This document shows positions 1-64,000 of a DNA stretch of 64,000 nt, one piece after another. The notes below the pieces were generated by a model. It worked only from the letters and a program-made list of their open reading frames with translations, did no database searches and had not been told where the DNA came from. A program made the position numbers and the translations under genes. This DNA comes from Polaribacter sejongensis. Its GTDB lineage: Bacteria; Bacteroidota; Bacteroidia; Flavobacteriales; Flavobacteriaceae. How positions within the stretch are numbered: position 1 is the first letter of the stretch; the number at the start of each line of letters is the position of its first letter. The stretch covers positions 2,921,501-2,985,500 of the forward strand of contig NZ_CP150667.1 in assembly GCF_038024065.1 (NCBI RefSeq). Reading direction: 5' to 3'.

Positions 1-1
1 G

Positions 2-1906
2 GTAAACGGTCAGGTGCATTTAGTTTCATCTACAGGTAAATACCTAACGGGTTTTTCAGTAGGTAAAGGTACAGCATCTATAAAAATTGCTACTACTTTA
101 GAAGATGGTGTTCCTGGTGGTTTTGCAGAAGGAACTCCGGTAGTAACATTAAATAAGGATACAGATTACAATATTTCTGCTAAAATAGATTTTACTACAA
201 AAAAAGTAAATCTTTATAATGGAGGTGAGTTAGTTTATGAGGATGCTCCTTTTTTAGACGAAGCTACAGACATCGCCAAAATAGATATTCAGATATTTTA
301 TATGTATAATAATAATGGACAATTCTATTTCGATAATATTTCTTTTTTAAACGCAGCAGAAAACCGTTTAAGCTTAATGAGTAATGTAGGTTCTGCCGAA
401 ACGCAAATTTCTTCTGTAAAGGTTGGTGATAAGTATGGTCAATATAGACAATCTGATATAGATACATTTCAGGCAGCAATAAACAATGCTAAAGTAGTAC
501 TTGAAAATTGTGCTGCTAACGTTGCAGCAATAGATCAGGCTATAGCAGATATAGAAGCTGCAAAAGTAGCTTTTGAAGCTGTAAAAGTAAATGATCCTGT
601 TTTAAAAATGTATTCAGGTTATGGTTTTTCAGGCGAAGAACACCAAATTTATTGTGGGTATTATAATGGAGGGCTAGGAGTATACGAAGATTGGGCGGTA
701 TCTTTTAAATTAGAAAAAGGATATATGGCAACTTTTGCACAAGACGTTAATGGTTTAGGTGTTAGTAAAGTATATGTTGCACAAGATAATGATTTAGCTA
801 TTAATTTACCAGAAGCGCTACAGAAATCAATTTCATTTATACGTGTGAGCCCTTGGTTTCCAGTTGGTAAAAAAGGAAGTTTAGGAAATACAAAATGGAC
901 TACTGCAGATACCTATAATGTGACCTGGCATTATAACTGGACCTTAGCGGCATCTGATAAAAATTCAGGAACGCAATTTGTGCCAATGTCTTGGACTAAA
1001 TCTAATAATAATGCCTATATAGAAAAGATGGAAGAGATTGGAAAAGATATGACCTTAAATCACCACATGGCATTTAATGAACCCGATAACTCAGATCAAT
1101 CTAACTTAACGGTAGCACAAGCTTTAGAAGCCTATCCAAAACTATTGGCTTCTGGTCTTAGAATTGGTGCTCCAGGTGTAGAGAATATACAATATAGTGC
1201 AAATAACGATTCATTTAATGATGATGCTTGGATTAAAGAATTTATGGATTCTTGTGTAGTACGTGGTTATCGTGTAGATTTTATTCCAGCACATGATTAT
1301 GTTCGTCGTTCAAAATCTACTTTTATAGAGCGATTTAAAGCGCTTCATGATAGATATAATCTTCCAATATGGGTAACAGAATACAACTATGGAAACCCAA
1401 ATATGGGATCTGCAAATATTACCCAAGAAAAGGGGTATAATAATATAAAAAGCTTAACAGAAGCTCTAGAAGAGACAGACTTTATAGAGCGTTACAATTG
1501 GTATTATTTCTTCGGGCAAGCTACTGGTATAGGTGGTATGACGGATGGTCAACTAAATATTACAGGACAATTTTATAGAGATCTAGAATCTCCTGCACCT
1601 TCATACATTCAAGAAGTATATGAGCAAGGGGTAAACTTAGCAGTAAGCAATTTCGAGAAATCTAATGTTGGTCTTTATCCAAACCCAGTAACAGGTCGTT
1701 TATTAACTATTAAGTACACAGAACCTTCTTTATATACAAATGCAATTGTTACGATATATAATGTGTACGGTAAAGAAGTTTTAACCAAATCAAATGGAGC
1801 TAATCAAGTAGATGTTTCTCATTTAAGCAGTGGTGTTTATTTAGTTCAAATTGTATCTGGTGATATAAAAACGACTAAAAAAATTATCATTTCTAGTCAA
1901 AACTAA
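2..1906 (+). CDS. Secreted GH128/Asl1-like glycoside hydrolase with T9SS tail, paralogue 1 (5' partial)
   Basis: The frame is already open at base 2 (VNGQVHLV...), and alignment to the third paralogue shows that about 91 N-terminal residues, including the signal peptide, lie before the window; the GTG at 14 is an internal Val codon. Visible modules are the end of a LamG-like beta-sandwich, a FIVAR-like helical linker, a beta/gamma-crystallin-like module, an Asl1-type (PF11790, GH128-like) barrel and a C-terminal sorting domain starting near the LYPNP motif. Candidate catalytic glutamates are in FNEPDN (codon 1079-1081) and WVTEYNYG. The catalytic domain is the most divergent of the three copies: it has HDY where the others have HYY, and it carries an insert after the IGAP motif. 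Polysaccharide backbone cleavage outside the cell is inferred; the true substrate is unknown. Confidence 0.85.
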   Translation, partial: VNGQVHLVSSTGKYLTGFSVGKGTASIKIATTLEDGVPGGFAEGTPVVTLNKDTDYNISAKIDFTTKKVNLYNGGELVYEDAPFLDEATDIAKIDIQIFYMYNNNGQFYFDNISFLNAAENRLSLMSNVGSAETQISSVKVGDKYGQYRQSDIDTFQAAINNAKVVLENCAANVAAIDQAIADIEAAKVAFEAVKVNDPVLKMYSGYGFSGEEHQIYCGYYNGGLGVYEDWAVSFKLEKGYMATFAQDVNGLGVSKVYVAQDNDLAINLPEALQKSISFIRVSPWFPVGKKGSLGNTKWTTADTYNVTWHYNWTLAASDKNSGTQFVPMSWTKSNNNAYIEKMEEIGKDMTLNHHMAFNEPDNSDQSNLTVAQALEAYPKLLASGLRIGAPGVENIQYSANNDSFNDDAWIKEFMDSCVVRGYRVDFIPAHDYVRRSKSTFIERFKALHDRYNLPIWVTEYNYGNPNMGSANITQEKGYNNIKSLTEALEETDFIERYNWYYFFGQATGIGGMTDGQLNITGQFYRDLESPAPSYIQEVYEQGVNLAVSNFEKSNVGLYPNPVTGRLLTIKYTEPSLYTNAIVTIYNVYGKEVLTKSNGANQVDVSHLSSGVYLVQIVSGDIKTTKKIIISSQN

Positions 1907-1917
1907 AACTTAATAAA

Positions 1918-4059
1918 ATGAGAAATTTACTAAAGTTAATAGTCTTTTTATTCACTTTCTATGGATTTTCACAAACAAATCCATGTGGAACAATACTAAA
2001 TGATACGTTTGATGAAGCAGGTGCATTACCAACCGAATGGACAGAATATAATACTACAGGTAGTGCAACTTTTGCTAGTGGTAAGTTAAAATTTGAACAT
2101 AGTACAGATCAGCCATCAGCATACAGAACTTTTAACGCTATTTCAAATAAAGTAACGCTTTCTTTTGATGTATCTGCCAGTCGTTCTTATGCAAGTTGTC
2201 AGGTAAATTTAATCTCGGAAACAGGGCAATATTTAGCTACGCTTGATGTTGGTTCTAAATCTGCAAGTATACAATATGCAACAACCATTTTAGAAGGTGT
2301 TCCTGGTGGTTTTACTAATGGATCTCCAGAGATAACTTTACAAACAAACACCTTTTATGCAATTAATGCAAACATCAATTTTACTACCAAAACAATAGAT
2401 TATTATGTAGATGGTGTATTAATGGCGGCAGATGTTCCGTTTCTAGAACCAGCAAATAATATTGCTAAAGTAGATATTCAATCATTATTTATGTATAATG
2501 ATAATGGACAATTCCAATTCGATAATATTTATTTTTTAAGTGTAGATGAAAACCGTTTAAACTTAATGAGTAGTGTTAGTGTATCAGAAACCTTGCTTTC
2601 TGCAGTTTCTATTGGAGTTAATTACGGGCAATATCCGCAAACAGCAGTAGCTACTTTTCAAACAGTATTAAATGAAGTAAAAACAGTACTTGCAAATTGT
2701 GAGGCGACTTCTGCAGCAGTAGATCAAGCTTTGGCAGATTTACAAGCAGCAAAAGTAGTTTTTGAGGCTACAAAAAAAGATGATCCTGTTCTTGAAATTT
2801 ATTCAGAATATGATTTTTCTGGTGATATGCACGAAATATATTGTGGTTTCTACAACGGTACTTTAGCTGCATACGATAACTGGGCAGTTTCATTTACCTT
2901 AGATAAAGGATATATGGCAACTTTTGCAGAAGATGTAAACGGCACCGGTGTAAGTAAGGTATATGTAGCGGCAGACCACGATTTAAGAATTAATCTTCCT
3001 GCAGAATTACAAAAGAAAGCTTCATTTATTCGTGTTTCTCCTTGGAGAGATGTTCATAAAAAAGGACTTGCAGGTGGAGGTACTGATGTTGCTGTTGCTT
3101 TAAATAACTCTTGGTATTACAATTGGAGCAATACTGGTGAAAATTTAGGAGAAATTGAATTTGTACCCAACCAATGGTCTGGTGGTTCCATCTCAAAATC
3201 GGTTAGTTTAGGTGAAAGAATGGATATTTCGCATCATATGGCTTTTAACGAACCAGATAATGATGACCAATCTAATATGACAACAGATAAGGCTATAGAA
3301 AAATATGAGTTGTTGCTAGCATCTGGTTTACGTTTGGGCTCTCCTGCAAATACAGATGGAGCAAAAGGAGCTACTTGGCGTAATGAATTTATGGAGAAAG
3401 CAGAAGCAAAAGGTTTACGTGTAGATTATATAGTAGTACATTATTATAAAAAAACATCTCCAGCTAATTTTTACAATTGGCTAAAAGCAATTCATGACAA
3501 ATGGCAACGTCCAATTTGGATTAAAGAATTTAATTATGGCGCTCCATGGGTGTCTAATAAACCAGTAGACATTCAAGCTTCTAGTGATGGGTTAGAATCT
3601 TATATAAATATGTTAGATGATACTAGCTTTGTAGAGCGTTATTCTGTATTTACTTGGCAACCAGATAATGCAGAGCGTTTTACCTTTTTTACAGTACGTA
3701 GACCTATAGAATTAAATGTTTCTGGCATTATGTATAGAGACCATGTTTCACCTGTTGCGTATACCCAAGAAGTATATGAACAAGGTGTAAACTTAGCGGT
3801 AACAAGTTTTGAGAAATCTAATATTAGACTTTATCCAAACCCAATAACAGGTAAAGAGCTTACTATTAATTATGCAGCATCTTCAATAACAAACAATGTT
3901 GTTGTAAAAATATTTAATGTCTACGGAAAAGAGGTTTTTAAGAAAACAAATACTCCAAAGCAAATAGATGTTTCTAGTTTAAGTAATGGCGTTTATTTGG
4001 TTCAGATGATTTCTGGAGATAAAAAAATTAACAAAAAAATTATAATAACCAATCAATAA
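1918..4059 (+). CDS. Secreted GH128/Asl1-like glycoside hydrolase with T9SS tail, paralogue 2
   Basis: This 713-residue protein starts with a Sec signal peptide (cleavage near FSQ, residues 17-19). It is followed by a LamG-like sandwich (about 25-205), a helical FIVAR-like linker (about 207-290), a beta/gamma-crystallin-like module (about 291-378, ending SFIRVSPW), an Asl1-like barrel (about 380-620) and a T9SS domain (about 640-713). Glu445 (FNEPDN) and Glu537 (WIKEFNYG) fit the acid/base and nucleophile of GH128-type enzymes. It lies 11 bp after paralogue 1 and 14 bp before paralogue 3, so the three are probably one operon. The family includes beta-1,3-glucanases, but this setting of fucosidases and sulfatases suggests another substrate; that is inference. 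Confidence 0.88.
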   Translation: MRNLLKLIVFLFTFYGFSQTNPCGTILNDTFDEAGALPTEWTEYNTTGSATFASGKLKFEHSTDQPSAYRTFNAISNKVTLSFDVSASRSYASCQVNLISETGQYLATLDVGSKSASIQYATTILEGVPGGFTNGSPEITLQTNTFYAINANINFTTKTIDYYVDGVLMAADVPFLEPANNIAKVDIQSLFMYNDNGQFQFDNIYFLSVDENRLNLMSSVSVSETLLSAVSIGVNYGQYPQTAVATFQTVLNEVKTVLANCEATSAAVDQALADLQAAKVVFEATKKDDPVLEIYSEYDFSGDMHEIYCGFYNGTLAAYDNWAVSFTLDKGYMATFAEDVNGTGVSKVYVAADHDLRINLPAELQKKASFIRVSPWRDVHKKGLAGGGTDVAVALNNSWYYNWSNTGENLGEIEFVPNQWSGGSISKSVSLGERMDISHHMAFNEPDNDDQSNMTTDKAIEKYELLLASGLRLGSPANTDGAKGATWRNEFMEKAEAKGLRVDYIVVHYYKKTSPANFYNWLKAIHDKWQRPIWIKEFNYGAPWVSNKPVDIQASSDGLESYINMLDDTSFVERYSVFTWQPDNAERFTFFTVRRPIELNVSGIMYRDHVSPVAYTQEVYEQGVNLAVTSFEKSNIRLYPNPITGKELTINYAASSITNNVVVKIFNVYGKEVFKKTNTPKQIDVSSLSNGVYLVQMISGDKKINKKIIITNQ

Positions 4060-4073
4060 TAAAACCTAACAAG

Positions 4074-6209
4074 ATGAAAAATTTACTAAAATTTATAGTC
4101 ATTTTATTTAGTTTCTATGGATTTGCACAAACAGATCCTTGTGGAAGTGTTATAAATGATACTTTTGATACTGCAGGTGCATTACCAACCGAATGGACAG
4201 AATACAATACTTCAGGAAGCGTTACAGTTGCTAATGGTAAACTAAAGTTTGAACATAGTACAACAATGCCATCTGCATACAGAACACTTACTCCTGTAAC
4301 AAGTAATGCTGCTTTTTCTTTTGATGTAAATGCTTCGCGTAACTCTGTAAATGGGCAGGTTCATTTAGTTTCATCAACAGGTAAACATCTTACAAGTATA
4401 TCAGTAGGTAAAGGTACGGCATCCATTAAAATTGCAACTGTAATGGAAAATGGAGTTCCAGGTGGTTTTGCAGATGGAACACCTGTAGTAACCTTAAATA
4501 AGGATACAGATTACAGTATTTCTGCTCAAATTAATTTTACAACTAAAAAAGTAAATCTTTATAATAAAGGAGAATTGGTTTATGAAGGAGCTCCTTTTTT
4601 AGAAGAAGCAGAAGACATTGCTAAAATAGATATTCAATTATTGTATATGTATGCAAACAATGGGCAATTCTATTTCGATAATATTGCCATACTTAATGCC
4701 AGTGAAAACCGCATACTTTTACAAGGAACTGTAGGTGCTGCAGAAACTTTAATTTCTACTGCAGTTGTAGGTGAAAAGTATAATCAATACTCTCAATCTG
4801 GGGTAGATGCTTTTCAAACAGCAATAACCAACGCTAATATAGCACTTGCAAACTGTGAAGCTACTTCTGCAACATTAGATGCTGCTTTGGCAGATTTACA
4901 AGCAGCAGAAGTTGCTTTTGAAGCAACTAGAGTAAATGATCCTGTACTTAAAATTTATTCTGAATATGATTTTTCTGGTACAGAGCATCAAATGTATTGT
5001 GGTTATTATAATGGTACTTTAGGAGATTACGACAATTGGGCGGTTTCTTTTACATTAGATAAAGGCTATATGGTAACTTTTGCTGAAGATGTAAATGGTA
5101 CTGGAGTAAGTAAAGTATATGTTGCTCAAGACAATAATTTAAGAATTAATCTTCCGGCAGTATTACAAAAAACGGCTTCTTTTATTCGTGTTTCTCCATG
5201 GAAAGATGTACTTAAAAAAGGAATGGGCGCTAAAGGAGATGCTGTTGTTGCAGCATTAAATACTTCTTGGCATTACAACTGGGGTAATGATGGTGAAGCA
5301 ATTGGAGATGCAGAGTTTGTACCAAACCAATGGGGCGGAGGCTCTATTGATAAACCTATAAGCCTTGGGAAAAGAATGGATATTTCACATCACATGGCTT
5401 TTAACGAGCCAGATAATGATGATCAATCTAATATGACTACTGATAAAGCTATTGAAAAATATGAGCTTTTATTAGCTTCTGGTTTACGTTTAGGTTCTCC
5501 TGCAAATACAGATGGTGCAAGAGGAGAAACTTGGCGAAATGAGTTTATGACCAAGGCGGAAGCAGCAGGGTTACGTGTAGATTATATGGTGGTTCATTAT
5601 TATAAAAAAACAACACCAGCCAATTTTTACAATTGGTTAAAAAAGATTTATGATAAATGGCAACGTCCAATTTGGATTAAAGAATTTAATTATGGTGCAA
5701 CTTGGGTTTCTAATAAGCCAACTACAAACCAAGCAGCTAGCGATGGTTTAGAATCGTATCTTAATAAATTAGATGAAACAGATTTTATAGAGCGTTACGC
5801 AGTATTTACTTGGCAACCAGATAGCGAAGTATACTCATTAATGTCAGTAAGATATCCTGTAACATTAAGTATTTCTGGAGAAATGTATAGAGACCATGTT
5901 TCGCCTGTAGCATACACACAGGAAGTGTATGAGCAAGGTGCAAATTTAGCGGTAGGAGATGCTGAGGTTGATGCTAAAGTTTTAGTATACCCAACAATTG
6001 TAGATAACGGAATCTTAAACATAAAGTATTCAGAAGAGTTTGCTCAAAATAATGTAGCATTAACTTTTTACAATACCATGGGGCAGCAAGTTAAAAAAGT
6101 TACTGGTTTAAAGTCTAGAATAAATGTGAGTGAATTGTCTAATGGATTATATATTATTAAGATAAAATCTGATTTAGGAACAAGTACAAAGAAAATTATT
6201 ATTCAATAA
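4074..6209 (+). CDS. Secreted GH128/Asl1-like glycoside hydrolase with T9SS tail, paralogue 3
   Basis: This 711-residue protein has the same architecture as its two upstream neighbours: signal peptide (cut near FAQ, residue 19), LamG-like sandwich, helical linker, beta/gamma-crystallin-like module, Asl1-like barrel with Glu445 (FNEPDN) and Glu537 (WIKEFNYG), and a T9SS tail. Its catalytic domain is nearly the same as that of paralogue 2, its N-terminal half matches paralogue 1, and its sorting domain (VLVYPTIVDNG start) is unlike either. It is the last gene before a strong hairpin terminator. An endo-acting role on the sulfated polysaccharide handled by the downstream genes is inferred from secretion and position. 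Confidence 0.88.
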   Translation: MKNLLKFIVILFSFYGFAQTDPCGSVINDTFDTAGALPTEWTEYNTSGSVTVANGKLKFEHSTTMPSAYRTLTPVTSNAAFSFDVNASRNSVNGQVHLVSSTGKHLTSISVGKGTASIKIATVMENGVPGGFADGTPVVTLNKDTDYSISAQINFTTKKVNLYNKGELVYEGAPFLEEAEDIAKIDIQLLYMYANNGQFYFDNIAILNASENRILLQGTVGAAETLISTAVVGEKYNQYSQSGVDAFQTAITNANIALANCEATSATLDAALADLQAAEVAFEATRVNDPVLKIYSEYDFSGTEHQMYCGYYNGTLGDYDNWAVSFTLDKGYMVTFAEDVNGTGVSKVYVAQDNNLRINLPAVLQKTASFIRVSPWKDVLKKGMGAKGDAVVAALNTSWHYNWGNDGEAIGDAEFVPNQWGGGSIDKPISLGKRMDISHHMAFNEPDNDDQSNMTTDKAIEKYELLLASGLRLGSPANTDGARGETWRNEFMTKAEAAGLRVDYMVVHYYKKTTPANFYNWLKKIYDKWQRPIWIKEFNYGATWVSNKPTTNQAASDGLESYLNKLDETDFIERYAVFTWQPDSEVYSLMSVRYPVTLSISGEMYRDHVSPVAYTQEVYEQGANLAVGDAEVDAKVLVYPTIVDNGILNIKYSEEFAQNNVALTFYNTMGQQVKKVTGLKSRINVSELSNGLYIIKIKSDLGTSTKKIIIQ

Positions 6210-6263
6210 AACCTAAAATAAATAGCTAAAAAGTTTCAGAAAAGCTATTAAGATATAGTCTAA

Positions 6264-6316
6264 AAAGAGGCGAAATTAACGACTAAAAATGTTATTAATT
6301 TTGCCTCTTTTGTTTT
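6264..6316 (+). terminator. Rho-independent terminator after the triplicated hydrolases
   Basis: A 16-bp stem, AAAGAGGCGAAATTAA against TTAATTTTGCCTCTTT, with a single mismatch is followed by TGTTTT. It separates the tandem hydrolase operon from the GH172-led gene string. Confidence 0.8.
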
Positions 6317-6581
6317 GAAAATATACCTTTTAAAAGGTCAGAATAAAATTCTAGTAACTTTTTGTAATCATAAATTAGAAGTGTTTACTATTTGTTTAAA
6401 CCTTAAGTGAATTAGACAAAAGTGTCTTGTAACCTCTTGTAATCACTACAATTTACCAAAATGCAACATTTGTAGTTATTTGATGCAACAATAGTCTCCA
6501 ACATTAGAATCTAATATTTTTATATTTGAATTTAGTTCTAGAAATAACCACTCTAGAAAACTTGAATATAAAACTAGCAAA
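6317..6581 (+). promoter_or_regulatory. Promoter and leader region of the GH172-sulfatase gene string
   Basis: No gene is seen here. A TATATTTG element at 6521-6528 matches the Bacteroidota -7 box TAnnTTTG, giving a predicted start near 6533 and a leader of about 49 nt. No TTG is found at the expected -33 spacing, which suggests dependence on an activator. Two ATGCAACA copies (6461-6468 and 6483-6490) are 22 bp apart, about two helical turns, just upstream of the promoter. TTGTAA also recurs around 6362, 6427 and 6437. These are candidate regulator sites; no regulator is assigned. Confidence 0.5.
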
Positions 6582-8201
6582 ATGAAACGATCGCTTATAG
6601 GTGAAATCATACCCCTTATTTTTTTGATAAGTGTCTTTTCCTGTAAAAAAGTAGACCAAAAAATTACTATTCAGTCGTTGTTAAATGAAATGGTAAGTAG
6701 AGAGCATATTGCTCAGTTTCCAGAAACTAATTTTAGATTAAAACAAGAAAGTAGTTATAATAGAGCTTCTGTAAATCCTACAGATTCTGTTGGATGGTTC
6801 AACAATAAAGATCATAATAACAATAACAAAGACCATAATTTTATTCGTGTTGAAGAAATAAACGGACAAAAAGAATGGGTACTAATGGATCACAAAGGTG
6901 CTGGCGCAATAGTGCGTACTTGGATGCCTTTTAAAAATGCTCAAAAACCAAGCACAAACAGTATTATTAAATTTTATTTAGACGGTTCAGACACTCCAGC
7001 CTTAGAAGGAAATATGTTAGATTTATTAAACGGAGACGGATTAATTCCTTTTCCGTTAGCGCATAAATCATTGCGTTCTGCAGTTTCTTTTTTCCCAATT
7101 CCGTATGCAAAGAGTTGTAAAATTACAGTTACAGAACGTCCTTTTTTCTATCAATTTACCTACAGAGAATACCCTGCTGAAACAGCTATAAAAACGTTTA
7201 CATTAGAAGATTATCAACAAGCAAAATCAGCAATAGAAGAAGTTGCAACAACACTTTTGCAATCAGAAAATAAAAATGAGTTTGAAAACGCTACAGATTT
7301 TCATCAACTAAAACCAAATGAAGAAAAAGTTTTTGAGCTTCAAAAAGGAACAGCTGCTATAAAAAACCTTGCTTTAAAATTAAAAAGTTATCAAGATTCT
7401 ACAGTTACACGTGGGGTTGTTATCAAAATAAATTTTGATGGAAAAGAAACAGTTTGGTCGCCAATTGGCGATTTTTTCGGAACAGGAGTTGGTTTACATC
7501 CTTTTAAAGGTTGGTACAGAACAGTAGCAGAAGATGGTACGTTGTCTAGTAGATGGGTAATGCCCTATCAAAAAGAAGCAAAAATTACCATTCTTAATTT
7601 GGGTACAACAGCTATCGATTTTAAGCTAAAAACCAAAGTAGAAACTTGGCAATGGGATGAGAACTCTATGTATTTCCATGCAGGTTTTCGTCAGCAATAT
7701 CCTGTAGCAACACGTCCTTTTTCAGATTGGAATTACATCACCATAAAAGGTAGAGGAGTTTATGTAGGAGATGCACTTACGGTAATGAATCCGGTTAAAA
7801 AATGGTGGGGAGAAGGAGATGAAAAAATTTATGTAGATGGAGAAAAGTTTCCATCTATTTTTGGTACCGGAACCGAAGATTATTATGCGTATTCATGGGG
7901 AGGAATCAGTACAGATTTCTATGAACATCCATTTCATGCACAACCTCGTAGCAATGTGTACAACAAGTTCAACAGAAAAACTACCAACGAAAGAAACACT
8001 CAAGGCTATAGCACAGAAACAAGAACGAGAGCTTTAGACGGAATGCCTTTTAGTAGTTCTTTAAAACTAGATATGGAAGTGTGGAGTTGGGTAGATTGTG
8101 ACATGCAATACACATTGGGAATGTATTGGTATGGAGATGCAAATTCTACAGCCAACGTAAAACCTGTGCCAGAACAAGTTTTAATATTACCAAGTTGGTA
8201 A
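6582..8201 (+). CDS. GH172 family (DUF2961) lipoprotein
   Basis: The 539-residue protein has a lipobox ending in Cys21 (SVFSC), so it is probably anchored in the outer or inner membrane facing the periplasm. The body is a DUF2961 jelly-roll protein: an early WFNNKDHN segment, HKGAGAIVRTW, and the family signature GTGTEDYY with Glu432, which corresponds to a catalytic Glu region of GH172. Characterised GH172 members act on alpha-D-arabinofuranosides, alpha-D-fructofuranosides or difructose anhydride; these enzymes usually work as oligomers. Which furanoside or other linkage is hydrolysed here is not known. It is the first gene of a long same-strand string with short gaps ending at 32.1 kb. Confidence 0.82.
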   Translation: MKRSLIGEIIPLIFLISVFSCKKVDQKITIQSLLNEMVSREHIAQFPETNFRLKQESSYNRASVNPTDSVGWFNNKDHNNNNKDHNFIRVEEINGQKEWVLMDHKGAGAIVRTWMPFKNAQKPSTNSIIKFYLDGSDTPALEGNMLDLLNGDGLIPFPLAHKSLRSAVSFFPIPYAKSCKITVTERPFFYQFTYREYPAETAIKTFTLEDYQQAKSAIEEVATTLLQSENKNEFENATDFHQLKPNEEKVFELQKGTAAIKNLALKLKSYQDSTVTRGVVIKINFDGKETVWSPIGDFFGTGVGLHPFKGWYRTVAEDGTLSSRWVMPYQKEAKITILNLGTTAIDFKLKTKVETWQWDENSMYFHAGFRQQYPVATRPFSDWNYITIKGRGVYVGDALTVMNPVKKWWGEGDEKIYVDGEKFPSIFGTGTEDYYAYSWGGISTDFYEHPFHAQPRSNVYNKFNRKTTNERNTQGYSTETRTRALDGMPFSSSLKLDMEVWSWVDCDMQYTLGMYWYGDANSTANVKPVPEQVLILPSW

Positions 8202-8247
8202 TCTTTAATAATGCTTAAAAACGAATTTTATATAAATAAATTTTAGA

Positions 8248-9720
8248 ATGAAAAATAGGGTAAAGTTTCTATTGATAATTGCAATTGCTGCCGTTTCTTT
8301 TACAAGTTGTAAAACCGTAAAAGAAAATAAAACGGCTTCTATAACTGAAAATAAGGAAGTAGCAAAAAAGCCGAATATCATTTATATTTTAGCTGATGAT
8401 TTGGGTTATGCAGATATCGGACCTTACGGTCAGACTAAAATTAAAACACCAAATTTAGATAAAATGGCGGCTGAGGGAATGATTTTTACTAATCATTACT
8501 CGGGTTCTACAGTGTGCATGCCATCTCGAGCAAGTTTGTTAACGGGTTATGATCAAGGACATGCAACAGTAAGAGGAAATCCAGTTTGGACCAATAGTGG
8601 GGAACCTGTCAATTTAAAAAGACATGAAAAAACAGTTGCCAACGAGCTTAAAAAAGTAGGGTATAAAACGGCTATTTTAGGTAAATGGGGTTTATCCGAA
8701 GGAAATACCAATGGTAATTTTCCATCAGAACATGGGTTCGATTATTTCTTAGGATACAAAAAACATGCACAAGCGCATCATTATTATGCAGACACGCTTT
8801 ATTTGAATAATGATCCTTATGTTTTGGAAGGAAACAAGCCTTTATTAAAACAAGGAAAATATACACACGATATATTTGCAAACGAAGCACTAAGTTATAT
8901 TGAAAGAGAAAAAGACAATCCGTTTTTTCTTTATATGGCATTAACATTACCACATTTAGAAATTACAGTTCCAGAAGATTCTAAAAAACAATATCTAGAC
9001 TTAGGATGGCCAAAACGTAAAATGAATACAACAGGGCATTACAAAAATGACCCCGAAGGAAATACTAGTTATGCAGGTATGGTTTCTCGAATGGATAGAG
9101 ATATTGGACGATTATTAGACAAGTTAAAAGAATTAGGAATTGATGATAATACCATTGTTTTCTTTTCTAGTGATAATGGCCCAGAATTTGAAAAAAGAGA
9201 CAAATTTTTTAACAGTAATGGAGATTTAAGAGGTGGTAAACGCGAGTTGTATGAAGGCGGAATTAGAGTTCCTTTAATTGCGAGATATCCTGGTAAAGTT
9301 GCTCCATCAACTAAAAGTGAACACATTTCTGCTTTTTGGGATTTCTTACCAACAGTTTGCGATATTGCAGGTGTTACACCAGAAAATAAAGACATCAACG
9401 GGATTTCTTTTGCACCAGAATTGTTAGGGAAAAGAAAAGATCAAAAAGAACACGAATATTTATATTGGGAGTTTAACGAGCGTCAAGGACCAATTCAAGC
9501 TATCAGACAAGGAGATTGGAAATTAGTTTGGTTGTTAGAAAAAGAACCAGAATTATACAATTTGTCAACAGACCTTGGCGAACAGAATAATCTGGCAAAA
9601 CAAGAACCAGAGAAGTTAAAGGAAATGCTTTCAATATTAAAAAATGTAAGAACAGAAAATGCAGAGTTTCCTTTAGAAACAAGAGCATTAGCAATTAAAA
9701 AAAGAGAAAATAAAAAATAA
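8248..9720 (+). CDS. S1-family sulfatase, lipoprotein (CMPSR motif)
   Basis: Formylglycine-dependent sulfatase that removes sulfate esters from carbohydrate. It is 490 residues long, with lipobox Cys21 (FTSC), the metal-binding ILADDLGY motif (Asp50, Asp51), and Cys90 in CMPSR as the residue converted to formylglycine. It also has GKWGLSEG, where most relatives have GKWHLG, so the usual His after Trp is replaced by Gly. A SSDNGPEF segment completes the metal site. The 46-bp gap after GH172 and 13-bp gap before the next sulfatase support co-transcription. The target sugar and position cannot be read from the sequence. Confidence 0.9.
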
Positions 9721-9733
9721 AATTATAGATAAA

Positions 9734-11311
9734 ATGAGTAAATATAGCTATCAATTATTAGTAGTTTCGATATTAATTTTTTCCGCTTGTAGTTCTTCTA
9801 AAGTAAAAAAAGAAGAAGGAAATGTAGTTGCTAAAAAGCCTAATATCATTTACATTTTGGCAGATGATTTAGGGTATGGAGATGTAAAAAGTTTTAATCC
9901 AGAAAGTAAAATACCAACGGTTCACTTAGATGATATGGCGTCTAACGGTGTAATGTTTACAGATGCGCATACTTCTTCTGCGGTTTGTACACCAACTAGA
10001 TACGGTATTTTAACAGGGCGTTATAATTGGAGAAGTCGCTTAAAAAGTAGCGTAATTGGTGGGTATTCAAAATCGTTAATAACGCCAAATCGTGTTACTG
10101 TTGCAGATATGTTAAAAACACAAGGTTATACTACTGCATTTATTGGTAAATGGCACATGGGTTGGGATTGGGCTTTTAATAGCGAAGTAAAAGATAATAT
10201 AAATAATTTGCATACAATTCAGGATGTAAATTATACAGCACCCATTACAAATGGGCCATCTACACATGGTTTTGATTATTCCTTCGGATTTTGTGGTTCT
10301 TTAGACATGCCTCCTTATGTGTATGTAGAAAATGACATGCCAACAATGGTGCCTACAAAAATGACTGTTAATAAAGATGCAAAAGGAACTTGGAGAAGAG
10401 GGCCAACGTCAGATGATTTTGTACACGAAACAGTTTTACAAGATTTAACAGATAGAGCAATTACGTATATTGATGAAAAAGCGAAAGGTGAGGAACCTTT
10501 CTTTTTATATCTGCCTTTACCAGCACCCCATACACCTATTTTACCTCCAGCAGAATTTGTTGGAAAAAGTAATACCAACTTGTATGGAGATTTTGTAATG
10601 CAAGTAGATGATGTAGTAGGTCAAATTAGAAAAAAATTAAAAGATTTAGGGATTTCAGAAAATACATTGTTGGTTTTTACCAGTGATAATGGCTGTTCTC
10701 CAAAAGCAAATTTTAAAGAATTAGAAGCATTTGATCACGATCCTAGTTATGTGTTTAGAGGAATGAAATCTGATATTTATGAAGGCGGACATCGCGTACC
10801 TTTTATTGTTGAATGGCCAAATCAAGCTTCAAAAAATAGTAGTACAGATAAAACAATTGGTACTACAGACTTTTTTGCAACCTGTGCAGAAATTGCGGGT
10901 TATAAAATGAAAGATTCGGAAGGAGAAGATAGTTACAGTATGTTGTCTCTTTTAGAAGGAAAAAACGAAAATGAAATAAGAGAATATATTGTGTACCATT
11001 CTATAGACGGAGATTTTTCGATAAAACATGGCGATTGGAAATTATGTACAACACCAGGTTCTGGTGGATGGAGCTATCCGAGAGCAAACGATATAAAAAA
11101 GCAGCAATTAGATTTACCAGCAATGCAGTTGTTTAATCTTAAAAATGATATCGGAGAAACTACAAACTTAATTGCTAGCAATCCGGAAAAAGCTGCTGAG
11201 TTAAAAGCTGCGCTTAAAAAATTAATTTTAGACGGTAGAAGTACCAACGGAGCAATCCAAACCAATGAAGGAATGGAAGGCTGGAAACAAATTGAAAAGA
11301 TAATTAACTAA
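9734..11311 (+). CDS. S1-family sulfatase, lipoprotein (CTPTR motif)
   Basis: This 525-residue sulfatase has a lipobox at Cys19 (FSAC), [10 protein letters not shown] for metal binding, and Cys85 in CTPTRYGILTG. The fourth motif residue is Thr, where the common signature has Ser or Ala; this variant is seen in some Bacteroidota sulfatases, and activity is expected because Cys, Pro and Arg are kept. GKWHMGWDW and TSDNGCSPK follow in order. It ends with a helical tail containing DGRSTNG, typical of the family. It sits 8 bp before a GH43 gene, which suggests paired desulfation and glycoside cleavage. Confidence 0.9.
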   Translation: MSKYSYQLLVVSILIFSACSSSKVKKEEGNVVAKKPNIIYILADDLGYGDVKSFNPESKIPTVHLDDMASNGVMFTDAHTSSAVCTPTRYGILTGRYNWRSRLKSSVIGGYSKSLITPNRVTVADMLKTQGYTTAFIGKWHMGWDWAFNSEVKDNINNLHTIQDVNYTAPITNGPSTHGFDYSFGFCGSLDMPPYVYVENDMPTMVPTKMTVNKDAKGTWRRGPTSDDFVHETVLQDLTDRAITYIDEKAKGEEPFFLYLPLPAPHTPILPPAEFVGKSNTNLYGDFVMQVDDVVGQIRKKLKDLGISENTLLVFTSDNGCSPKANFKELEAFDHDPSYVFRGMKSDIYEGGHRVPFIVEWPNQASKNSSTDKTIGTTDFFATCAEIAGYKMKDSEGEDSYSMLSLLEGKNENEIREYIVYHSIDGDFSIKHGDWKLCTTPGSGGWSYPRANDIKKQQLDLPAMQLFNLKNDIGETTNLIASNPEKAAELKAALKKLILDGRSTNGAIQTNEGMEGWKQIEKIIN

Positions 11312-11319
11312 ATAGAATC

Positions 11320-12228
11320 ATGAAAAAAATAAGCTGTTTAATTTTTTTATTATCACTAATAAGCAATATTTCTATTGCTCAAAACCCAATTTTACATAAA
11401 AAAGACACTGGCTTTATTTACGCTGCAGATCCAGCTGCAGAGGTTTTTAATGATAAAGTTTATGTATATACTTCTAGAGATGTAGAGAATGCGGTAGGCT
11501 ATAGTACTATGCAAGATTATGCGGTTTTAGAATCATCAGATTTAAAAACATGGATTAATCACGGTGTTGTATTGAAACCACGTGAATATAGTTGGGCTCA
11601 TGGGCAAATGAATGCGCCAGATGTTGCTTATAAAAACGGCTGGTATTATTTTTATTTCCCATACAACAAAACGGATATTGGTGTTGCAAAAAGCCGCACT
11701 CCAATAGGTCCTTGGGAAGAAGCGGTGTCGGATAAAATTACAACCATTTTCGATCCTACTGTTTTTGTAGATGATGATGGACAAGCTTATATTTATGGAA
11801 ATGACGGTAAAGTAGATATTGGAGCACCTGGACGACATATTATGGGCGCAAAGCTAAAAGATAATATGATTGAATTAGATGGACCTTGGGTGCAACTGAG
11901 TAAAGAACCTGTAAATGAAGCGGTGCATGTTTTTAAAAGAAATGATACCTATTATTTTCATGCTAGAGTTGGTAAGGTTACAAAGTATTGGATGGCAGAT
12001 TCGCCATTACCACAATTTGCTACTTTAAAAGGAGAATTAGCACCAGATGCACCTAATGCACCAAATCATGCATCGGTTATTGAGTTTAAAAATGAATGGT
12101 ATTTCTTTTATCACCGAGGTGATGTAAATGAAGGTTCTTATCATAGAAGGTCTACTTGTTTCGATAAAATGACTTTTAGAGAAGATGGCACTATTGAACC
12201 AATCATTTATACTTTAGAAAAGAAATAA
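11320..12228 (+). CDS. GH43-type five-bladed beta-propeller hydrolase
   Basis: The 302-residue protein has a Sec signal peptide cut near IAQ (residue 21), so it is a soluble periplasmic or secreted enzyme. The catalytic triad expected for GH43 is visible: Asp37 (AADPA), Asp145 (FDPTVF) and Glu200 (VNEAVHVF). Blade-like repeats such as APDVAYKNGWYYFYFP and a late FKNEWYFFYHRGD support the propeller fold. Family members are beta-xylosidases, alpha-L-arabinofuranosidases or galactosidases, and the specificity here is open. The gene is tightly packed (8 bp after a sulfatase, 27 bp before GH95), pointing to joint expression. Confidence 0.82.
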   Translation: MKKISCLIFLLSLISNISIAQNPILHKKDTGFIYAADPAAEVFNDKVYVYTSRDVENAVGYSTMQDYAVLESSDLKTWINHGVVLKPREYSWAHGQMNAPDVAYKNGWYYFYFPYNKTDIGVAKSRTPIGPWEEAVSDKITTIFDPTVFVDDDGQAYIYGNDGKVDIGAPGRHIMGAKLKDNMIELDGPWVQLSKEPVNEAVHVFKRNDTYYFHARVGKVTKYWMADSPLPQFATLKGELAPDAPNAPNHASVIEFKNEWYFFYHRGDVNEGSYHRRSTCFDKMTFREDGTIEPIIYTLEKK

Positions 12229-12255
12229 AGAAATTATAAGAAAAACGAATCAACT

Positions 12256-14676
12256 ATGAAAAAAATGAATAACCTAAAATATATGAATAAAGATATTCTG
12301 TACGTCTGTCTAAGCTTTTGTTTTTTGTTGCTTTTAAGTAATTGTGATAAAAAAGTAGAAGAAGCATCATCACTTAAATTGTGGTATAATCAACCTGCAG
12401 ATGCAACGGTTAAAGATTTTACCAAACCAACAAAAGATGATCCAGAATGGTTAAAATCACTTCCTTTAGGAAATGGATCTTTAGGAGCTATGGTTTTTGG
12501 AGGCGTCAATAAAGAACGTATTCAGTTAAATGAAGAAAGCATGTGGTCTGGTAGTGTAGATGATAATGACAACCCAGAAGCATTGCCTGCACAAGCAGAA
12601 ATTCGCAGATTCTTGTTTGCCGGAAAATATAAAGAAGCTACGGAGTTAACTAAAAAAACACAGATTGCTAAAGGAGCAGGTTCTGGTTTTGGTAAAGGTG
12701 CCAATGTACCTTTTGGTAGTTTTCAAACGTTGGGGGATTTATGGATTGATTTTGATTCACAAAGCGAGTATCAAAATTATCATAGAGAATTAGATTTAGA
12801 AAACGCAACGGTTAATGTGAGCTATACACAAGATGGTGTAGAGTACAAAAGAGAAATATTTGTAAGTCACCCAGATCAAGTAATGGCAATTAAATTTACA
12901 GCGAATAAACCTGGTAAAATTTCTTTTACAAGTTCATTAACTAGACCAGAAAGATATCAAGTATCTTCTAAAGCTGATCAATTAATCATGCAAGGAGCAC
13001 TTTCTGATGGTAAAGATGGAGATGGTTTAAAATACATGGCGCGCTTATCAGCTTCTAATAAAAATGGAGAAGTAAACTATAGCGATTCAACTTTAGTAGT
13101 TAAAAATGCAGATGAGGTAACTTTATATTTAACGGCATCAACAGACTATGTTTTAGAATATCCAACGTACAAAGGAAGAGATTTTGAAAACTTAACAGAA
13201 ACGTATTTACAGAAAGGAAAAGACTTAGCGTATAACGAGCTTTTAAATCGTCATGTAAAAGATTATCAAAAATATTATAGTAGAGTAAATTTAAAATTAA
13301 CAAAAGAATTAGATACAATTCCTACAGATGTAAGAGTTGAGAATTTTAAACAAAAACAATCAGATTTACATTTGGTAGAATTGATGTTTCAATACGGTAG
13401 ATACTTGTTAATTTCATCTTCTAGACCAGGATCTTTACCTGCTAATTTACAAGGAATTTGGGGAAACAAAGTACAATTACCTTGGAACGGAGATTACCAT
13501 ACAGATGTAAATGTACAGATGAATTATTGGTTGGCAGAAACGGCTAATTTAGGAGAAATGCATTTACCACTTTTCGATTTAATGAGTTCTATACAAAAGC
13601 CAGGTGGAAAAACAGCAAAAGTGCATTATGACGCTAGAGGTTGGGTGGTGCATCCTATAACCAATGTTTGGGGTTATACTTCTCCAGGAGAAAAATCTAG
13701 TTGGGGAATGCATGTTGGTGGTGGTGCTTGGTTAGCAACACATATTATGGAACATTATTACTTTACGTTAGATAAAGAATTCTTGAAAAAAGAATTCCCA
13801 GTTCTTAAAGGTTCTACGCAGTTTTATATGGATTGGTTAATACCGAATCCTAAAAATGGAGAATTGGTTTCCGGACCTTCAGTGTCTCCAGAAAACACCT
13901 TTTTTGCACCAGACGGTAGTAAAACTCAAATTTGTATGGGACCTGCACATGATCAACAAGTTATTTGGCAATTGTTTAAAAATTATATTGATGCAGCTAC
14001 TGCTTTAGGTGAAAATGATGAATTTTTACAACAAGTAAAAAGCGCACAAAAACAACTGACTGGGCCAAAAATTGGTTCTGATGGTAGATTGATGGAATGG
14101 GACGAAGAGTTTAAAGAAAAAGAACCAGGACACAGACATATTTCTCACCTTTTTGCTTTGCATCCAGGATATCAAATTGATATAAATAACACACCAGAAT
14201 TAGCCAAAGCAGCAAGAAAATCGTTAGATGTTAGAATTCAGCATGGTGGTGGACATACGGGTTGGAGTTCTGCTTGGTTAATCAACCAATATGCACGATT
14301 AGGTGACGGAGAAAATAGTGAGGTTAGTTTACATAAATTGATGTCAAAAAATATCAGTCCAAATTTATTTGGCTTACACCCACCTTTTCAAATTGATGCG
14401 AATTTTGGAGCAACTGCCGGAATCGCAGAAATGCTAATGCAAAGTCAGTCTGGAGTTATTAATTTATTACCAGCAGTTCCTAAAAGTTGGGCAAGTGGAT
14501 CTGTAAAAGGATTGTCTGCAAGAGGAGGATTTGATGTAGATATTACATGGGAATCAGGAAAGTTAACCGCTGTTAAAATATTCTCTAAAGCAGGCGGAAT
14601 TTGTAAAGTTCAGTACAAATACCAAGTTATTGAAATTGAAACAGAAGAGAATCAAGTATATCAACCAAAATTTTAA
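12256..14676 (+). CDS. GH95 alpha-L-fucosidase-type lipoprotein
   Basis: GH95 enzymes are inverting alpha-1,2-L-fucosidases, and some are alpha-L-galactosidases. The 806-residue length and collinear motifs are typical: LPLGNGSLGAMVFGG, LNEESMWSG, LQGIWGN, DVNVQMNYWLAE, SPENTF, GRLMEWDEEF (candidate general acid region) and HRHISHLFALHPG, then LLPAVPKSW. A lipobox Cys (LLLLSNC) follows a hydrophobic stretch. Starts at 12265 or 12283 would also give a signal peptide, so the exact N-terminus is open. It probably trims fucose from oligosaccharides in the periplasm together with the GH29 gene two positions downstream. Confidence 0.9.
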   Translation: MKKMNNLKYMNKDILYVCLSFCFLLLLSNCDKKVEEASSLKLWYNQPADATVKDFTKPTKDDPEWLKSLPLGNGSLGAMVFGGVNKERIQLNEESMWSGSVDDNDNPEALPAQAEIRRFLFAGKYKEATELTKKTQIAKGAGSGFGKGANVPFGSFQTLGDLWIDFDSQSEYQNYHRELDLENATVNVSYTQDGVEYKREIFVSHPDQVMAIKFTANKPGKISFTSSLTRPERYQVSSKADQLIMQGALSDGKDGDGLKYMARLSASNKNGEVNYSDSTLVVKNADEVTLYLTASTDYVLEYPTYKGRDFENLTETYLQKGKDLAYNELLNRHVKDYQKYYSRVNLKLTKELDTIPTDVRVENFKQKQSDLHLVELMFQYGRYLLISSSRPGSLPANLQGIWGNKVQLPWNGDYHTDVNVQMNYWLAETANLGEMHLPLFDLMSSIQKPGGKTAKVHYDARGWVVHPITNVWGYTSPGEKSSWGMHVGGGAWLATHIMEHYYFTLDKEFLKKEFPVLKGSTQFYMDWLIPNPKNGELVSGPSVSPENTFFAPDGSKTQICMGPAHDQQVIWQLFKNYIDAATALGENDEFLQQVKSAQKQLTGPKIGSDGRLMEWDEEFKEKEPGHRHISHLFALHPGYQIDINNTPELAKAARKSLDVRIQHGGGHTGWSSAWLINQYARLGDGENSEVSLHKLMSKNISPNLFGLHPPFQIDANFGATAGIAEMLMQSQSGVINLLPAVPKSWASGSVKGLSARGGFDVDITWESGKLTAVKIFSKAGGICKVQYKYQVIEIETEENQVYQPKF

Positions 14677-14683
14677 AAAAAAG

Positions 14684-16258
14684 ATGAAAAATAGCTATGG
14701 TTCCTTTAAATTAATAGTATTACTAGTTGTTATTTTCTTTTCCTGTGATAAAAAACAAGAGCAAAAAAGTAAACCGAATATCATTCTTATTTATGCAGAT
14801 GATTTAGGTATTGGAATGTTAGGTCATGAAGGGCAAAAAATTATAAAAACGCCTCACATAGATCAATTAGCTTATGAAGGAATGCGTTTTAAAAATTCGT
14901 ATTCTAGCATGCTTTGTGCACCTTCTAGAGCTTCTTTAATTAGCGGTAAAACAGATACACACGCAACAGCTTTTGAAATATCTAAAGGTGGAATTTATAA
15001 AAAAGCAGGACAAGAAAATTTCTCTCCAGAAGAAATTGAAGCTAAAATCAATAAGATTCTAACCCCTATTCCAGAAGAAGATTTATTTTTAGGAGAAGTT
15101 GCTCAAAAAGCAGGCTATGTTACAGCGCAATACGGAAAATTAGAATGGGGATTTGCAGCTACACATCAGCAAATGAACAGACATGGCTGGGATCATTATT
15201 TTGGTTATTTAGACCATGTAAGAGCACACGGATTTTATCCTCCTTATTTATTCGGAAATCAAGGCCTGATAAAAATTACAGGTAATACGCTATTAAACTG
15301 TGCAAAATCTATAGAACCAGAAACTCCAGAAGCGTATAAAGAGCGATGGGATATGACAGGTAAAAAAACCTACTCGCAAGATATTTTTATGGATAGTATT
15401 ACCACATTTATTAGAAAAAATAAAGACAAACCATTTTTCTTGTATTTCCCTACACAATTACCACACGGACCAGTTTCTATACCTAAAGTTCATGACGATT
15501 ATATAAACGACAGTAGATTAACTCAGATAGAAAAAGAGTATGCTTCTATGGTGAAGTTATTGGATGATAATGTCGGTGAAATTATGGAAGAGCTGAAAAA
15601 AAATGGATTAGACGACAATACCATCGTAATTTTTTCTGCGGACAACGGACATGAAATTTATTATGCAAAAGAAGGACGAATAGATAAAAAATACACCAAT
15701 AGATATACAAAACAGCGTTTTGATGATTATGATAGAAAATATTATAGTGAATTAGCAGGTGATGTTTTTGACGGAAATGGAGGAAGAGCGGGGATTAAGC
15801 GAAGTAATTTACAAGGCGGTATTAATGTTCCGTTAGTTGTAAGATGGCCTAATAAAATAGCAGCAAAAAGTGTCAGTAAACGCTTGGTTGCGGGTTATGA
15901 TATTTTACCAACGGTTGCAGAAATTACTGGTTTTTCTAAAGAATTAAAAGTAGATGGAGTTTCTTTTTATGATGAATTATTAGGAAAAAAATCTAAAGCT
16001 GAACATGATTATGTAGTGTTTTCTTCCTTTATAGGACCAACGTTAATTACAAATGATGGATGGAAAATTAGATATTATTATAATAAAAAAGCCTTTAATT
16101 TATATTATTTACCAGAAGATTTTAAAGAAGAAAATGATCTATCAATAGAACATCCAGAAAAATATAATTCATTAAAAAAAATGCTTTTAGAAGCTTGTGA
16201 TGGTGATTACAACAATGGTTTTTTTAAATGGGCAAAAATTATAAACATTAAGGAGTAA
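14684..16258 (+). CDS. S1-family sulfatase, lipoprotein (CAPSR motif)
   Basis: The start at ATG 14684 is chosen because it gives a lipoprotein signal (VVIFFSC, Cys21) and lies just after the GH95 stop. The longer open frame from 14630 would put a charged 18-residue stretch before the signal. The resulting protein is 524 residues, with IYADDLGIGM for metal binding, Cys78 in MLCAPSRASL as the formylglycine site, and SADNGHEI. It lacks the GKWHLG motif and has GKLEWGF instead, which marks a divergent subfamily. Placement between GH95 and GH29 fucosidases suggests that it removes sulfate from fucose-bearing oligosaccharides (inference). Confidence 0.87.
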   Translation: MKNSYGSFKLIVLLVVIFFSCDKKQEQKSKPNIILIYADDLGIGMLGHEGQKIIKTPHIDQLAYEGMRFKNSYSSMLCAPSRASLISGKTDTHATAFEISKGGIYKKAGQENFSPEEIEAKINKILTPIPEEDLFLGEVAQKAGYVTAQYGKLEWGFAATHQQMNRHGWDHYFGYLDHVRAHGFYPPYLFGNQGLIKITGNTLLNCAKSIEPETPEAYKERWDMTGKKTYSQDIFMDSITTFIRKNKDKPFFLYFPTQLPHGPVSIPKVHDDYINDSRLTQIEKEYASMVKLLDDNVGEIMEELKKNGLDDNTIVIFSADNGHEIYYAKEGRIDKKYTNRYTKQRFDDYDRKYYSELAGDVFDGNGGRAGIKRSNLQGGINVPLVVRWPNKIAAKSVSKRLVAGYDILPTVAEITGFSKELKVDGVSFYDELLGKKSKAEHDYVVFSSFIGPTLITNDGWKIRYYYNKKAFNLYYLPEDFKEENDLSIEHPEKYNSLKKMLLEACDGDYNNGFFKWAKIINIKE

Positions 16259-16278
16259 TAAACTAAAAAAATAAAAAC

Positions 16279-17889
16279 ATGATTACAAAAAAAGTTTTTA
16301 AGCTGATGTTAATTATGTGTTGGCTGTTTCTTTTAAATGGAAACTCGTATGCACAAGAAACAAAAGACAAATATGATGGAAGCTGGGAATCTCTTCAGAA
16401 AATGGAAGTTCCTGCTTGGTTTGATGATGGTAAAATAGGAATTTTTATCCATTGGGGACCTTATTCTGTTATTGGTCATAGAAAAGGAGATAGAGGTTAT
16501 GCAGAACATGGACCAAAGATTTTATACGAAGATCCAGCCTATTATTATCCGTATATGAAAGAGCGTTGGGGAGCAAATCCACCAGAATTTGGATATAAAG
16601 ATATTATTCCAGAATTTAAAGCAGAAAACTGGAATCCAGAAGAATGGGCTGAACTATTTGCAGAAGTAGGTGCAAAATATGTAGTGTTAACAGCAGAACA
16701 TCATGATGGTTGGGCAAATTGGGATTCTGATTTAACGCCATGGAATTCTGTAGATATGGGGCCAAAAAGAGATATTGTTGGAGATTTAGGAAAAGCGGTT
16801 AGAGAAAAAGGTTTAAAATATGCGCCTTCGTATCACAGAGAAAGACATACTGGTTTTTTTGCAACAAAAAAATATGTGGTTAATGCTGATCCAAGAGCAG
16901 ATATTGTAGAAGAAATAAAACGCATGCCAAAAGCAAAATTACTTTACGGACCTTTTACTTATAGCAAAGAGTTTGTAGATGATTATGTTGCACGTTGGAA
17001 AGAAATTCAAGATAAATACCAACCAGATTTTTTATGGATTGATGATATTCCAATTTTTACAAGAGATGGAAACAATGCTGCTAAAGGACAGTTTAAACCA
17101 GAAATTCAATATTATTATGATCAGTTACGATTAATGATTACTGATTTTATGAATAATGGAGCTGCACATGGTCAAGAAGTGTATTTGAACAACAAAGGAG
17201 GAAATAGAAACTGGCCAGATGGTGTTGGTGCTTTAGAGAAAGACAATTTAAGATTAAAAGTAATCGGTCCAAAATGGCAAAGTTGTACCACTTTTGGTAC
17301 TTCATTTGGATATTTAGCAGCAGAAGAAGACCCAAATTATCCACATAAAAAGAAATCGGTAGAAGAGGTTATTCACGAAATGGTAGAAATTATTAGTCGT
17401 AATGGAAACTTTTTAATAAATATTGGACCAAAAGCAGATGGAACCATTCCTGCATGGCAAGTAGAACGTTTAAAAGCAATGGGTGCTTGGTTAAAAATAA
17501 ATGGAGAAGCTATTTATGATTCTCGTTATTGGAAAATAACACATCAAGACAACGAAAACTTATCTTTTACAACAAACGGAAAAAATTTATTTGCAATTAA
17601 AACAACTAAACCTTTAAAATCATTTGTAATTGAAGGAACTAAAGGGTGGAAAAAAAGAGATGTAAAAGCAGTTTCCTTATTGGGGAGTGATGCAGAAGTT
17701 AAATATAAAATGACTTCAAAAGGACTTTTTATTACGCCTCCAAAAAACTTAGGTAAAACTACCTATGCTTGGTCTTTTAAAATAGAAACTAAAAAAGAGC
17801 AACATCATGCTAATGTAATTCAAAAAGACGCTTCAAAAGCACTAAAAGGAACCAAAAAAGTAGATTTAGACGGGTTTGATAAAGATTAA
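16279..17889 (+). CDS. GH29 alpha-L-fucosidase
   Basis: GH29 enzymes are retaining alpha-L-fucosidases. The 536-residue protein has a Sec signal peptide (cut near SYAQ, residue 26), then the family blocks FDDGKIGIFIHWGPYS, TAEHHDGWANWDS, and FLWIDD with Asp255 as the likely nucleophile. A beta-sandwich follows the barrel (about residues 420-510). The last 30 or so residues are charged (KKEQHHANV onward) and show no family feature. Bases right after the stop encode a sulfatase tail in another frame, so a deletion may have joined sequences near this gene's 3' end. Its substrate is probably fucosyl oligosaccharide in the periplasm. Confidence 0.92.
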   Translation: MITKKVFKLMLIMCWLFLLNGNSYAQETKDKYDGSWESLQKMEVPAWFDDGKIGIFIHWGPYSVIGHRKGDRGYAEHGPKILYEDPAYYYPYMKERWGANPPEFGYKDIIPEFKAENWNPEEWAELFAEVGAKYVVLTAEHHDGWANWDSDLTPWNSVDMGPKRDIVGDLGKAVREKGLKYAPSYHRERHTGFFATKKYVVNADPRADIVEEIKRMPKAKLLYGPFTYSKEFVDDYVARWKEIQDKYQPDFLWIDDIPIFTRDGNNAAKGQFKPEIQYYYDQLRLMITDFMNNGAAHGQEVYLNNKGGNRNWPDGVGALEKDNLRLKVIGPKWQSCTTFGTSFGYLAAEEDPNYPHKKKSVEEVIHEMVEIISRNGNFLINIGPKADGTIPAWQVERLKAMGAWLKINGEAIYDSRYWKITHQDNENLSFTTNGKNLFAIKTTKPLKSFVIEGTKGWKKRDVKAVSLLGSDAEVKYKMTSKGLFITPPKNLGKTTYAWSFKIETKKEQHHANVIQKDASKALKGTKKVDLDGFDKD

Positions 17890-17891
17890 AA

Positions 17892-18037
17892 AAACACCCA
17901 GAAAAGTTAGCTAAGTTAATAAACTTATTTGAAAAATATGTAGACGATTATAGAACTAGGACAGGGAAAAAATTACTAATGATAGTAAAATTGATATTAG
18001 AAAACATAATAAAATCAAACATTAAAAATAAAAGAAC
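17892..18037 (+). pseudogene. C-terminal remnant of a deleted sulfatase gene
   Basis: Read in the frame of base 17892, the space after the GH29 gene encodes HPEKLAKLINLFEKYVDD then YRTRTGKKL. This has the hallmark of sulfatase C-termini (compare NPEKAAELKAAL...DGRSTNG in the sulfatase ending at 11311). The frame then runs on without similarity to a TGA at 18037-18039 that overlaps the next start codon. No upstream sulfatase coding sequence remains, so nearly the whole gene was lost, leaving about 27 recognisable codons. Confidence 0.72.
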
Positions 18038-19123
18038 ATGAATATACATAAGTTTGCAATAATTGCATTGTTAATAAGTTTAAATTTTAGCTGTAAGAGT
18101 AAAATTATAACACCTAAAACACCTCAGAATACGTATTCAAATAAAATGAAATTAGAATATATAGGTGTTGCTGCAGAGCATAAAGGCATGCATGTTTGGG
18201 GTTCTTCTCCTGTAATAGACAAAGAGGGTAAAGTGCATTTGTTTGCAGCACAATGGTCTATGGATACTCAAAAAGATTTTAGTGGCTGGTTTAAAGATTG
18301 TGAAATAGGGCATTATGTTAGTGATAGTCCAGAAGGTCCTTTTAAATATGTTGGTGTTGCGGTAGCAGATAAAGATGGGTTATTTAATTCACCACACAAT
18401 CCAACAGTTAATTATATTGATGGTAAATATGTGCTAAATTTTATTGTAAATGAAAACAATAAATTAAAAACACAACGTATTGTAATGTATGTAGCAGATG
18501 ATCTTAATGACACCTGGAAACCCGCAAAAGGAGCAGAAGCAGACGGAACAATTTTAAGAAAACCCAAAGATTCAACAATATGGAATTATAAGGCAATATT
18601 AGGGGTTTCTAATCCGTCGTTAATAAAGTTTAAAGGCAAATATATGTTGTATCATAAATCGGTTATTCCTAGGGAAAAAAGAGGAGGAGCATATACATAC
18701 GGAGTTGCAGTAGCAGATAAATTAGAAGGACCTTATGTTATTCAACCCAAAAAAGTAACGCCTCCGAACATGGCGTTAGAAGATGCATTTGCTTATACCG
18801 CAAACGATTCTGTGTTTATGATAAGTCGTGATTTTGGAAGCACATTCGGAAATAGTGGTGGTGGTATTTTATGGAGATCAGCAGATGGATTTATTTTTCC
18901 TAAAGAAAACGCTAAAAGAGGTTATGAAGATTTAGCACATTATTTAGGTAAAGAAACCTTAGAAAAAGGAACAGCATACAGAGGTAAAAAAGATGGGCAT
19001 TTAGAGCGTGCACAAGTATTGATAATAAATGGTGTACCAGCTTACCTTTATTTAGCAACAGGTGTACAAGTAAAAGAAGGTTTTGGTAGTAGCTCTCATG
19101 TGTTTAAAATTAATTTTAAATAA
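18038..19123 (+). CDS. Five-bladed propeller glycoside hydrolase-like lipoprotein (clan GH-F like)
   Basis: The 361-residue protein has a lipobox (LNFSC) and repeated blade motifs of the arabinanase/GH43/GH117 superfamily: MHVWGSSPVIDKEGKVHLF, SPHNPTVNYIDGKYVLNF, SNPSLIKFKGKYMLYHKS and ALEDAFAYT. Acidic residues lie at expected blade positions, for instance Glu and Asp in LEDAF. I cannot place it in a specific GH family. The gene starts 148 bp after GH29, a space filled by a sulfatase remnant. It probably acts on a terminal sugar of the fucose-rich oligosaccharides; this is context-based. Confidence 0.65.
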   Translation: MNIHKFAIIALLISLNFSCKSKIITPKTPQNTYSNKMKLEYIGVAAEHKGMHVWGSSPVIDKEGKVHLFAAQWSMDTQKDFSGWFKDCEIGHYVSDSPEGPFKYVGVAVADKDGLFNSPHNPTVNYIDGKYVLNFIVNENNKLKTQRIVMYVADDLNDTWKPAKGAEADGTILRKPKDSTIWNYKAILGVSNPSLIKFKGKYMLYHKSVIPREKRGGAYTYGVAVADKLEGPYVIQPKKVTPPNMALEDAFAYTANDSVFMISRDFGSTFGNSGGGILWRSADGFIFPKENAKRGYEDLAHYLGKETLEKGTAYRGKKDGHLERAQVLIINGVPAYLYLATGVQVKEGFGSSSHVFKINFK

Positions 19124-19147
19124 TACTGATTTTATAAAATAATTATA

Positions 19148-20554
19148 ATGAAACAAGTAATAAGCAAACTACTACTTTTTTTTATCCTACTTGTAGGATT
19201 TGAAACACTAAATGCGCAGACTAAATTACCTTCTATTTTGTCTGATAATATGCTTTTACAACAATCTGCTGATGTAAAAATATGGGGTTGGGATGCACCA
19301 GGGCAAAGTATTGTTGTGAATCCATCTTGGACAAAATCAGTAAAAACAACAACGAATAAAGAAGGAAAATGGCAAGTATTAGTAAGCACACCTAAAGCAG
19401 CTAAAACAGGAAAGTTGAAAATAACTGGTTCAACAAAACTAACCATCAATAATGTTTTATTCGGAGAAGTTTGGTTGTGTTCTGGGCAATCGAATATGGA
19501 AAGACAATTGGGTTTTCAGAATCATCAAAAACCGATTGTAAATTTCTGGGAAGAATCTCAAAAAGCAACATATCCAAGTATTCGTATGTTTTTAGTAAAG
19601 AAGAAAAAATCGAATACGCCCTTAGAAGATTGTGAAGGGGAATGGGTAGAATGCACTCCAGAAACGGTTTTAAAATTTTCTGCAGTTGGTTATTTTTATG
19701 GAAAGCAGTTAGTAGATAATTTAAAAATACCAGTTGGTTTAATTCAGTCTGCGTGGGGTGGAACCAAAGTAGAACCTTGGACGCCAATAGAAGGTGTAGA
19801 AAAAGCAGCTTTAGAAAACGGAGGTCAAAAAAGATTCTCTAATTTGTATAATGGTATGATTTCGCCTATTATCAATTATAAAATAAAAGGTGCAATTTGG
19901 TATCAAGGAGAGTCGAATGTATCAAACTGGAAAGAATACAAAACGCTTTTTCCTAATATGATAACAAGTTGGAGAGCACAATGGAATATTGGTGATTTCC
20001 CTTTTTATTTCGTGCAAATAGCACCTTATAATTATCCAGATAAATATGGAGTAGCACAAATTGTAGAAGCGCAATTAGAAGCCTTAGAGTTACCAAATAC
20101 GGGTGTTGCAGGCACGCAAGATATTGGTGCTATTTATGATATTCATCCGCCAGAAAAAAAAGAAGTAGGGCGCAGATTAAGTTTAGTTTCCTTACATAAA
20201 ACGTATGGTAAAAATGATGTTATTTATTCAGGACCTACTTTAAAATCGTACAAAACAGAAGGGCAAAAATTAGTGCTAAATTTTGAGACCTTAGGATCTA
20301 AACTACATTCTGTTGGTGCTGCAATGGGTAAAATTTCGGCATTTTATATTTCTGGGGAAAACAAAACGTTTCACAAGGCAAATGTAAAACAAGAAGGAAA
20401 CAAAATGATATTGAGCTCACCCAAAGTATCAAAACCTGTTGCGGTAAGATATAACTGGTCTAACAATGCCAATGGAACTCTTTATAATAAAGAAGGGTTA
20501 CCGGCACTTCCTTTTAGAACAGATAATTGGGATGAAGTGTTGTATGCAGAGTAA
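19148..20554 (+). CDS. SASA-family (sialate O-acetylesterase-like) carbohydrate acetylesterase
   Basis: A secreted SGNH-type esterase of 468 residues with a signal peptide cut near NAQ (residue 24). It has LPSILSDNMLLQQ, EVWLCSGQSNM with nucleophile Ser115, GAIWYQGESN, and a DIHPPEK segment supplying the Asp-x-x-His pair. The family was named after 9-O-acetyl-sialate esterase, but Bacteroidota PUL copies commonly remove O-acetyl groups from plant or algal polysaccharides. No sialic acid genes are present here, so deacetylation of an acetylated sulfated polysaccharide is the better reading. It precedes the unknown lipoprotein gene by 18 bp. Confidence 0.83.
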   Translation: MKQVISKLLLFFILLVGFETLNAQTKLPSILSDNMLLQQSADVKIWGWDAPGQSIVVNPSWTKSVKTTTNKEGKWQVLVSTPKAAKTGKLKITGSTKLTINNVLFGEVWLCSGQSNMERQLGFQNHQKPIVNFWEESQKATYPSIRMFLVKKKKSNTPLEDCEGEWVECTPETVLKFSAVGYFYGKQLVDNLKIPVGLIQSAWGGTKVEPWTPIEGVEKAALENGGQKRFSNLYNGMISPIINYKIKGAIWYQGESNVSNWKEYKTLFPNMITSWRAQWNIGDFPFYFVQIAPYNYPDKYGVAQIVEAQLEALELPNTGVAGTQDIGAIYDIHPPEKKEVGRRLSLVSLHKTYGKNDVIYSGPTLKSYKTEGQKLVLNFETLGSKLHSVGAAMGKISAFYISGENKTFHKANVKQEGNKMILSSPKVSKPVAVRYNWSNNANGTLYNKEGLPALPFRTDNWDEVLYAE

Positions 20555-20572
20555 TTTTTTAATAGACTAACT

Positions 20573-21865
20573 ATGAAACATAAAAAATCATATAGATACC
20601 GTAAAATTGGAGTTATAGGATGCATGATTTTATGTATTGCATCCTGTTCTCCTAAAAAGAAAACTGAAGCTGTAAAAAAGACGCTTTTAAAAGGTTCAAT
20701 AAACAAACTAAATAAAAATATGACAACGTATGCAGATGATGTTTCTTTCATGGAAAGTTATATCGATTTAATTCAACTTTCTAATGCTTCAGGAGATTCT
20801 AAAGTAGCTATTTCTGCAGCTTTACAAGGTAGGGTAATGACGAGTAGTGCTTTTGGAGAAAGCGGAAGAAGTTATGGTTGGATTAATAAAAAATTATTTG
20901 AGTCAGAAGAAATTCAAGAACATATAAATGTATACGGAGGAGAAGAACGTTTTTGGTTAGGACCAGAAGGCGGACAGTATTCAATCTTTTTTAATAAAGG
21001 AGATGAGTTTATTTTAGATGATTGGTTTACTCCAAGATTGATTGATTTAGAACCTTTTGATGTGAAGAACAAAACTTCAAATAAGGTAATTCTCACCAAA
21101 GAAGCATCGTTAAAAAACTATGGTGGTTTTCAGTTTGATTTAGGAATTGAGCGTGAAATTTCAATATTATCAAAAGAAAATTTACAAAAAGAGTTGGGTT
21201 TAGATTTGCTTGACGAAAGCATTAAAACGGTAGCTTATCAAACTAAAAACACGCTTACTAATTTAGGTGATTCTGATTGGAAAAAAGAAACAGGATTACT
21301 TTCTATTTGGATGTTGGGTATGTACAATCACTCTCCTAATACCACGATTATGATCCCTTATATTTCTGGAGAAGAATCAGAATTAGGTATTCCAGTAAAC
21401 GATACCTATTTTGGTAAAGTACCAGTAGATCGTTTGGTAGTAAAAGAAGGTATTATTTATTTTAGTGGAGATGGTCAGTACAGAAGTAAAATAGGATTAT
21501 CTCCAATGAGAGCTAAGGATGTTGCAGGTTCTTACGATTCTGAAAATGGTGTTTTAACCATTCTAAAATACAACAAACCAAAAGACGAAACGGACTATGT
21601 AAACTCTATGTGGGAGATTCAAAAAGAACCTTTTTCGGGCGATGTAATTAATGCTTATAATGATGGAGAACCAAGTCCAGGTGAAAAACCATTAGGTCCT
21701 TTTTATGAATTAGAAACATCTTCACCAGCAATGGCTTTAAAGTCTGGAGAAAGTGGAATACATATACAATTAACGTGTCATTTAGAAGGAGGTATTGATG
21801 CTTTAAACCCAATTATAAAGAAGGTGTTTGGAGTAACAGCCGAAGACATTAAAAAGGCTTTTTAA
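20573..21865 (+). CDS. Conserved lipoprotein of unknown function (DUF6786-like)
   Basis: The 430-residue protein has a cytosolic basic start, a hydrophobic segment and a lipobox (CIASC). The body contains FWLGPEGGQYSIFF, WFTPRLIDLEPFDV and a late FYELETSSPAMAL segment, which together look like the DUF6786 family of Bacteroidota and recall aldose-epimerase-type beta-sandwich proteins (ELE motif). I recall the family only by motif resemblance. No catalytic residue can be assigned. It sits among esterases and glycosidases within one operon-like run, so carbohydrate binding or an enzymatic role in the same pathway is likely. Confidence 0.6.
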   Translation: MKHKKSYRYRKIGVIGCMILCIASCSPKKKTEAVKKTLLKGSINKLNKNMTTYADDVSFMESYIDLIQLSNASGDSKVAISAALQGRVMTSSAFGESGRSYGWINKKLFESEEIQEHINVYGGEERFWLGPEGGQYSIFFNKGDEFILDDWFTPRLIDLEPFDVKNKTSNKVILTKEASLKNYGGFQFDLGIEREISILSKENLQKELGLDLLDESIKTVAYQTKNTLTNLGDSDWKKETGLLSIWMLGMYNHSPNTTIMIPYISGEESELGIPVNDTYFGKVPVDRLVVKEGIIYFSGDGQYRSKIGLSPMRAKDVAGSYDSENGVLTILKYNKPKDETDYVNSMWEIQKEPFSGDVINAYNDGEPSPGEKPLGPFYELETSSPAMALKSGESGIHIQLTCHLEGGIDALNPIIKKVFGVTAEDIKKAF

Positions 21866-21874
21866 TAATAAATA

Positions 21875-22921
21875 ATGACACATTCAAATTTAAAAAAAAA
21901 ATTAAGTGTATTTGTTTTTATAGTAATAAACCTTCTTCTTTTAACAAGTTGTAAAACTAAAAGTGAAGAGAAACCACAGACAAAAGAAAGTATTGAAAAA
22001 GTTTCTAGTTCTCAAAACATTAAATTTACGTATCAAGAAATTACCGGTATTGGTAAAGATTCTTTGTACAATAGAAGAGATAATAGTGATGTTGTAAAAG
22101 TTGGCGATACCTATTATGTTTGGTATTCTAAAATGGTGAGTCCAACAATTTCGGGATATTGGGCAACTATTTGGTACGCTACTTCTAAAGATAAAGGATA
22201 TACTTGGCAAGAGCAAGGTATGGCACTAGATATTGGTGAAGAAGTAGGGTTTGATGATCATTCCGTTTTTACGCCTAATATTTTAGAATATCATGGAAAA
22301 TATTATATGTATTATACAGGTGTAAAGCCAACATCAGGTAATAAAAAAGGAGAGTTTGAAAATAATTCCAAAAATGATATTACTGCAATAGGATTAGCAG
22401 TTTCGAATACTCCAGATGGACCATTTGTTCGTGTTAAAAATAACCCTGTTTTAACCATTAGTGATGTTGCAGAAGATTTTGATAGTTACAGAATAGATGA
22501 TGCTAGTTTATTAGTAAAAGAAGATAAAATATGGATGTATTACAAAGGTAGATCTCTTGTTTACGGAAATAAAGGAGCACATTTTACACGAATGAGCGTT
22601 GCTATTGCTGATTCTCCAGAAGGACCTTATGCAAAACAAACCAAACCTCTTTTAGACAAAAGTCATGAGGTTTTAGTCTGGAAAACGAAAGAAGGAATTT
22701 CTTCTTTATCTTCTATAAATCATAGTATAAGTACTGCTTCAGATGGGCTTAATTTTAAACCTCATTATCAAAATTTAAAGAAAGTACCAAAAGCGCCAGG
22801 GTTGTTTAGACCAAGTTTATCAGATACTAATAGTTTTGATGAATTGCCTAATTGGGGAATTGCAATGATTCAAAAAAAAGGAGTTGCTTATTTGTTGAGG
22901 TTTGAAATAACAGCCGAATAA
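21875..22921 (+). CDS. GH117-like five-bladed propeller lipoprotein
   Basis: The 348-residue lipoprotein (LLTSC, Cys26) carries motifs of GH117: NRRDNSDVVKVGDTYYVWYS at 66-85, IWYATSKD, a FDDHSVFTPNILEYHGKYYM segment (about 126-145) and IDDASLLVKEDKIWMYYKG. Known GH117 enzymes release 3,6-anhydro-L-galactose from neoagaro-oligosaccharides. The RRDPSD motif is RRDNSD here, and no agar or porphyran backbone hydrolase is seen nearby, so a different non-reducing-end sugar is likely. It starts 9 bp after the preceding gene and is followed by a sulfatase, which fits alternating desulfation and exo-cleavage. Confidence 0.72.
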   Translation: MTHSNLKKKLSVFVFIVINLLLLTSCKTKSEEKPQTKESIEKVSSSQNIKFTYQEITGIGKDSLYNRRDNSDVVKVGDTYYVWYSKMVSPTISGYWATIWYATSKDKGYTWQEQGMALDIGEEVGFDDHSVFTPNILEYHGKYYMYYTGVKPTSGNKKGEFENNSKNDITAIGLAVSNTPDGPFVRVKNNPVLTISDVAEDFDSYRIDDASLLVKEDKIWMYYKGRSLVYGNKGAHFTRMSVAIADSPEGPYAKQTKPLLDKSHEVLVWKTKEGISSLSSINHSISTASDGLNFKPHYQNLKKVPKAPGLFRPSLSDTNSFDELPNWGIAMIQKKGVAYLLRFEITAE

Positions 22922-22959
22922 ATTATCAGTATAGAAAACTGAACAAAACACAAATTATT

Positions 22960-24582
22960 ATGATAAAACACATTAAGAACACACTACTCTTATCAGCATT
23001 AGGCTTGCTTTTAGGATGCAATTCTAAACCAGAAGTGGCTAAAGAAACATCAAACACGATTCCTAGAAAACCAAATGTCTTATTTATTTTGGTAGATGAT
23101 TTGGGTTATGCAGATGTAAGCGTAATGGGAAGTAGATATTACGAAACGCCAAACATCGACAAAATAGCAAAAGCAGGGACTGTTTTTACAAACGGATATG
23201 CAGCTTGTACCGTTTGTAGTCCATCTAGAGCAAGTTTAATGACAGGGCAATTACCGGCAAGACATGGAATTACGCAGTTTGAAGGAAATAATTTAAGTGG
23301 TGAAGCTTGGAAAACGCGTAAACGTTACACAAAATTATTACCACCAGAATTTAAACATCATTTAGACTCTAGTTCGGTAACCATTGCAGAAGCTTTTAAA
23401 GAGCAAGGTTATACTACCTTCTTTGCCGGAAAATGGCACTTAGGGAGTAAAGAAGAAAAATCGTTACCGACAGATCATGGATTTGATGTGAATATTGGAG
23501 GAAACGAAGCAGGAGGTCCAAGTGGAGGTTATTTTTCTCCTTATAAGAATGCTAATTTACCAAATTTACCAGAAGAAAAAGGACTGAATTTATCAATGAA
23601 ATTAGCAAGTGAAACAAGTAAATTTATCACTAAAAATAAGGATAGTCACTTTTTTGCATACCTTTCTTTTTATGCGGTTCATGGACCATTACAAACAACC
23701 AAAGAAAAGTGGTCAAAGTACAGAAACAAAGCCGAAAAAATAGGAATTCATGAAACAGGTTTCGAAATGGAACGTGTTTTACCAGCTAGAAAATACCAAG
23801 ACAATCCTGTGTATGCAGGTTTAGTTGAGCAAGTTGATGAGGCTATTGGTACAGTAATAAAAACTTTAAAAGAGTTGAATTTAGATAAAAATACTATTGT
23901 TGTTTTTACTTCGGATAACGGAGGAGTTACCTCTGGAGATGCTTTTTCTACCAATCAATTGAATTTAAGAGGAGGTAAAGGATACCAATGGGAAGGAGGA
24001 ATTAGAATTCCATATTTTATTGATGTTCCTTGGGTAAAACAAAGTGGAGTAAATATCAATGTTCCGGTGTCAGGGGTAGATTTATTTCCAACATTATTAG
24101 ATTTATCTGGTTTGCCATTAAAACCAGAAGCACATAAAGATGGAGTGAGTTTAAAACCACTTTTATTAGGAGAAAATATTGATGAAAGACCTCTTTATTG
24201 GCATTATCCACATTACGGAAATCAAGGTGGAGAACCAAGTTCTATCATTAAAAAAGGAAAGTGGAAACTGATATATTATTGGGAAGACAACCATGCAGAA
24301 TTGTACAATTTAGATGCCGATTTAGGCGAGCGTACAGATGTTGCAGAAAGCAATCCAGAAATTGCAACACAGATGAAAACGCAGTTGTTAGATTGGTTAG
24401 AATCTATGGGAACACATTATGCAACCAAAGATGCTTTATGGGACAAAGCTTCTCGTAAAATCTGGTTAGGTAATCAGAAAACAAAAAGATTACCTAGTTT
24501 AGAAAAGCAACGTAAACAAATGCTTTCACCAGATTGGAAACCTAATAAAGATTGGTGGGGAAGTGAAGTTGAAACTAAATAA
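22960..24582 (+). CDS. S1-family sulfatase, lipoprotein (CSPSR motif)
   Basis: The 540-residue sulfatase has lipobox Cys20 (LLLGC), LVDDLGYADV for metal binding, and Cys86 in TVCSPSRASLMTG as the formylglycine precursor. FAGKWHLGS and TSDNGGVTS follow, and then a KGYQWEGGIR block typical of exo-acting carbohydrate sulfatases. A long C-terminal tail (RKIWLGNQKTKRLPSL onward) extends past the usual end. It ends 8 bp before a two-domain esterase gene, linking removal of sulfate and acyl groups. The sugar specificity is not evident. Confidence 0.9.
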   Translation: MIKHIKNTLLLSALGLLLGCNSKPEVAKETSNTIPRKPNVLFILVDDLGYADVSVMGSRYYETPNIDKIAKAGTVFTNGYAACTVCSPSRASLMTGQLPARHGITQFEGNNLSGEAWKTRKRYTKLLPPEFKHHLDSSSVTIAEAFKEQGYTTFFAGKWHLGSKEEKSLPTDHGFDVNIGGNEAGGPSGGYFSPYKNANLPNLPEEKGLNLSMKLASETSKFITKNKDSHFFAYLSFYAVHGPLQTTKEKWSKYRNKAEKIGIHETGFEMERVLPARKYQDNPVYAGLVEQVDEAIGTVIKTLKELNLDKNTIVVFTSDNGGVTSGDAFSTNQLNLRGGKGYQWEGGIRIPYFIDVPWVKQSGVNINVPVSGVDLFPTLLDLSGLPLKPEAHKDGVSLKPLLLGENIDERPLYWHYPHYGNQGGEPSSIIKKGKWKLIYYWEDNHAELYNLDADLGERTDVAESNPEIATQMKTQLLDWLESMGTHYATKDALWDKASRKIWLGNQKTKRLPSLEKQRKQMLSPDWKPNKDWWGSEVETK

Positions 24583-24590
24583 TTTATAAA

Positions 24591-26057
24591 ATGAAATCAA
24601 AATATATAGCAGTAACTTTTTTATTATTTATCTGTTCAATTTTTACTATTGGAGCACAAGATATAAAGCCAGATAAAAAATTATTGTACAAAGTAATTGA
24701 TGGAGATAGTTTGTATTTGCATGTGTTTCAACCCAAAGAAATTAAAACCCCAACAGCTGTAATTGTCTTCTTTTTTGGAGGTGGTTGGGTTGGTGGAAAT
24801 CCGAAGCAATTTTATCAGCAAAGTGACTATTTTGCTTCTAGAGGAATATTGGCAATTTCTGCGGAATACAGAGTGAAAAATGCACACGGAACTACTCCTT
24901 TTGAGTGTGTAGAAGATGGTAAATCTGCCATTCGTTGGGTAAGAGAACATGCCAAAGAGTTAAATATTAATCCAGATAAAATTGTGGCAAGTGGAGGTTC
25001 TGCAGGAGGTCATGTAGCAGTTTCTACAGCGGTGATTGATGGTTTTGAAAATGCAAATGAGAATTTATTAGCGAGCTCAGTACCTAATGCAGTTATTGTT
25101 TATAACCCTGTTTTAGACACCACAGAAAAAGGCTATGGAGCAAAAAAAATGGTCGGTAGAGAAACTGAAATTTCACCTGTAGATCAATTGAAAAAAAAGC
25201 TGCCTCCTATGTTATTGTTTCATGGAACAAAAGATAGAACGGTACCTTTTGAAAATGCTTTTCGTTTTAATGAAAAAATGAATGAATTAGGAAATGACAG
25301 TAAATTGGTTGCTATAGAAAATGTAGATCATGGTTTTTTTAATGGTGATTTTTTTAGAAATGGTTTCGGAAATAAATACTACAATTTAACAATGTATGAC
25401 ACCGATGTTTTCTTAAAAGAGTTAGGTTATTTAAAAGGGAAACCAACAATTTCTAGAGAGTTAAAACAAGTTTCTTGTATTGGAGATAGCAATACTAAAG
25501 CACAATATCCAAAATTTTTACAAGAGTATTTAGAAGCTAGTTATGAAGTTAAAAATTTTGGAAAAGGTGGTGCAACTTTAATCGACGGAACTTTTTTTCC
25601 GTATGATAAAACAGATGAATACAAGAAATCGCTGAAATTTACACCAGATATTGTGTTGCTTATGTTTGGTACAAACGATGCAAATCCTAAATGGTGTTTA
25701 GATTCTGCAAGAAAAACAGATTTTAAGGGTACTCCGCAAGAAGAATTTAAAAGTGAGTATGTTAAATTGATAAATGCTTATAAGAAGAAAAATAGCAAAG
25801 CAGAGATTTTTGTGTTAACGCCTTTACCTGTTTGGGCAAAGAAAAATCTAGAAAAGGAAAATATTGTTGAGCGTAAAGAACAGTTAAATAAATGGGTAAT
25901 TCCGTTGGTAAAAGAAATTGCAGCAGAAGAAAATGTAAAACTAATAGATGTACATCAGCTAATGAAAAACAGTTTTAAATATTCTAGAGATGGTGTGCAT
26001 CTTACAAAAGATGGATATAAGGTTTTAGCTAAAAAAATCTCAAAAGAAATAAAATAG
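24591..26057 (+). CDS. Two-domain secreted esterase: alpha/beta-hydrolase fused to SGNH hydrolase
   Basis: One 488-residue chain after a signal peptide (cut near GAQ, residue 23) carries two esterase folds. Residues about 30-280 form a BD-FAE/acetyl-xylan-esterase-like alpha/beta-hydrolase with FFFGGGWVGG as oxyanion hole, Ser137 in GGSAGGH, Asp215 in GTKDRTVPF and His247 in VDHGFF. Residues about 292-488 form an SGNH domain with Ser300 in CIGDSN, FGTND, and Asp467/His470 in SRDGVHL. Both sets of catalytic residues look intact. It probably removes acetyl or other acyl groups at two positions of one polysaccharide. Tight spacing with flanking sulfatases supports co-expression. Confidence 0.85.
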   Translation: MKSKYIAVTFLLFICSIFTIGAQDIKPDKKLLYKVIDGDSLYLHVFQPKEIKTPTAVIVFFFGGGWVGGNPKQFYQQSDYFASRGILAISAEYRVKNAHGTTPFECVEDGKSAIRWVREHAKELNINPDKIVASGGSAGGHVAVSTAVIDGFENANENLLASSVPNAVIVYNPVLDTTEKGYGAKKMVGRETEISPVDQLKKKLPPMLLFHGTKDRTVPFENAFRFNEKMNELGNDSKLVAIENVDHGFFNGDFFRNGFGNKYYNLTMYDTDVFLKELGYLKGKPTISRELKQVSCIGDSNTKAQYPKFLQEYLEASYEVKNFGKGGATLIDGTFFPYDKTDEYKKSLKFTPDIVLLMFGTNDANPKWCLDSARKTDFKGTPQEEFKSEYVKLINAYKKKNSKAEIFVLTPLPVWAKKNLEKENIVERKEQLNKWVIPLVKEIAAEENVKLIDVHQLMKNSFKYSRDGVHLTKDGYKVLAKKISKEIK

Positions 26058-26064
26058 TTTTAAA

Positions 26065-27480
26065 ATGAAGAATTTATATATCGTAGTACTTTGCGGAATT
26101 TTATGGTCTTGTAACACGAATAATCCCGAAAAAAAGGAAAGTAAACCAAATGTAATTGTCATTTTAATTGATGATGCTGGTTATGCAGATTTCGGTTTTA
26201 TGGGATGTAAAGATTTAGAAACACCAAACATCGATAAACTCGCAAAAAGTGGTGTTGTTTTTGCGGATGCGCATGTAAGTGCTACCGTTTGTGCACCAAG
26301 TAGGGCAGGTTTAATCACCGGAAAATACCAACAACGTTTTGGTTTTGAAGCCAATGATACAGGCGATAAAGCTTCTGGAGATCTTGGACTTTCTGACGAT
26401 GTGGTAACCATTGCAGATGTGTTTAAAGAAAACGGATACAAAACCATGGCATTGGGAAAATGGCATTTAGGTAAAGAAGAATCAGACCTTCCTAACAATC
26501 GTGGTTTTGATGAGTTTTATGGTTTTGAAGTAGGAAGTAGATCTTATTTTCAAATAGAAAATCCCAAAAAATCTATCATGTTACAGCATAATGGAAAACG
26601 TGTAAAATTTGATGGGTATTTAACAGATGTTTTAGGGGATCAATCTGTAAAATATATCGAAGATAATAAAGATAATCCCTTTTTTATGTACTTAGCTTAC
26701 AATGCAGTGCATACGCCAATGGAAGCTAAAAAGGAAGATTTAGAAAAATATAAAAATCATCCAAGACAATATTTGGCAGCTATGACTTGGTCTTTAGATG
26801 AAAACGTTGGTAAACTTCAGGCCAAATTAAAAGAGTTAGGTATTGCAGATAACACACTTATTTATTTTTTAAGTGATAATGGTGGAGCAGCAAATAATAC
26901 TTCGTCCGGAGGACCTTTAAAAGGTTGGAAAGGAAATAAATTTGAAGGTGGACATAGAGTTCCGTTTGTGGTAAGTTGGCCGGCTCAATTTAAAGGAGGT
27001 CAAACTTTTAGCGGATTATCTTCTTCCTTAGATATTTTTACAACATCAATTGCGGCAGCAAATATTACAAAAAAGGAAGATTTAATTTTAGATGGAGTCA
27101 ATCTTTTACCATATTTAAAAGGAGAAAAAACAGGAGATCCGCATGCTCACTTATTTTGGAGAAAATTAGAAGAAGCAGGCGCAAGAATCGGTGATTATAA
27201 AATGGTGCGTTTGCAAGATTACGGAGCAACTTTGTACAATGTAGAAAATGATTTAGGTGAAATGAACGATCTTCAAAATTCTAATAAAGAAGAGTTTTAT
27301 CAACTAGATACGGCTTTAAAAAATTGGGAATCTCAAATGATGGAACCACTTTGGGGAGAACCAAGAGATTGGATGGATGTTACGCATCATATTCACCAAC
27401 GATTAATGGAAAATAAGGAAGTATTGTATTCAGATCCTGCCAAAATGAAAAAAGTATTATCTAAAGAAAATAAACGATAA
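26065..27480 (+). CDS. S1-family sulfatase, lipoprotein (CAPSR motif)
   Basis: The 471-residue sulfatase has lipobox Cys16 (ILWSC) and LIDDAGYADF for metal binding, where Ala replaces the usual Leu. Cys76 in TVCAPSRAGLITG is the modified residue, followed by LGKWHLGK and LSDNGGAAN. A GNKFEGGHRVPF block precedes the C-terminal subdomain. It begins 7 bp after the two-domain esterase and ends 1 bp before another sulfatase start, so translation of the pair is probably coupled. The subfamily and sulfate position are not assignable by eye. Confidence 0.9.
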   Translation: MKNLYIVVLCGILWSCNTNNPEKKESKPNVIVILIDDAGYADFGFMGCKDLETPNIDKLAKSGVVFADAHVSATVCAPSRAGLITGKYQQRFGFEANDTGDKASGDLGLSDDVVTIADVFKENGYKTMALGKWHLGKEESDLPNNRGFDEFYGFEVGSRSYFQIENPKKSIMLQHNGKRVKFDGYLTDVLGDQSVKYIEDNKDNPFFMYLAYNAVHTPMEAKKEDLEKYKNHPRQYLAAMTWSLDENVGKLQAKLKELGIADNTLIYFLSDNGGAANNTSSGGPLKGWKGNKFEGGHRVPFVVSWPAQFKGGQTFSGLSSSLDIFTTSIAAANITKKEDLILDGVNLLPYLKGEKTGDPHAHLFWRKLEEAGARIGDYKMVRLQDYGATLYNVENDLGEMNDLQNSNKEEFYQLDTALKNWESQMMEPLWGEPRDWMDVTHHIHQRLMENKEVLYSDPAKMKKVLSKENKR

Positions 27481-27481
27481 T

Positions 27482-28900
27482 ATGAAGTACTTCGTTGTCG
27501 TTCTTTTATGTGGATTGTTGTCTTGCACAACACAAAATTTGGTGAAATCTGAAAGCAAACCAAACATCATTTATATTAATGTGGATGATTTAGGTTGGAT
27601 GGATACAGAAACTTACGGAAGTACGTTTTACGAAACTCCGAATATTACCAGACTAGCAAAAAGCGGTATGCTATTTACCAATGGGTATGCATCTGCGGCA
27701 AATTGTGCACCAAGTAGAGCTTGTTTAATTAGCGGACAAAATACACCAAGACATGGTGTTTTTACGGTTAGTAATTCTGATAGAGGACATGAAAAAACGA
27801 GAAAAATAATTCCTACTCCCAATACAGAAGATTTAGCAGACGATAATGTTACCATTGCAGAAATGCTGAAAAAAGCAGGATATACAACAGGTACTTTTGG
27901 GAAATGGCATTTGGGAGACGATCCTAAAACACAAGGTTTTGATGTAAATGTTGCAGGAGCAAATAATGGAAACCCGGGAAAGGATGGATTTTTCAGTCCG
28001 TATAATGTAAAAAATATTGATGATAATAAGAAAGGTGAAAACCTAACGGACAGATTAACGCAAGAAGCCATTTCATTTATAAAAGAGAATAAAGAAAAGC
28101 CATTTTTCCTGTATTTACCCTATTATGCGGTACATACACCTTTATCAACAACAAATGCTTTAGAAGAAAAATACAAAGAAAAAGGAGGGAACTCTTTTCA
28201 AAATAAGGCAGTTTATGCAGGTATGATTGAAGCGGTTGATAGAAATATTGGTTTGATTTTAGATGAAATTGAAGCCCTAAATTTAAAAAATACACTTATA
28301 GTTTTTACTTCGGATAATGGTGGAATTAGAGATATTTCTCATCAAGATCCGTTACGGGCCGGAAAAGGTTCGTATTACGAGGGCGGTATTAGAGTCCCTT
28401 ATATTATTTCTTGGGATGGAATTATAAAACCAAACACGGTTTCAAAAACACCGATTACCAATCTCGATTTTTATCCGACTTTTATGGATATTTTAAATGT
28501 TGAAATACCTAATAAAATAGTAGACGGAACGTCTATTTTACCTCTTTTAAAAGGAAAAACTATAGAAGAAAGAAGTTTGTTTTTTCATTTCCCTATTTAT
28601 TTACAAGCGTATAATTTTAAAACAGATGATGGTAGAGATCCATTTTTTAGAACAAGACCAGGTTCTGTAATTATTGATGGTGACTGGAAATTGCATCAGT
28701 ATTTTGAAGATAATGGACTGGAGTTGTATAACCTAAAAACGGATGTTGGCGAAAGAAATAACCTTGCAGAAGTTCATCCAGAGAAAACAGCAGAATTATT
28801 ACAAAAATTAAGGAGTTGGAGAACGGAAATTAATGCACCAATTCCTACAGAGTTAAATCCGAAGTATGAGGCTAGTTTTATTCCGAATAAATTTAAATAA
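27482..28900 (+). CDS. S1-family sulfatase, lipoprotein (CAPSR motif)
   Basis: The 472-residue sulfatase has lipobox Cys15 (LLSC), INVDDLGWMD for metal binding (Trp for Tyr), Cys75 in NCAPSRACLISG as the formylglycine precursor, FGKWHLGDD, and TSDNGGIRD. The [11 protein letters not shown] block is typical. Its start codon lies one base after the stop of the preceding sulfatase and its stop is 10 bp before the GH30 start. The longer open frame of the GH30 gene overlaps it, but that start is not used in this annotation. Two adjacent sulfatases probably act at different sulfate positions in sequence. Confidence 0.9.
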   Translation: MKYFVVVLLCGLLSCTTQNLVKSESKPNIIYINVDDLGWMDTETYGSTFYETPNITRLAKSGMLFTNGYASAANCAPSRACLISGQNTPRHGVFTVSNSDRGHEKTRKIIPTPNTEDLADDNVTIAEMLKKAGYTTGTFGKWHLGDDPKTQGFDVNVAGANNGNPGKDGFFSPYNVKNIDDNKKGENLTDRLTQEAISFIKENKEKPFFLYLPYYAVHTPLSTTNALEEKYKEKGGNSFQNKAVYAGMIEAVDRNIGLILDEIEALNLKNTLIVFTSDNGGIRDISHQDPLRAGKGSYYEGGIRVPYIISWDGIIKPNTVSKTPITNLDFYPTFMDILNVEIPNKIVDGTSILPLLKGKTIEERSLFFHFPIYLQAYNFKTDDGRDPFFRTRPGSVIIDGDWKLHQYFEDNGLELYNLKTDVGERNNLAEVHPEKTAELLQKLRSWRTEINAPIPTELNPKYEASFIPNKFK

Positions 28901-28910
28901 AACAGAAAAC

Positions 28911-30428
28911 ATGAAAAAGATAACGGTTGTAATATTCTTATTTTTAGGTGGTTTTTTGTTTTCGCAAAGTAAAATTGGACAAATTAATGTAGAACTTCAT
29001 TCTGATGTAGAATTCCAAACCATACATAATTTTGGAGCATCAGATGCTTGGTCTGCTCAATTTGTTGGGAAATGGCCTTTAGAAAAAAAGGAAGCCATGG
29101 CCGATTTATTATTCAGTACTGCAAAAAATGCAGACGGAACTTTTAAAGGAATTGGTCTTACAACTTGGCGATTTAATATTGGTGGAGGAAGCGCCCAACA
29201 AGGAGAAGAAAGCAGTATTAAAGACGAATGGAGAAGAGCTGAAGGTTTTTTAAACGATGATGGTTCTTATAATTGGAACCGACAATTGGGGCAACAATGG
29301 TTTTTAAAAGCGGCAAAAGCAAGAGGTGTTTCGTCATTTATAGGTTTTGTAAACAGTCCGCCAGTACAATTTACAAAGAATCATAGAGCTTTTTCTGACG
29401 ATGGATTATCAACCAATTTAAAAAGGAATAACTATGCAAATTATGCGATTTTTCTAAAAGATGTAGTCACACATTTTAAAGATAGTTTAGACCTTCATCT
29501 TAATTATATCAGTCCGTTTAATGAACCACAATGGGATTGGAAAAACGGAAAACAAGAAGGTTCTCCTTGGAATAATGATGAATTATCAACAGCTACAAAA
29601 ATTATAGATTCTGTTTTTGTAAAGCATCATTTAGCTACAAAATTAGAAGTATCAGAAGCAGGACAAATAGACTATTTAACATCCATAAAAAAAGGAAAAG
29701 AAAATAGAAGTAATCAAGTTGAGGTCTTTTTTAACCCTTCAAGCGAATTGTATATTGGAGATTTAGAAACTGTTTCGCCAAAATTTGCAGGACATAGTTA
29801 TTTTACCACTTGGGATATTTCTAAATTAAAAAGAAAAAGAGAAGAAATCAAAGAAAAGTTAATCAAATACCCAAATTTAGAATATTGGATGACAGAATAT
29901 TGCATTCTAGAAAACAATACAGAAATTAGAGGCAGAGGGAAAGGATTACACATGAAAACGGCTTTGTATGTGGCCAGATTAATTCATGCAGATTTAACCA
30001 TTGCAAATGCAAGTTCTTGGCAATGGTGGTTGGCAATGACTCCGTATAAATACAAAGACGGACTAATTTATCACGATAAAAATAAGGAAGATGGTACTTT
30101 TGAATCCTCAAAATTATTATGGGGATTGGGTAATTATTCTAGATTTATAAGACCAGAAGCAAAACGAATTAAAATAGAGTATAAAGATAAAAATTCTCTT
30201 GAAAATTTAGAAAAGGGAGTTTTGGTTTCTGCGTATAAAAACATAGATAACACTATTGTTGTGGTTGTGGTCAATCAAAAAGAAGAAGCTGTTAAATTAA
30301 GTTTTAAAAGCATTATAAAACAATTGTATGTTACTGATAAAGATTTTGATTTAAAGTTGATAAAGGGTAATATTGGTGAAAAAGATATTGAAATTTCTGG
30401 GAAATCAATTAACACTTTAATTTTATAA
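28911..30428 (+). CDS. GH30-family glycoside hydrolase
   Basis: The ATG at 28911 gives a clean Sec signal peptide (FLFSQ, cut near residue 19) and does not overlap the sulfatase upstream; a start at 28866 would overlap it. The 505-residue protein has a GH30-type barrel: HNFGASDAWSAQF, TTWRFNIGGGS, NSPPVQFTKN, Glu205 in PFNEPQWDW as acid/base and Glu329 in YWMTEYC as nucleophile, plus SSWQWWLAM. The C-terminal part is a beta-sandwich. GH30 members cleave beta-glucosyl, beta-xylosyl, beta-fucosyl or beta-1,6-galactosyl bonds, and the exact activity is open. Beta-galactan side chains would fit a fucose-rich algal polymer. Confidence 0.83.
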   Translation: MKKITVVIFLFLGGFLFSQSKIGQINVELHSDVEFQTIHNFGASDAWSAQFVGKWPLEKKEAMADLLFSTAKNADGTFKGIGLTTWRFNIGGGSAQQGEESSIKDEWRRAEGFLNDDGSYNWNRQLGQQWFLKAAKARGVSSFIGFVNSPPVQFTKNHRAFSDDGLSTNLKRNNYANYAIFLKDVVTHFKDSLDLHLNYISPFNEPQWDWKNGKQEGSPWNNDELSTATKIIDSVFVKHHLATKLEVSEAGQIDYLTSIKKGKENRSNQVEVFFNPSSELYIGDLETVSPKFAGHSYFTTWDISKLKRKREEIKEKLIKYPNLEYWMTEYCILENNTEIRGRGKGLHMKTALYVARLIHADLTIANASSWQWWLAMTPYKYKDGLIYHDKNKEDGTFESSKLLWGLGNYSRFIRPEAKRIKIEYKDKNSLENLEKGVLVSAYKNIDNTIVVVVVNQKEEAVKLSFKSIIKQLYVTDKDFDLKLIKGNIGEKDIEISGKSINTLIL

Positions 30429-30546
30429 AGTTTTCAAAAAGGAAGATTCATTTTGAAACCTTTTTAGAACGATAATTACTCTCACTATTAAATAAGTATT
30501 CATAATTTTACTTTCTAACAGAATTAACTAATCAACATAGAATCAC

Positions 30547-32088
30547 ATGTGTTTAAAAAATATCATTTTTAAATTTCTTTTCTTGTCTGTCTTTATAGTG
30601 ACGAGTTGTAAATCAGAAAAAACAGCAGAAAAATCTATAAATACAAGTAAAAAACCAAACATTGTGGTTATTTATTTAGACGATTTAGGCTACGGAGATT
30701 TAAGTGCTTACGGAGCAACAGAAATTCAAACTCCTAATATTGATGCTTTGGCAAATGGCGGAATTAAATTTACAAATGGGTACGCTTCTTCAGCAACGTG
30801 TACACCAAGTAGATATGCGTTGTTAACAGGTGTGTATCCTTGGCGAAATAAAAATGCAAGAATTTTAGCGGGTTCTGCTCCTTTAATTATTGATGTTGCA
30901 CAACAAACATTACCAAAAGTGTTAAAGAAACAAGGCTATCAAACTGCAATTGTTGGTAAATGGCATTTAGGTTTAGGATCTGGGGATGTTAATTGGAACG
31001 GAAAAATAACTCCGGGTCCTAATGAAGTTGGTTTCGATTCCTCTTACATTATGGCGGCTACGCAAGATAGAGTACCAACGGTTTATATAGATAACGGCCA
31101 TGTGGTAGGTTTGGATAAAAATGATCCTATTGAAGTAGATTACAAAAAGAATTTTGAAGGTGAGCCTACAGCAAAATCAAATCCAGAAATGACCACTATG
31201 AAGTGGCATCACGGACATAACAATAGCATTGTAAACGGAATTCCGAGAATTGGATTTATGAAAGGTGGTGAGGCTGCAAAATGGACGGATATTGATATGG
31301 CAGATCACTTTTTAGGAAAAGCACAAGAATATGTAAAAACGCATAAAGAGCAACCTTTCTTTTTGTATTATGCGATGCAGCAACCACACGTACCAAGAAC
31401 TCCACATCCTCGTTTTGTAGGTAAATCTGGAATGGGACCAAGAGGAGATGTAATTTTAGAAGCAGATTGGGTAGTTGGTGAATTTATAAATACTTTAAAA
31501 GAAGAGGGACTTTTAGAAAATACGTTAATTGTTTTTTCTAGTGATAATGGCCCTGTTTTAAATGATGGGTATTTTGATGATGCAGTAGAAAAATTAGGAA
31601 AACACGATCCGAAAGGAGGTTTAAGAGGTGGAAAATACAGTTTATTAGAAGCAGGTACAAGAGTGCCTTTTATTACCTATTGGAAAGGAACTATTAAACC
31701 AGCGGTTTCTGATGCGATTGTTTGTCAGATGGACTTATTAGCTTCTTTGGCAAACTTAACAGGAACGTCTGAAGAAACGACAGATAGTAAAGATATTTTA
31801 AGCGCTTTTATAGGTGATGCTGATAAAGGTAGAGATCATCTACTAATAGAAGCAAATTCTAAAACAGCCTTAAGAAGTGGAGATTGGTTAATGATTCCGC
31901 CATACAAAGGATGGGAATTTAATAAAAAAGTAAATACAGATTTGGGTGTTTTACCAAAACTTCAATTGTATAATTTAAAAGAAGATGTTGGTCAACAAAA
32001 GAATTTGGCAGAAACAAATCCTGAGAAATTAGCAGAAATGATTCAAGTTTATGAATCTTTAAGAGGTGAAAAAATAAAGGAAATATAA
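30547..32088 (+). CDS. S1-family sulfatase, lipoprotein (CTPSR motif)
   Basis: The 513-residue sulfatase has lipobox Cys21 (IVTSC), YLDDLGYGDL for metal binding, and Cys85 in TCTPSRYALLTGVYPWR as the formylglycine precursor. VGKWHLGLG and SSDNGPVLN follow, with HHGHNNS in a substrate-facing loop. It resembles the CTPTR sulfatase at 9734 in its TRYG/SRYA-type motif context and may belong to the same broad group. A 118-bp gap separates it from GH30, longer than other gaps here, though I see no clear promoter in it. A hairpin terminator follows its stop. Confidence 0.9.
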   Translation: MCLKNIIFKFLFLSVFIVTSCKSEKTAEKSINTSKKPNIVVIYLDDLGYGDLSAYGATEIQTPNIDALANGGIKFTNGYASSATCTPSRYALLTGVYPWRNKNARILAGSAPLIIDVAQQTLPKVLKKQGYQTAIVGKWHLGLGSGDVNWNGKITPGPNEVGFDSSYIMAATQDRVPTVYIDNGHVVGLDKNDPIEVDYKKNFEGEPTAKSNPEMTTMKWHHGHNNSIVNGIPRIGFMKGGEAAKWTDIDMADHFLGKAQEYVKTHKEQPFFLYYAMQQPHVPRTPHPRFVGKSGMGPRGDVILEADWVVGEFINTLKEEGLLENTLIVFSSDNGPVLNDGYFDDAVEKLGKHDPKGGLRGGKYSLLEAGTRVPFITYWKGTIKPAVSDAIVCQMDLLASLANLTGTSEETTDSKDILSAFIGDADKGRDHLLIEANSKTALRSGDWLMIPPYKGWEFNKKVNTDLGVLPKLQLYNLKEDVGQQKNLAETNPEKLAEMIQVYESLRGEKIKEI

Positions 32089-32114
32089 TAGATTATACTT
32101 TATTTAAAAAAATA

Positions 32115-32151
32115 AAACCATCTTTATGACTTCCTTAGAGATGGTTTTTTT
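32115..32151 (+). terminator. Terminator closing the polysaccharide gene string
   Basis: The AAACCATCT / AGATGGTTT stem is followed by a run of seven T, 27 bp after the last sulfatase stop. Confidence 0.8.
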
Positions 32152-32190
32152 GTGTAATTTGTTTTAAAAGAACTAAAAAATCAAGTATTT

Positions 32191-32277
32191 GTCACTTCGA
32201 CGAAAGGAGAAGTCTCATAACAGTGATAACACAAAATAGAAAGTCCTTATGTGATTTCTCTCTGCGATCGAAATGAC
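32191..32277. repeat. REP-like long inverted repeat (GTCAYTTCGA family)
   Basis: The left arm begins GTCACTTCGACGAAAGGAGA and the right arm, read on the minus strand, begins GTCATTTCGATCGCAGAGAG; the arms match at most positions over about 28 bp. Related sequences occur at 51648 and 60870. No transposase is linked to it. Confidence 0.6.
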
Positions 32278-32294
32278 AAAAATGTATGTTTTAT

Positions 32295-32335
32295 TCCTGG
32301 TAGGATGCTGAGATAAATTCAGCATGAGAGAAGAT
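32295..32335. repeat. REP-like palindrome (GATGCTGA/TTCAGCATGA family)
   Basis: GGATGCTGAGATAAATTCAG then CATGA forms a short stem-loop. The same element in the other orientation occurs at 55598. The rest of the space from 32089 to 32490 holds the two terminators, the GTCAYTTCGA repeat and an ACATAG-rich palindrome at 32341-32370; no gene was seen. Confidence 0.5.
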
Positions 32336-32375
32336 TTACCACATAGTTTACATAGCCTATGTTACTATGTAAAAA

Positions 32376-32407
32376 AACACCTAACAATCAATTGTTAGGT
32401 GTTTTTT
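32376..32407. terminator. Bidirectional terminator between the sulfatase string and fucK
   Basis: A near-perfect stem, AACACCTAACAAT / ATTGTTAGGTGTT, has A-runs before it and T-runs after it, so it can end transcription on both strands. It lies 84 bp past the 3' end of the minus-strand FGGY kinase gene. Confidence 0.82.
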
Positions 32408-32490
32408 CCTCGTAAGTAGGTTTGGCTACTTGAAAATCGATTAGGTTAATATCGACTTGTTTGTCGTACTTATAGTACTACAAATTTTGG

Positions 32491-33801
32491 TTATAAATAT
32501 GACTTCATCATTAATGCAGCACCTAAAGCACTTTCATTTTTACATTCAGAAATTTTAATTACAATGCCTTTCTTTAATAAGGTTAAATATTTGATGAATA
32601 TTCTATTTTTATTAAATCCGCCAGAGATATAAATGTTTTTAATTGATTTGTCTTTATCTGTTATTAAATTAATACCAGCAATTACTTTTTTAGCAATTTC
32701 GAATGTTAATTGATAATAAGCAGTTTGATAATAACCAAAATGTTTTAATAATTCTTCATTAGCTTCAAAATTGGTATCAATACCATCTGCCAGAAAAATT
32801 TGTGCATTTTCAGCAATTAATTCTTGACATAATTTTTCATCTAAAGGAAGGTTTAAATGTTTATCTACATGAACATTAAAATATGCGCTTAATGGATCTA
32901 AGTACACTTCATGTATGCGTCCTAAAAACTGCATAGAAGATTTTACTTGTTGTTTTTTAGGTGTCATAAAACACAAACAATTACTAGTTAATTGGTGTTG
33001 TGTTAAGGTTTCTGTACTAAAAGGATTCATGGCAATAATCCAAGTTCCTGTAGAAAGAAGTACAAAGTCGTTGCCTTTTTCTTTTTCTAAAATTGGAATT
33101 ATAGAAGAAGAACTGTCATGCAAACCAGAACCAACAGCAACTTGCTGTCCGTTAATTTCTGTAGAGATTGCTTTTTCTCCGTTTACAGGTTCGGGCAGGT
33201 TAATATTTGCAGCTTTTAACCAAGGATGATATTCCATTTTATCGAAATTCCAGGTAGCTGTATGTGCGCCAACAGATGTAAAATCTGCGGTAATTTCTTT
33301 AGTAATTAAGTAGCTTAAATACTGTGGATAATGTAAAATAGATTCCACATTTTTCCATACTTCTGGTTTGTCTTTTTGCATCCATTGCATTTGCAAACCA
33401 GTGTTTAACATTCCGTATGAAGGAGATGCTGTTGTTCTAGAAAACTCTTCTACACCACCATTAGATTTATAAAAATCATCATAATTTTTAATGTCTAAAG
33501 GTTTTAGGTAATTGTATAAAGGGGCAATTCTGTTTCCTTGTTTGTCTAAATAAACAAGAGATGCACCATGTGTAGAAAAATTAATCGCTTTTAAATGGAA
33601 ATCAGGATTATTTTGAACTTGTTTTATTTGTTCTAAAATCCAATTTTCTATAGACTCTAGGTCATCACAAGGAAAACCATCATCATCTAATACTTCTTTG
33701 AATTTGGTAGAATTTTGTAAACAAACGTCAAATTTTTCATCAAATAAAAATATCTTTTTATTCGTTTTTCCAATATCTATAACTGCGATTACGTTTTTCA
33801 T
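32491..33801 (-). CDS. fucK: FGGY-family carbohydrate kinase, probable L-fuculokinase
   Basis: Phosphorylates a ketose, most likely L-fuculose to L-fuculose-1-phosphate, in the cytoplasm. The 436-residue protein shows FGGY features: AVIDIGKTNKKIFLFD phosphate-1 motif at the N-terminus, FSTHGASLVYLD, GSGLHDSSSSI, LLSTGTWI, and IYISGGFNKN near the adenosine motif. It is somewhat shorter than E. coli FucK and could also act on rhamnulose. Neighbouring L-fucose isomerase and class II aldolase genes, transcribed in the same direction, support the fucose assignment. A hairpin in the 147-bp space before it may lower read-through from fucI. Confidence 0.82.
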   Translation of the reverse strand: MKNVIAVIDIGKTNKKIFLFDEKFDVCLQNSTKFKEVLDDDGFPCDDLESIENWILEQIKQVQNNPDFHLKAINFSTHGASLVYLDKQGNRIAPLYNYLKPLDIKNYDDFYKSNGGVEEFSRTTASPSYGMLNTGLQMQWMQKDKPEVWKNVESILHYPQYLSYLITKEITADFTSVGAHTATWNFDKMEYHPWLKAANINLPEPVNGEKAISTEINGQQVAVGSGLHDSSSSIIPILEKEKGNDFVLLSTGTWIIAMNPFSTETLTQHQLTSNCLCFMTPKKQQVKSSMQFLGRIHEVYLDPLSAYFNVHVDKHLNLPLDEKLCQELIAENAQIFLADGIDTNFEANEELLKHFGYYQTAYYQLTFEIAKKVIAGINLITDKDKSIKNIYISGGFNKNRIFIKYLTLLKKGIVIKISECKNESALGAALMMKSYL

Positions 33802-33882
33802 TTTATTGAAGCTTAAAAAGGATAAAGTTTGCTTTTAACAATTGTATAGGCTTTAAAAGAAGCAACTTTATCAGTATAAAAA

Positions 33883-33931
33883 AAGAATTGGCATCTTAAC
33901 AAATAATTCAAAAAATTAAGAGCCAATTCTT
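33883..33931 (-). terminator. Terminator or attenuator between fucI and fucK
   Basis: On the minus strand a stem, AAGAATTGGC / GCCAATTCTT, with a 29-nt A/T-rich loop is followed by T-runs 17 bp past the fucI stop. It may reduce transcription into fucK. Confidence 0.55.
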
Positions 33932-33948
33932 GTTAAAAAAGTGTTTTA

Positions 33949-35736
33949 TTATTCTTTGAAACCATATAAAGGTCCGTAATTATCACATGCTCTATAATCT
34001 GCACCTTCTAAGTTTTCACCGAAAGCAGACCATGCGCTTGGTCTAAATACATCATCTTCAGAAACATTGTGCATGTTTACAGGGATACGTAACATAGACG
34101 CTAATGAAATTAAATCTGCACCAATATGTCCGTGAGAAATAGCACCATGGTTTGCTCCCCATTTCGCCATTACTGTATACACATCTTTAAAGAATCCTGT
34201 ACCAGTTGTTCTAGGTACAAACCAAGTTGTTGGCCAAGTAGGATCTGTTCTGTCATTTAAAACATTGTGTACATCTTCTGGTAACTCAACACTCCAACCT
34301 TCTACAATTTGTAACACCGGTCCAATTCCTTTAATTAAGTTAATTCTACACATTGTTAAAGGCATTTCTGCTTTCGTTAAGAAATTAGAAGAGAATCCTC
34401 CTCCTCTAAAATATTCTACGGTAGCAGGTGGCCATTTTGTATTATCTAAACATCTTTGAACATCATCTTTAGTAATGTCCCAGAATGCTTTCATTGTTGC
34501 GTTTCCTTCAGCATCTTGTTGTTGAGCTGTTGCATCTAAAGTGGTAGAACCAGAATTAATTAAGTGAATAATTCCGTTTTCTGCCAATCCAGTTAATTTT
34601 TTACCAGTAACTCTTTCTACAGATTCTGGACTCCAGTATGTTCTTACATCAGAGAATAACTGTGCTTTATTCGTCAATAAGTGACCAAATAACATAGAAA
34701 TTGCATTTAAACAATCGTTTTCTGTTGCAAATGTATATGCCTGACGAATTCCGTTCCAGTCGAAAGAAGAGTTTAAAATAGACTCTGTAAAATCTGCGTT
34801 TGGTTGGTAATCTGTCCACTGACGTTGTCCTTGGAAACCACCCATAATTGCGTTTCTTCCTTTAGACTCTTCACCAAATCCCATCTCTTTCAATTTAGGA
34901 TTTCCATTCATTAAATCTTTACAGATTAAAGTCATTTTCACAACTTTTTCCCACTCAGCATCTTTTTGCTCACGCGATTTTTGTGCTTCAGGATTGTTTC
35001 TGTCTTCTCCTTCAATACAGTTTTCTTTGGTCCAAGCTAGTGCTTTTGCATATTCTTCTTGGTCAAAGATACCTTCATCTATACGTCTTAAAAGCTCAAC
35101 AGACTCTACAAATTCTGCTCTTACGCCTAAATAGTCTTGTAAAAAGTTTACATCAACCATAGAACCAGCAATACCCATAGAACTATATCCAATAGATAAA
35201 TAAGATTTTCCTTTCATTTGCGCAACTGCTAAAGCACCCTTTGCAAAACGGATAATTTTTTCTGAAACATCTTGAGGAATGGTTTGATCTCCACCGTCCT
35301 GAACTTCTTTACCATAGATACCAAATGCTGGTAATCCTTTTTGAGAATATCCTGCTAAGGCAGCAGCTAAATACACCGCTCCTGGTCTTTCTGTTCCGTT
35401 AAATCCCCAAACTGCTTTTGGCAATAATGGGTCTGTATCCATAACTTCTGTACCATAACACCAACATGGCGTTACTGTTAAAGAAACTTCTACACCTTCT
35501 CTTTTAAATTTATCTGCACAAGCAGCAGCATCTGCAACACCACCAATAGTAGTATCTGCAATTACACATTCTACTTTTTCTCCACTTGGGAAACGTAATG
35601 TTTCTTCAATTAATTTGGCAGCCGCTTTGGCCATATCCATCGTTTGAACCTCTAAAGATTCTCTCACTCCTAATTCACGTCCGTCTATAACAGGGCGAAT
35701 TCCTATTTTTGGTAATCTACCTATAAGTCTACTCAT
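33949..35736 (-). CDS. fucI: L-fucose isomerase
   Basis: Converts L-fucose to L-fuculose, the first committed step of fucose catabolism, in the cytoplasm with a divalent metal (usually Mn). The 595-residue length matches the family (E. coli about 591). Family stretches run throughout: [20 protein letters not shown] at the start, [74 protein letters not shown] and [10 protein letters not shown] near the end. It sits 21 bp downstream of the aldolase gene, so the two form an operon read from the promoter near 36580. Confidence 0.96.
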
Positions 35737-35757
35737 TATATATAAATTTTTTAAGTC

Positions 35758-36552
35758 CTATGTAAATTGTTCTAATTCTGTTAATTGCTCGTTAGACAAA
35801 CCTGCTGGTTTAAAACCTGCTGCCCAACACATCATTAACATTTTAGCTCCTTTATTAGCCACATCTAAAAAGTCCCAAGCTTGCATAACATCTGGTGCTG
35901 TAGAAGTTGCTCCGTGTTTTTCCCAAAGAGAAACGTTTCTAGTTTTAAAAGCTTCCATAGTTACTTCTGCTAAAGCTGCAGTACTAGATAAAGCGTAAGG
36001 AGTACAGTGAATTCCTTTAGGTACAAATACTTTTACCTCAGGACACATCATCCAAATTTGTCTGTTTAATTCTTCTTCATTATCAAACAATTCATGATGA
36101 CTCATACAGATTAACTCAAGAGGGTGTGTATGCACAACCGCTAAGTTTTCTGGGTGATGAATAGAATTGAATAAATGAATACTTGCATGAGAAATTAACT
36201 CACAAGTTGGTCCAAAATTAGGTCTGTTTCCTCCCCAAATAATAGAATATGCTGTTGCAGTTTCGTTAATGTAAAGGATACAAGACACGTTTTCTAATTG
36301 GTCTACTAAATCTCTTAAATAACAACCTGTACCTGTTATATAAATAACAAACCCAGCTGATTCTTTAGGAAAATCGAAAGGTACCTCTGTTCCAATTCCT
36401 TGTACTTCTTCTTTTTTAAAGAATGAAGTTAAGTTCATTGATATGTTTCCAGCATTTCTTTCTGCCCATTCACGTTGCCATAAATAACCAGCAACGGTTG
36501 ATACTTTTTTTAATTCTATCTCTACTTCTGATGGAAGGCTTAATGTTTTCAT
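35758..36552 (-). CDS. fucA: Class II aldolase, L-fuculose/L-rhamnulose-1-phosphate aldolase type
   Basis: Cleaves L-fuculose-1-phosphate to dihydroxyacetone phosphate and L-lactaldehyde. The zinc-ligand pattern of class II aldolases is visible: VVHTHPLE (H-x-H), a later WEKHGATS His, and CELISHASIH with a candidate catalytic Glu. At 264 residues it is longer than E. coli FucA (about 215) and nearer RhaD (274), so rhamnulose-1-phosphate is a possible substrate. The start at 36552 is preferred over the upstream in-frame ATG at 36576, because that ATG overlaps a TATCTTTG promoter box (minus strand, 36576-36583) and would not be transcribed. Confidence 0.85.
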   Translation of the reverse strand: MKTLSLPSEVEIELKKVSTVAGYLWQREWAERNAGNISMNLTSFFKKEEVQGIGTEVPFDFPKESAGFVIYITGTGCYLRDLVDQLENVSCILYINETATAYSIIWGGNRPNFGPTCELISHASIHLFNSIHHPENLAVVHTHPLELICMSHHELFDNEEELNRQIWMMCPEVKVFVPKGIHCTPYALSSTAALAEVTMEAFKTRNVSLWEKHGATSTAPDVMQAWDFLDVANKGAKMLMMCWAAGFKPAGLSNEQLTELEQFT

Positions 36553-36575
36553 AATATTTAGTAAATTTGATATCA

Positions 36576-36583
36576 CAAAGATA
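36576..36583 (-). promoter_or_regulatory. -7 promoter element of the fucA-fucI operon
   Basis: TATCTTTG on the minus strand fits TAnnTTTG. Transcription would begin near 36570, leaving a leader of about 18 nt before the ATG at 36552. Confidence 0.6.
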
Positions 36584-36619
36584 TTTACTCAAACGATGAA
36601 ATTAAATATTCAAAATCTG

Positions 36620-36627
36620 TATTTTTG
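36620..36627 (+). promoter_or_regulatory. -7 promoter element of the AraC-type regulator gene
   Basis: TATTTTTG fits TAnnTTTG, predicting transcription from about 36633. It lies back to back with the fucA promoter 36 bp away, so one bound regulator could affect both. Confidence 0.5.
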
Positions 36628-36651
36628 TATCTAATTTAAACAATTCACTTA

Positions 36652-37551
36652 TTGACGTTTTCAAAAAAAATAGCATTAGGAGACCCTTCTTCCAATTATC
36701 AAAATTTTATTGATTTAAAATTGAAATTGTTGTGTTGTAGGTATTGGTTGTTAAATTTATGGGATTGTCATGATATGATTTTTCCTTTTTGGCGAATTTA
36801 TTGGAATAGAAACGAAGGCGGCGAATTAATTCATTTAGAGGATGTATATAAAATGACGCCAGATACTTTGTATATAATTCCACCTTTTACTTCTTTCTCT
36901 TCTCGTTTTTCTAAAAAGCATGTTTATAATGATGGTATTCATGTTTCAGGTAGGCATTTAACAAGTGATTATGAAGAAGAAGATTATTTAGAATCCTCTT
37001 TAATTCATTTTTTTATTCATTTTAATTTAGGGGTTCCTTTCGATAACGTGTATCCAGGTATTATAGAAATTGAAGTAACAGATTATTTAAGAGATCGATT
37101 AGAGTATCTTACGGAAAGATTAAAAATAGAAAACAAAGATTTTAAATTGACCTTTAATTTAAAATTGCAGGCATTTATTAAAGAAGTATTAACCAATATT
37201 GGTCCAGAACTTTGGAAAGCAATTAATATAGATGACCGTGTTTTAAAAGTGATTCGTTTTATTGAGGCGAATATCAGTAAGAAATTAACAAATACAGAAA
37301 TTGCAGCTATTGTTAATATGGCGCCTAATTCTTTTGCACGCTTGTTTAAGGAAGAAATGCACATTACGTTGCACAACTTTATTCAGAATAGAAAAATTGC
37401 AAGATCTTGTGAGTTGTTTGAGCATACCAATAAAACAATAGAAGATGTTGCTTTTAATTTAGGCTTTTCAGATAGATATCATTTTTCTAGGGTATTTAAA
37501 TTGGTTACAGGTTTAACACCTGGAATTTATAAATCTGGTAAATATACATAA
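36652..37551 (+). CDS. AraC-family transcriptional regulator
   Basis: The 299-residue protein has an N-terminal cupin-like sensor region (about 30-130, with PDTLYIIPPFTSF) and a C-terminal double helix-turn-helix (about 200-295: LTNTEIAAIVNMAPNSFARL, IEDVAFNLGFSDRYHFSRVF, GLTPGIY). No in-frame ATG occurs before residue 42 and an in-frame stop lies at 36637, so the TTG at 36652, about 19 nt downstream of the predicted transcription start, is the best start. Divergent from fucA with about 100 bp between the coding regions, it is the likely regulator of the fucose genes; the ligand may be L-fucose or L-fuculose (inference). Confidence 0.85.
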   Translation: MTFSKKIALGDPSSNYQNFIDLKLKLLCCRYWLLNLWDCHDMIFPFWRIYWNRNEGGELIHLEDVYKMTPDTLYIIPPFTSFSSRFSKKHVYNDGIHVSGRHLTSDYEEEDYLESSLIHFFIHFNLGVPFDNVYPGIIEIEVTDYLRDRLEYLTERLKIENKDFKLTFNLKLQAFIKEVLTNIGPELWKAINIDDRVLKVIRFIEANISKKLTNTEIAAIVNMAPNSFARLFKEEMHITLHNFIQNRKIARSCELFEHTNKTIEDVAFNLGFSDRYHFSRVFKLVTGLTPGIYKSGKYT

Positions 37552-37564
37552 ATAGATAAGTGGT

Positions 37565-37620
37565 TTTATTTACAGGAGAGTCTTTGTCTCTTGTAAATAA
37601 AGGGTTAGGGTGTTTTTTTT
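37565..37620 (+). terminator. Terminator after the AraC-type regulator gene
   Basis: A 15-bp stem (TTTATTTACAGGAGA / TCTCTTGTAAATAAA, one mismatch) is followed after a short gap by a run of nine or more T near 37612. Confidence 0.6.
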
Positions 37621-37698
37621 TATTTCCATTTTACTGTTATGTTTAAATTATACATTTTATTGCGTAATATGGATAAAAATTTTAATCAGATATATTTA

Positions 37699-37799
37699 TA
37701 AGTTTGCCTATTGGCTTTAACCACCAATACCACTAAGGCGAAAGAAGTACAGAAATTCACCAAGATTTTCTCTTACTTCTTGATTAAAAATACCACTAA
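37699..37799 (+). promoter_or_regulatory. aldA promoter element and repeat-bearing leader
   Basis: TAAGTTTG at 37699-37706 fits TAnnTTTG and gives a leader of about 100 nt. The leader carries an 11-bp direct repeat AATACCACTAA (37726-37736 and 37789-37799) and an inverted pair AAGAAGTA / TACTTCTT (37742-37749 and 37774-37781). These could be operators or a degenerate flavobacterial interspersed repeat. Confidence 0.4.
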
Positions 37800-37814
37800 C
37801 TAATAAAATATTTT

Positions 37815-39254
37815 ATGCAGCAATTTGAACAGTATATTAACGGAAAATTTGTAAAATCGACTTCATCAGAAGTAACAGAAGTTTTAAACCCTTGTACAGA
37901 AGAAGTCCTTTCTACGATACCACATGGTAGTGTAGAAGATGCTAATAATGCATTAGATGCAGCTCAAAACGCGCATCATGCTTGGAAATCTCTTCCTGCA
38001 ATTCAAAGAGCCAATTATTTAAATAAAATGGCAGATGTTATTCGTGAAAACAGAATATTTTTAGCCAAAACTTTAGCTTCAGAGCAAGCAAAAGTAATTG
38101 GTTTGGCACAAGTAGAAATAGATGTTACTGCAGATTATTTTGATTATTATTCAGGTTTCGCAAGAAGAATAGAAGGAGAAATTATACAAAGTGACCGTAG
38201 TAAAGAACATATCTTTTTACACAAAGCTCCTATTGGAGTAGCTGTAGGTATTTTACCTTGGAACTGGCCGTTTTTTGTTATGGCAAGAAAAGTAGCGGCA
38301 TCTTTAATTACAGGAAATACTTGTGTAATTAAACCAAGTTGTATTGCTCCAAATACCATAATGGAATGGGTTAAAATGATTCAAAAAATTGAATTACCAG
38401 CAGGTGTTTTAAATATCGTTTGTGGTTCTGGTCCTATTGTTGGAAATGCTTTAAGTAAAAGTCCTACAACGGGTATTATCAGTTTAACGGGTAGTGTTTT
38501 TGCGGGGCAAAAAGTTATGGAAGCAGCCTCTGCAAACATTACAAAGGTTTCTTTAGAGTTAGGTGGTAAAGCACCAGCAATTGTTTGTGCAGATGCTAAT
38601 TTAGAATTGGCTGTTAATGCAATTGTTACTTCTAGAATTACTTATAGCGGACAAATTTGTAATTGTGCAGAACGTGTGTATGTAGAAGAATCTATTCACG
38701 ACCAATTTTTAGAAATGGTAACTGCTAAAATGAAAGCGGTAACAGTAGAAGATGCTTTTTCTGATAACAACCCAGATATGAGTGCTTTGGTTTCTAAAGA
38801 CCAATTAGATAAAGTATCTGAAATGGTAGAATTTGCCAAAAAAGAAGGTGCAGAAGTATTGGTTGGTGGATCTAGATCTCCACAATTTAATAAAGGGTAT
38901 TTTTATCAACCTACTTTATTAACTAATATAAAACAAGACATGCAAATTATGCAAGAAGAAGTATTCGGTCCTGTTTTACCAGTGATGAAATTTGGTACTT
39001 TAGATGAAGCAATTGCCTTGGCAAATGATTCTGAATTTGGATTAACATCATCTATCTTCTCAGAAAACTTTAACAAAGTAATGCATGCTGCAGAAGAATT
39101 ACAATACGGAGAAACGTATATTAATAGAGAGCATTTTGAAGCTATTCAAGGTTTCCACGCAGGTTGGAAAAAATCTGGATTAGGTGGTGCAGATGGTAAA
39201 CATGGTATGGAAGAATATCTTCAAACTAAAGTTGTGTACGCACAATACAGATAG
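37815..39254 (+). CDS. aldA: Lactaldehyde dehydrogenase (aldehyde dehydrogenase family)
   Basis: Oxidises L-lactaldehyde, the aldolase product, to L-lactate with NAD+. Its 479 residues equal the length of E. coli AldA and share long collinear blocks: YDYYSGFARRIEGEIIQSDR-like region, GILPWNWPFF, TGNTCVIKPS, MTGSV-type SLTGSVFAGQK, SLELGGKAPAIV with the general base Glu, SGQICNCAERVYV with the catalytic Cys, and the ending GFHAGWKKSGLGGADGKHG then EYLQTKVVY. This makes it more specific than a generic aldehyde dehydrogenase. It completes the fucose-to-lactate route encoded around it. Confidence 0.92.
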   Translation: MQQFEQYINGKFVKSTSSEVTEVLNPCTEEVLSTIPHGSVEDANNALDAAQNAHHAWKSLPAIQRANYLNKMADVIRENRIFLAKTLASEQAKVIGLAQVEIDVTADYFDYYSGFARRIEGEIIQSDRSKEHIFLHKAPIGVAVGILPWNWPFFVMARKVAASLITGNTCVIKPSCIAPNTIMEWVKMIQKIELPAGVLNIVCGSGPIVGNALSKSPTTGIISLTGSVFAGQKVMEAASANITKVSLELGGKAPAIVCADANLELAVNAIVTSRITYSGQICNCAERVYVEESIHDQFLEMVTAKMKAVTVEDAFSDNNPDMSALVSKDQLDKVSEMVEFAKKEGAEVLVGGSRSPQFNKGYFYQPTLLTNIKQDMQIMQEEVFGPVLPVMKFGTLDEAIALANDSEFGLTSSIFSENFNKVMHAAEELQYGETYINREHFEAIQGFHAGWKKSGLGGADGKHGMEEYLQTKVVYAQYR

Positions 39255-39276
39255 ATCGTTTTAAGAATAATCTTAT

Positions 39277-39329
39277 AAAGCACTTTTAATAAATCGAAAT
39301 TTAGATTTATTAAAAGTGCTTTTTTTTTG
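39277..39329 (+). terminator. Terminator after aldA
   Basis: A perfect 19-bp stem, AAAGCACTTTTAATAAATC / GATTTATTAAAAGTGCTTT, with an 8-nt loop is followed by a T-run. Confidence 0.9.
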
Positions 39330-39462
39330 TTCAAAAAAACAAAATATTATTTATGGCTGAAGCAAAAAAGATTCCGTAGTTTCCAAAGGGATTTTAATTC
39401 CTTTTATTTTGTCTATTTTAGTGCTCTTTACGGACCCAGAACCATGAAGATTTATAAATAAA

Positions 39463-39792
39463 ATGACAAAATATTGTTTCGCTTTAGATTTAAAAGATGA
39501 TGATGAACTCATTGATGAGTATAAAAAAACGCATCAAAAAATATGGCCAGAAATCACTAAAAGTATTCTTGATGCAGGTATTTTAAACCTAGAGATTTTT
39601 AATGTACACAATCGCTTATTCATGATTATGGAAGTAGATGCTTCTTTTTCTTTTGAAGAGAAAGATGAACTTGATAAAAATAATGTAAAAGTACAAGAAT
39701 GGGAAGCTTTTATGTGGAAGTATCAGCAAGCTCTTCCAATGGCTAAAAAAGGGGAGAAGTGGGTTTTAATGGATAAAATATATCAGTTGTAA
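39463..39792 (+). CDS. L-fucose/L-rhamnose mutarotase (RhaM-like)
   Basis: The 109-residue protein belongs to the RhaM/dimeric alpha-beta barrel mutarotase family (PF05336), which interconverts alpha and beta anomers of deoxy-sugars. Visible features are CFALDLKDDDELIDEYKKTH, the conserved HQKIWPEI segment with the active-site His, LEIFNVHNRLFMIMEV, and WEAFMWKYQQALP. Family members act on L-rhamnose, and related flavobacterial copies lie in L-fucose gene sets. Position just after aldA and near fucI supports supply of the anomer that FucI uses. A terminator and a 133-bp space of unclear content precede it. Confidence 0.82.
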   Translation: MTKYCFALDLKDDDELIDEYKKTHQKIWPEITKSILDAGILNLEIFNVHNRLFMIMEVDASFSFEEKDELDKNNVKVQEWEAFMWKYQQALPMAKKGEKWVLMDKIYQL

Positions 39793-39927
39793 AAAGGTAA
39801 GATATTTTTATTACTACTTATTTTGTTAGTATTGAGATGTTTTGTGGGTTTTAAGTCAGTTCAGATTGATTTTTTTTTCTTTTTGAATTATTCATAACTA
39901 TATGTGCTAGATGCTCTATTTCGCTGT

Positions 39928-40150
39928 GTGTATACACGATATCTTTATTTTTTTTTATTAAAACTTACTCTTTGGAGAACGAGCGAGACGCTCGCACTAG
40001 CGTTTGTGTGTTATTGTTAATTGTGTAGGATTATTCTCGATATAAACTTTTTCGCTATCGCGAGCGTCCCGCTCGTGTATACACGATACCTTTATCTTTC
40101 TTTTTTAAAACTCACTCTTTAGAGAACTAGTGAGACGCTCTGACTAGCTT
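39928..40150. repeat. Pair of 76-bp direct repeats with GC-rich palindromes
   Basis: Copies at about 39928-40003 and 40075-40150 are offset by exactly 147 bp, share GTGTATACACGATA and GAGACGCTC and differ at scattered bases. CGAGCG-AGA-CGCTCG (39980-39994) and CGAGCG-TCC-CGCTCG (40061-40075) are perfect hairpins. The remainder of 39793-40258 is A/T-rich with no gene seen. Confidence 0.7.
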
Positions 40151-40183
40151 TAAAAAAAATATTATCACTTGTGAATATTGAAT

Positions 40184-40214
40184 AAAAAAACCTCAACTAT
40201 TACAGTTGAGGTTT
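40184..40214 (-). terminator. Terminator of the amino-sugar operon
   Basis: The AACCTCAACT / AGTTGAGGTT stem has a seven-base T-run on the minus strand, 45 bp past the stop of the NagB-PIG-L gene. Confidence 0.85.
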
Positions 40215-40258
40215 ATACTTTGGTTCTTTTTTACTTTGATATTAAAGTAATCGAATTT

Positions 40259-42187
40259 CTAATAATGCCATCTTACAAATGCTTCCATAGCTGCGTAATG
40301 AGACAATCCTAATTGGTCATATAATTCTGCAGTTTCTCTATTTCTGTCTTCTGCACGTTGCCAAAATTCTCTACTATCTGCCCCTTGAAAAACTACACCA
40401 TCTTTTTGAGATTGATGTTTAAAAATTCCTTTTCTTTTCTCTAGAACTTGGTCTGGACCCATTGGTACCGCCATTTCTATTTCATCAATTCCCCATTCTT
40501 GCCATGCGCCTCTATACAGCCAAACCCAACAGTCTTTCATAAACTTTTTAGGTTTTAGCTCTCTAACAGCTGCAAAAATGGCATCTAAACACACTTTGTG
40601 AGTTCCGTGTGGATCAGCTAAATCTCCAGCTGCATAAATTTGATGCGGCTTAATTTTTTCGATCAAGTCTGCGGTTATTTGTACATCTCCAACTCCAATT
40701 GGATTCTTTTTTATGGCTCCGGTTTCATAGAAAGGTAATTCCATAAAGTGGATTTGGCTATCTGGTAAACCTATAAAGTGACTCGCTGCTCTTGCTTCTC
40801 CTTTTCTAATTAATCCTTTAATGTATCTAACTTCAGGAGTATCTATTTCACTCGCTTTTTTATTCTTTAAAAAGTCTGCTGCTTTCTTGTAAATTGCATT
40901 TGCTTCAGAATTATCAATTCCAAATTTGTCATTATAATCACACACAAAACTAGCAAAACGTAACGCTTCATCATCTGCAACGGCAATATTACCAGAGGTT
41001 TGGTATCCAATATGCACTTCATGCCCTTGCTCGTGTAATCGCTTAAAAGTACCACCCATACTAATGACATCATCATCTGGATGCGGACTAAAAATTAAAA
41101 CACGTTTTTTAGCTGGTTCTGCTCTTTCTGGTCGTTTACTATCGTCTGCATTTGGCTTTCCACCTGGCCAACCGGTAATGGTATTTTGTAATTTGTTAAA
41201 TATTTTTATGTTAATATCATACGCAGGTCCAGAATCTGCCAACAAATCGCTCATTCCATTTTCTATGTAATCTGCATCTGTTAACATTAAAATTGGTTTC
41301 TTCAAATAAAGTGCTAAACTTAAAACGGCTTTTCTAGTAAGCGTATCTGTCCAAACTACTTTTTCTACCAACCAAGGCGTATTGATTCTTGTTAATTTAG
41401 AAGCTGCTGCTTGGTCTAAAATAAAAGTTGCATTTCTGTGCTCTTGCAAGTAAGAAGCCGGTACTAAGCTAGTAACCTCATCTTCTACAGAAGCTTTTAT
41501 AATATTAGATTTGCTTTCTCCCCAAGCCATTAAAATGACTTTTTTAGCTTCCATTATTTTTTTAACACCTAAAGTAATTGCAGTTCTTGGTGTATTTTCT
41601 AAACCAGAAAAATCTCCACTAGCTGCTACTCTTGTAATATGGTCTAAGGCAACCAATCTTGTTTTAGAATTTTGAAGTGAACCAGATTCGTTAAAACCAA
41701 TATGTCCATTTCCTCCAATTCCTAAAATTTGCAAATCGATACCACCTAAAGCTTCAATTTTTGCTTCATATTGATCACAATAATCTCTAATAGCTGCTTT
41801 TGATAAAGTTCCGTCTGGTACATGACAGTTTTCTGGTAAAATATCTATGTGATTAAACAATTGTTCTTGCATAAAACGCACATAACTATTTATAGAATCT
41901 GGTTCCATTGGGTAGTATTCATCTAAATTAAAAGACACTACGTTTTTAAAACTTAACCCTTCTTCTTTGTGTAATCTTACCAATTCTGCATACAATCCTT
42001 TTGGTGAAGAACCTGTTGCTAAACCTAAAATACAAGGTTGTCTTTGCGATTGCTTTACCTTAATAAGATTTGCAATTTCTTGTGCAATTGATTTTGAGGC
42101 TGATGTAGAATCTTCATAAACGATAGTTCCAATATTTTCGAATCTTTTTTCGAAACCTGTCGCTTTGTCTATAGTACTTTTTAACAT
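40259..42187 (-). CDS. nagB: Glucosamine-6-phosphate deaminase fused to a PIG-L/LmbE deacetylase-like domain
   Basis: Converts glucosamine-6-phosphate to fructose-6-phosphate and ammonia. Residues about 20-270 form the NagB domain (GLATGSSPKGLY, FNLDEYYPM, LGIGGNGHIGFNESG). After a linker near 300-360, residues about 365-640 form a PIG-L-like domain with the zinc motif SPHPDDDVIS and a later DPHGTH. The 642-residue fusion is a standard Bacteroidota form; the PIG-L part may be a deacetylase for N-acetylated sugar or sugar-phosphate. It is the last gene of a minus-strand operon, 32 bp after the transporter gene. Confidence 0.93.
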   Translation of the reverse strand: MLKSTIDKATGFEKRFENIGTIVYEDSTSASKSIAQEIANLIKVKQSQRQPCILGLATGSSPKGLYAELVRLHKEEGLSFKNVVSFNLDEYYPMEPDSINSYVRFMQEQLFNHIDILPENCHVPDGTLSKAAIRDYCDQYEAKIEALGGIDLQILGIGGNGHIGFNESGSLQNSKTRLVALDHITRVAASGDFSGLENTPRTAITLGVKKIMEAKKVILMAWGESKSNIIKASVEDEVTSLVPASYLQEHRNATFILDQAAASKLTRINTPWLVEKVVWTDTLTRKAVLSLALYLKKPILMLTDADYIENGMSDLLADSGPAYDINIKIFNKLQNTITGWPGGKPNADDSKRPERAEPAKKRVLIFSPHPDDDVISMGGTFKRLHEQGHEVHIGYQTSGNIAVADDEALRFASFVCDYNDKFGIDNSEANAIYKKAADFLKNKKASEIDTPEVRYIKGLIRKGEARAASHFIGLPDSQIHFMELPFYETGAIKKNPIGVGDVQITADLIEKIKPHQIYAAGDLADPHGTHKVCLDAIFAAVRELKPKKFMKDCWVWLYRGAWQEWGIDEIEMAVPMGPDQVLEKRKGIFKHQSQKDGVVFQGADSREFWQRAEDRNRETAELYDQLGLSHYAAMEAFVRWHY

Positions 42188-42219
42188 AATATGTAGTTTG
42201 TTAGGTTTGAATTTTATAA

Positions 42220-43539
42220 TTATTTACTCCAGCTTTTTATTTTATGTCCCCATACGGCGAATAACAAAACAATAGCATAACAAGGAATTAAGATCCAATA
42301 ACTACCCGTTGCTGCAGTTGCTAATGCATCTGCTTCTTGTAGGCCATTGGTAATTAATTCGTGTTTATTTGCTTCTACAATTCTACCATACAAGGGTGGT
42401 ATAATTGCCCCTCCAGAAATAGCCATAATTAAAAGTGCCGAAGCTGTTTTGGTATGTTTCCCTAAGCCATCTAAAGTTAATGGCCAAATTGCTGGCCAAA
42501 CTAATGCATTAGAAATACCTAAAGCTGCAACAAATAAAACAGAGGTAAACCCTGAGGTAGATATTATAAGAACACTAAAAATAATACCTAAAATAGCACT
42601 AATAACAAGCGCTGTTTTTTGTTGTATGAATTTAGGTATTAATAAGACACCTAAAGCGTAGGTGGCAACCATTGCCATTAAGGTGTATGTAGTAAAGAAT
42701 TTTGCATCTGCAGCTGGTATGCCTAATGAAATTCCGTAAGCAATAATGGTATCTCCAGCAATAACTTCTGCACCAACATACACAAATAAAGCTAGAACTC
42801 CCATCCATAAATGTGGATATTGAAATATGGTTTTATTTGATGAAGATTCACCGTCTGTTAACGCCTCTTCTTCTGTAGCCTCTACATTAGGTAATGCAGC
42901 TTTTCTAATTAGAAAAGCAAAAATGAATAAGACAACAGCCATTACAATATATGGTGTATGTACACTGTCTGCCATGGTATCTAAAAGAACATTTTTTTCT
43001 TCAGCAGAAACATTTCCTATTTTCTCATTTACATCATCTATACCAGACAATAATAACGCACCAAAAATGATAGAACCTAAAGCGCCTGCAACTTTATTTG
43101 CAATTCCCATCATTGCCATACGTTTTGCACCACTTTCAATTGGTCCCAAAATAGTAATATAAGGGTTGGCTGCAGTTTGGCAAATGGTCATTCCAATTCC
43201 TTGAATAAAAATAGCTAATAAAAACATCCAATAAGTACGTGCTTCGGCAGCGGGTATAAAAACCAATGCACCAATTGCCATAATTGCTAAACCTAATGAT
43301 ATACCATTTTTATAACCTGTTTTAGAAATAATGTAAGACGCTGGTAATGCCATTACTACAAATGAAATATAAGATGCTGTAGCTACTAAATACGCCTGAG
43401 TTTCCGTAAGTTCATTAATGGTTTTCATGAATGGAATAAGCGCTCCGTTTATCCAGGTTACAAAACCGAAAATAGCGAAGAGTCCTCCAATGATCATAAT
43501 TGGGACTAGGTTGTTTTGAGATTTAGTAGTCGTGCTCAT
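42220..43539 (-). CDS. FHS-family sugar:proton symporter (MFS)
   Basis: The 439-residue protein has about 12 hydrophobic segments and FHS-family stretches: GFVTWINGALIPFMK in the first helix, QTAANPYITILGP, and NALVWPAIWPLTLDGLGKHT. The family covers fucose, galactose, glucose and N-acetylglucosamine symporters of the inner membrane. Operon position between an NahK-like kinase and NagB favours an amino sugar, but the nearby fucose genes leave L-fucose as a real alternative. The ANN motif typical of E. coli FucP helix 1 is not found, which argues mildly against FucP. Confidence 0.85.
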   Translation of the reverse strand: MSTTTKSQNNLVPIMIIGGLFAIFGFVTWINGALIPFMKTINELTETQAYLVATASYISFVVMALPASYIISKTGYKNGISLGLAIMAIGALVFIPAAEARTYWMFLLAIFIQGIGMTICQTAANPYITILGPIESGAKRMAMMGIANKVAGALGSIIFGALLLSGIDDVNEKIGNVSAEEKNVLLDTMADSVHTPYIVMAVVLFIFAFLIRKAALPNVEATEEEALTDGESSSNKTIFQYPHLWMGVLALFVYVGAEVIAGDTIIAYGISLGIPAADAKFFTTYTLMAMVATYALGVLLIPKFIQQKTALVISAILGIIFSVLIISTSGFTSVLFVAALGISNALVWPAIWPLTLDGLGKHTKTASALLIMAISGGAIIPPLYGRIVEANKHELITNGLQEADALATAATGSYWILIPCYAIVLLFAVWGHKIKSWSK

Positions 43540-43591
43540 AAGATTTAAATTAGTTTGTGTTGTTTAATTGATTTCAAATTTTGGAATTTAA

Positions 43592-44650
43592 TTATAATTT
43601 TTTGGAAAAACTCTCTATCAATTTAAATTGATTTTTTGCTCTGTCTAAATTATGATCAGCATAGGTTGTTTTGTAGTAAGTATCATTGTTTAAATAGTCT
43701 GTTAAAAAACGCAAAGCCATTATAAAAATCATGGTTTTTGCTGCTAATGGCAAATATTTTAACTCTACCTCTGTTAAGGAATCTTTTGTTTTTTCTAAAA
43801 ATCCTTTCTCGTATGCTTTGTAATAATCTAAATTGAATTCCACCTTAGACAAATCTGTTTCATCTTCTGCGGCTGTGTTACAAATTGTTCTAATAGCATC
43901 GCCAAAATCATAATAAATAATACCTGGCATTACGGTGTCTGTATCTATCATACAAATCCCTTTGTTGTCTTCTGTAAAGAGCGAATTAGATATTTTTGTA
44001 TCGTTATGTGTAACTCTTATAGGAATTTCACCTGCATCTTTTAAATTCTGAAGAATGTGCATTTCCTCCTTTAAATCTGCCACTATTTGTATGTAATCTG
44101 CTGCTTTGGTTAAGCGACTTTTAGAGGCACTTTGTATAGAAGAAGCATACTGCTTAAAGCGAAAAGCCATATTATGAAAATTAGGAATGACATCTATTAA
44201 TTGACTGCTGTCAAAATCTGATGTTAAGTTTAAAAAGTCTCCTAAAAGTTTTCCGCCTTCGTAGGCAATTTCTTCGTCTTTTACAATTTCGTGGGTCACG
44301 CTATCATCAATAAAAATCATCACATTCCAGAAATTTACACCTTCTTTGTGATAATAAGAATTACTATTCTTTTCTTTTATAAAACTTAAAACTGTCTTAT
44401 TTAATACTTCGTCTGATGCGTTTGGATATTTGCTTCTAATATGATTGCTCGTTAATACTTTGTTGTTTACCAACCCCAGAACATCTTTAAAAACAACCTG
44501 ATTGATTCTTTGGAGTATATAATTGGTATCACCATCTGTTTTTATTAAAAAAGTATCATTTATGTGTCCAGAATTTAATTCTGAATGACTTTTATAATTA
44601 AATTGATGGTCGAACTCGTTAAAAATAGAGATAATTGTTTCTGTCTTCAT
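43592..44650 (-). CDS. NahK-like N-acetylhexosamine 1-kinase (phosphotransferase family)
   Basis: The 352-residue aminoglycoside-phosphotransferase-fold kinase has the catalytic Brenner motif THNDTKISN and the metal motif MIDTDTVMPG. An N-terminal LNSGHINDTFLIKT segment forms the nucleotide loop and ILQRIN carries nearby lysine/arginine contacts. Length and motifs match NahK, which phosphorylates the anomeric position of GlcNAc or GalNAc. Its start is one base after the stop of the nucleotidyltransferase gene, so the products are probably used together: anomeric sugar phosphate, then NDP-sugar. A different 1-kinase substrate is possible. Confidence 0.78.
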   Translation of the reverse strand: MKTETIISIFNEFDHQFNYKSHSELNSGHINDTFLIKTDGDTNYILQRINQVVFKDVLGLVNNKVLTSNHIRSKYPNASDEVLNKTVLSFIKEKNSNSYYHKEGVNFWNVMIFIDDSVTHEIVKDEEIAYEGGKLLGDFLNLTSDFDSSQLIDVIPNFHNMAFRFKQYASSIQSASKSRLTKAADYIQIVADLKEEMHILQNLKDAGEIPIRVTHNDTKISNSLFTEDNKGICMIDTDTVMPGIIYYDFGDAIRTICNTAAEDETDLSKVEFNLDYYKAYEKGFLEKTKDSLTEVELKYLPLAAKTMIFIMALRFLTDYLNNDTYYKTTYADHNLDRAKNQFKLIESFSKKL

Positions 44651-44651
44651 A

Positions 44652-45566
44652 TTAGTTCCATAATTTAGTTGGATACACTCCGTTTTCTTTCAGTTTGTTA
44701 ATCTCTAATTGCGCTTTTTCCTTATCGTCACTATAGGTAACTCCAAACCATTTAGAGTCTGATTCTAGTACTTTTACAGATGCTTTTTTAGACGCCAACA
44801 TAGTATTTACAATGGTTGGTAAATAAAATTCTGCTTTTAAGTTTTCTTTCGTTTTTTCTAAGAAGTCTAAAAATAAGGTGTCTCCAAACTCAAAACATTT
44901 AGGAGTAAAACCCCAGAAATTCATAGAAACTGTCGTGTTTTCATCAATAGGAAACATTTCTCCGTTATCGTTTTCACTTTTTAATACTCCGTCTATTTTT
45001 TCAATTCTAACTCTTTCGGTAACATCAGTTAAAAAACCGTTTTCATCAACGGTGCATTCTCCTCTAGAAACATAACCATTTTCTGAAATTGTATTTTTTA
45101 AAGAATAAGCTAACATACTAAAAGCATAACTATTTTTATCTGTATTTCTTAACTGTTCTGCAATGGCAACAAAAGCTTGTCTGCTATAAAAATCGTCAGC
45201 ATTTATAATGGCAAAATTTTCTTTTATTATATCTTTCGTCATTAATAAAGCGTGGCCTGTTCCCCAAGGTTTTACCCTTTCTGGATTTCTATATTTTTCG
45301 GGTACGTTTTCTAATTCTTGAAACACATATTCTACGGCTATTTTACCTGCTAACTTTGTGTTGTAAATAGCTTTAAAATCTTTTTCGAAAGTTTTTCGGA
45401 TGATAAAAACCACTTTACCAAAACCAGCTTCAATTGCATCATAAAGAGAGAAGTCTATAATAGTATCTCCTTCTTTGGTAAAACTGTCCATTTGTTTTAA
45501 GCCGCCGTAACGACTTCCCATTCCTGCTGCTAAAATAACTAGTGTGGGTTTGTTGTTTTTACTCAT
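44652..45566 (-). CDS. Sugar nucleotidyltransferase (NTP_transferase family)
   Basis: Probably couples a sugar-1-phosphate with an NTP to form NDP-sugar and pyrophosphate. The 304-residue chain begins MSKNNKPTLVILAAGMGSRY, the glycine-rich nucleotide loop, then GLKQMD, and has INADDFYSRQAF with the metal-binding Asp region and NFWGFTPKCF. The ATG at 45566 is chosen; a start 31 codons upstream would lie across the promoter at 45629-45659 and adds no family sequence. It is first in the four-gene operon with kinase, symporter and NagB. The sugar is not known, though N-acetylhexosamine is likely. Confidence 0.8.
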   Translation of the reverse strand: MSKNNKPTLVILAAGMGSRYGGLKQMDSFTKEGDTIIDFSLYDAIEAGFGKVVFIIRKTFEKDFKAIYNTKLAGKIAVEYVFQELENVPEKYRNPERVKPWGTGHALLMTKDIIKENFAIINADDFYSRQAFVAIAEQLRNTDKNSYAFSMLAYSLKNTISENGYVSRGECTVDENGFLTDVTERVRIEKIDGVLKSENDNGEMFPIDENTTVSMNFWGFTPKCFEFGDTLFLDFLEKTKENLKAEFYLPTIVNTMLASKKASVKVLESDSKWFGVTYSDDKEKAQLEINKLKENGVYPTKLWN

Positions 45567-45628
45567 AATTAGTTGATATTTAGTCAGTATTATTGTTTTT
45601 GTTGAGTTGCAATGGTTTCTGATTGAAA

Positions 45629-45659
45629 CAAAAATATAGATATTATTTTGTGTTACCAA
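45629..45659 (-). promoter_or_regulatory. Promoter of the amino-sugar operon (TTG-N20-TATTTTTG)
   Basis: On the minus strand TTG (45657-45659) is followed after 20 bp by TATTTTTG (45629-45636), a full match to the Bacteroidota -33/-7 pair. Transcription is predicted from about 45623, with a 56-nt leader. Confidence 0.75.
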
Positions 45660-45675
45660 GAGAATAGTAATAAAA

Positions 45676-45689
45676 TGTGCTCGAACACA
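45676..45689. promoter_or_regulatory. Candidate LacI-type operator
   Basis: TGTGCTCGAACACA is a 14-bp palindrome with one mismatched pair and a central CG step, as in many LacI-family operators. It lies between the two divergent promoters of this space. Confidence 0.55.
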
Positions 45690-45709
45690 ATTATTGAAAC
45701 AAAAAGGTA

Positions 45710-45717
45710 TATATTTG
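45710..45717 (+). promoter_or_regulatory. -7 element of the LacI-type regulator gene, likely leaderless transcript
   Basis: TATATTTG ends 5 bases before the ATG at 45723, so transcription would start at or next to the start codon. A TTG at 45694 is only 13 bp upstream, too close for a normal -33 box. Confidence 0.5.
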
Positions 45718-45722
45718 CTTTG

Positions 45723-46766
45723 ATGAAGAAATATACTATTAAAAATATTGCAGAATTAGCAGGTGTATCTAAAGGAACGGTAGATAGAGTTATTCATAAA
45801 AGAGGCAAAGTATCTGCGTTAGCTTTAGAAAAGGTGACTGCTGTTTTAAATGAAATAGACTACAAGCCTAATTTGCTTGCTAGAAGTTTAAAAAACACCA
45901 AAGATTACCACATTTGTGTTGTTTTACCAGATTATACTAAAGATGCTTTTTGGTTGCCATGTTATGAAGGTATTGTAGCGGCAGTAAATGAGTTTGCTTC
46001 TTTTGGTGTTTTTATAGAACCTTTCTTTTTTCATCCTAATGATGTGCATTCTTTTGTAGAGGTTAATAAGAAAGTATTAGAATTAGCCCCGGATGCCGTT
46101 TTACTGGCGCCTTTATTTTATAAAGAAACAGTAGGTATTATTAATAAATATGCACTTAAGAATATTATTGTTAGCAAATTTAACAACCAATTAGAAATTG
46201 AAAATACTAAGAATTTTGTTGGTCAAGATTTATTTAAAAGTGGAAGAATAGCTGCTGGGTTATTACAAATGATCATCAAAAAAAATGCAACCATAGATAT
46301 TATTCATGTTGATGAAGATTTTAACAACTCTATTCACATGCAGGAAAAAGAAAAAGGTTTTAGAGATTATTTTGATGAAATAGAAAATTCTGATTATAAA
46401 ATTGTAACCCATAACTCTAAACAATCTGACCTAGCAAATAATTTAGATTCTATATTTTCTGATTCATTTACTTCGGATGCTATTTTTGTGACCACGTCTA
46501 AAGTTTATGAAGTTGCGGAATTTATAAAAAGTAAAAATTTGAATAACGTAAAACTGATTGGCTACGATTTATTGGAAGAGAATATTCAATATTTAAAAGA
46601 AAACGTTATAGATTTCTTGATTCATCAAAATCCTAAAAAACAAGTATATTTAGGACTGAATTATTTAGTTGATTTCTTTCTTTTTAATAAAGAAATACCT
46701 AGCAAAAGCTTATTACCAATAGATATCATTACTAGCGAAAATATAGATACCTATTTAGAAAATTGA
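45723..46766 (+). CDS. LacI-family transcriptional regulator
   Basis: The 347-residue protein begins with a LacI helix-turn-helix: YTIKNIAELAGVSKGTVDRV then IHKRGKVS, followed by a YKPNLLARSL hinge region and a periplasmic-binding-like sensor domain (about 60-340, with VVLPDYTKDAFW and VKLIGYDLLEEN). An ATG further upstream at 45648 was not used because the sequence before MKKYT is not family-like and the -7 box at 45710 points to 45723. Divergent from the amino-sugar operon with an operator-like palindrome between them, it is the likely repressor. Its ligand could be an N-acetylhexosamine or its phosphate. Confidence 0.88.
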   Translation: MKKYTIKNIAELAGVSKGTVDRVIHKRGKVSALALEKVTAVLNEIDYKPNLLARSLKNTKDYHICVVLPDYTKDAFWLPCYEGIVAAVNEFASFGVFIEPFFFHPNDVHSFVEVNKKVLELAPDAVLLAPLFYKETVGIINKYALKNIIVSKFNNQLEIENTKNFVGQDLFKSGRIAAGLLQMIIKKNATIDIIHVDEDFNNSIHMQEKEKGFRDYFDEIENSDYKIVTHNSKQSDLANNLDSIFSDSFTSDAIFVTTSKVYEVAEFIKSKNLNNVKLIGYDLLEENIQYLKENVIDFLIHQNPKKQVYLGLNYLVDFFLFNKEIPSKSLLPIDIITSENIDTYLEN

Positions 46767-46810
46767 TGATTTTTAACGAATAACTAAGATGCCATAAATA
46801 TTTACAACGT

Positions 46811-46866
46811 AAAAAAGCACTAAAAGAAAACCAATCGTTGTATGGATTGATTATTCTAAAAGTGCT
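46811..46866 (-). terminator. Probable terminator of kbl
   Basis: AGCACT / AGTGCT close a longer imperfect stem with AATC/GATT pairing inside, and the minus strand has TTTTTT right after. It is 52 bp past the kbl stop. Confidence 0.65.
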
Positions 46867-46917
46867 CTATATCTTTAAAAAAAATACTACTATTTAAATA
46901 AAGTGGTTTATATACTA

Positions 46918-48114
46918 TTACTTAATTACATTCAATCTTTTACCAACTTTAATAAAAGCAGCTACCGCTTTATCTATATGTTCTTTTGTGTGTGCTGCAG
47001 ATAATTGAACTCTAATTCTTGCTTTGTCTTTTGGTACTACTGGAAAGAAAAAACCTATTACATAAATACCTTCTTCTAATAATTGATTTGCCATAATCTG
47101 AGACAATTTTGCATCATACAACATAACAGGTACAATTGCAGCATCTGCACCAACTAAATCGAAACCTGCGGCTTCCATTTTAGATCTAAAATGATTGGTA
47201 TTTTCCTCTAACTTATCTCTTAATGAAGTATCGTTTTCTAACATTTCAAAAACCTTTAATGAGGCACCAACAATTGCAGGAGCCAAAGAGTTTGAAAATA
47301 AATAAGGTCTAGAACGCTGACGTAACATTTCTATAATTTCTTTTTTACCCGTAGTAAAACCACCCATTGCACCACCCAAAGCTTTTCCTAAAGTTCCGGT
47401 AACAATATCTATTCTGCCAAGTACGTTTTTTAGTTCTATGGTTCCACGACCAGTTTTACCTATAAAACCAGAAGCATGACATTCATCTACCATTACCAAA
47501 GCATCATATTTATCTGCTAAATCACAAATTTTGTCTAATTCGGCAACAACACCATCCATAGAAAATACACCATCGGTTACAATTATTTTAAAACGATGGT
47601 TTTGTTTGTTCGCTTCAATTAACTGTTCTTCTAAAGAAACCATATCGTTATTGTTATAACGGTAACGAGCAGCTTTACACAAACGAACTCCGTCTATAAT
47701 AGAAGCGTGGTTTAAGGAGTCGGAAATAATAGCATCTTCTTTTGATAATAAAGGTTCAAAAACTCCTCCGTTAGCATCAAAAGCGGCTGCGTATAAAATA
47801 GTGTCTTCACAATGAAAAAATTCGGCAATTTTAGCTTCTAATTCTTTATGAATATCTTGGGTACCACAAATAAAACGAACAGAAGACATACCAAAACCAT
47901 GCGAGTCTAATGTGTCTTTTGCTGCCTGAATTACTTCTTTGTTATTAGAAAGTCCTAAGTAGTTGTTGGCACAAAAATTAATTACTTCTTCTCCTGTAGA
48001 AACCTTAATAACGGCATCTTGAGAGGTTGTAATAATGCGCTCTTCTTTAAATAAACCATTGTCTTTAATGGCTTGTAATTCTTTCTGTAAATTCTCTTTT
48101 ATGCTTCCGTACAT
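46918..48114 (-). CDS. kbl: Glycine C-acetyltransferase (2-amino-3-ketobutyrate CoA ligase)
   Basis: PLP enzyme that splits 2-amino-3-oxobutyrate with CoA to glycine and acetyl-CoA, the second step of threonine degradation. The 398-residue length equals E. coli Kbl. Visible features are [54 protein letters not shown] and the PLP lysine in [13 protein letters not shown]. The partner threonine dehydrogenase that normally supplies the substrate survives next to it only as a fragment at 48116-48340. How Kbl now gets its substrate is unclear; another dehydrogenase elsewhere or a reverse reaction is possible. Confidence 0.93.
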
Positions 48115-48115
48115 G

Positions 48116-48340
48116 ATATCTCTTTAATTTTTTAATCATTATTTTAGACATGCTATCTAAATCCAATTGTGGTTTTCAGTTCCAATCTTTTCTGGCAGTA
48201 GAATCATCGATACTTTCTGACCACGAGCTTGCAATTTTTTGCCTAAAATCTGGCTTAAATGTAATACTAAAATTTAAGTAGGTCTTTTTTATTGAATTAA
48301 AAACTTCTTTTGGTGTAAAACTCATTCCAGATAATTTATA
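48116..48340 (-). pseudogene. C-terminal remnant of NAD-epimerase-type L-threonine 3-dehydrogenase
   Basis: On the minus strand this space reads YKLSGMSFTPKEVFNSIKK, then FKPDFRQKIASSWSESIDDS and TARKDWN, an in-frame TGA, and [18 protein letters not shown]. This is the C-terminus of the short-chain, epimerase-like threonine dehydrogenase, where DW-x-W is conserved; TGA stands in place of the second Trp codon TGG. Nothing before YKLSG resembles the gene, so the N-terminal three quarters were deleted. Such dehydrogenases supply 2-amino-3-ketobutyrate to Kbl, whose gene starts right after this fragment. The rest of 48341-48466 shows no gene. Confidence 0.75.
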
Positions 48341-48426
48341 AAGAAATTAAAACTGTAGAAACATTCAATTACCTAATACTAAAAAGTTTACCGTACATAA
48401 ATAGTAGGAATTCAAGTAAGTGAAAA

Positions 48427-48460
48427 TAAAAAAACCTGTAAATCAAATGATTAACAGGTT
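48427..48460 (-). terminator. Terminator after tRNA-Leu
   Basis: The AACCTGT / ACAGGTT stem has TTTTTTT following on the minus strand, 6 bp past the tRNA 3' end. Confidence 0.75.
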
Positions 48461-48466
48461 TTTTAG

Positions 48467-48548
48467 TACTCAAGGCGGGAATCGAACCCGCACTTCCGAA
48501 AAAACTGGATTTTGAATCCAGCGCGTCTACCAATTCCGCCACTTGAGC
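48467..48548 (-). tRNA. tRNA-Leu (anticodon CAA)
   Basis: The minus-strand sequence folds with acceptor arm GCTCAAG / CTTGAGT, D-arm around GGTAGACGC, anticodon stem CTGGA / TCCAG with loop TTCAAAA (CAA reads UUG), a variable arm and a T-arm with GGTTCGATTCC. The 82-nt length and long variable region fit a class II Leu tRNA. The CCA end is not encoded. A TACATTTG promoter box lies at 48566-48573 on the minus strand. Confidence 0.95.
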
Positions 48549-48565
48549 AAGTATTAATAAGATTG

Positions 48566-48573
48566 CAAATGTA
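48566..48573 (-). promoter_or_regulatory. -7 promoter element of tRNA-Leu
   Basis: TACATTTG on the minus strand fits TAnnTTTG, with transcription predicted about 11 bp before the tRNA 5' end. Confidence 0.55.
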
Positions 48574-48590
48574 TAAAATTATTTTATTTT

Positions 48591-48637
48591 AAAGTCTATA
48601 AATAAATTTCAAAGTCAATAAATAAATTCTACTTTTG
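48591..48637 (+). promoter_or_regulatory. prs promoter element preceded by an 18-bp tandem repeat
   Basis: TACTTTTG at 48630-48637 fits TAnnTTTG. Upstream, AAAGTCTATAAATAAATT (48591-48608) and AAAGTCAATAAATAAATT (48611-48628) differ at one base and are 20 bp apart, covering the -33 area. Confidence 0.55.
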
Positions 48638-48673
48638 TACTCTTACAACAACACAACAAAAAAAAACAACTAA

Positions 48674-49615
48674 ATGCCTACAAATCAGTTAGCCCCAAAA
48701 CTTTTTGCCTGCAGACAAAGCACAGTTTTGGCAGAGAAAATTGCAAAAGAATACAATACCACCTTAGGAAAAGTTAAAACAACTTACTTTAGTGACGGAG
48801 AATTTCAGCCAGCATTTGAAGAATCTGTTCGTGGAAGACGTGTTTTTATTATTGGTTCTACATTTCCGAATGCAGACAATTTAATGGAAATGTTGTTAAT
48901 GTGTGATGCTGCAAAAAGAGCATCAGCAAGACACATTACAGCAGTTATGCCATATTTTGGTTGGGCTAGACAAGATAGAAAAGATCAACCTAGAGTTGCT
49001 ATTGGAGCAAAATTAGTTGCAAAACTTTTAGAATCTGCTGGAGCAACAAGAATTATGACGATGGATTTACATGCAGACCAAATACAGGGTTTCTTTGAAA
49101 AGCCAGTAGATCATTTATTTGCATCTACTATTTTTATGCCATACATAAATAGCTTAAAATTAGACAATTTAACAATTGCATCTCCAGATATGGGAGGTTC
49201 TAAAAGAGCGTATGCATACTCTAAGCACTTAGAATGTGATGTTGTTATTTGTTATAAGCAACGTATTAAAGCCAACCAAATTGGGCACATGGAGTTAATT
49301 GGAGACGTTAAAGGTAGAAATGTAATCTTAGTAGATGATATGATTGATACTGGAGGAACATTAGCACATGCAGCAAATTTAATGATGGAAAGAGGTGCAT
49401 TAAGTGTAAGAGCAATTTGTACACATCCAATCCTTTCTGGTGGCGCTTATGATAAAATAGAAAACTCAGGATTAACAGAATTGATTGTTTCAGACACTAT
49501 TCCGTTAAAAAAGGAGACATCTAAAATAAAAGTGGTATCTTGCGCGCCATTATTTGCTGATGTTATGCATAAAGTGCAAGACAATACTTCAATTAGTGGA
49601 CAATTTTTAATGTAA
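48674..49615 (+). CDS. prs: Ribose-phosphate pyrophosphokinase
   Basis: Makes PRPP from ribose-5-phosphate and ATP for nucleotide, His and Trp synthesis. The 313-residue protein has the expected order: KLFACRQSTVLAEKIA, SDGEFQPAFEESVRGRRVFI, PYFGWARQDRKDQPR flexible loop, MDLHADQIQGFF, DMGGSKRAYAY and the PRPP-binding VDDMIDTGGTL. It is followed by rplY with a 19-bp gap, a common pairing in Bacteroidota. The predicted leader from the promoter at 48630 is about 31 nt. Confidence 0.96.
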   Translation: MPTNQLAPKLFACRQSTVLAEKIAKEYNTTLGKVKTTYFSDGEFQPAFEESVRGRRVFIIGSTFPNADNLMEMLLMCDAAKRASARHITAVMPYFGWARQDRKDQPRVAIGAKLVAKLLESAGATRIMTMDLHADQIQGFFEKPVDHLFASTIFMPYINSLKLDNLTIASPDMGGSKRAYAYSKHLECDVVICYKQRIKANQIGHMELIGDVKGRNVILVDDMIDTGGTLAHAANLMMERGALSVRAICTHPILSGGAYDKIENSGLTELIVSDTIPLKKETSKIKVVSCAPLFADVMHKVQDNTSISGQFLM

Positions 49616-49634
49616 ATAAATAATACAAAAAGTA

Positions 49635-50231
49635 ATGAAATCAATTACAATTAAAGGATCAAAAAGAGAAAGCGTAGGTAAAGTAGCAACTAAAGCCTTA
49701 CGTAATGCTGGTATGGTTCCTTGCGTTATATACGGAGGAGAAAACCCAATACATTTTTCAGCAGAAGAAAAAGCGTTTAAAAAGTTGGTATTCACTCCAA
49801 ATGTGTATACAGCAAGTTTAGATATTGATGGTCAAAAAATAGCAGCAGTGTTACAAGACATTCAATTTCACCCTGTAACAGATAAAATTATTCACGTAGA
49901 TTTTTATCAATTATTTGATGATAAAGAAATTACAATGAAGATTCCTGTAACTTTAGTAGGTACTTCTCCAGGAGTATTAAATGGTGGAGCTTTACGTTTT
50001 ACAAACCGTAAATTAAGAGTAAAAGCATTACCTGCTAACTTACCAGATTTTGTAACTGCAGATATTTCTAAATTAAAAATTGGAAGTAAATTAACAGTAA
50101 CATCATTAGCAACTGAAGGATATACATTTATGCACCCAGACAACACTGTTGTTGTGCAAGTAAGAACTTCTCGTAACGCGACTGTTTCTGAAGATGAAGA
50201 AGAAGAAGCTACAGAAGCTGCTGCAGAATAA
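49635..50231 (+). CDS. rplY: 50S ribosomal protein L25/general stress protein Ctc
   Basis: Binds 5S rRNA in the large ribosomal subunit. The 198-residue protein is the long TL5/CTC form: an N-terminal L25 domain (about 1-90: [31 protein letters not shown]) and a C-terminal beta domain (about 95-180: [30 protein letters not shown]). A highly acidic tail of Glu and Ala ends the chain, typical of Bacteroidota. It is cotranscribed with prs and closed by a strong hairpin terminator at 50251. Confidence 0.94.
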
Positions 50232-50250
50232 TTTTTGCAATATAAATTAT

Positions 50251-50284
50251 AAAAAGCGTTACAAATTTGTAACGCTTTTTTTTT
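50251..50284 (+). terminator. Terminator of prs-rplY
   Basis: A perfect stem, AAAAAGCGTTACAAA / TTTGTAACGCTTTTT, is followed by more T. Confidence 0.92.
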
Positions 50285-50348
50285 GCTTTATATTTATTTT
50301 AATCCCTTATAATTATAAATAGGCAATCTAAATTTATTTAATTCTTCT

Positions 50349-50356
50349 TATTTTTG
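50349..50356 (+). promoter_or_regulatory. -7 promoter element of pth
   Basis: TATTTTTG fits TAnnTTTG and ends 4 bases before the ATG at 50361. Translation from that ATG would be leaderless; a start at 50424 would have a leader of about 60 nt. Confidence 0.5.
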
Positions 50357-50360
50357 AAGA

Positions 50361-50990
50361 ATGAATTTTACAAACTTTTTTTCTGAAATATTTGGTATTA
50401 AAGTTGAATCTAAAGAAGCGTTAATGAAGAAGTTTTTAATTGTTGGATTAGGTAATATTGGTGAGCAATACACAAATACGCGTCATAATATTGGGTTTAA
50501 AATTGTAGATGAGGTTGCGGAAGAGCACAGTGCAACTTTTGAAACTGAAAAGCTTGGAGATGTAGCTAATTTCCGATTTAAAGGAAGAACATTTGTTTTA
50601 CTTAAACCAAGTACTTTTATGAATTTAAGCGGTAAAGCAGTAAAATATTGGATGGATAAAGAAAACATATCTGTAGAAAATATTTTAGTAGTTACCGATG
50701 ATGTAAATATAGATTTTGGAGTAATTCGTTTAAAAGCAAAAGGATCTGCAGGCGGACATAACGGATTAAAAGATATTCAAGAAAAATTAAATACCCAGCA
50801 ATACGCTCGTTTTAGATTTGGTGTTGGTGGTAATTATGGTAGAGGTAGGCAAGTAGATTATGTCCTTGGTGAATGGAAAAAAGAAGAAACCAGTGAATTG
50901 ATAGAGCGCTTGCCAACATCAGCTAAAGTAATTACTTCTTTTGGTACCGCAGGTTTAAATAATACCATGAATACCTTTAATGGTAAGTAA
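50361..50990 (+). CDS. pth: Peptidyl-tRNA hydrolase
   Basis: Releases tRNA from stalled peptidyl-tRNA. The conserved core starts at MKKFLIVGLGNIG (residue 22) and has YTNTRHNIGFKI with the catalytic His, LLKPSTFMNLSGKAV, VTDDVNIDFG and KGSAGGHNGLKDI. The 21 residues before the core (MNFTNFFSEIFGIKVESK) are a hydrophobic then charged extension. Similar short extensions occur in Flavobacteriaceae, so both 50361 and 50424 are possible starts; the first is kept. The total of 209 residues is slightly above the usual 190. Confidence 0.93.
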   Translation: MNFTNFFSEIFGIKVESKEALMKKFLIVGLGNIGEQYTNTRHNIGFKIVDEVAEEHSATFETEKLGDVANFRFKGRTFVLLKPSTFMNLSGKAVKYWMDKENISVENILVVTDDVNIDFGVIRLKAKGSAGGHNGLKDIQEKLNTQQYARFRFGVGGNYGRGRQVDYVLGEWKKEETSELIERLPTSAKVITSFGTAGLNNTMNTFNGK

Positions 50991-51120
50991 TTCTTGAAAT
51001 TTTAGGTGAAAAAAGGTTGTCTAAAAATAAATTTTAGAAGATTAAGCAGGTTTCATTATCATTAATTTGATAATCATAAACCTAAATGAAAAACTTGTAA
51101 TGAATGCAGGTTGATGAAAA

Positions 51121-51156
51121 AAATAGGGCTATCTTTTTGATAGCCCTATTTTTTTT
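51121..51156. terminator. Bidirectional terminator between pth and queD
   Basis: The AAATAGGGCTATC / GATAGCCCTATTT stem with a 5-nt loop is flanked by an A-run before it and a T-run after it. It serves the convergent genes on either side. Confidence 0.9.
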
Positions 51157-51178
51157 AAGCGTAATTTGTATCATTAAA

Positions 51179-51628
51179 TTAATTCTCACTGGCATACCAT
51201 TCTGCAAAGCTAGAATCTGTTTCTTGTAGTTTTATAGCGTGAAGTTTGATGTTTTCTGGTAATCTGCCTTTTATTTTTTCAGCAAAATCTATTACCATCA
51301 TTTCACTTGTTGGTTGGTAATCTACCAATAAAACATGATGTCCTCTATCCATTAATTCCTTTGCTAAATCTACATGAGGTGTATTTTTATTAAATACGGT
51401 TGCATGGTCAAAAATATCTACAATTTCTTCGTTTACAATCTTTTTTAAATCTCCAAAATCAATCACCATACCAAATTTTACGTTGGTGTTGTCTGCAATT
51501 GGTTTTCCTGATACGGTTACAGAAAGTTTGTAAGAATGTCCGTGAACGTTTTTGCATTTACCATCATAACCATATAAGGCGTGCCCTGTTTCAAAGCTAA
51601 ATTGTTTTGTAATTCTAATTGTACTCAT
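51179..51628 (-). CDS. queD: 6-carboxytetrahydropterin synthase (QueD/PTPS family)
   Basis: Makes 6-carboxy-5,6,7,8-tetrahydropterin from dihydroneopterin triphosphate in the queuosine pathway. The 149-residue protein shows the zinc ligands His16, His29 and His31 and the catalytic Cys25 in GKCKNVHGHSY, then GMVIDFGDLK, FDHATVF and a late LQETDSSFAEW with the pterin-binding Glu. Length fits QueD. No preQ1 riboswitch-like sequence is seen upstream; that space holds a REP-like palindrome and a small ORF. Confidence 0.92.
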   Translation of the reverse strand: MSTIRITKQFSFETGHALYGYDGKCKNVHGHSYKLSVTVSGKPIADNTNVKFGMVIDFGDLKKIVNEEIVDIFDHATVFNKNTPHVDLAKELMDRGHHVLLVDYQPTSEMMVIDFAEKIKGRLPENIKLHAIKLQETDSSFAEWYASEN

Positions 51629-51647
51629 TTGTGTTCTTTATTAATTT

Positions 51648-51715
51648 GTCATTTCGAAATGAGGAACGATTGAGTAAACTAAGATCTCTTGTCATTCGTT
51701 GTCCGAAAGGATAAA
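51648..51715. repeat. REP-like element (GTCATTTCGA family)
   Basis: GTCATTTCGAAATGAGGAAC, then a second GTCATTCG and TCCGAAAGGA, resemble one arm of the inverted repeat at 32191. The structure is degenerate. Confidence 0.4.
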
Positions 51716-51724
51716 GTATTCTAA

Positions 51725-51808
51725 TTATCGTCTGTTTCTAAATTTGTTGTAAAAGTAAACAATAACCAAAGCTATTGCCAATCCTAAAAATAAAAAATCT
51801 CCTCCCAT
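51725..51808 (-). CDS. Small 27-residue membrane protein
   Basis: An ATG at 51808 opens a 27-codon frame closed by TAA. The product starts MGGDFLFLGLAIALVIVY and ends FYNKFRNRR: one hydrophobic helix (about residues 5-19) then a strongly basic tail, which would sit in the cytoplasm. A purine-rich AAC-ATG context and the cleanly built helix-plus-basic-tail pattern suggest a real small inner-membrane protein. It lies between queD and the GH3-family gene on the same strand. Its function is unknown. Confidence 0.55.
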   Translation of the reverse strand: MGGDFLFLGLAIALVIVYFYNKFRNRR

Positions 51809-51856
51809 GTTGTTTGTATCTTGTTATATTAAATGAACTTTGATGTTCATTTGGTA

Positions 51857-53356
51857 TTACTCTTTAATTATAAAATTATGTAAAACATCTGCAATTTTTC
51901 TGTTATCAGACAATTGCGGAATCTTATTTTGTCCTCCAAATTTACCAATAGATTTCATATATTCATGAAAACCACCTTTTTTTACTTTTCTAACGATTAA
52001 AGGACGTAAAACTTTTCCTTCAATTAAATCGATATAATAAATATTTTGAGCCTGCATAGAAGCATCAATTTTAGCTGCAAATTCCTCTAGGTTTTCGGGT
52101 TCATTTTCAAATTCGATAAACCATTCATGATACGGCAAACCACTATCCGGACTCACTTGCGGTGCTACTGTAAACTCACTAATATTTATGTTGGTGCCTT
52201 TAATGGAATCGTTTAAAGCTTTTTCTACTTCTTTACCAATAACGTGTTCGCCAAAGGCGGATATAAAATGTTTTATTCTACCGGTAACTTTTATTCGATA
52301 AGGTTTTGTTGATGTAAACTCGACAGTATCACCAATGTTATACCCCCAAAGACCTGCTGTTGTGTTTAAAATGATGGCGTAATTAACACCCATTTTTACA
52401 TCCTTTAAAGAAATTCTTGTAGGCTTTTCATTAAAAAATTCATCCGCAGGAATAAACTCGTAAAACATACCTGAATCTAATTGCAACAACATTCCTTTTT
52501 CTGTCTGAGAATCTTGATATGCAATAAAGCCTTCCGATGCTGGATATAATTCTATATAATCGATTTTTTTACCAATTAAACTTTCAAACTTATTCTTATA
52601 AGGCTCAAAGTTAACACCTCCATAAATAAAGAAATTAAAATTAGGGAACAGTTCTGAAACCGATTTCCCAGTTTTTTCAATCAGTTTTTCAAAATACATC
52701 TGTACCCAAGAAGGAATTCCGCTAATTACAGACATGTCTTCATTAATGGTTTCTTCTACAATGGCATTTACTTTGGTGTCCCAATCTTCTATGCAGTTGG
52801 TTTCCCAACTTGGTAATCTATTTTTTAATAAATATTGAGGTACATAATGCGCTACAATTCCGCTTAATCTACCCAATTTTACGCCGTTCTTATCACTTAA
52901 AATAGGGCTTCCTTGTAAGAAAATCATTTTACCATCCACAAAACTTGCGTCGTTTTTTTCTTTGATATAAAATAACAAAGCATTTCTTGCCGCCTTAATA
53001 TGTGTAGGCATCGAGTCTTTGGTAATCGGAATAAATTTTGCGCCAGAAGTTGTGCCCGAGGTTTTTGCGAAGTATAGTGGTTTTCCGGTCCAAAGTACAT
53101 TCGATTCTCCAGCTACAATTCTATCTACGTAAGGTCTTAAACCTTCGTAATCTGTAACTTTTACTTGTTTTTTAAAATCTTCATAATTAGAAATAGTATC
53201 AAAATTATGATCTTTTCCAAAAGCTGTTTTACTTCCTTTAGAAATTAAATTTTTAAAAACTTTTTCTTGTGTTTTATGTGGGGTGTTGGCCCATTTATAA
53301 ACTTTTTTTGTTGCAATTTTAGCAAACGGAATCGCAAAAAATGATTTAATGCTCAT
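51857..53356 (-). CDS. GH3 auxin-responsive-promoter family protein (acyl-adenylate-forming enzyme)
   Basis: The 499-residue protein belongs to the plant-GH3-like family, which joins carboxylic acids to amino acids or similar partners through acyl-AMP. Visible parts are FGKDHNFDTISNYEDFKKQV, LYFAKTSGTTSGAKFIPITK as ATP motif I, YPASEGFIAYQDS as motif II, and GYNIGDTVEFTS then KVTGRIKHFISAFGEHV as motif III. Bacterial members are common in Bacteroidota, but the substrate is unknown. Its ATG overlaps the stop of the M23 peptidase gene by one base, so translation is probably coupled. Confidence 0.87.
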   Translation of the reverse strand: MSIKSFFAIPFAKIATKKVYKWANTPHKTQEKVFKNLISKGSKTAFGKDHNFDTISNYEDFKKQVKVTDYEGLRPYVDRIVAGESNVLWTGKPLYFAKTSGTTSGAKFIPITKDSMPTHIKAARNALLFYIKEKNDASFVDGKMIFLQGSPILSDKNGVKLGRLSGIVAHYVPQYLLKNRLPSWETNCIEDWDTKVNAIVEETINEDMSVISGIPSWVQMYFEKLIEKTGKSVSELFPNFNFFIYGGVNFEPYKNKFESLIGKKIDYIELYPASEGFIAYQDSQTEKGMLLQLDSGMFYEFIPADEFFNEKPTRISLKDVKMGVNYAIILNTTAGLWGYNIGDTVEFTSTKPYRIKVTGRIKHFISAFGEHVIGKEVEKALNDSIKGTNINISEFTVAPQVSPDSGLPYHEWFIEFENEPENLEEFAAKIDASMQAQNIYYIDLIEGKVLRPLIVRKVKKGGFHEYMKSIGKFGGQNKIPQLSDNRKIADVLHNFIIKE

Positions 53357-54222
53357 TATTTAAAATCTATAAAATTTGTTGGGTTTACGGCATATCCACC
53401 GCTCCAAAGTTCAAAATGTAAATGTGGTCCTGTAGTTAATTCTCCAGTAGATCCTATAGTGGCAATTACTTCACCAGATTTTACAAAGTCTCCTTGTTCT
53501 TTTAATAAGTTTCCGTTGTGTTTATAAACAGAAATATAATCTTTAGCATGTTTTAAAATAATAACGTAGCCTGTTTCTGTGGTCCATCCAGAAAAAATAA
53601 CAGTTCCATCTGCAGTTGCCTTAATTGGTGTTCCGCTTTTTGCGGTAATATCTACTGCAAAGTGTTTAGAGGTGGCATCAAAAACTTGAGATATTGTACC
53701 GTTTAAAGGGGCAAAAAAGACCACCTTAACATTACTTTTTGCGTTTTGTTCAATAGAAAATAGCGTTTCACTTTCTACTTTTTCTCTAAATAAAGAATCT
53801 TCTTTTGTGGCAGCCAATTCACTCTCGTCTATAAAACGATGTCTTGCTTCTGCCTGAATAGAATCTATACTTTCTGGTTGAATTTCTCCTGTTAAAACAG
53901 GTCTTAAGGCTTTTGTGTAATTTTCTAAAACTGCTAATTTAATTTTTAAGGAATCTGCTTCAAAAGTTAAATTTGCTGCTTTTCTTTTTAAAGCAGTAGA
54001 AGAGTAGCCTGGTATATACTCTTTTAAAGGAGTAAATGCAATTAGAAGAATGGTACTAGCTATTAATAATATAGAAAAAAAACCACCCAAAACATATACA
54101 TTTAATCTTGAAAGTTTTAATGAAAAACGCTCTTCAAAAGTGTCTTCATTTAAAACGACCAATCTGTATTTATCAGTTAGTTTTTGTTTAAGTTTTCCCT
54201 TTTTTTTATCTTTTTTAGCCAC
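53356..54222 (-). CDS. M23-family metallopeptidase (LytM-like, envelope)
   Basis: The 288-residue protein has a basic cytosolic start, one transmembrane helix (about residues 30-55), a coiled-coil-like region (about 80-145) and a C-terminal M23 domain (about 165-288). The zinc motifs HFAVDI (H-x3-D) and HLHFEL (H-x-H) are present, so it should be an active peptidoglycan endopeptidase. A TATATTTG box at 54244-54251 on the minus strand predicts a 15-nt leader. It forms a two-gene operon with the GH3-family gene. Confidence 0.88.
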   Translation of the reverse strand: MAKKDKKKGKLKQKLTDKYRLVVLNEDTFEERFSLKLSRLNVYVLGGFFSILLIASTILLIAFTPLKEYIPGYSSTALKRKAANLTFEADSLKIKLAVLENYTKALRPVLTGEIQPESIDSIQAEARHRFIDESELAATKEDSLFREKVESETLFSIEQNAKSNVKVVFFAPLNGTISQVFDATSKHFAVDITAKSGTPIKATADGTVIFSGWTTETGYVIILKHAKDYISVYKHNGNLLKEQGDFVKSGEVIATIGSTGELTTGPHLHFELWSGGYAVNPTNFIDFK

Positions 54223-54243
54223 AAATATTTATTTGATGTTTAA

Positions 54244-54251
54244 CAAATATA
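54244..54251 (-). promoter_or_regulatory. -7 promoter element of the M23 peptidase gene
   Basis: TATATTTG on the minus strand fits TAnnTTTG, with transcription predicted near 54238. Confidence 0.55.
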
Positions 54252-54306
54252 CAACGAAACGCTCATAGAGTATATTATGTGTAAGAGTGATATAAATATA
54301 TTTTAA

Positions 54307-54891
54307 TTATGAATTGTAAAAGTTCATTTCATCTATGTACTCCCAAACCTCTTTAGGTAATAATGGTTGCGTATTTTTTTTGTTCTTTATAGCCTTTCTT
54401 ATCATGGTAGAAGATATTTGAACAATAGGAGCTTCTACTTTATGAATTTTAGCATGGTTTTTAAATTGATCATCCATTTCACCATCAGCAATTCTAGGGT
54501 AGACATAAATGTGATGATGTTCTAAAATAGTTTCATAATTTTTCCATTTATGTAAACTTTTTAGATTGTCTTCACCCATAATTAAGCAGAATTCTTTGTT
54601 TGGATACATATCAGAAACATGTGCTAACGTATGAACGGTGTAATTGGGTTGTGGCAAATTAAACTCAATATCTGAAGGTTTAATTTTCTGGTAATTAGCG
54701 GTTGCTCTATAAATCATTTCAAAACGTTCATGATTATCTAGCAAAGAGCTTTTCTTCTTAAACGGATTATGAGGTGTAACAACCATCCAGATTTCATCTA
54801 AATCAGAATTTTCTACCATATGATTGGCAATAATTAAATGCCCAATATGCATTGGGTTAAACGTGCCAAAATATAAACCTATTTTACTCAT
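54307..54891 (-). CDS. nadD: Nicotinate-nucleotide adenylyltransferase
   Basis: Adenylates nicotinic acid mononucleotide in NAD synthesis. The 194-residue chain begins MSKIGLYFGTFNPMHIGHLI, the GTFNP-x-H-x-GH nucleotide site, and continues with TPHNPFKKK, YPNKEFCLIMGEDNL and the late ISSTMIRKAI (ISST-x-IR motif). It lies downstream of gmk and yicC on the same strand with gaps of about 110 and 90 bp, an order common in Bacteroidota. Confidence 0.94.
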   Translation of the reverse strand: MSKIGLYFGTFNPMHIGHLIIANHMVENSDLDEIWMVVTPHNPFKKKSSLLDNHERFEMIYRATANYQKIKPSDIEFNLPQPNYTVHTLAHVSDMYPNKEFCLIMGEDNLKSLHKWKNYETILEHHHIYVYPRIADGEMDDQFKNHAKIHKVEAPIVQISSTMIRKAIKNKKNTQPLLPKEVWEYIDEMNFYNS

Positions 54892-55003
54892 TTCCTTTTA
54901 AAGATTTTAGAATCAAGAAGCAAGATTATTTTGTTTTCAAAAAAATACTTTTTCTTTATTCTCTATTTAATCTTGACTCTTGTTTCCTTTCTAGTCTTGT
55001 CTC
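54892..55003. repeat. Degenerate interspersed repeat between gmk and nadD
   Basis: AATCAAGAAGCAAGATT on one side and AATCTTGACTCTTG plus AGTCTTGTCTCTTAG on the other can pair as an imperfect inverted repeat. This TCTTGnCTCTTG type is frequent between flavobacterial genes. Confidence 0.35.
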
Positions 55004-55585
55004 TTAGTTCAATTCCAAAAAATCACTCATTAACTCTTCCGCTTCTTGCAAAGCATCTTCTAAAATGTAATTTTTTATAATCTTATCAAACTGTGGAGCC
55101 GTTGCTAATTCTACAGAAGCTTTTGCAATACGCATGTTTATTTTGTCTTCACTTTCTGTAGAACGTTTTTTTAAACGGATTTTTAACTCATCTACACTTG
55201 GTGGTTTTACAAAAACAGACAATGTTTCTTCTGGATATTTCTTTTTAATACGCAATCCACCAACTACATCAATATCAAAAATAACATGTTTTTTTAAAGC
55301 CCAAATACGCTCAATTTCGCTTTTTAAAGTTCCGTAGAAGTTATCTCTATAGACTTCTTCCCATTCTAAAAATTCATCACCTTTAATTTTGTTTTTAAAC
55401 TCTTTTAGGTCGATAAAATAATAGTCTTCACCATCTTTTTCCTCTCCTCTTGGTGCTCTAGAAGTAGCAGAAATAGAAAACTCTAGGTTGAATCTTTCTT
55501 GCTTTAATAAATGACGTACAATGGTTGTTTTACCTGAACCAGAAGGTGCAGAAAAGACGAATAATTTTCCTTTAAAATCTGACAT
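55004..55585 (-). CDS. gmk: Guanylate kinase
   Basis: Phosphorylates GMP to GDP. The 193-residue protein has the P-loop FSAPSGSGKTTIVRHL, then SISATSRAPRGEEKDGEDYY (GMP-binding region), EFLEWEEVYRDNFYGT and VIFDIDVVGGLRI. Length and order are canonical. It is 93 bp downstream of yicC, and a short GCTAAA / TTTAGC palindrome lies in that gap. Confidence 0.96.
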   Translation of the reverse strand: MSDFKGKLFVFSAPSGSGKTTIVRHLLKQERFNLEFSISATSRAPRGEEKDGEDYYFIDLKEFKNKIKGDEFLEWEEVYRDNFYGTLKSEIERIWALKKHVIFDIDVVGGLRIKKKYPEETLSVFVKPPSVDELKIRLKKRSTESEDKINMRIAKASVELATAPQFDKIIKNYILEDALQEAEELMSDFLELN

Positions 55586-55597
55586 ATATTTTATTAT

Positions 55598-55628
55598 TTG
55601 TCATGCTAAACTTGCTTTAGCATCTTGT
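55598..55628. repeat. REP-like palindrome (GTCATGCTAAACTTG family)
   Basis: TGTCATGCTAAACTTGCTTT then AGCATCTT forms a short stem-loop. It resembles the element at 32295-32335 in the opposite orientation. Confidence 0.5.
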
Positions 55629-55678
55629 AATTAGAATATTGTAATAGTTACATGGTTTTTTTAACCTTGCAGAAAATC

Positions 55679-56545
55679 TTACAATACGTTTAAAATTTGT
55701 TCTTTAATTTGTTCTAGCTCGTTTTTCATTTGAATTACCGCTTTTTGCATAGGTGCAAAATTAGCTTTAGAACCGGTGGTGTTTATTTCTCGTCCCATTT
55801 CTTGAACAATAAATCCTAATTTTTTACCATTAGAATCTTCAGATTCCATTGTTTGTAAGAAATAATCTAAATGATTTGCCAAACGAACTTTCTCTTCATT
55901 AATATCTAATTTTTCTAGATAGTAAATTAATTCTTGTTCAAAACGGTTTTCATCAGTATCTACTTTTAAATCGTCGATAGCCTTTTTTAAACGTGTTTTT
56001 ACGTTTTCTACTCTATCTCCATCTAAAGCTTTTACTTCTTCTAAATAGGTTTTAATATTAGCAATTCTTTCTTTAAAATCTATTTCTAAAGAAGCAGCTT
56101 CATCAATTCTATATTGTACAATATCTTTAATAGCAATATCTACACTTTCGTTGATAAGGTTCCATTCGTTTTCATCTAACTCTTCACGCTCTGTTTTTAA
56201 AGCATCTGGCATTCTTACGGCCATTTTCAATAATTCAACATCGTCAGAAGTTCCGGTTTGTACAACATTTCTTAGTTGTTGCATATATTCTTTTACCACT
56301 CCGTGATTAATAGTTGTAGACGTTTCATCTGCAGTCATTTCTACAAAAATTGAAAAATCTACTTTACCACGAACCAACGCTCTTGCTAGTTTTTTACGCA
56401 CGGCTAATTCTTTCTCTTTATAATAAGAAGGAATACGAACGTTTAAATCGAGGTTTTTACTGTTTAAAGATTTAATTTCTATGGTTACTTTTTTAGTAGG
56501 TAATTGTAATACAGACTTGCCATAACCAGTCATAGATTGAATCAT
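55679..56545 (-). CDS. YicC-family endoribonuclease-like protein
   Basis: The 288-residue protein has the YicC N-terminus MIQSMTGYGKSVLQ, IKSLNSKNLDLNVRIP, and the C-terminal DUF1732 block LDYFLQTMESEDSNGKKLGF then IVQEMGREINTTGSKA. E. coli YicC is an endoribonuclease linked to small-RNA turnover; the role here is inferred from family. It heads the yicC-gmk-nadD group, with a TATATTTG promoter box at 56570-56577. Confidence 0.92.
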   Translation of the reverse strand: MIQSMTGYGKSVLQLPTKKVTIEIKSLNSKNLDLNVRIPSYYKEKELAVRKKLARALVRGKVDFSIFVEMTADETSTTINHGVVKEYMQQLRNVVQTGTSDDVELLKMAVRMPDALKTEREELDENEWNLINESVDIAIKDIVQYRIDEAASLEIDFKERIANIKTYLEEVKALDGDRVENVKTRLKKAIDDLKVDTDENRFEQELIYYLEKLDINEEKVRLANHLDYFLQTMESEDSNGKKLGFIVQEMGREINTTGSKANFAPMQKAVIQMKNELEQIKEQILNVL

Positions 56546-56569
56546 AAAATCAACATTTTAGATGAGGGG

Positions 56570-56577
56570 CAAATATA
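56570..56577 (-). promoter_or_regulatory. -7 promoter element of yicC-gmk-nadD
   Basis: TATATTTG on the minus strand predicts transcription from about 56564 and an 18-nt leader. Confidence 0.55.
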
Positions 56578-56737
56578 GTTTTTATTTCACAGAATTTTTA
56601 GGGGAATGCACTTGTAAATCATTGAAAATGATAAAGGCACATATTATACAGATTAGTACTAATTTTTATGCTGATGAGATCTGACTAATTTGAACGAACA
56701 AAGCTTAGTAACTAGTTTTAAATGGTGAAATTAAGTG

Positions 56738-57631
56738 CTATTTTTCTACTTGCCTAGTTACTAAATAGACACCACAAAATATTAGTATTGTTGCCCCGAT
56801 TTTTGTCATGTTTAAAGAATCACTACCAATAATTAAAGCATAAATTGTTGCAATAACAGGTTGTAGATAAATAAAAACACTAACGGTTGTTGGTTTCAAT
56901 TTTGATAAACCATATAAATTAAAAAGATAGGTAATACAAGAAGTAAAGACAACGACAAAACCAATGTTCCAATAAATATTTGTGGGCATTTCTCGCCAAT
57001 TGACTTCTGTAAATTCTTGGTAACCAAAAGGGAGTACAAAAATGAACCCAATAAAATACAGCCATTTAACAAGCGTAATTGGATGATATTTGTGAATTAA
57101 ACTTTTGGAGATCACTAAATATAAACCATAAGAAGTGGCATTTACAAAAATTAAAAAATTTCCCCAATTGCTATTTGTACCGCTTGTACCAGATGAATTA
57201 CCATACGTAATAAGTAAAACAGTACCTACTAAACCAATGATTACGCCTAATATTCTTAGTTTTCCAATGGCTTTTCTAATTAATATACTAGAAAAAATTA
57301 AAACCATAATTGGTGATGTAACCATAATAACGGAAGCGCTAATAGGTGTTGTTAAACTTAAACCTTTAAAAAAGGAGAGCATATTTAAACCAATTCCAAA
57401 AATGGCTGCTAAGAGTAATTTTAGATAATCAGATTTTTCTATTTTTTGAGATTTAATAAATAAACCAAGACTCCAAAAAATTATAGTTGCTCCAAAAACT
57501 CTTATTAAAATAAAACCAAAGGGTTTTACGTAAATAGGCATTACCTCTTTAGCTATTGAGTAATTTAGTCCGTAGATTATAGTGGCTATGGTAACGGCAA
57601 TTAATGCTAATGTTCTCTTATCTATGTTCAA
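56738..57631 (-). CDS. EamA/DMT-family permease
   Basis: The 297-residue inner-membrane protein has about ten hydrophobic helices in two EamA repeats. Recognisable pieces are ATIIYGLNYSIAKEVMP near the start, GLSLTTPISASVIMVTSPI in the first repeat and LKPTTVSVFIYLQPVIATIY in the second. Family members export metabolites, amino acids or drugs, and the cargo cannot be told. It is isolated from its neighbours: about 190 bp from yicC and 118 bp from the LysM gene. Confidence 0.9.
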   Translation of the reverse strand: MNIDKRTLALIAVTIATIIYGLNYSIAKEVMPIYVKPFGFILIRVFGATIIFWSLGLFIKSQKIEKSDYLKLLLAAIFGIGLNMLSFFKGLSLTTPISASVIMVTSPIMVLIFSSILIRKAIGKLRILGVIIGLVGTVLLITYGNSSGTSGTNSNWGNFLIFVNATSYGLYLVISKSLIHKYHPITLVKWLYFIGFIFVLPFGYQEFTEVNWREMPTNIYWNIGFVVVFTSCITYLFNLYGLSKLKPTTVSVFIYLQPVIATIYALIIGSDSLNMTKIGATILIFCGVYLVTRQVEK

Positions 57632-57689
57632 AAAAATAGGATTCTTAAATTAGCATGCAAAGTTGAGAATAATTTTTAGTTTAAGGGAT

Positions 57690-57725
57690 AAAAAAAAGAG
57701 TTTCAAAATATATTTTGAAACTCTT
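57690..57725 (-). terminator. Terminator of the LysM/BON gene
   Basis: A perfect stem, AAGAGTTTCAAAATA / TATTTTGAAACTCTT, is followed on the minus strand by TTTTTT. Confidence 0.88.
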
Positions 57726-57749
57726 CTAATTTGGTTGGTTGATTTTTAA

Positions 57750-58220
57750 TTAGTCTACTAAAGGCGGTATTCTTAATACCTGACCAGGGTATATTTTATC
57801 TGGATGTGATAACATCGGTTTGTTTGCTTCAAAAATTACAGGGTATTTCATTGCGTTACCATAATAAGTTTTGGCAATCTTACCTAAAGTGTCTCCGCTT
57901 TCTACTGTATGAAATTGTGCCATTTCTGCTTCTTCAATTACCTCTGTTTCTGCAACTGTTAAGTTGTCTTCTACAGATGCAATACCATTGGTATTACCTA
58001 CCACTAAAACTACTTTTTCTTTGGTAGCTAAGTCAGCGGTTTCTCCCCAAAGTTTTACAGCATCATCTGCTACTTCTATACCTAAATCTGTAACTTCTAA
58101 ATTTAAAGCAGTAATAGCATTTCTTAATTGCTCAGATTTATCTGCGTTTTCTTCTTCTGTAGTTTTTCCAATGCCAAAAACTTTTGCTCCAGCATTCTTA
58201 ATGAATGAAAAAATTCCCAT
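57750..58220 (-). CDS. BON-LysM protein (Kbp/YgaU-like)
   Basis: The 156-residue protein has a short N-terminus (MGIFSFIKNAGAKVFG), a BON domain (about 35-90: LGIEVADDAVKLWG, ADLATKEKVVLVVGN) and a LysM domain (about 102-152: FHTVESGDTLGKIAKTYYG, YPGQVLRIPP). This is the architecture and length of E. coli Kbp/YgaU, a cytoplasmic potassium-binding protein. There is no signal peptide, in line with a cytosolic place. It is divergent from upp, about 95 bp away. Confidence 0.9.
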   Translation of the reverse strand: MGIFSFIKNAGAKVFGIGKTTEEENADKSEQLRNAITALNLEVTDLGIEVADDAVKLWGETADLATKEKVVLVVGNTNGIASVEDNLTVAETEVIEEAEMAQFHTVESGDTLGKIAKTYYGNAMKYPVIFEANKPMLSHPDKIYPGQVLRIPPLVD

Positions 58221-58287
58221 TTTTTAGTTTTTTGTTAATGTTTTAATCTTTTGTGTAGATGCAAGATACAAATTTATACAATTGCTT

Positions 58288-58295
58288 TACATTTG
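58288..58295 (+). promoter_or_regulatory. -7 promoter element of upp
   Basis: TACATTTG fits TAnnTTTG. The predicted start near 58301 gives a leader of about 15 nt to ATG 58316 and lies downstream of a possible ATG at 58259, which excludes that start. Confidence 0.55.
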
Positions 58296-58315
58296 TTATT
58301 CTAAAATTATTTACA

Positions 58316-58969
58316 ATGATTATTCACCATTTACAAGAAGAAAATTCTATTCTTAATAAATTTATTTCAGAAATTAGAGATGTAAAAATTCAAAAAGATT
58401 CACTTCGGTTTAGAAGAAATATTGAAAGAATTGGTGAGGTTTTAGGCTACGAATTAAGTAAAAACCTTTCTTATAAAAATGTTTCTATTGAAACTCCTTT
58501 AGGTGAGAAAACAGAACAATTATTTGATAACGACGTTGTTTTATGTTCAATTTTAAGAGCGGGATTACCTTTGCATCAAGGTGTGTTAAACTATTTTGAT
58601 GATGCCGAAAATGCTTTTATTTCTGCATACCGTCATCACCCAAATAACGGTGCTAAATCTGAAATTGTAGTAGAGTATTTTGCAGCACCATCAATAGAAA
58701 ACAAAACATTATTATTGTTAGATCCGATGTTAGCAACAGGGCAATCTTTAGTGTCTGTTTTTGAGGCGATAAAAAAACAAGGAACACCTGCGGAAATTCA
58801 TGTTTTGGTGGTTATTGCTTCTAAGGAAGGAATCGAGTTTATAAAAGATAAATTTCCAGAAAACACACATTTATGGGTTGCTGCTATAGACGATCAATTA
58901 AATAATAAAGGATATATAGTTCCTGGTTTAGGAGATGCTGGAGATTTAGCTTTTGGAACTAAATTATAG
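58316..58969 (+). CDS. upp: Uracil phosphoribosyltransferase
   Basis: Converts uracil and PRPP to UMP. The 217-residue protein begins MIIHHLQEENSILNKFISEI and has SILRAGLPLHQGVLNYF and the PRPP loop LLDPMLATGQSL. It ends with the uracil-binding region GYIVPGLGDAGDLAFGT. The start at 58316 agrees with the promoter at 58288; a further 19 codons upstream would include the promoter itself. Its 3' end overlaps the convergent DUF6427 gene by 6 bp. Confidence 0.94.
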   Translation: MIIHHLQEENSILNKFISEIRDVKIQKDSLRFRRNIERIGEVLGYELSKNLSYKNVSIETPLGEKTEQLFDNDVVLCSILRAGLPLHQGVLNYFDDAENAFISAYRHHPNNGAKSEIVVEYFAAPSIENKTLLLLDPMLATGQSLVSVFEAIKKQGTPAEIHVLVVIASKEGIEFIKDKFPENTHLWVAAIDDQLNNKGYIVPGLGDAGDLAFGTKL

Positions 58970-59893
58970 TAAAAAATAAGTAAGAATTGTACCTATTAGT
59001 AGTAAGCCAGATAGAATGTTTTTAACAATCATTTTTTCTATAACCTCAAATCCGTTTGCTATAATTATAGATGCTGGTATTAAAAAATAAACAATTTCAG
59101 CTCCACTCTTTTCGGTAATTACTAAAGCAAAAGCAACTGCGATAATTGAGTTGATAATTAAAACAATCCAACTCTTTTTAAAAGAATTATTTACAGATAA
59201 CGCTTTCGGGGATTTTAAGAATATAGAACTTACAGTTAGTAAAAGTATGGTTCCAAAAATCCATAGTGTAGAGTCTTTTTTATATATAAATATATTATTT
59301 ATAGTATTAAAAGTGAAAAGTTGCTGAAATTCTTCGCTAGAATCATACCAAAATAAGTACGCAAAATAGATGATTAATGGAGAAATAAACCCAATAATTG
59401 GAGTTAGTAGCGTATGAAAAGAAACCTTTTTTCTCAATAAAATAGATGCGTAAATTAGAATGAGAAAAATCAAGGTAAGAGGTTCTATTATAAAGAGAAT
59501 ACCTAACCAAAAACCACTATCAAATAATTTCTGAATTACCTTTTTAGGAGAACGTAAACTGTATATTTTTCTTAAAAAAAGGAGGTAAATTATTAATGTT
59601 AGTAAGGCTTTAAGGCCTAGTATCTTGGGTGTGAAAAGAATACTTGTTAATATAAAAATAAAGAAAGCATAAGAGTGGTCGAACGTTAATTTATTTTTTG
59701 AGACTATAAAATTGTAGAAGAAAAAAACAATTAAAAAGAGTCCTAAAAAAGAGATGTTTTCCATGGTTTTTAGCCAAGTGAAATTATCTGTTAACAAGTT
59801 AGAAAAAACAGTAATTATAAAGAAGCAAAAAAAGAGTCCAAAATAGACTATAAAATTGATTGGTTTAGATTTCTCTAAAAAATTGGCTAGCAT
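58964..59893 (-). CDS. DUF6427-like polytopic membrane protein
   Basis: The 309-residue protein is mostly hydrophobic, with about eight to ten membrane helices, few charged loops and many Phe/Ile/Leu. It begins MLANFLEKSKPINFIVYFGL, as do DUF6427 proteins found beside upp in Flavobacteriaceae. Function is unknown; conserved position next to upp and the DUF6341 gene may hint at an envelope role. It runs convergent with upp and divergent from the DUF6341 gene 41 bp away. Confidence 0.8.
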   Translation of the reverse strand: MLANFLEKSKPINFIVYFGLFFCFFIITVFSNLLTDNFTWLKTMENISFLGLFLIVFFFYNFIVSKNKLTFDHSYAFFIFILTSILFTPKILGLKALLTLIIYLLFLRKIYSLRSPKKVIQKLFDSGFWLGILFIIEPLTLIFLILIYASILLRKKVSFHTLLTPIIGFISPLIIYFAYLFWYDSSEEFQQLFTFNTINNIFIYKKDSTLWIFGTILLLTVSSIFLKSPKALSVNNSFKKSWIVLIINSIIAVAFALVITEKSGAEIVYFLIPASIIIANGFEVIEKMIVKNILSGLLLIGTILTYFLL

Positions 59894-59913
59894 CGTTTCT
59901 TTTGTTATTTTTG
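59883..59913 (+). promoter_or_regulatory. Promoter of the DUF6341-trmB pair (TTG-N20-TATTTTTG)
   Basis: TTG at 59883-59885 and TATTTTTG at 59906-59913 have 20 bp between them, the same spacing as the amino-sugar operon promoter. The predicted leader is about 16 nt. Confidence 0.72.
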
Positions 59914-59934
59914 CAGCGTAAAGATAATTAAGTT

Positions 59935-60156
59935 ATGATAGCAAGCAATATTTTTAGATGGATTGGTAGTTTATTTACCGATTTATTATTTACGCCATTC
60001 CATTGGTTACGTTTAACTGTAGCAAATGCAGATTATGGTTGGTGGATTTCTAATGCCGTTAATTGGGGATTTCTATTAGTTTTATTATGTTTATTCGCAT
60101 ATTGGTTGGGACAAACTCTTAAGTTTAAGAGAGAAGGAACGGAAGATAAAGCTTAA
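59935..60156 (+). CDS. DUF6341-like small membrane protein
   Basis: The 73-residue protein has an amphipathic, Trp-rich N-terminus (IFRWIGSLFTDLLFTPFHWL) and one clear helix (about residues 44-62, NWGFLLVLLCLFAYWLG), then a charged tail KFKREGTEDKA. The pattern fits DUF6341, a family of short flavobacterial proteins of unknown function. It is followed by trmB after 9 bp and expressed from a well-formed promoter at 59883-59913. Confidence 0.8.
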   Translation: MIASNIFRWIGSLFTDLLFTPFHWLRLTVANADYGWWISNAVNWGFLLVLLCLFAYWLGQTLKFKREGTEDKA

Positions 60157-60165
60157 AATAACAAT

Positions 60166-60837
60166 TTGGGAAGTAAAAATAAATTAAAACGTTTCAAAGA
60201 AAATGAAACGTTTAATAATGTCATTCAACCAACTAGAGAAGAAGTTGTAACAGATTTTTCTCATAAGGGTAAATGGCATTCTTTTTTTGGCAACAACAAT
60301 CCTATTGTTGTAGAGTTAGGGTGTGGTAAAGGAGAATATACCATTGCTTTGGCTAGAAGAAATCCGAATAAAAACTATATTGGTATCGATATAAAAGGCG
60401 CTCGTTTTTGGAGAGGAGCAAAAACTGCAATAGAAGAAAATCTAGACAATGTAGCTTTTGTAAGAACTCAAATTGAGTTGGTCGATTTTATTTTTGCTGA
60501 AAATGAAGTTTCAGAAATTTGGATCACTTTCCCAGATCCACAAATAAAATTTCAACGCACAAAACATAGAATGACAAATTCTAGTTTTATGAAAAAATAC
60601 CATCATATTCTTAATGAAGAAGGAATTATGAATCTAAAAACAGATTCAGAGTTTATGCATGGGTATACGTTAGGTTTGTTGCATGGTGAAGGTCATGAAA
60701 TTTTATATGCTAACCATACTGTATATAAGAATGAAGGCGCACCAAAAGAAGTTACAGAAACACAAACTTTTTACGAAAAACAATATTTAGAAGTAGATAA
60801 ACCTATTACCTACATTAAATTTAGATTAAAGTATTAA
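60166..60837 (+). CDS. trmB: tRNA (guanine-N7-)-methyltransferase (TTG start)
   Basis: Methylates G46 of tRNAs with SAM. The 223-residue protein has the SAM motif VVELGCGKGEYTIALARR, YIGIDIKGARFWRGAK, ITFPDPQIKFQRTKHRM and a late TETQTFYEKQYL region, all in family order. The family N-terminus MGSKNKLKRFKENETF starts exactly at the TTG at 60166, so TTG is the likely start codon. It follows the DUF6341 gene by 9 bp, so translation is probably linked. Confidence 0.93.
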   Translation: MGSKNKLKRFKENETFNNVIQPTREEVVTDFSHKGKWHSFFGNNNPIVVELGCGKGEYTIALARRNPNKNYIGIDIKGARFWRGAKTAIEENLDNVAFVRTQIELVDFIFAENEVSEIWITFPDPQIKFQRTKHRMTNSSFMKKYHHILNEEGIMNLKTDSEFMHGYTLGLLHGEGHEILYANHTVYKNEGAPKEVTETQTFYEKQYLEVDKPITYIKFRLKY

Positions 60838-60840
60838 TGT

Positions 60841-60915
60841 GTCATTACGGGGAATTAACTTCCCCATTTGTCATTCCGAAATGAGCCTTTTTAGTTGATT
60901 GAGGAATCTCATTAC
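60841..60915. repeat. REP-like element with GGGGAA/TTCCCC hairpin
   Basis: GGGGAATTAACTTCCCC (60849-60865) is a perfect hairpin without a T-run, 12 bp after trmB. It is followed by GTCATTCCGAAATGAG from 60870 and GAGGAATCTCAT, of the GTCATTTCGA repeat family seen at 32191. Confidence 0.5.
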
Positions 60916-60940
60916 ATTACAACTATTGATGTTGATTTTA

Positions 60941-61131
60941 ACTCAATGAATCTTTGTTTTTCTCTGAGAATCTCTGTGTAATAATTATTCACCATAGTCA
61001 TCAGTGGTAATCCGTGAAATCTGTGTCTTTTATTTTTAACCTCCGTGAATCTCTATTTTTCTCTGCGAATCTCAGTGTAATAACTTTCCACAACATCCAT
61101 CAGTGATAATCCGTGAAATTTGTGTCATTTT
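60941..61131. repeat. 99-bp tandem repeat (two diverged copies)
   Basis: Copies at about 60941-61031 and 61040-61131 share TTTTCTCTG, TCAGTG, TAATCCGTGAAAT and TGTGTC at a constant 99-bp offset. The unit resembles an interspersed flavobacterial repeat. No gene was seen in 60838-61184. Confidence 0.65.
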
Positions 61132-61184
61132 TTATTTAAAAACCCTGTGGCATAACTTTCTTAGAATATCATTACCTTCACAAC

Positions 61185-61517
61185 GTGAAAGAATCCGATA
61201 ATTTTTTTGATAAAGTTTACCAAGTAGCTCGCTTAATTCCGCATGGAAAAGTTACCAGTTACGGAGCAATTGCTACCTATTTAGGAGCAGCAAGATCTGC
61301 AAGAATGGTAGGTTGGGCAATGAATAAAGCACATAATTTAGAAGATGTTCCGGCACATAGAGTCGTTAATAGAAAAGGATTACTAACAGGCAAACATCAT
61401 TTTGACGGTACAAACCTTATGCAGCAATTACTAGAAAGCGAAGGGATTATTGTAATAGAAAACCAAATTCAGGATTTAGAAAAAGTATTTTGGAACCCTA
61501 TGGAAGAGTTGTCTTAG
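61185..61517 (+). CDS. Alkyltransferase-like (ATL) DNA-repair protein
   Basis: The 110-residue protein is the DNA-binding half of an O6-alkylguanine transferase: FFDKVYQVARLIPHGKVTSY then GAIATYLG, ARMVGWAMNKAH with the Arg finger region, and VPAHRVVNRKG. The active-site Cys of PCHR is Ala57 (PAHR), so it cannot accept alkyl groups and should instead bind damaged bases and flag them for nucleotide excision repair, as known ATLs do. The start is GTG at 61185. Confidence 0.9.
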   Translation: MKESDNFFDKVYQVARLIPHGKVTSYGAIATYLGAARSARMVGWAMNKAHNLEDVPAHRVVNRKGLLTGKHHFDGTNLMQQLLESEGIIVIENQIQDLEKVFWNPMEELS

Positions 61518-61644
61518 TTTTTCCTAATTTATTAAATAATTACAAAACCATTGGTGCGATTTGCGAAATTGGTGTCTATAATTTCAACCTATCAATTCAT
61601 AAATAATCGCAATCTACAAACTTTCTTTTCTGAGCAGTAAGACG

Positions 61645-61652
61645 TATCTTTG
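61645..61652 (+). promoter_or_regulatory. -7 promoter element of mrp
   Basis: TATCTTTG fits TAnnTTTG and predicts a leader of about 20 nt before the GTG start. Confidence 0.5.
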
Positions 61653-61677
61653 CAAGTAAGATTAAATATAAGAAAAC

Positions 61678-62817
61678 GTGAGTTTTAAGAAACAAGATAT
61701 ATACAAGGCATTAGAAACAATTACCGCTCCTGGAGAAGGTAAAAGTTTAATAGAAAACAATAATGTTACTAACGTTGTTACTTTTGGCAATGAAGTAGAA
61801 GTAGATGTTACCATTAGTAACCCAACTTTACAAGCAAAAAAGAAAATTGAAACGGAGATTACCAAGGCAATTCAAACCAATGTTGACGAGCAAATTATTG
61901 TAAAAGTTAACGTAAAAGTAGAAAAGCCTGCAGAGAAAGTAAACCCGAATCAAATTAAAGGGAAAGCAATTCCTAATATTAAAAACATTATTGCAATTGC
62001 ATCTGGTAAAGGTGGCGTTGGTAAATCTACAATAACTGCAAATACGGCTATTTCTTTAGCTAAAATGGGCTTTAAAGTAGGTGTTTTAGATGCCGATGTT
62101 TACGGACCATCACAACACATCATGTTCGATGTAGAAAAAGCAAGACCACTTTCTGTAAATATAGATGGTAGATCTAAAATGGAACCTGTAGAAAATTATG
62201 GAGTTAAATTATTATCATTAGGCTTTTTTACAGACCCAAACCAAGCAGTAATTTGGCGTGGACCAATGGCTTCAAAAGCATTAAATCAATTAATTTTTGA
62301 TGGTAATTGGGGTGAGTTAGACTTTCTTTTAATCGATTTACCTCCAGGAACAGGAGATGTACATTTATCAATTGTGCAAGCTTTACCAATTAACGGAGCA
62401 GTTGTAGTAAGTACACCACAAAATATTGCGTTGGCAGATGCTAAAAAAGGAGTTGCAATGTTTCAACAAGAAAACATTAATGTGCCTGTTTTAGGAATCA
62501 TTGAAAATATGGCGTATTTTACACCAGAAGAATTGCCAGATAACAAGTATTATATTTTTGGAAAAGATGGTGCTAAAAATTTAGCAGAAGACATTAAAAC
62601 TAAGTTTTTAGGAGAAATTCCTTTAGTACAAAGTATTAGAGAGGCAGGAGATGTTGGTCATCCGGTAGCTTTACAAAACGGAACTATTTTAGAAAAATCA
62701 TTTAATGATATTACGAAAGAAATGGTTGCAGAATTATTAAAAAGAAATGAAGATTTACCACCAACAGAAGTTGTTAGAATTACAACAATGAGTGGTTGTA
62801 GTTCCGTAAAAAAATAA
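61678..62817 (+). CDS. Mrp/ApbC-family P-loop ATPase (Fe-S cluster carrier)
   Basis: Carries Fe-S clusters to target proteins. The 379-residue protein has an N-terminal DUF59/MIP18-like domain (about 5-85) and a P-loop domain with the deviant Walker A SGKGGVGKST (109-118), GVLDADVYGPSQ, LLIDLPPGTGDVH and VVVSTPQNIALADA. The CxxC pair found in many Mrp proteins is absent (ENMAYFTPEELPD instead), a form common in Bacteroidota; a lone Cys remains near the end (MSGCSS). The start is GTG. It is 4 bp before the NifU-like gene. Confidence 0.93.
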   Translation: MSFKKQDIYKALETITAPGEGKSLIENNNVTNVVTFGNEVEVDVTISNPTLQAKKKIETEITKAIQTNVDEQIIVKVNVKVEKPAEKVNPNQIKGKAIPNIKNIIAIASGKGGVGKSTITANTAISLAKMGFKVGVLDADVYGPSQHIMFDVEKARPLSVNIDGRSKMEPVENYGVKLLSLGFFTDPNQAVIWRGPMASKALNQLIFDGNWGELDFLLIDLPPGTGDVHLSIVQALPINGAVVVSTPQNIALADAKKGVAMFQQENINVPVLGIIENMAYFTPEELPDNKYYIFGKDGAKNLAEDIKTKFLGEIPLVQSIREAGDVGHPVALQNGTILEKSFNDITKEMVAELLKRNEDLPPTEVVRITTMSGCSSVKK

Positions 62818-62821
62818 GCAT

Positions 62822-63058
62822 ATGACAGCACAAGAAACATTAAATAATGTAGAAAAAGCGTTAGAAGAAATTCGCCCTTTTTTAATGAGTGATGGAGGCA
62901 ATATTAAACTTTTATCTATAGAAGATAATATTGTTAATGTTCAATTAGAAGGTGCTTGTACAGGATGTTCTGTAAATCAAATGACCTTAAAAAATGGCGT
63001 TGAAGCAACCATAAAAAAGTATGCGCCACAAATAGTAGAAGTTGTAAACGTAGCTTAA
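62822..63058 (+). CDS. NifU-like Fe-S scaffold protein
   Basis: The 78-residue protein is a stand-alone NifU C-terminal domain. It has RPFLMSDGGNIKLLSIED, the cluster-binding CTGCSVNQMTLK (C-x-x-C) and VEVVNVA at the end. It probably builds or passes Fe-S clusters with the adjacent Mrp ATPase, 4 bp upstream, with which it is surely cotranscribed. Confidence 0.93.
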   Translation: MTAQETLNNVEKALEEIRPFLMSDGGNIKLLSIEDNIVNVQLEGACTGCSVNQMTLKNGVEATIKKYAPQIVEVVNVA

Positions 63059-63102
63059 GCTGATAAAAATCAGTTTTTAAGTATTTAGAAAAATATATTT
63101 TT

Positions 63103-63202
63103 GGGCGTTCCAAGCAAAAAAACTTGGTCGGGCTTTTCGCACTCGCTTTTTTTACTTAAAAAAGTAAAAAAGAGCTCAAGCAAATGCTTCAATCCCTAAC
63201 GC
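63103..63202. repeat. Interspersed element bounded by GGGCGTT and CCCTAACGC
   Basis: Ends GCGTT (63105-63109) and AACGC (63198-63202) are inverted. Inside are CCAAG / CTTGG and TTTTACTT / AAGTAAAA hairpins and the CGGGCTTTTCGC and TTCAATCCCTAACGC strings. Elements of this kind are widespread between flavobacterial genes. No coding capacity is seen. Confidence 0.6.
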
Positions 63203-63220
63203 GCTCATCAACATAAAAAA

Positions 63221-63255
63221 AAGACCTCGCAAGAATAAAACCTTGTGAGGTCTTT
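63221..63255. terminator. Hairpin terminator between the nifU-like and reductase genes
   Basis: The AAGACCTCGCAAG / CTTGTGAGGTCTT stem has one G-T pair and a long T-run only on the minus strand. On the + strand its tail is TTT, so it may end nifU transcription weakly, 15 bp before the next start. Confidence 0.6.
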
Positions 63256-63269
63256 AAAAATAAAAAAAA

Positions 63270-64000
63270 GTGATTACTACAGATATCTTAATTATTGGTG
63301 CAGGACCAACCGGACTTTTTACTGTTTTCGAAGCAGGTTTATTAAAATTACGTTGTCATTTAATAGATGCTTTGCCGCAAGCAGGCGGACAATGTTCAGA
63401 AATTTATCCTAAAAAACCTATTTATGATATTCCTGCATATCCAGAAATTTTAGCGGGTGATTTAACTGATAAATTAATGGAGCAAATTAAACAATTTGAG
63501 CCAGGGTTTACATTAGGAGAACGTGCAGAAACAATAGATAAACAAGAAGATGGTACTTTTCTAGTTACGACTAATAAAGGGACAAAACATCACGCAAAAA
63601 TAGTAGCAATTGCAGGTGGTTTAGGTTCTTTTGAACCAAGAAAACCGCCAATTCCTAATATTGCAGATTTCGAAGACAAAGGAGTAGAATATATTATTCG
63701 CGATCCTGAATTTTACAGAGATAAAAAAGTAGTTATTTCTGGAGGTGGAGATTCTGCTTTAGATTGGTCTATCTTTTTAACAGACGTAGCTTCATCTGTA
63801 ACACTAGTACACAGAAGAAACGAATTTAGAGGTGCTTTAGATTCTGTAGATAAAGTACAAGAGTTAAAAGATGCTGGTAAAATTACCATGATCACACCAG
63901 CAGAAGTGAAAGGAATTGTGGGTACAGATAAAGTAACCGGAGTTTCTGTTGTTAAAAAAGGAGAAGCACCTTTTATCGTTGAAACAGATCATTTTATTCC
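63270..64000 (+). CDS. Ferredoxin-NADP reductase-like FAD oxidoreductase (3' partial)
   Basis: The frame starts at GTG 63270 and is open to the window end (243 codons). It begins MITTDILIIGAGPTGLFTVF with the FAD-binding GxGPxG motif, then LPQAGGQCSEIYPKKPIYDI, IAIAGGLGSFEPRKPP and VVISGGGDSALDW with the NADP-binding GGGDSA site. This is the thioredoxin-reductase-like, YumC-type reductase, which lacks the redox-active CxxC between the two domains. It likely transfers electrons between NADPH and ferredoxin, which fits next to Fe-S assembly genes. The C-terminus lies beyond the window. Confidence 0.9.
   Translation, partial: MITTDILIIGAGPTGLFTVFEAGLLKLRCHLIDALPQAGGQCSEIYPKKPIYDIPAYPEILAGDLTDKLMEQIKQFEPGFTLGERAETIDKQEDGTFLVTTNKGTKHHAKIVAIAGGLGSFEPRKPPIPNIADFEDKGVEYIIRDPEFYRDKKVVISGGGDSALDWSIFLTDVASSVTLVHRRNEFRGALDSVDKVQELKDAGKITMITPAEVKGIVGTDKVTGVSVVKKGEAPFIVETDHFI

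Follow-up and report, generated by a model that had tools for sequence, protein, structure and literature searches.

The three neighbouring genes C1, C2 and C3 of Polaribacter sejongensis are mosaics: their products share one architecture, and the two copies that are most alike change along the chain. Very probably, they belong to a surface-secreted hydrolase set that evolves by module exchange through homologous recombination between neighbouring genes, in this case by duplication plus a swap of the N-terminal module (N-module). The mechanisms invoked are of kinds already known, and gene conversion and uneven crossing-over occur in tandem gene arrays.

The window is the whole 64,000-nt stretch that was analysed (NZ_CP150667.1, GCF_038024065.1, positions 2,921,501-2,985,500 of the forward strand), and all its features described here lie on the + strand. 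C1, a type I GH128-like hydrolase, occupies 2..1906 as an ORF whose 5′ end lies beyond the window; the full gene in the genome (L012:15229-17406, 725 aa) starts 272 bases upstream of the window. C2 (1918..4059, 713 aa) has a type II catalytic domain and, judging from trees, a C1-type tail and an A2/A3-type N-module, and C3 (4074..6209, 711 aa) combines a type II catalytic domain with a ‘PT’ tail and a C1/A1-type N-module, also from trees. An ORF check agreed with the placement of all three genes in the initial annotation. With A1, A2 and A3, found about 5-13 kb upstream of the window, they make up a six-gene set.

Architecture of the encoded proteins

In C1-C3 a signal peptide, judged by eye, is followed by a beta-sandwich module, a FIVAR-like linker, a possible bg-crystallin domain, a GH128-like core (PF11790) and a T9SS tail. 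The N-module (4122..4703 in C3) had been called LamG-like, a family label that Pfam does not support: none of the 16 Pfam families listed at E<=1 across 16 members is a LamG model, in a search where HMMER filters drop most weak matches, and a distant relative, G492_b, matches Laminin_G_3 at 0.0048, below the cut-off. Structure prediction gives a beta-sandwich, whose blocks mostly have a pLDDT of 80-94. The helical linker (4704..4934 in C3, with three helices in the predicted model) scores 29.4, 29.5 and 22.5 bits in C1, C2 and C3, respectively, with FIVAR PF07554 (cut-off 29.2), a family matched by 15 of the 16 members at E<=1. The bg-crystallin-like domain (4935..5228 in C3) is a weak assignment made from a profile match to 3hzb_A (E 0.043), which we take to be a bg-crystallin.

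The catalytic core (5229..5933 in C3) scores 134.7 bits in C1 as cut by the window, 124.4 in C2 and 126.4 in C3 with PF11790 (cut-off 21), and 16/16 members match at E<=1. Both E445 (codon 5406-5408) and E537 (codon 5682-5684) of C3 are invariant in 16/16, and the counterpart of E537 in chain 6ufl is a Q. We take these two kept glutamates to be the acid/base and the nucleophile. The sorting domains of C1-C3 score 42-56 bits with PF18962 (cut-off 27) and 37-54 bits with TIGR04183 (cut-off 23). That of C3 (5967..6206; PF18962 42.1 bits) is placed by the tail tree in the ‘PT’ type, the same kind as in flavobacterial type II genes. Having both a signal peptide and a C-terminal sorting domain, C1-C3 are predicted T9SS type A cargo.

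Similarity changes along the chain

Sliding 60-column identities place C1 with C3 over residues ~60-200 (80-87% vs 47-53% in the other two pairs), C2 with C3 over residues ~420-580 (83-96% vs 25-60%) and C1 with C2 from residue ~620 onwards (57-62% vs 31-52%). There are 885 informative nucleotide sites, over which the best model with 3 breakpoints improves the fit by 144 log units, a gain matched by 0/300 shuffles (best 26), with a breakpoint at aligned residue 632. Third codon positions give a gain of 26.9, reached by 0/300 shuffles (best 19.8), and by BIC just 2 breakpoints pay there, narrowly (819.0 vs 822.6 for none). The changing relationships described in the initial annotation are thus borne out, including the closeness of C1 and C3 in the N-terminal half, where the motifs it quoted are present, and the sorting tail common to C1 and C2. 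Its view of the C2 and C3 catalytic domains as nearly the same holds only around FNEPDN; over the whole domain they are 78% identical.

A single topology for the five modules costs 1029 log-likelihood units relative to separate topologies, and the joint tree is rejected by the data of all five; one topology for all domains, the pattern contrary to the initial annotation, fails by that amount. When modules were tested against each other (19 rows, no named groups), each module's data rejected the other modules' trees, with p-AU <0.01 in 18/20 comparisons and 0.043 and 0.035 in the two remaining ones, N-module vs linker; where a tree is very poor, its p-AU is a rough figure. The first module trees had 16 rows, without the A genes, G517 and G514, and the contig-end fragment G493_c was excluded from all trees, sparse columns being dropped. 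G517_x, which has a different C-terminal part, was omitted from the 19-row test and cut to 650 residues in the run test described below, without its tail counts. The linker tree (16 rows) gives no resolved grouping. The bg-crystallin-like domain tree joins C2 with C3 and C1 with type I, unlike the N-module grouping, and these data reject the catalytic tree (p 0.005), so that the two domains do not have exactly one common history. There is strong support for the view that plain duplication does not suffice and that the pattern requires recombination. Where recombination or gene conversion had been proposed, recombination stands, and conversion among the trio is unneeded for most of the mosaic.

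For the catalytic domains of C2 and C3, dN is 0.16 and dS 0.92-0.99, and the resulting dN/dS of about 0.17 indicates purifying selection and speaks against positive selection between them. Selection for different catalytic specificities, also proposed initially, is no more than plausible, C2 and C3 being of one type and under purifying selection.

A repeated junction and uneven duplication

The C1/C2 and C2/C3 junctions are two copies of a repeat. The first (1610..2129) comprises the C1 tail, an 11-nt spacer and the C2 signal peptide with the first ~70 codons, and the second (3766..4285) comprises the C2 tail, a 14-nt spacer and the same parts of C3. They are 78.8% identical over 523 bp (blastn), and the alignment continues across the spacer. 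Similarity starts at a conserved patch at the catalytic/tail boundary (1610..1645), which codes QEVYEQGVNLAV and is the proposed crossover site. No shuffle (0/2000) attains the longest run of C2/C3 matches in residues 20-287.

One uneven tandem duplication would account for the C2 tail and for the signal peptide and catalytic domain common to C2 and C3. The starting state would be a type I-type II gene pair, as found in other genomes. Uneven crossover between the patch behind the type II catalytic domain and the same patch of C1 would double a unit of ~2.16 kb (the C1 tail, the spacer and the type II gene through its catalytic domain), leaving C2 as a type II gene with a C1 tail and C3 as a type II gene with its own. 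The C2 tail is C1-like (61% identity), and dS values overlap across the supposed unit (C1-C2 tail 0.72; C2-C3 head 0.49, linker 0.76, bg-crystallin-like domain 0.80, catalytic domain 0.99). C2 and C3 form no supported clade in the catalytic tree, an open fork with G492_a, and support for them in the bg-crystallin-like domain tree is just 57/73, so it is the junction repeat and the position of the genes that argue for duplication.

N-modules shared with genes upstream of the window

A1-A3 have the same N-module as the C genes and a different, tentatively GH30-like catalytic domain; in Pfam only their tails match at E<=0.01, and a profile made from the A3 alignment matches GH30-type xylanases at E about 1e-4. 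The N-module tract of C2 (1997..2559) is of the A2/A3 type, 78.5% identical to A3 (L012:8185-8750) and 75.3% to A2 over 1999-2529. The C3 N-module is 82.7% identical to that of A1 (L012:2687-3250), and C3 is 80.1% identical to C1 over 1024 bp. In trees of N-module residues 61-210, A2, A3 and C2 form a clade (97/92), as do A1/C1/C3 (100/99) and A2/A3/C2/G493_A (98/97). For these residues the groupings A1,A2,A3 and C1,C2,C3 are rejected (p 2e-4 and p 3e-5), the groups named in the AU tests having been picked after identities were known. Data from the adjoining linker are compatible with grouping by catalytic family, and they reject both N-module groupings (p 0.01).

From this, the N-terminal beta-sandwich of C2 would have been replaced by that of the GH30-like A2/A3, and A1 may have taken a C-type N-module. 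The direction of exchange follows from one A-type outgroup, the enzyme G493_A of a Bacteroidales genome, which carries an A2/A3-type module. The initial annotation was right about exchange and framed it within the trio; the N-module partner lay outside the window, beyond its view. The catalytic domains would have been kept distinct, either as too diverged to recombine or because selection retains both; types I and II are 52% identical at the DNA level.

Gene pairs in related genomes

Seven other genomes have an adjacent pair, with type I 5′ of its partner in 7/7; the second gene is type II in five and type III in two (G445, G493). C1 and the type I genes of other genomes form a catalytic clade with 100/100 support. 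This repeated pairing speaks for selection for different specificities as a plausible idea. The scan for relatives scored 2 candidates per genome, so N-module-only genes may be missed.

In the G517 pair the N-modules of the two genes share an identical tract of 157 bp, a run that 0/2000 shuffles reach, and at the same place the G429 pair is 79-82% alike. Uneven rates influence the run test, since the orthologue controls also score low (G517_1/G429_1 5/2000, G517_2/G429_2 8/2000). It detected no recent conversion tract between C1 and C3 (longest run reached by 1113/2000 shuffles), in Mariniflexile (293/2000) or in G445 (150/2000), and the G002 pair has one short matching run beyond 2000 shuffles. 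The lack of a long matching run and a dS of 0.63 speak against recent C1-C3 conversion. In Mariniflexile, G445 and G517, N-module pairs have a dS of 0.27-0.54 vs 1.05-1.59 for the catalytic domain; no homogenisation of N-modules is seen in the G421 and G002 pairs (1.24 and 1.77). G445_2 joins its neighbour's N-module to a type II linker end, bg-crystallin-like domain and tail, and to a type III catalytic domain. Catalytic type does not dictate the tail: a ‘PT’ tail occurs in the type I genes of G002, G429 and G445 and is absent from G492_a, a type II gene.

Alternative explanations

The mosaic might have arisen by tandem duplication followed by conversions within C1-C3 alone, the C2 tail coming from C1 and the N-module passing between C1 and C3. 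Conversion between neighbouring copies does happen in this family, as the G517 tract and the low N-module dS in three pairs attest, but the odd N-module is that of C2, and because its identity is higher with A3 (68%) than with C1 (59%) or C3 (57%) this course of events is disfavoured. The unbroken repeat through the spacer, moreover, accounts for tail and signal peptide at once, and we regard conversion confined to the trio as unlikely. It is quite improbable that C2 arrived already mosaic from another genome, with the recombination having taken place elsewhere: the junction repeat spans C1-C2-C3 here, the C2 tail resembles that of C1, and a C2-like mosaic is unseen among the few relatives fetched, even though the type II domain of G492_a (Bacteroidales) matches C2/C3 at 73-76% identity, a level that flavobacterial ones also show, and the locus has a patchy distribution, occurring in 6/166 genomes of the genus, its own included.

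Unequal constraint or convergence, making modules alike in different pairs with no exchange at all, would fit a third-position signal weaker than the full one and a C1/C3 comparison lacking long identical runs. The 1029-unit likelihood gain, the third-position permutation (0/300), similarity running through a non-coding spacer and the G517 tract refute this explanation, to which we assign a negligible probability. Duplication plus an N-module swap with genes upstream is our preferred reading.

Locus, proposed function and significance

The surrounding locus encodes two SusD proteins, SusC-like receptors (one confirmed by its Plug domain, the other without a match at E<=1e-10), eight sulfatases, three GH29, one GH95, three GH43 above the cut-off, one GH30 and, for fucose catabolism, FucI, an FGGY kinase and a class II aldolase. 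To judge from these neighbours, the probable target of the cluster is a sulfated fucose-containing polysaccharide, and C1-C3 probably digest fucose-rich algal sugars. The enzymes would leave the cell via the T9SS, their N- and bg-crystallin-like modules may have glycans or proteins as binding partners, and types I and II may cut different linkages or decorations of one polymer by a two-glutamate mechanism. GH128 enzymes have endo-beta-1,3-glucanase activity; the locus suggests a substrate other than this beta-1,3-glucan. C1-C3 share with GH128-like enzymes (PF11790 Glyco_hydro_cc; 6uaq, 6ufl, 6uay, 8j3x) the core, at 124-135 bits, and both glutamates, but they are multidomain T9SS proteins in a sulfated-fucose locus, whereas the solved chains matched have 230-444 residues. 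As in other marine Bacteroidota polysaccharide utilization loci, SusC/D, sulfatases, fucosidases and fucose catabolism occur together; here, six hydrolases of two catalytic families have exchangeable common N-modules. The repeated junction, homogenised common module and diverged specific module are those of conversion and uneven crossing-over in tandem arrays, except that the partners include two catalytic families with a common N-module and linker.

These genes offer a well-resolved case of new module combinations in carbohydrate enzymes, through uneven duplication and exchange with a different enzyme family, to which related genomes add a recent conversion tract and an other-type catalytic domain in a conserved scaffold. 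Whole-protein similarity can mislead annotation here, since C2 and C3 are 65% identical overall yet have N-modules of different history. More tentatively, and with some doubt, there may be a standing exchange of parts, in which beta-sandwich and T9SS tail cassettes recombine between genes of one locus that differ in catalytic family, as C2 may have done with A2/A3, A1 with C1/C3 and, in its tail, A2 with a fucolectin-bearing gene, and in which a conserved scaffold can receive another catalytic domain (G445_2); if so, targeting would stay uniform across the locus while catalytic specificity diversifies.

Among the openly licensed papers that literature searches turned up, none has a title or abstract opening on module exchange in loci of this kind, a weak negative. 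PMC11943901 names the known fucanase families GH107, 168, 174 and 187; PMC12786026 and PMC13235733 deal with GH141 and with multimodular flavobacterial enzymes, respectively. For assays on fucose-containing polysaccharides, the type I/II pairs would be a good choice.

The three hydrolases and their mosaic identity

The three adjacent paralogues proposed in the initial annotation are present as described, as the GH128-like genes C1 (2-1906), C2 (1918-4059) and C3 (4074-6209) on the forward strand; C1 begins 272 bases 5' of the window start, and the whole gene (L012:15229-17406, in the coordinates of the genome's own locus) encodes 725 aa. In each protein a signal peptide, judged by eye, precedes an N-terminal module (N-module, residues ~25-208) predicted as a beta-sandwich with block pLDDT mostly 80-94, a FIVAR-like, three-helix linker suggested by profile score and predicted model, a possible bg-crystallin-like (bg) domain of ~98 residues that weakly matches the profile of 3hzb, which we take to be a bg-crystallin, a catalytic core matching the PF11790 profile with two invariant glutamates, and a T9SS type A tail, also found by profile match. 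The N-module had been called LamG-like, a label not borne out by Pfam profiles, as neither LamG nor any other family reached the cut-off. The predicted model is of low confidence in the catalytic domain, with stretches under 50, and was therefore not used as the basis for any claim.

The mosaic is real, and the switch of partners along the chain is seen in sliding identity: C1 and C3 are 80-87% identical at residues ~60-200 (other pairs 47-53%), C2 and C3 83-96% at ~420-580 (25-60%), and C1 and C2 57-62% from ~620 (31-52%). With 885 informative nucleotide sites, the BIC optimum among 0-6 breakpoints is five, at residues 18, 194, 220, 357 and 632, and the gain of a 1- or 3-breakpoint model was reached by 0 of 300 shuffles. 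By BIC, third positions alone favour just two breakpoints, 357 and 649, by a narrow margin.

Each module has its own tree

The full architecture is rare. It was found in 6 of the 166 genus members (E<=1e-60) and, counting matches that span both N-module and catalytic core, in 3 of 397 family genomes, each count taking in the present genome; among 395 genomes of the class, this genome alone has it. Relatives include Mariniflexile sp. AS56 (G323) and two Bacteroidales genomes, G492 and G493. Catalytic domains fall into types I, II and III; among flavobacteria, identity is 34-41% between types I and II, 74-87% within type I and 69-90% within type II (up to 97% once G517 is added). In seven other genomes two such genes lie side by side, always with type I in front; the partner is type II in G323, G002, G421, G429 and G517 and type III in G445 and G493. 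G517 has an additional type I gene ahead of its pair, G514 a single type I gene without partner, and G492 a single type II gene close to the end of a contig. A DDE transposase gene (L076:4236-5213) lies directly upstream of the G421 pair.

The catalytic tree places C1 with type I (support 100/100) and C2 and C3 with type II (98/98), and its data reject a forced C1+C3 grouping (p 3e-67). For the tails, C1 and C2 fall beside the Mariniflexile gene Mf_1, G421_1 and the Bacteroidales genes, and C3 groups (99/97) with all five remaining flavobacterial second genes plus three type I genes, those of G002, G429 and G445; a C2+C3 grouping is rejected (p 7e-42). N-module data reject a type I clade (p 4e-47), a type II clade (p 4e-37) and C2+C3 (p 0.004). 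In 18 of 20 tests of one module's data against another module's tree p-AU was <0.01, the remaining two, N-module versus linker, giving 0.043 and 0.035. A tree common to all modules is rejected by the data of all five, and five separate topologies beat one by 1029 log-likelihood units, which upholds the earlier view that recombination, not simple duplication, is needed. Selection for different catalytic specificities, also suggested there, may have acted as well.

A proposed uneven duplication and exchange with A genes

That view can be made more exact, probably as a duplication combined with exchange with other genes of the locus. In a self-comparison of 71.5 kb, 1610-2129 and 3766-4285 are 78.8% identical, matching the C1 tail, spacer and C2 head to the C2 tail, spacer and C3 head. 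The similarity starts at a conserved patch encoding QEVYEQGVNLAV, continues across the short spacer and declines from about codon 60-70. Uneven crossover between this patch of a type II gene and the same patch of C1 would have duplicated 2.16 kb, leaving C2 with the tail of C1 and C3 with the original tail. The dS values of pieces of the supposed unit are 0.49-0.99, with overlapping intervals; against the duplication, C2+C3 is without support as a clade in the catalytic and bg trees.

A second step would involve A1-A3, three further genes of this genome, which lie upstream of the window at a distance of about 5-13 kb and share the N-module and linker (64%, 47% and 49% identity to C3, respectively). 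Their catalytic domain differs from that of C1-C3, has no Pfam match at E<=0.01 and resembles GH30-type xylanases in profile comparison (E about 1e-4). At E<=0.001 the N-module part of C3 matches no place in the genome beyond C1-C3 and A1-A3. The N-module of C2 is 78.5% identical in DNA to that of A3, and that of A1 79-83% to those of C1 and C3. Residues 61-210 unite A1/C1/C3 (100/99) and A2/A3/C2 (97/92), the latter joined next by G493_A (98/97), and reject both A1-A3 and C1-C3 as single groups. The data of the adjoining linker reject the N-module clades (p 0.01); there A1-A3 form one group (89/80), and a C1-C3 group is not rejected (p 0.66). Because G493_A, an A-type enzyme from another order, carries the A2/A3-type module, we infer that C2 acquired an A-type N-module and A1 a C-type one. 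These mechanisms are of known kinds; the notable part is exchange between two different catalytic families within one locus.

The N-module also occurs on a third kind of enzyme, G492_b (L082:4682-8014, 1111 aa), which has an NPCBM domain and a weak arabinofuranosidase-like match.

Recurrence of exchange

In G517 (L087:4724-9078), a 157-bp stretch of the N-module is identical between the type I and type II genes, a run reached by 0 of 2000 shuffles; in the orthologous G429 pair this region is 79-82% identical, and the G517 tract apparently stems from a recent gene conversion. G445_2 (L078:7731-9881) is a four-source mosaic: its N-module is that of its neighbour (83-90% aa), its linker end, bg domain and tail are type II, and its catalytic domain, of a third type present also in a Bacteroidales genome, is nearest G493_a (58-85% by stretch), with 31-60% identity to five flavobacterial type II genes and up to 62% to G492_a. 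The nearest homologue comes from the gene's own genome for 9 of 18 N-modules, 7 of 18 linkers, 3 of 18 bg domains, 3 of 18 catalytic domains and 2 of 17 tails, counts that exclude A genes and so miss A3, the nearest N-module to that of C2. Against recurrence, N-module dS is 1.24 and 1.77 in the G421 and G002 pairs, and the Mariniflexile and G445 pairs have no long tract (run reached by 293 and 150 of 2000 shuffles). Two orthologue control pairs also scored low (5 and 8 of 2000), and the run test alone is therefore insufficient as proof.

The surrounding cluster

The cluster encodes two SusD proteins and, beside them, SusC-like proteins, one of which a Plug domain confirms, together with three GH29, one GH95, one GH30 and, above cut-off, three GH43 enzymes, eight sulfatases, esterase-type proteins, L-fucose isomerase, an FGGY kinase, a class II aldolase and an aldehyde dehydrogenase. 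Its target is likely a sulfated fucose-containing polysaccharide; GH128 enzymes act on beta-1,3-glucan.

Other similarities occur within the locus. A fucolectin-domain protein (L012:2178-2432) and A2 (L012:7544-7798) have T9SS tails that are 90.6% identical over 256 bp, the match ending at both stop codons of otherwise different enzymes, apparently through recent tail exchange. Short stretches upstream of C1 resemble, at 84-87%, those upstream of the gene at L012:10709 (L012:15053-15134 and 10654-10735) and of A2 (L012:15049-15092 and 5272-5316), and are perhaps promoter copies. Two GH43 genes (L012:13347-14060; window 11505-12218), with 74% DNA identity over 722 bp, are, judged by their sequences, another internal duplication in the cluster.
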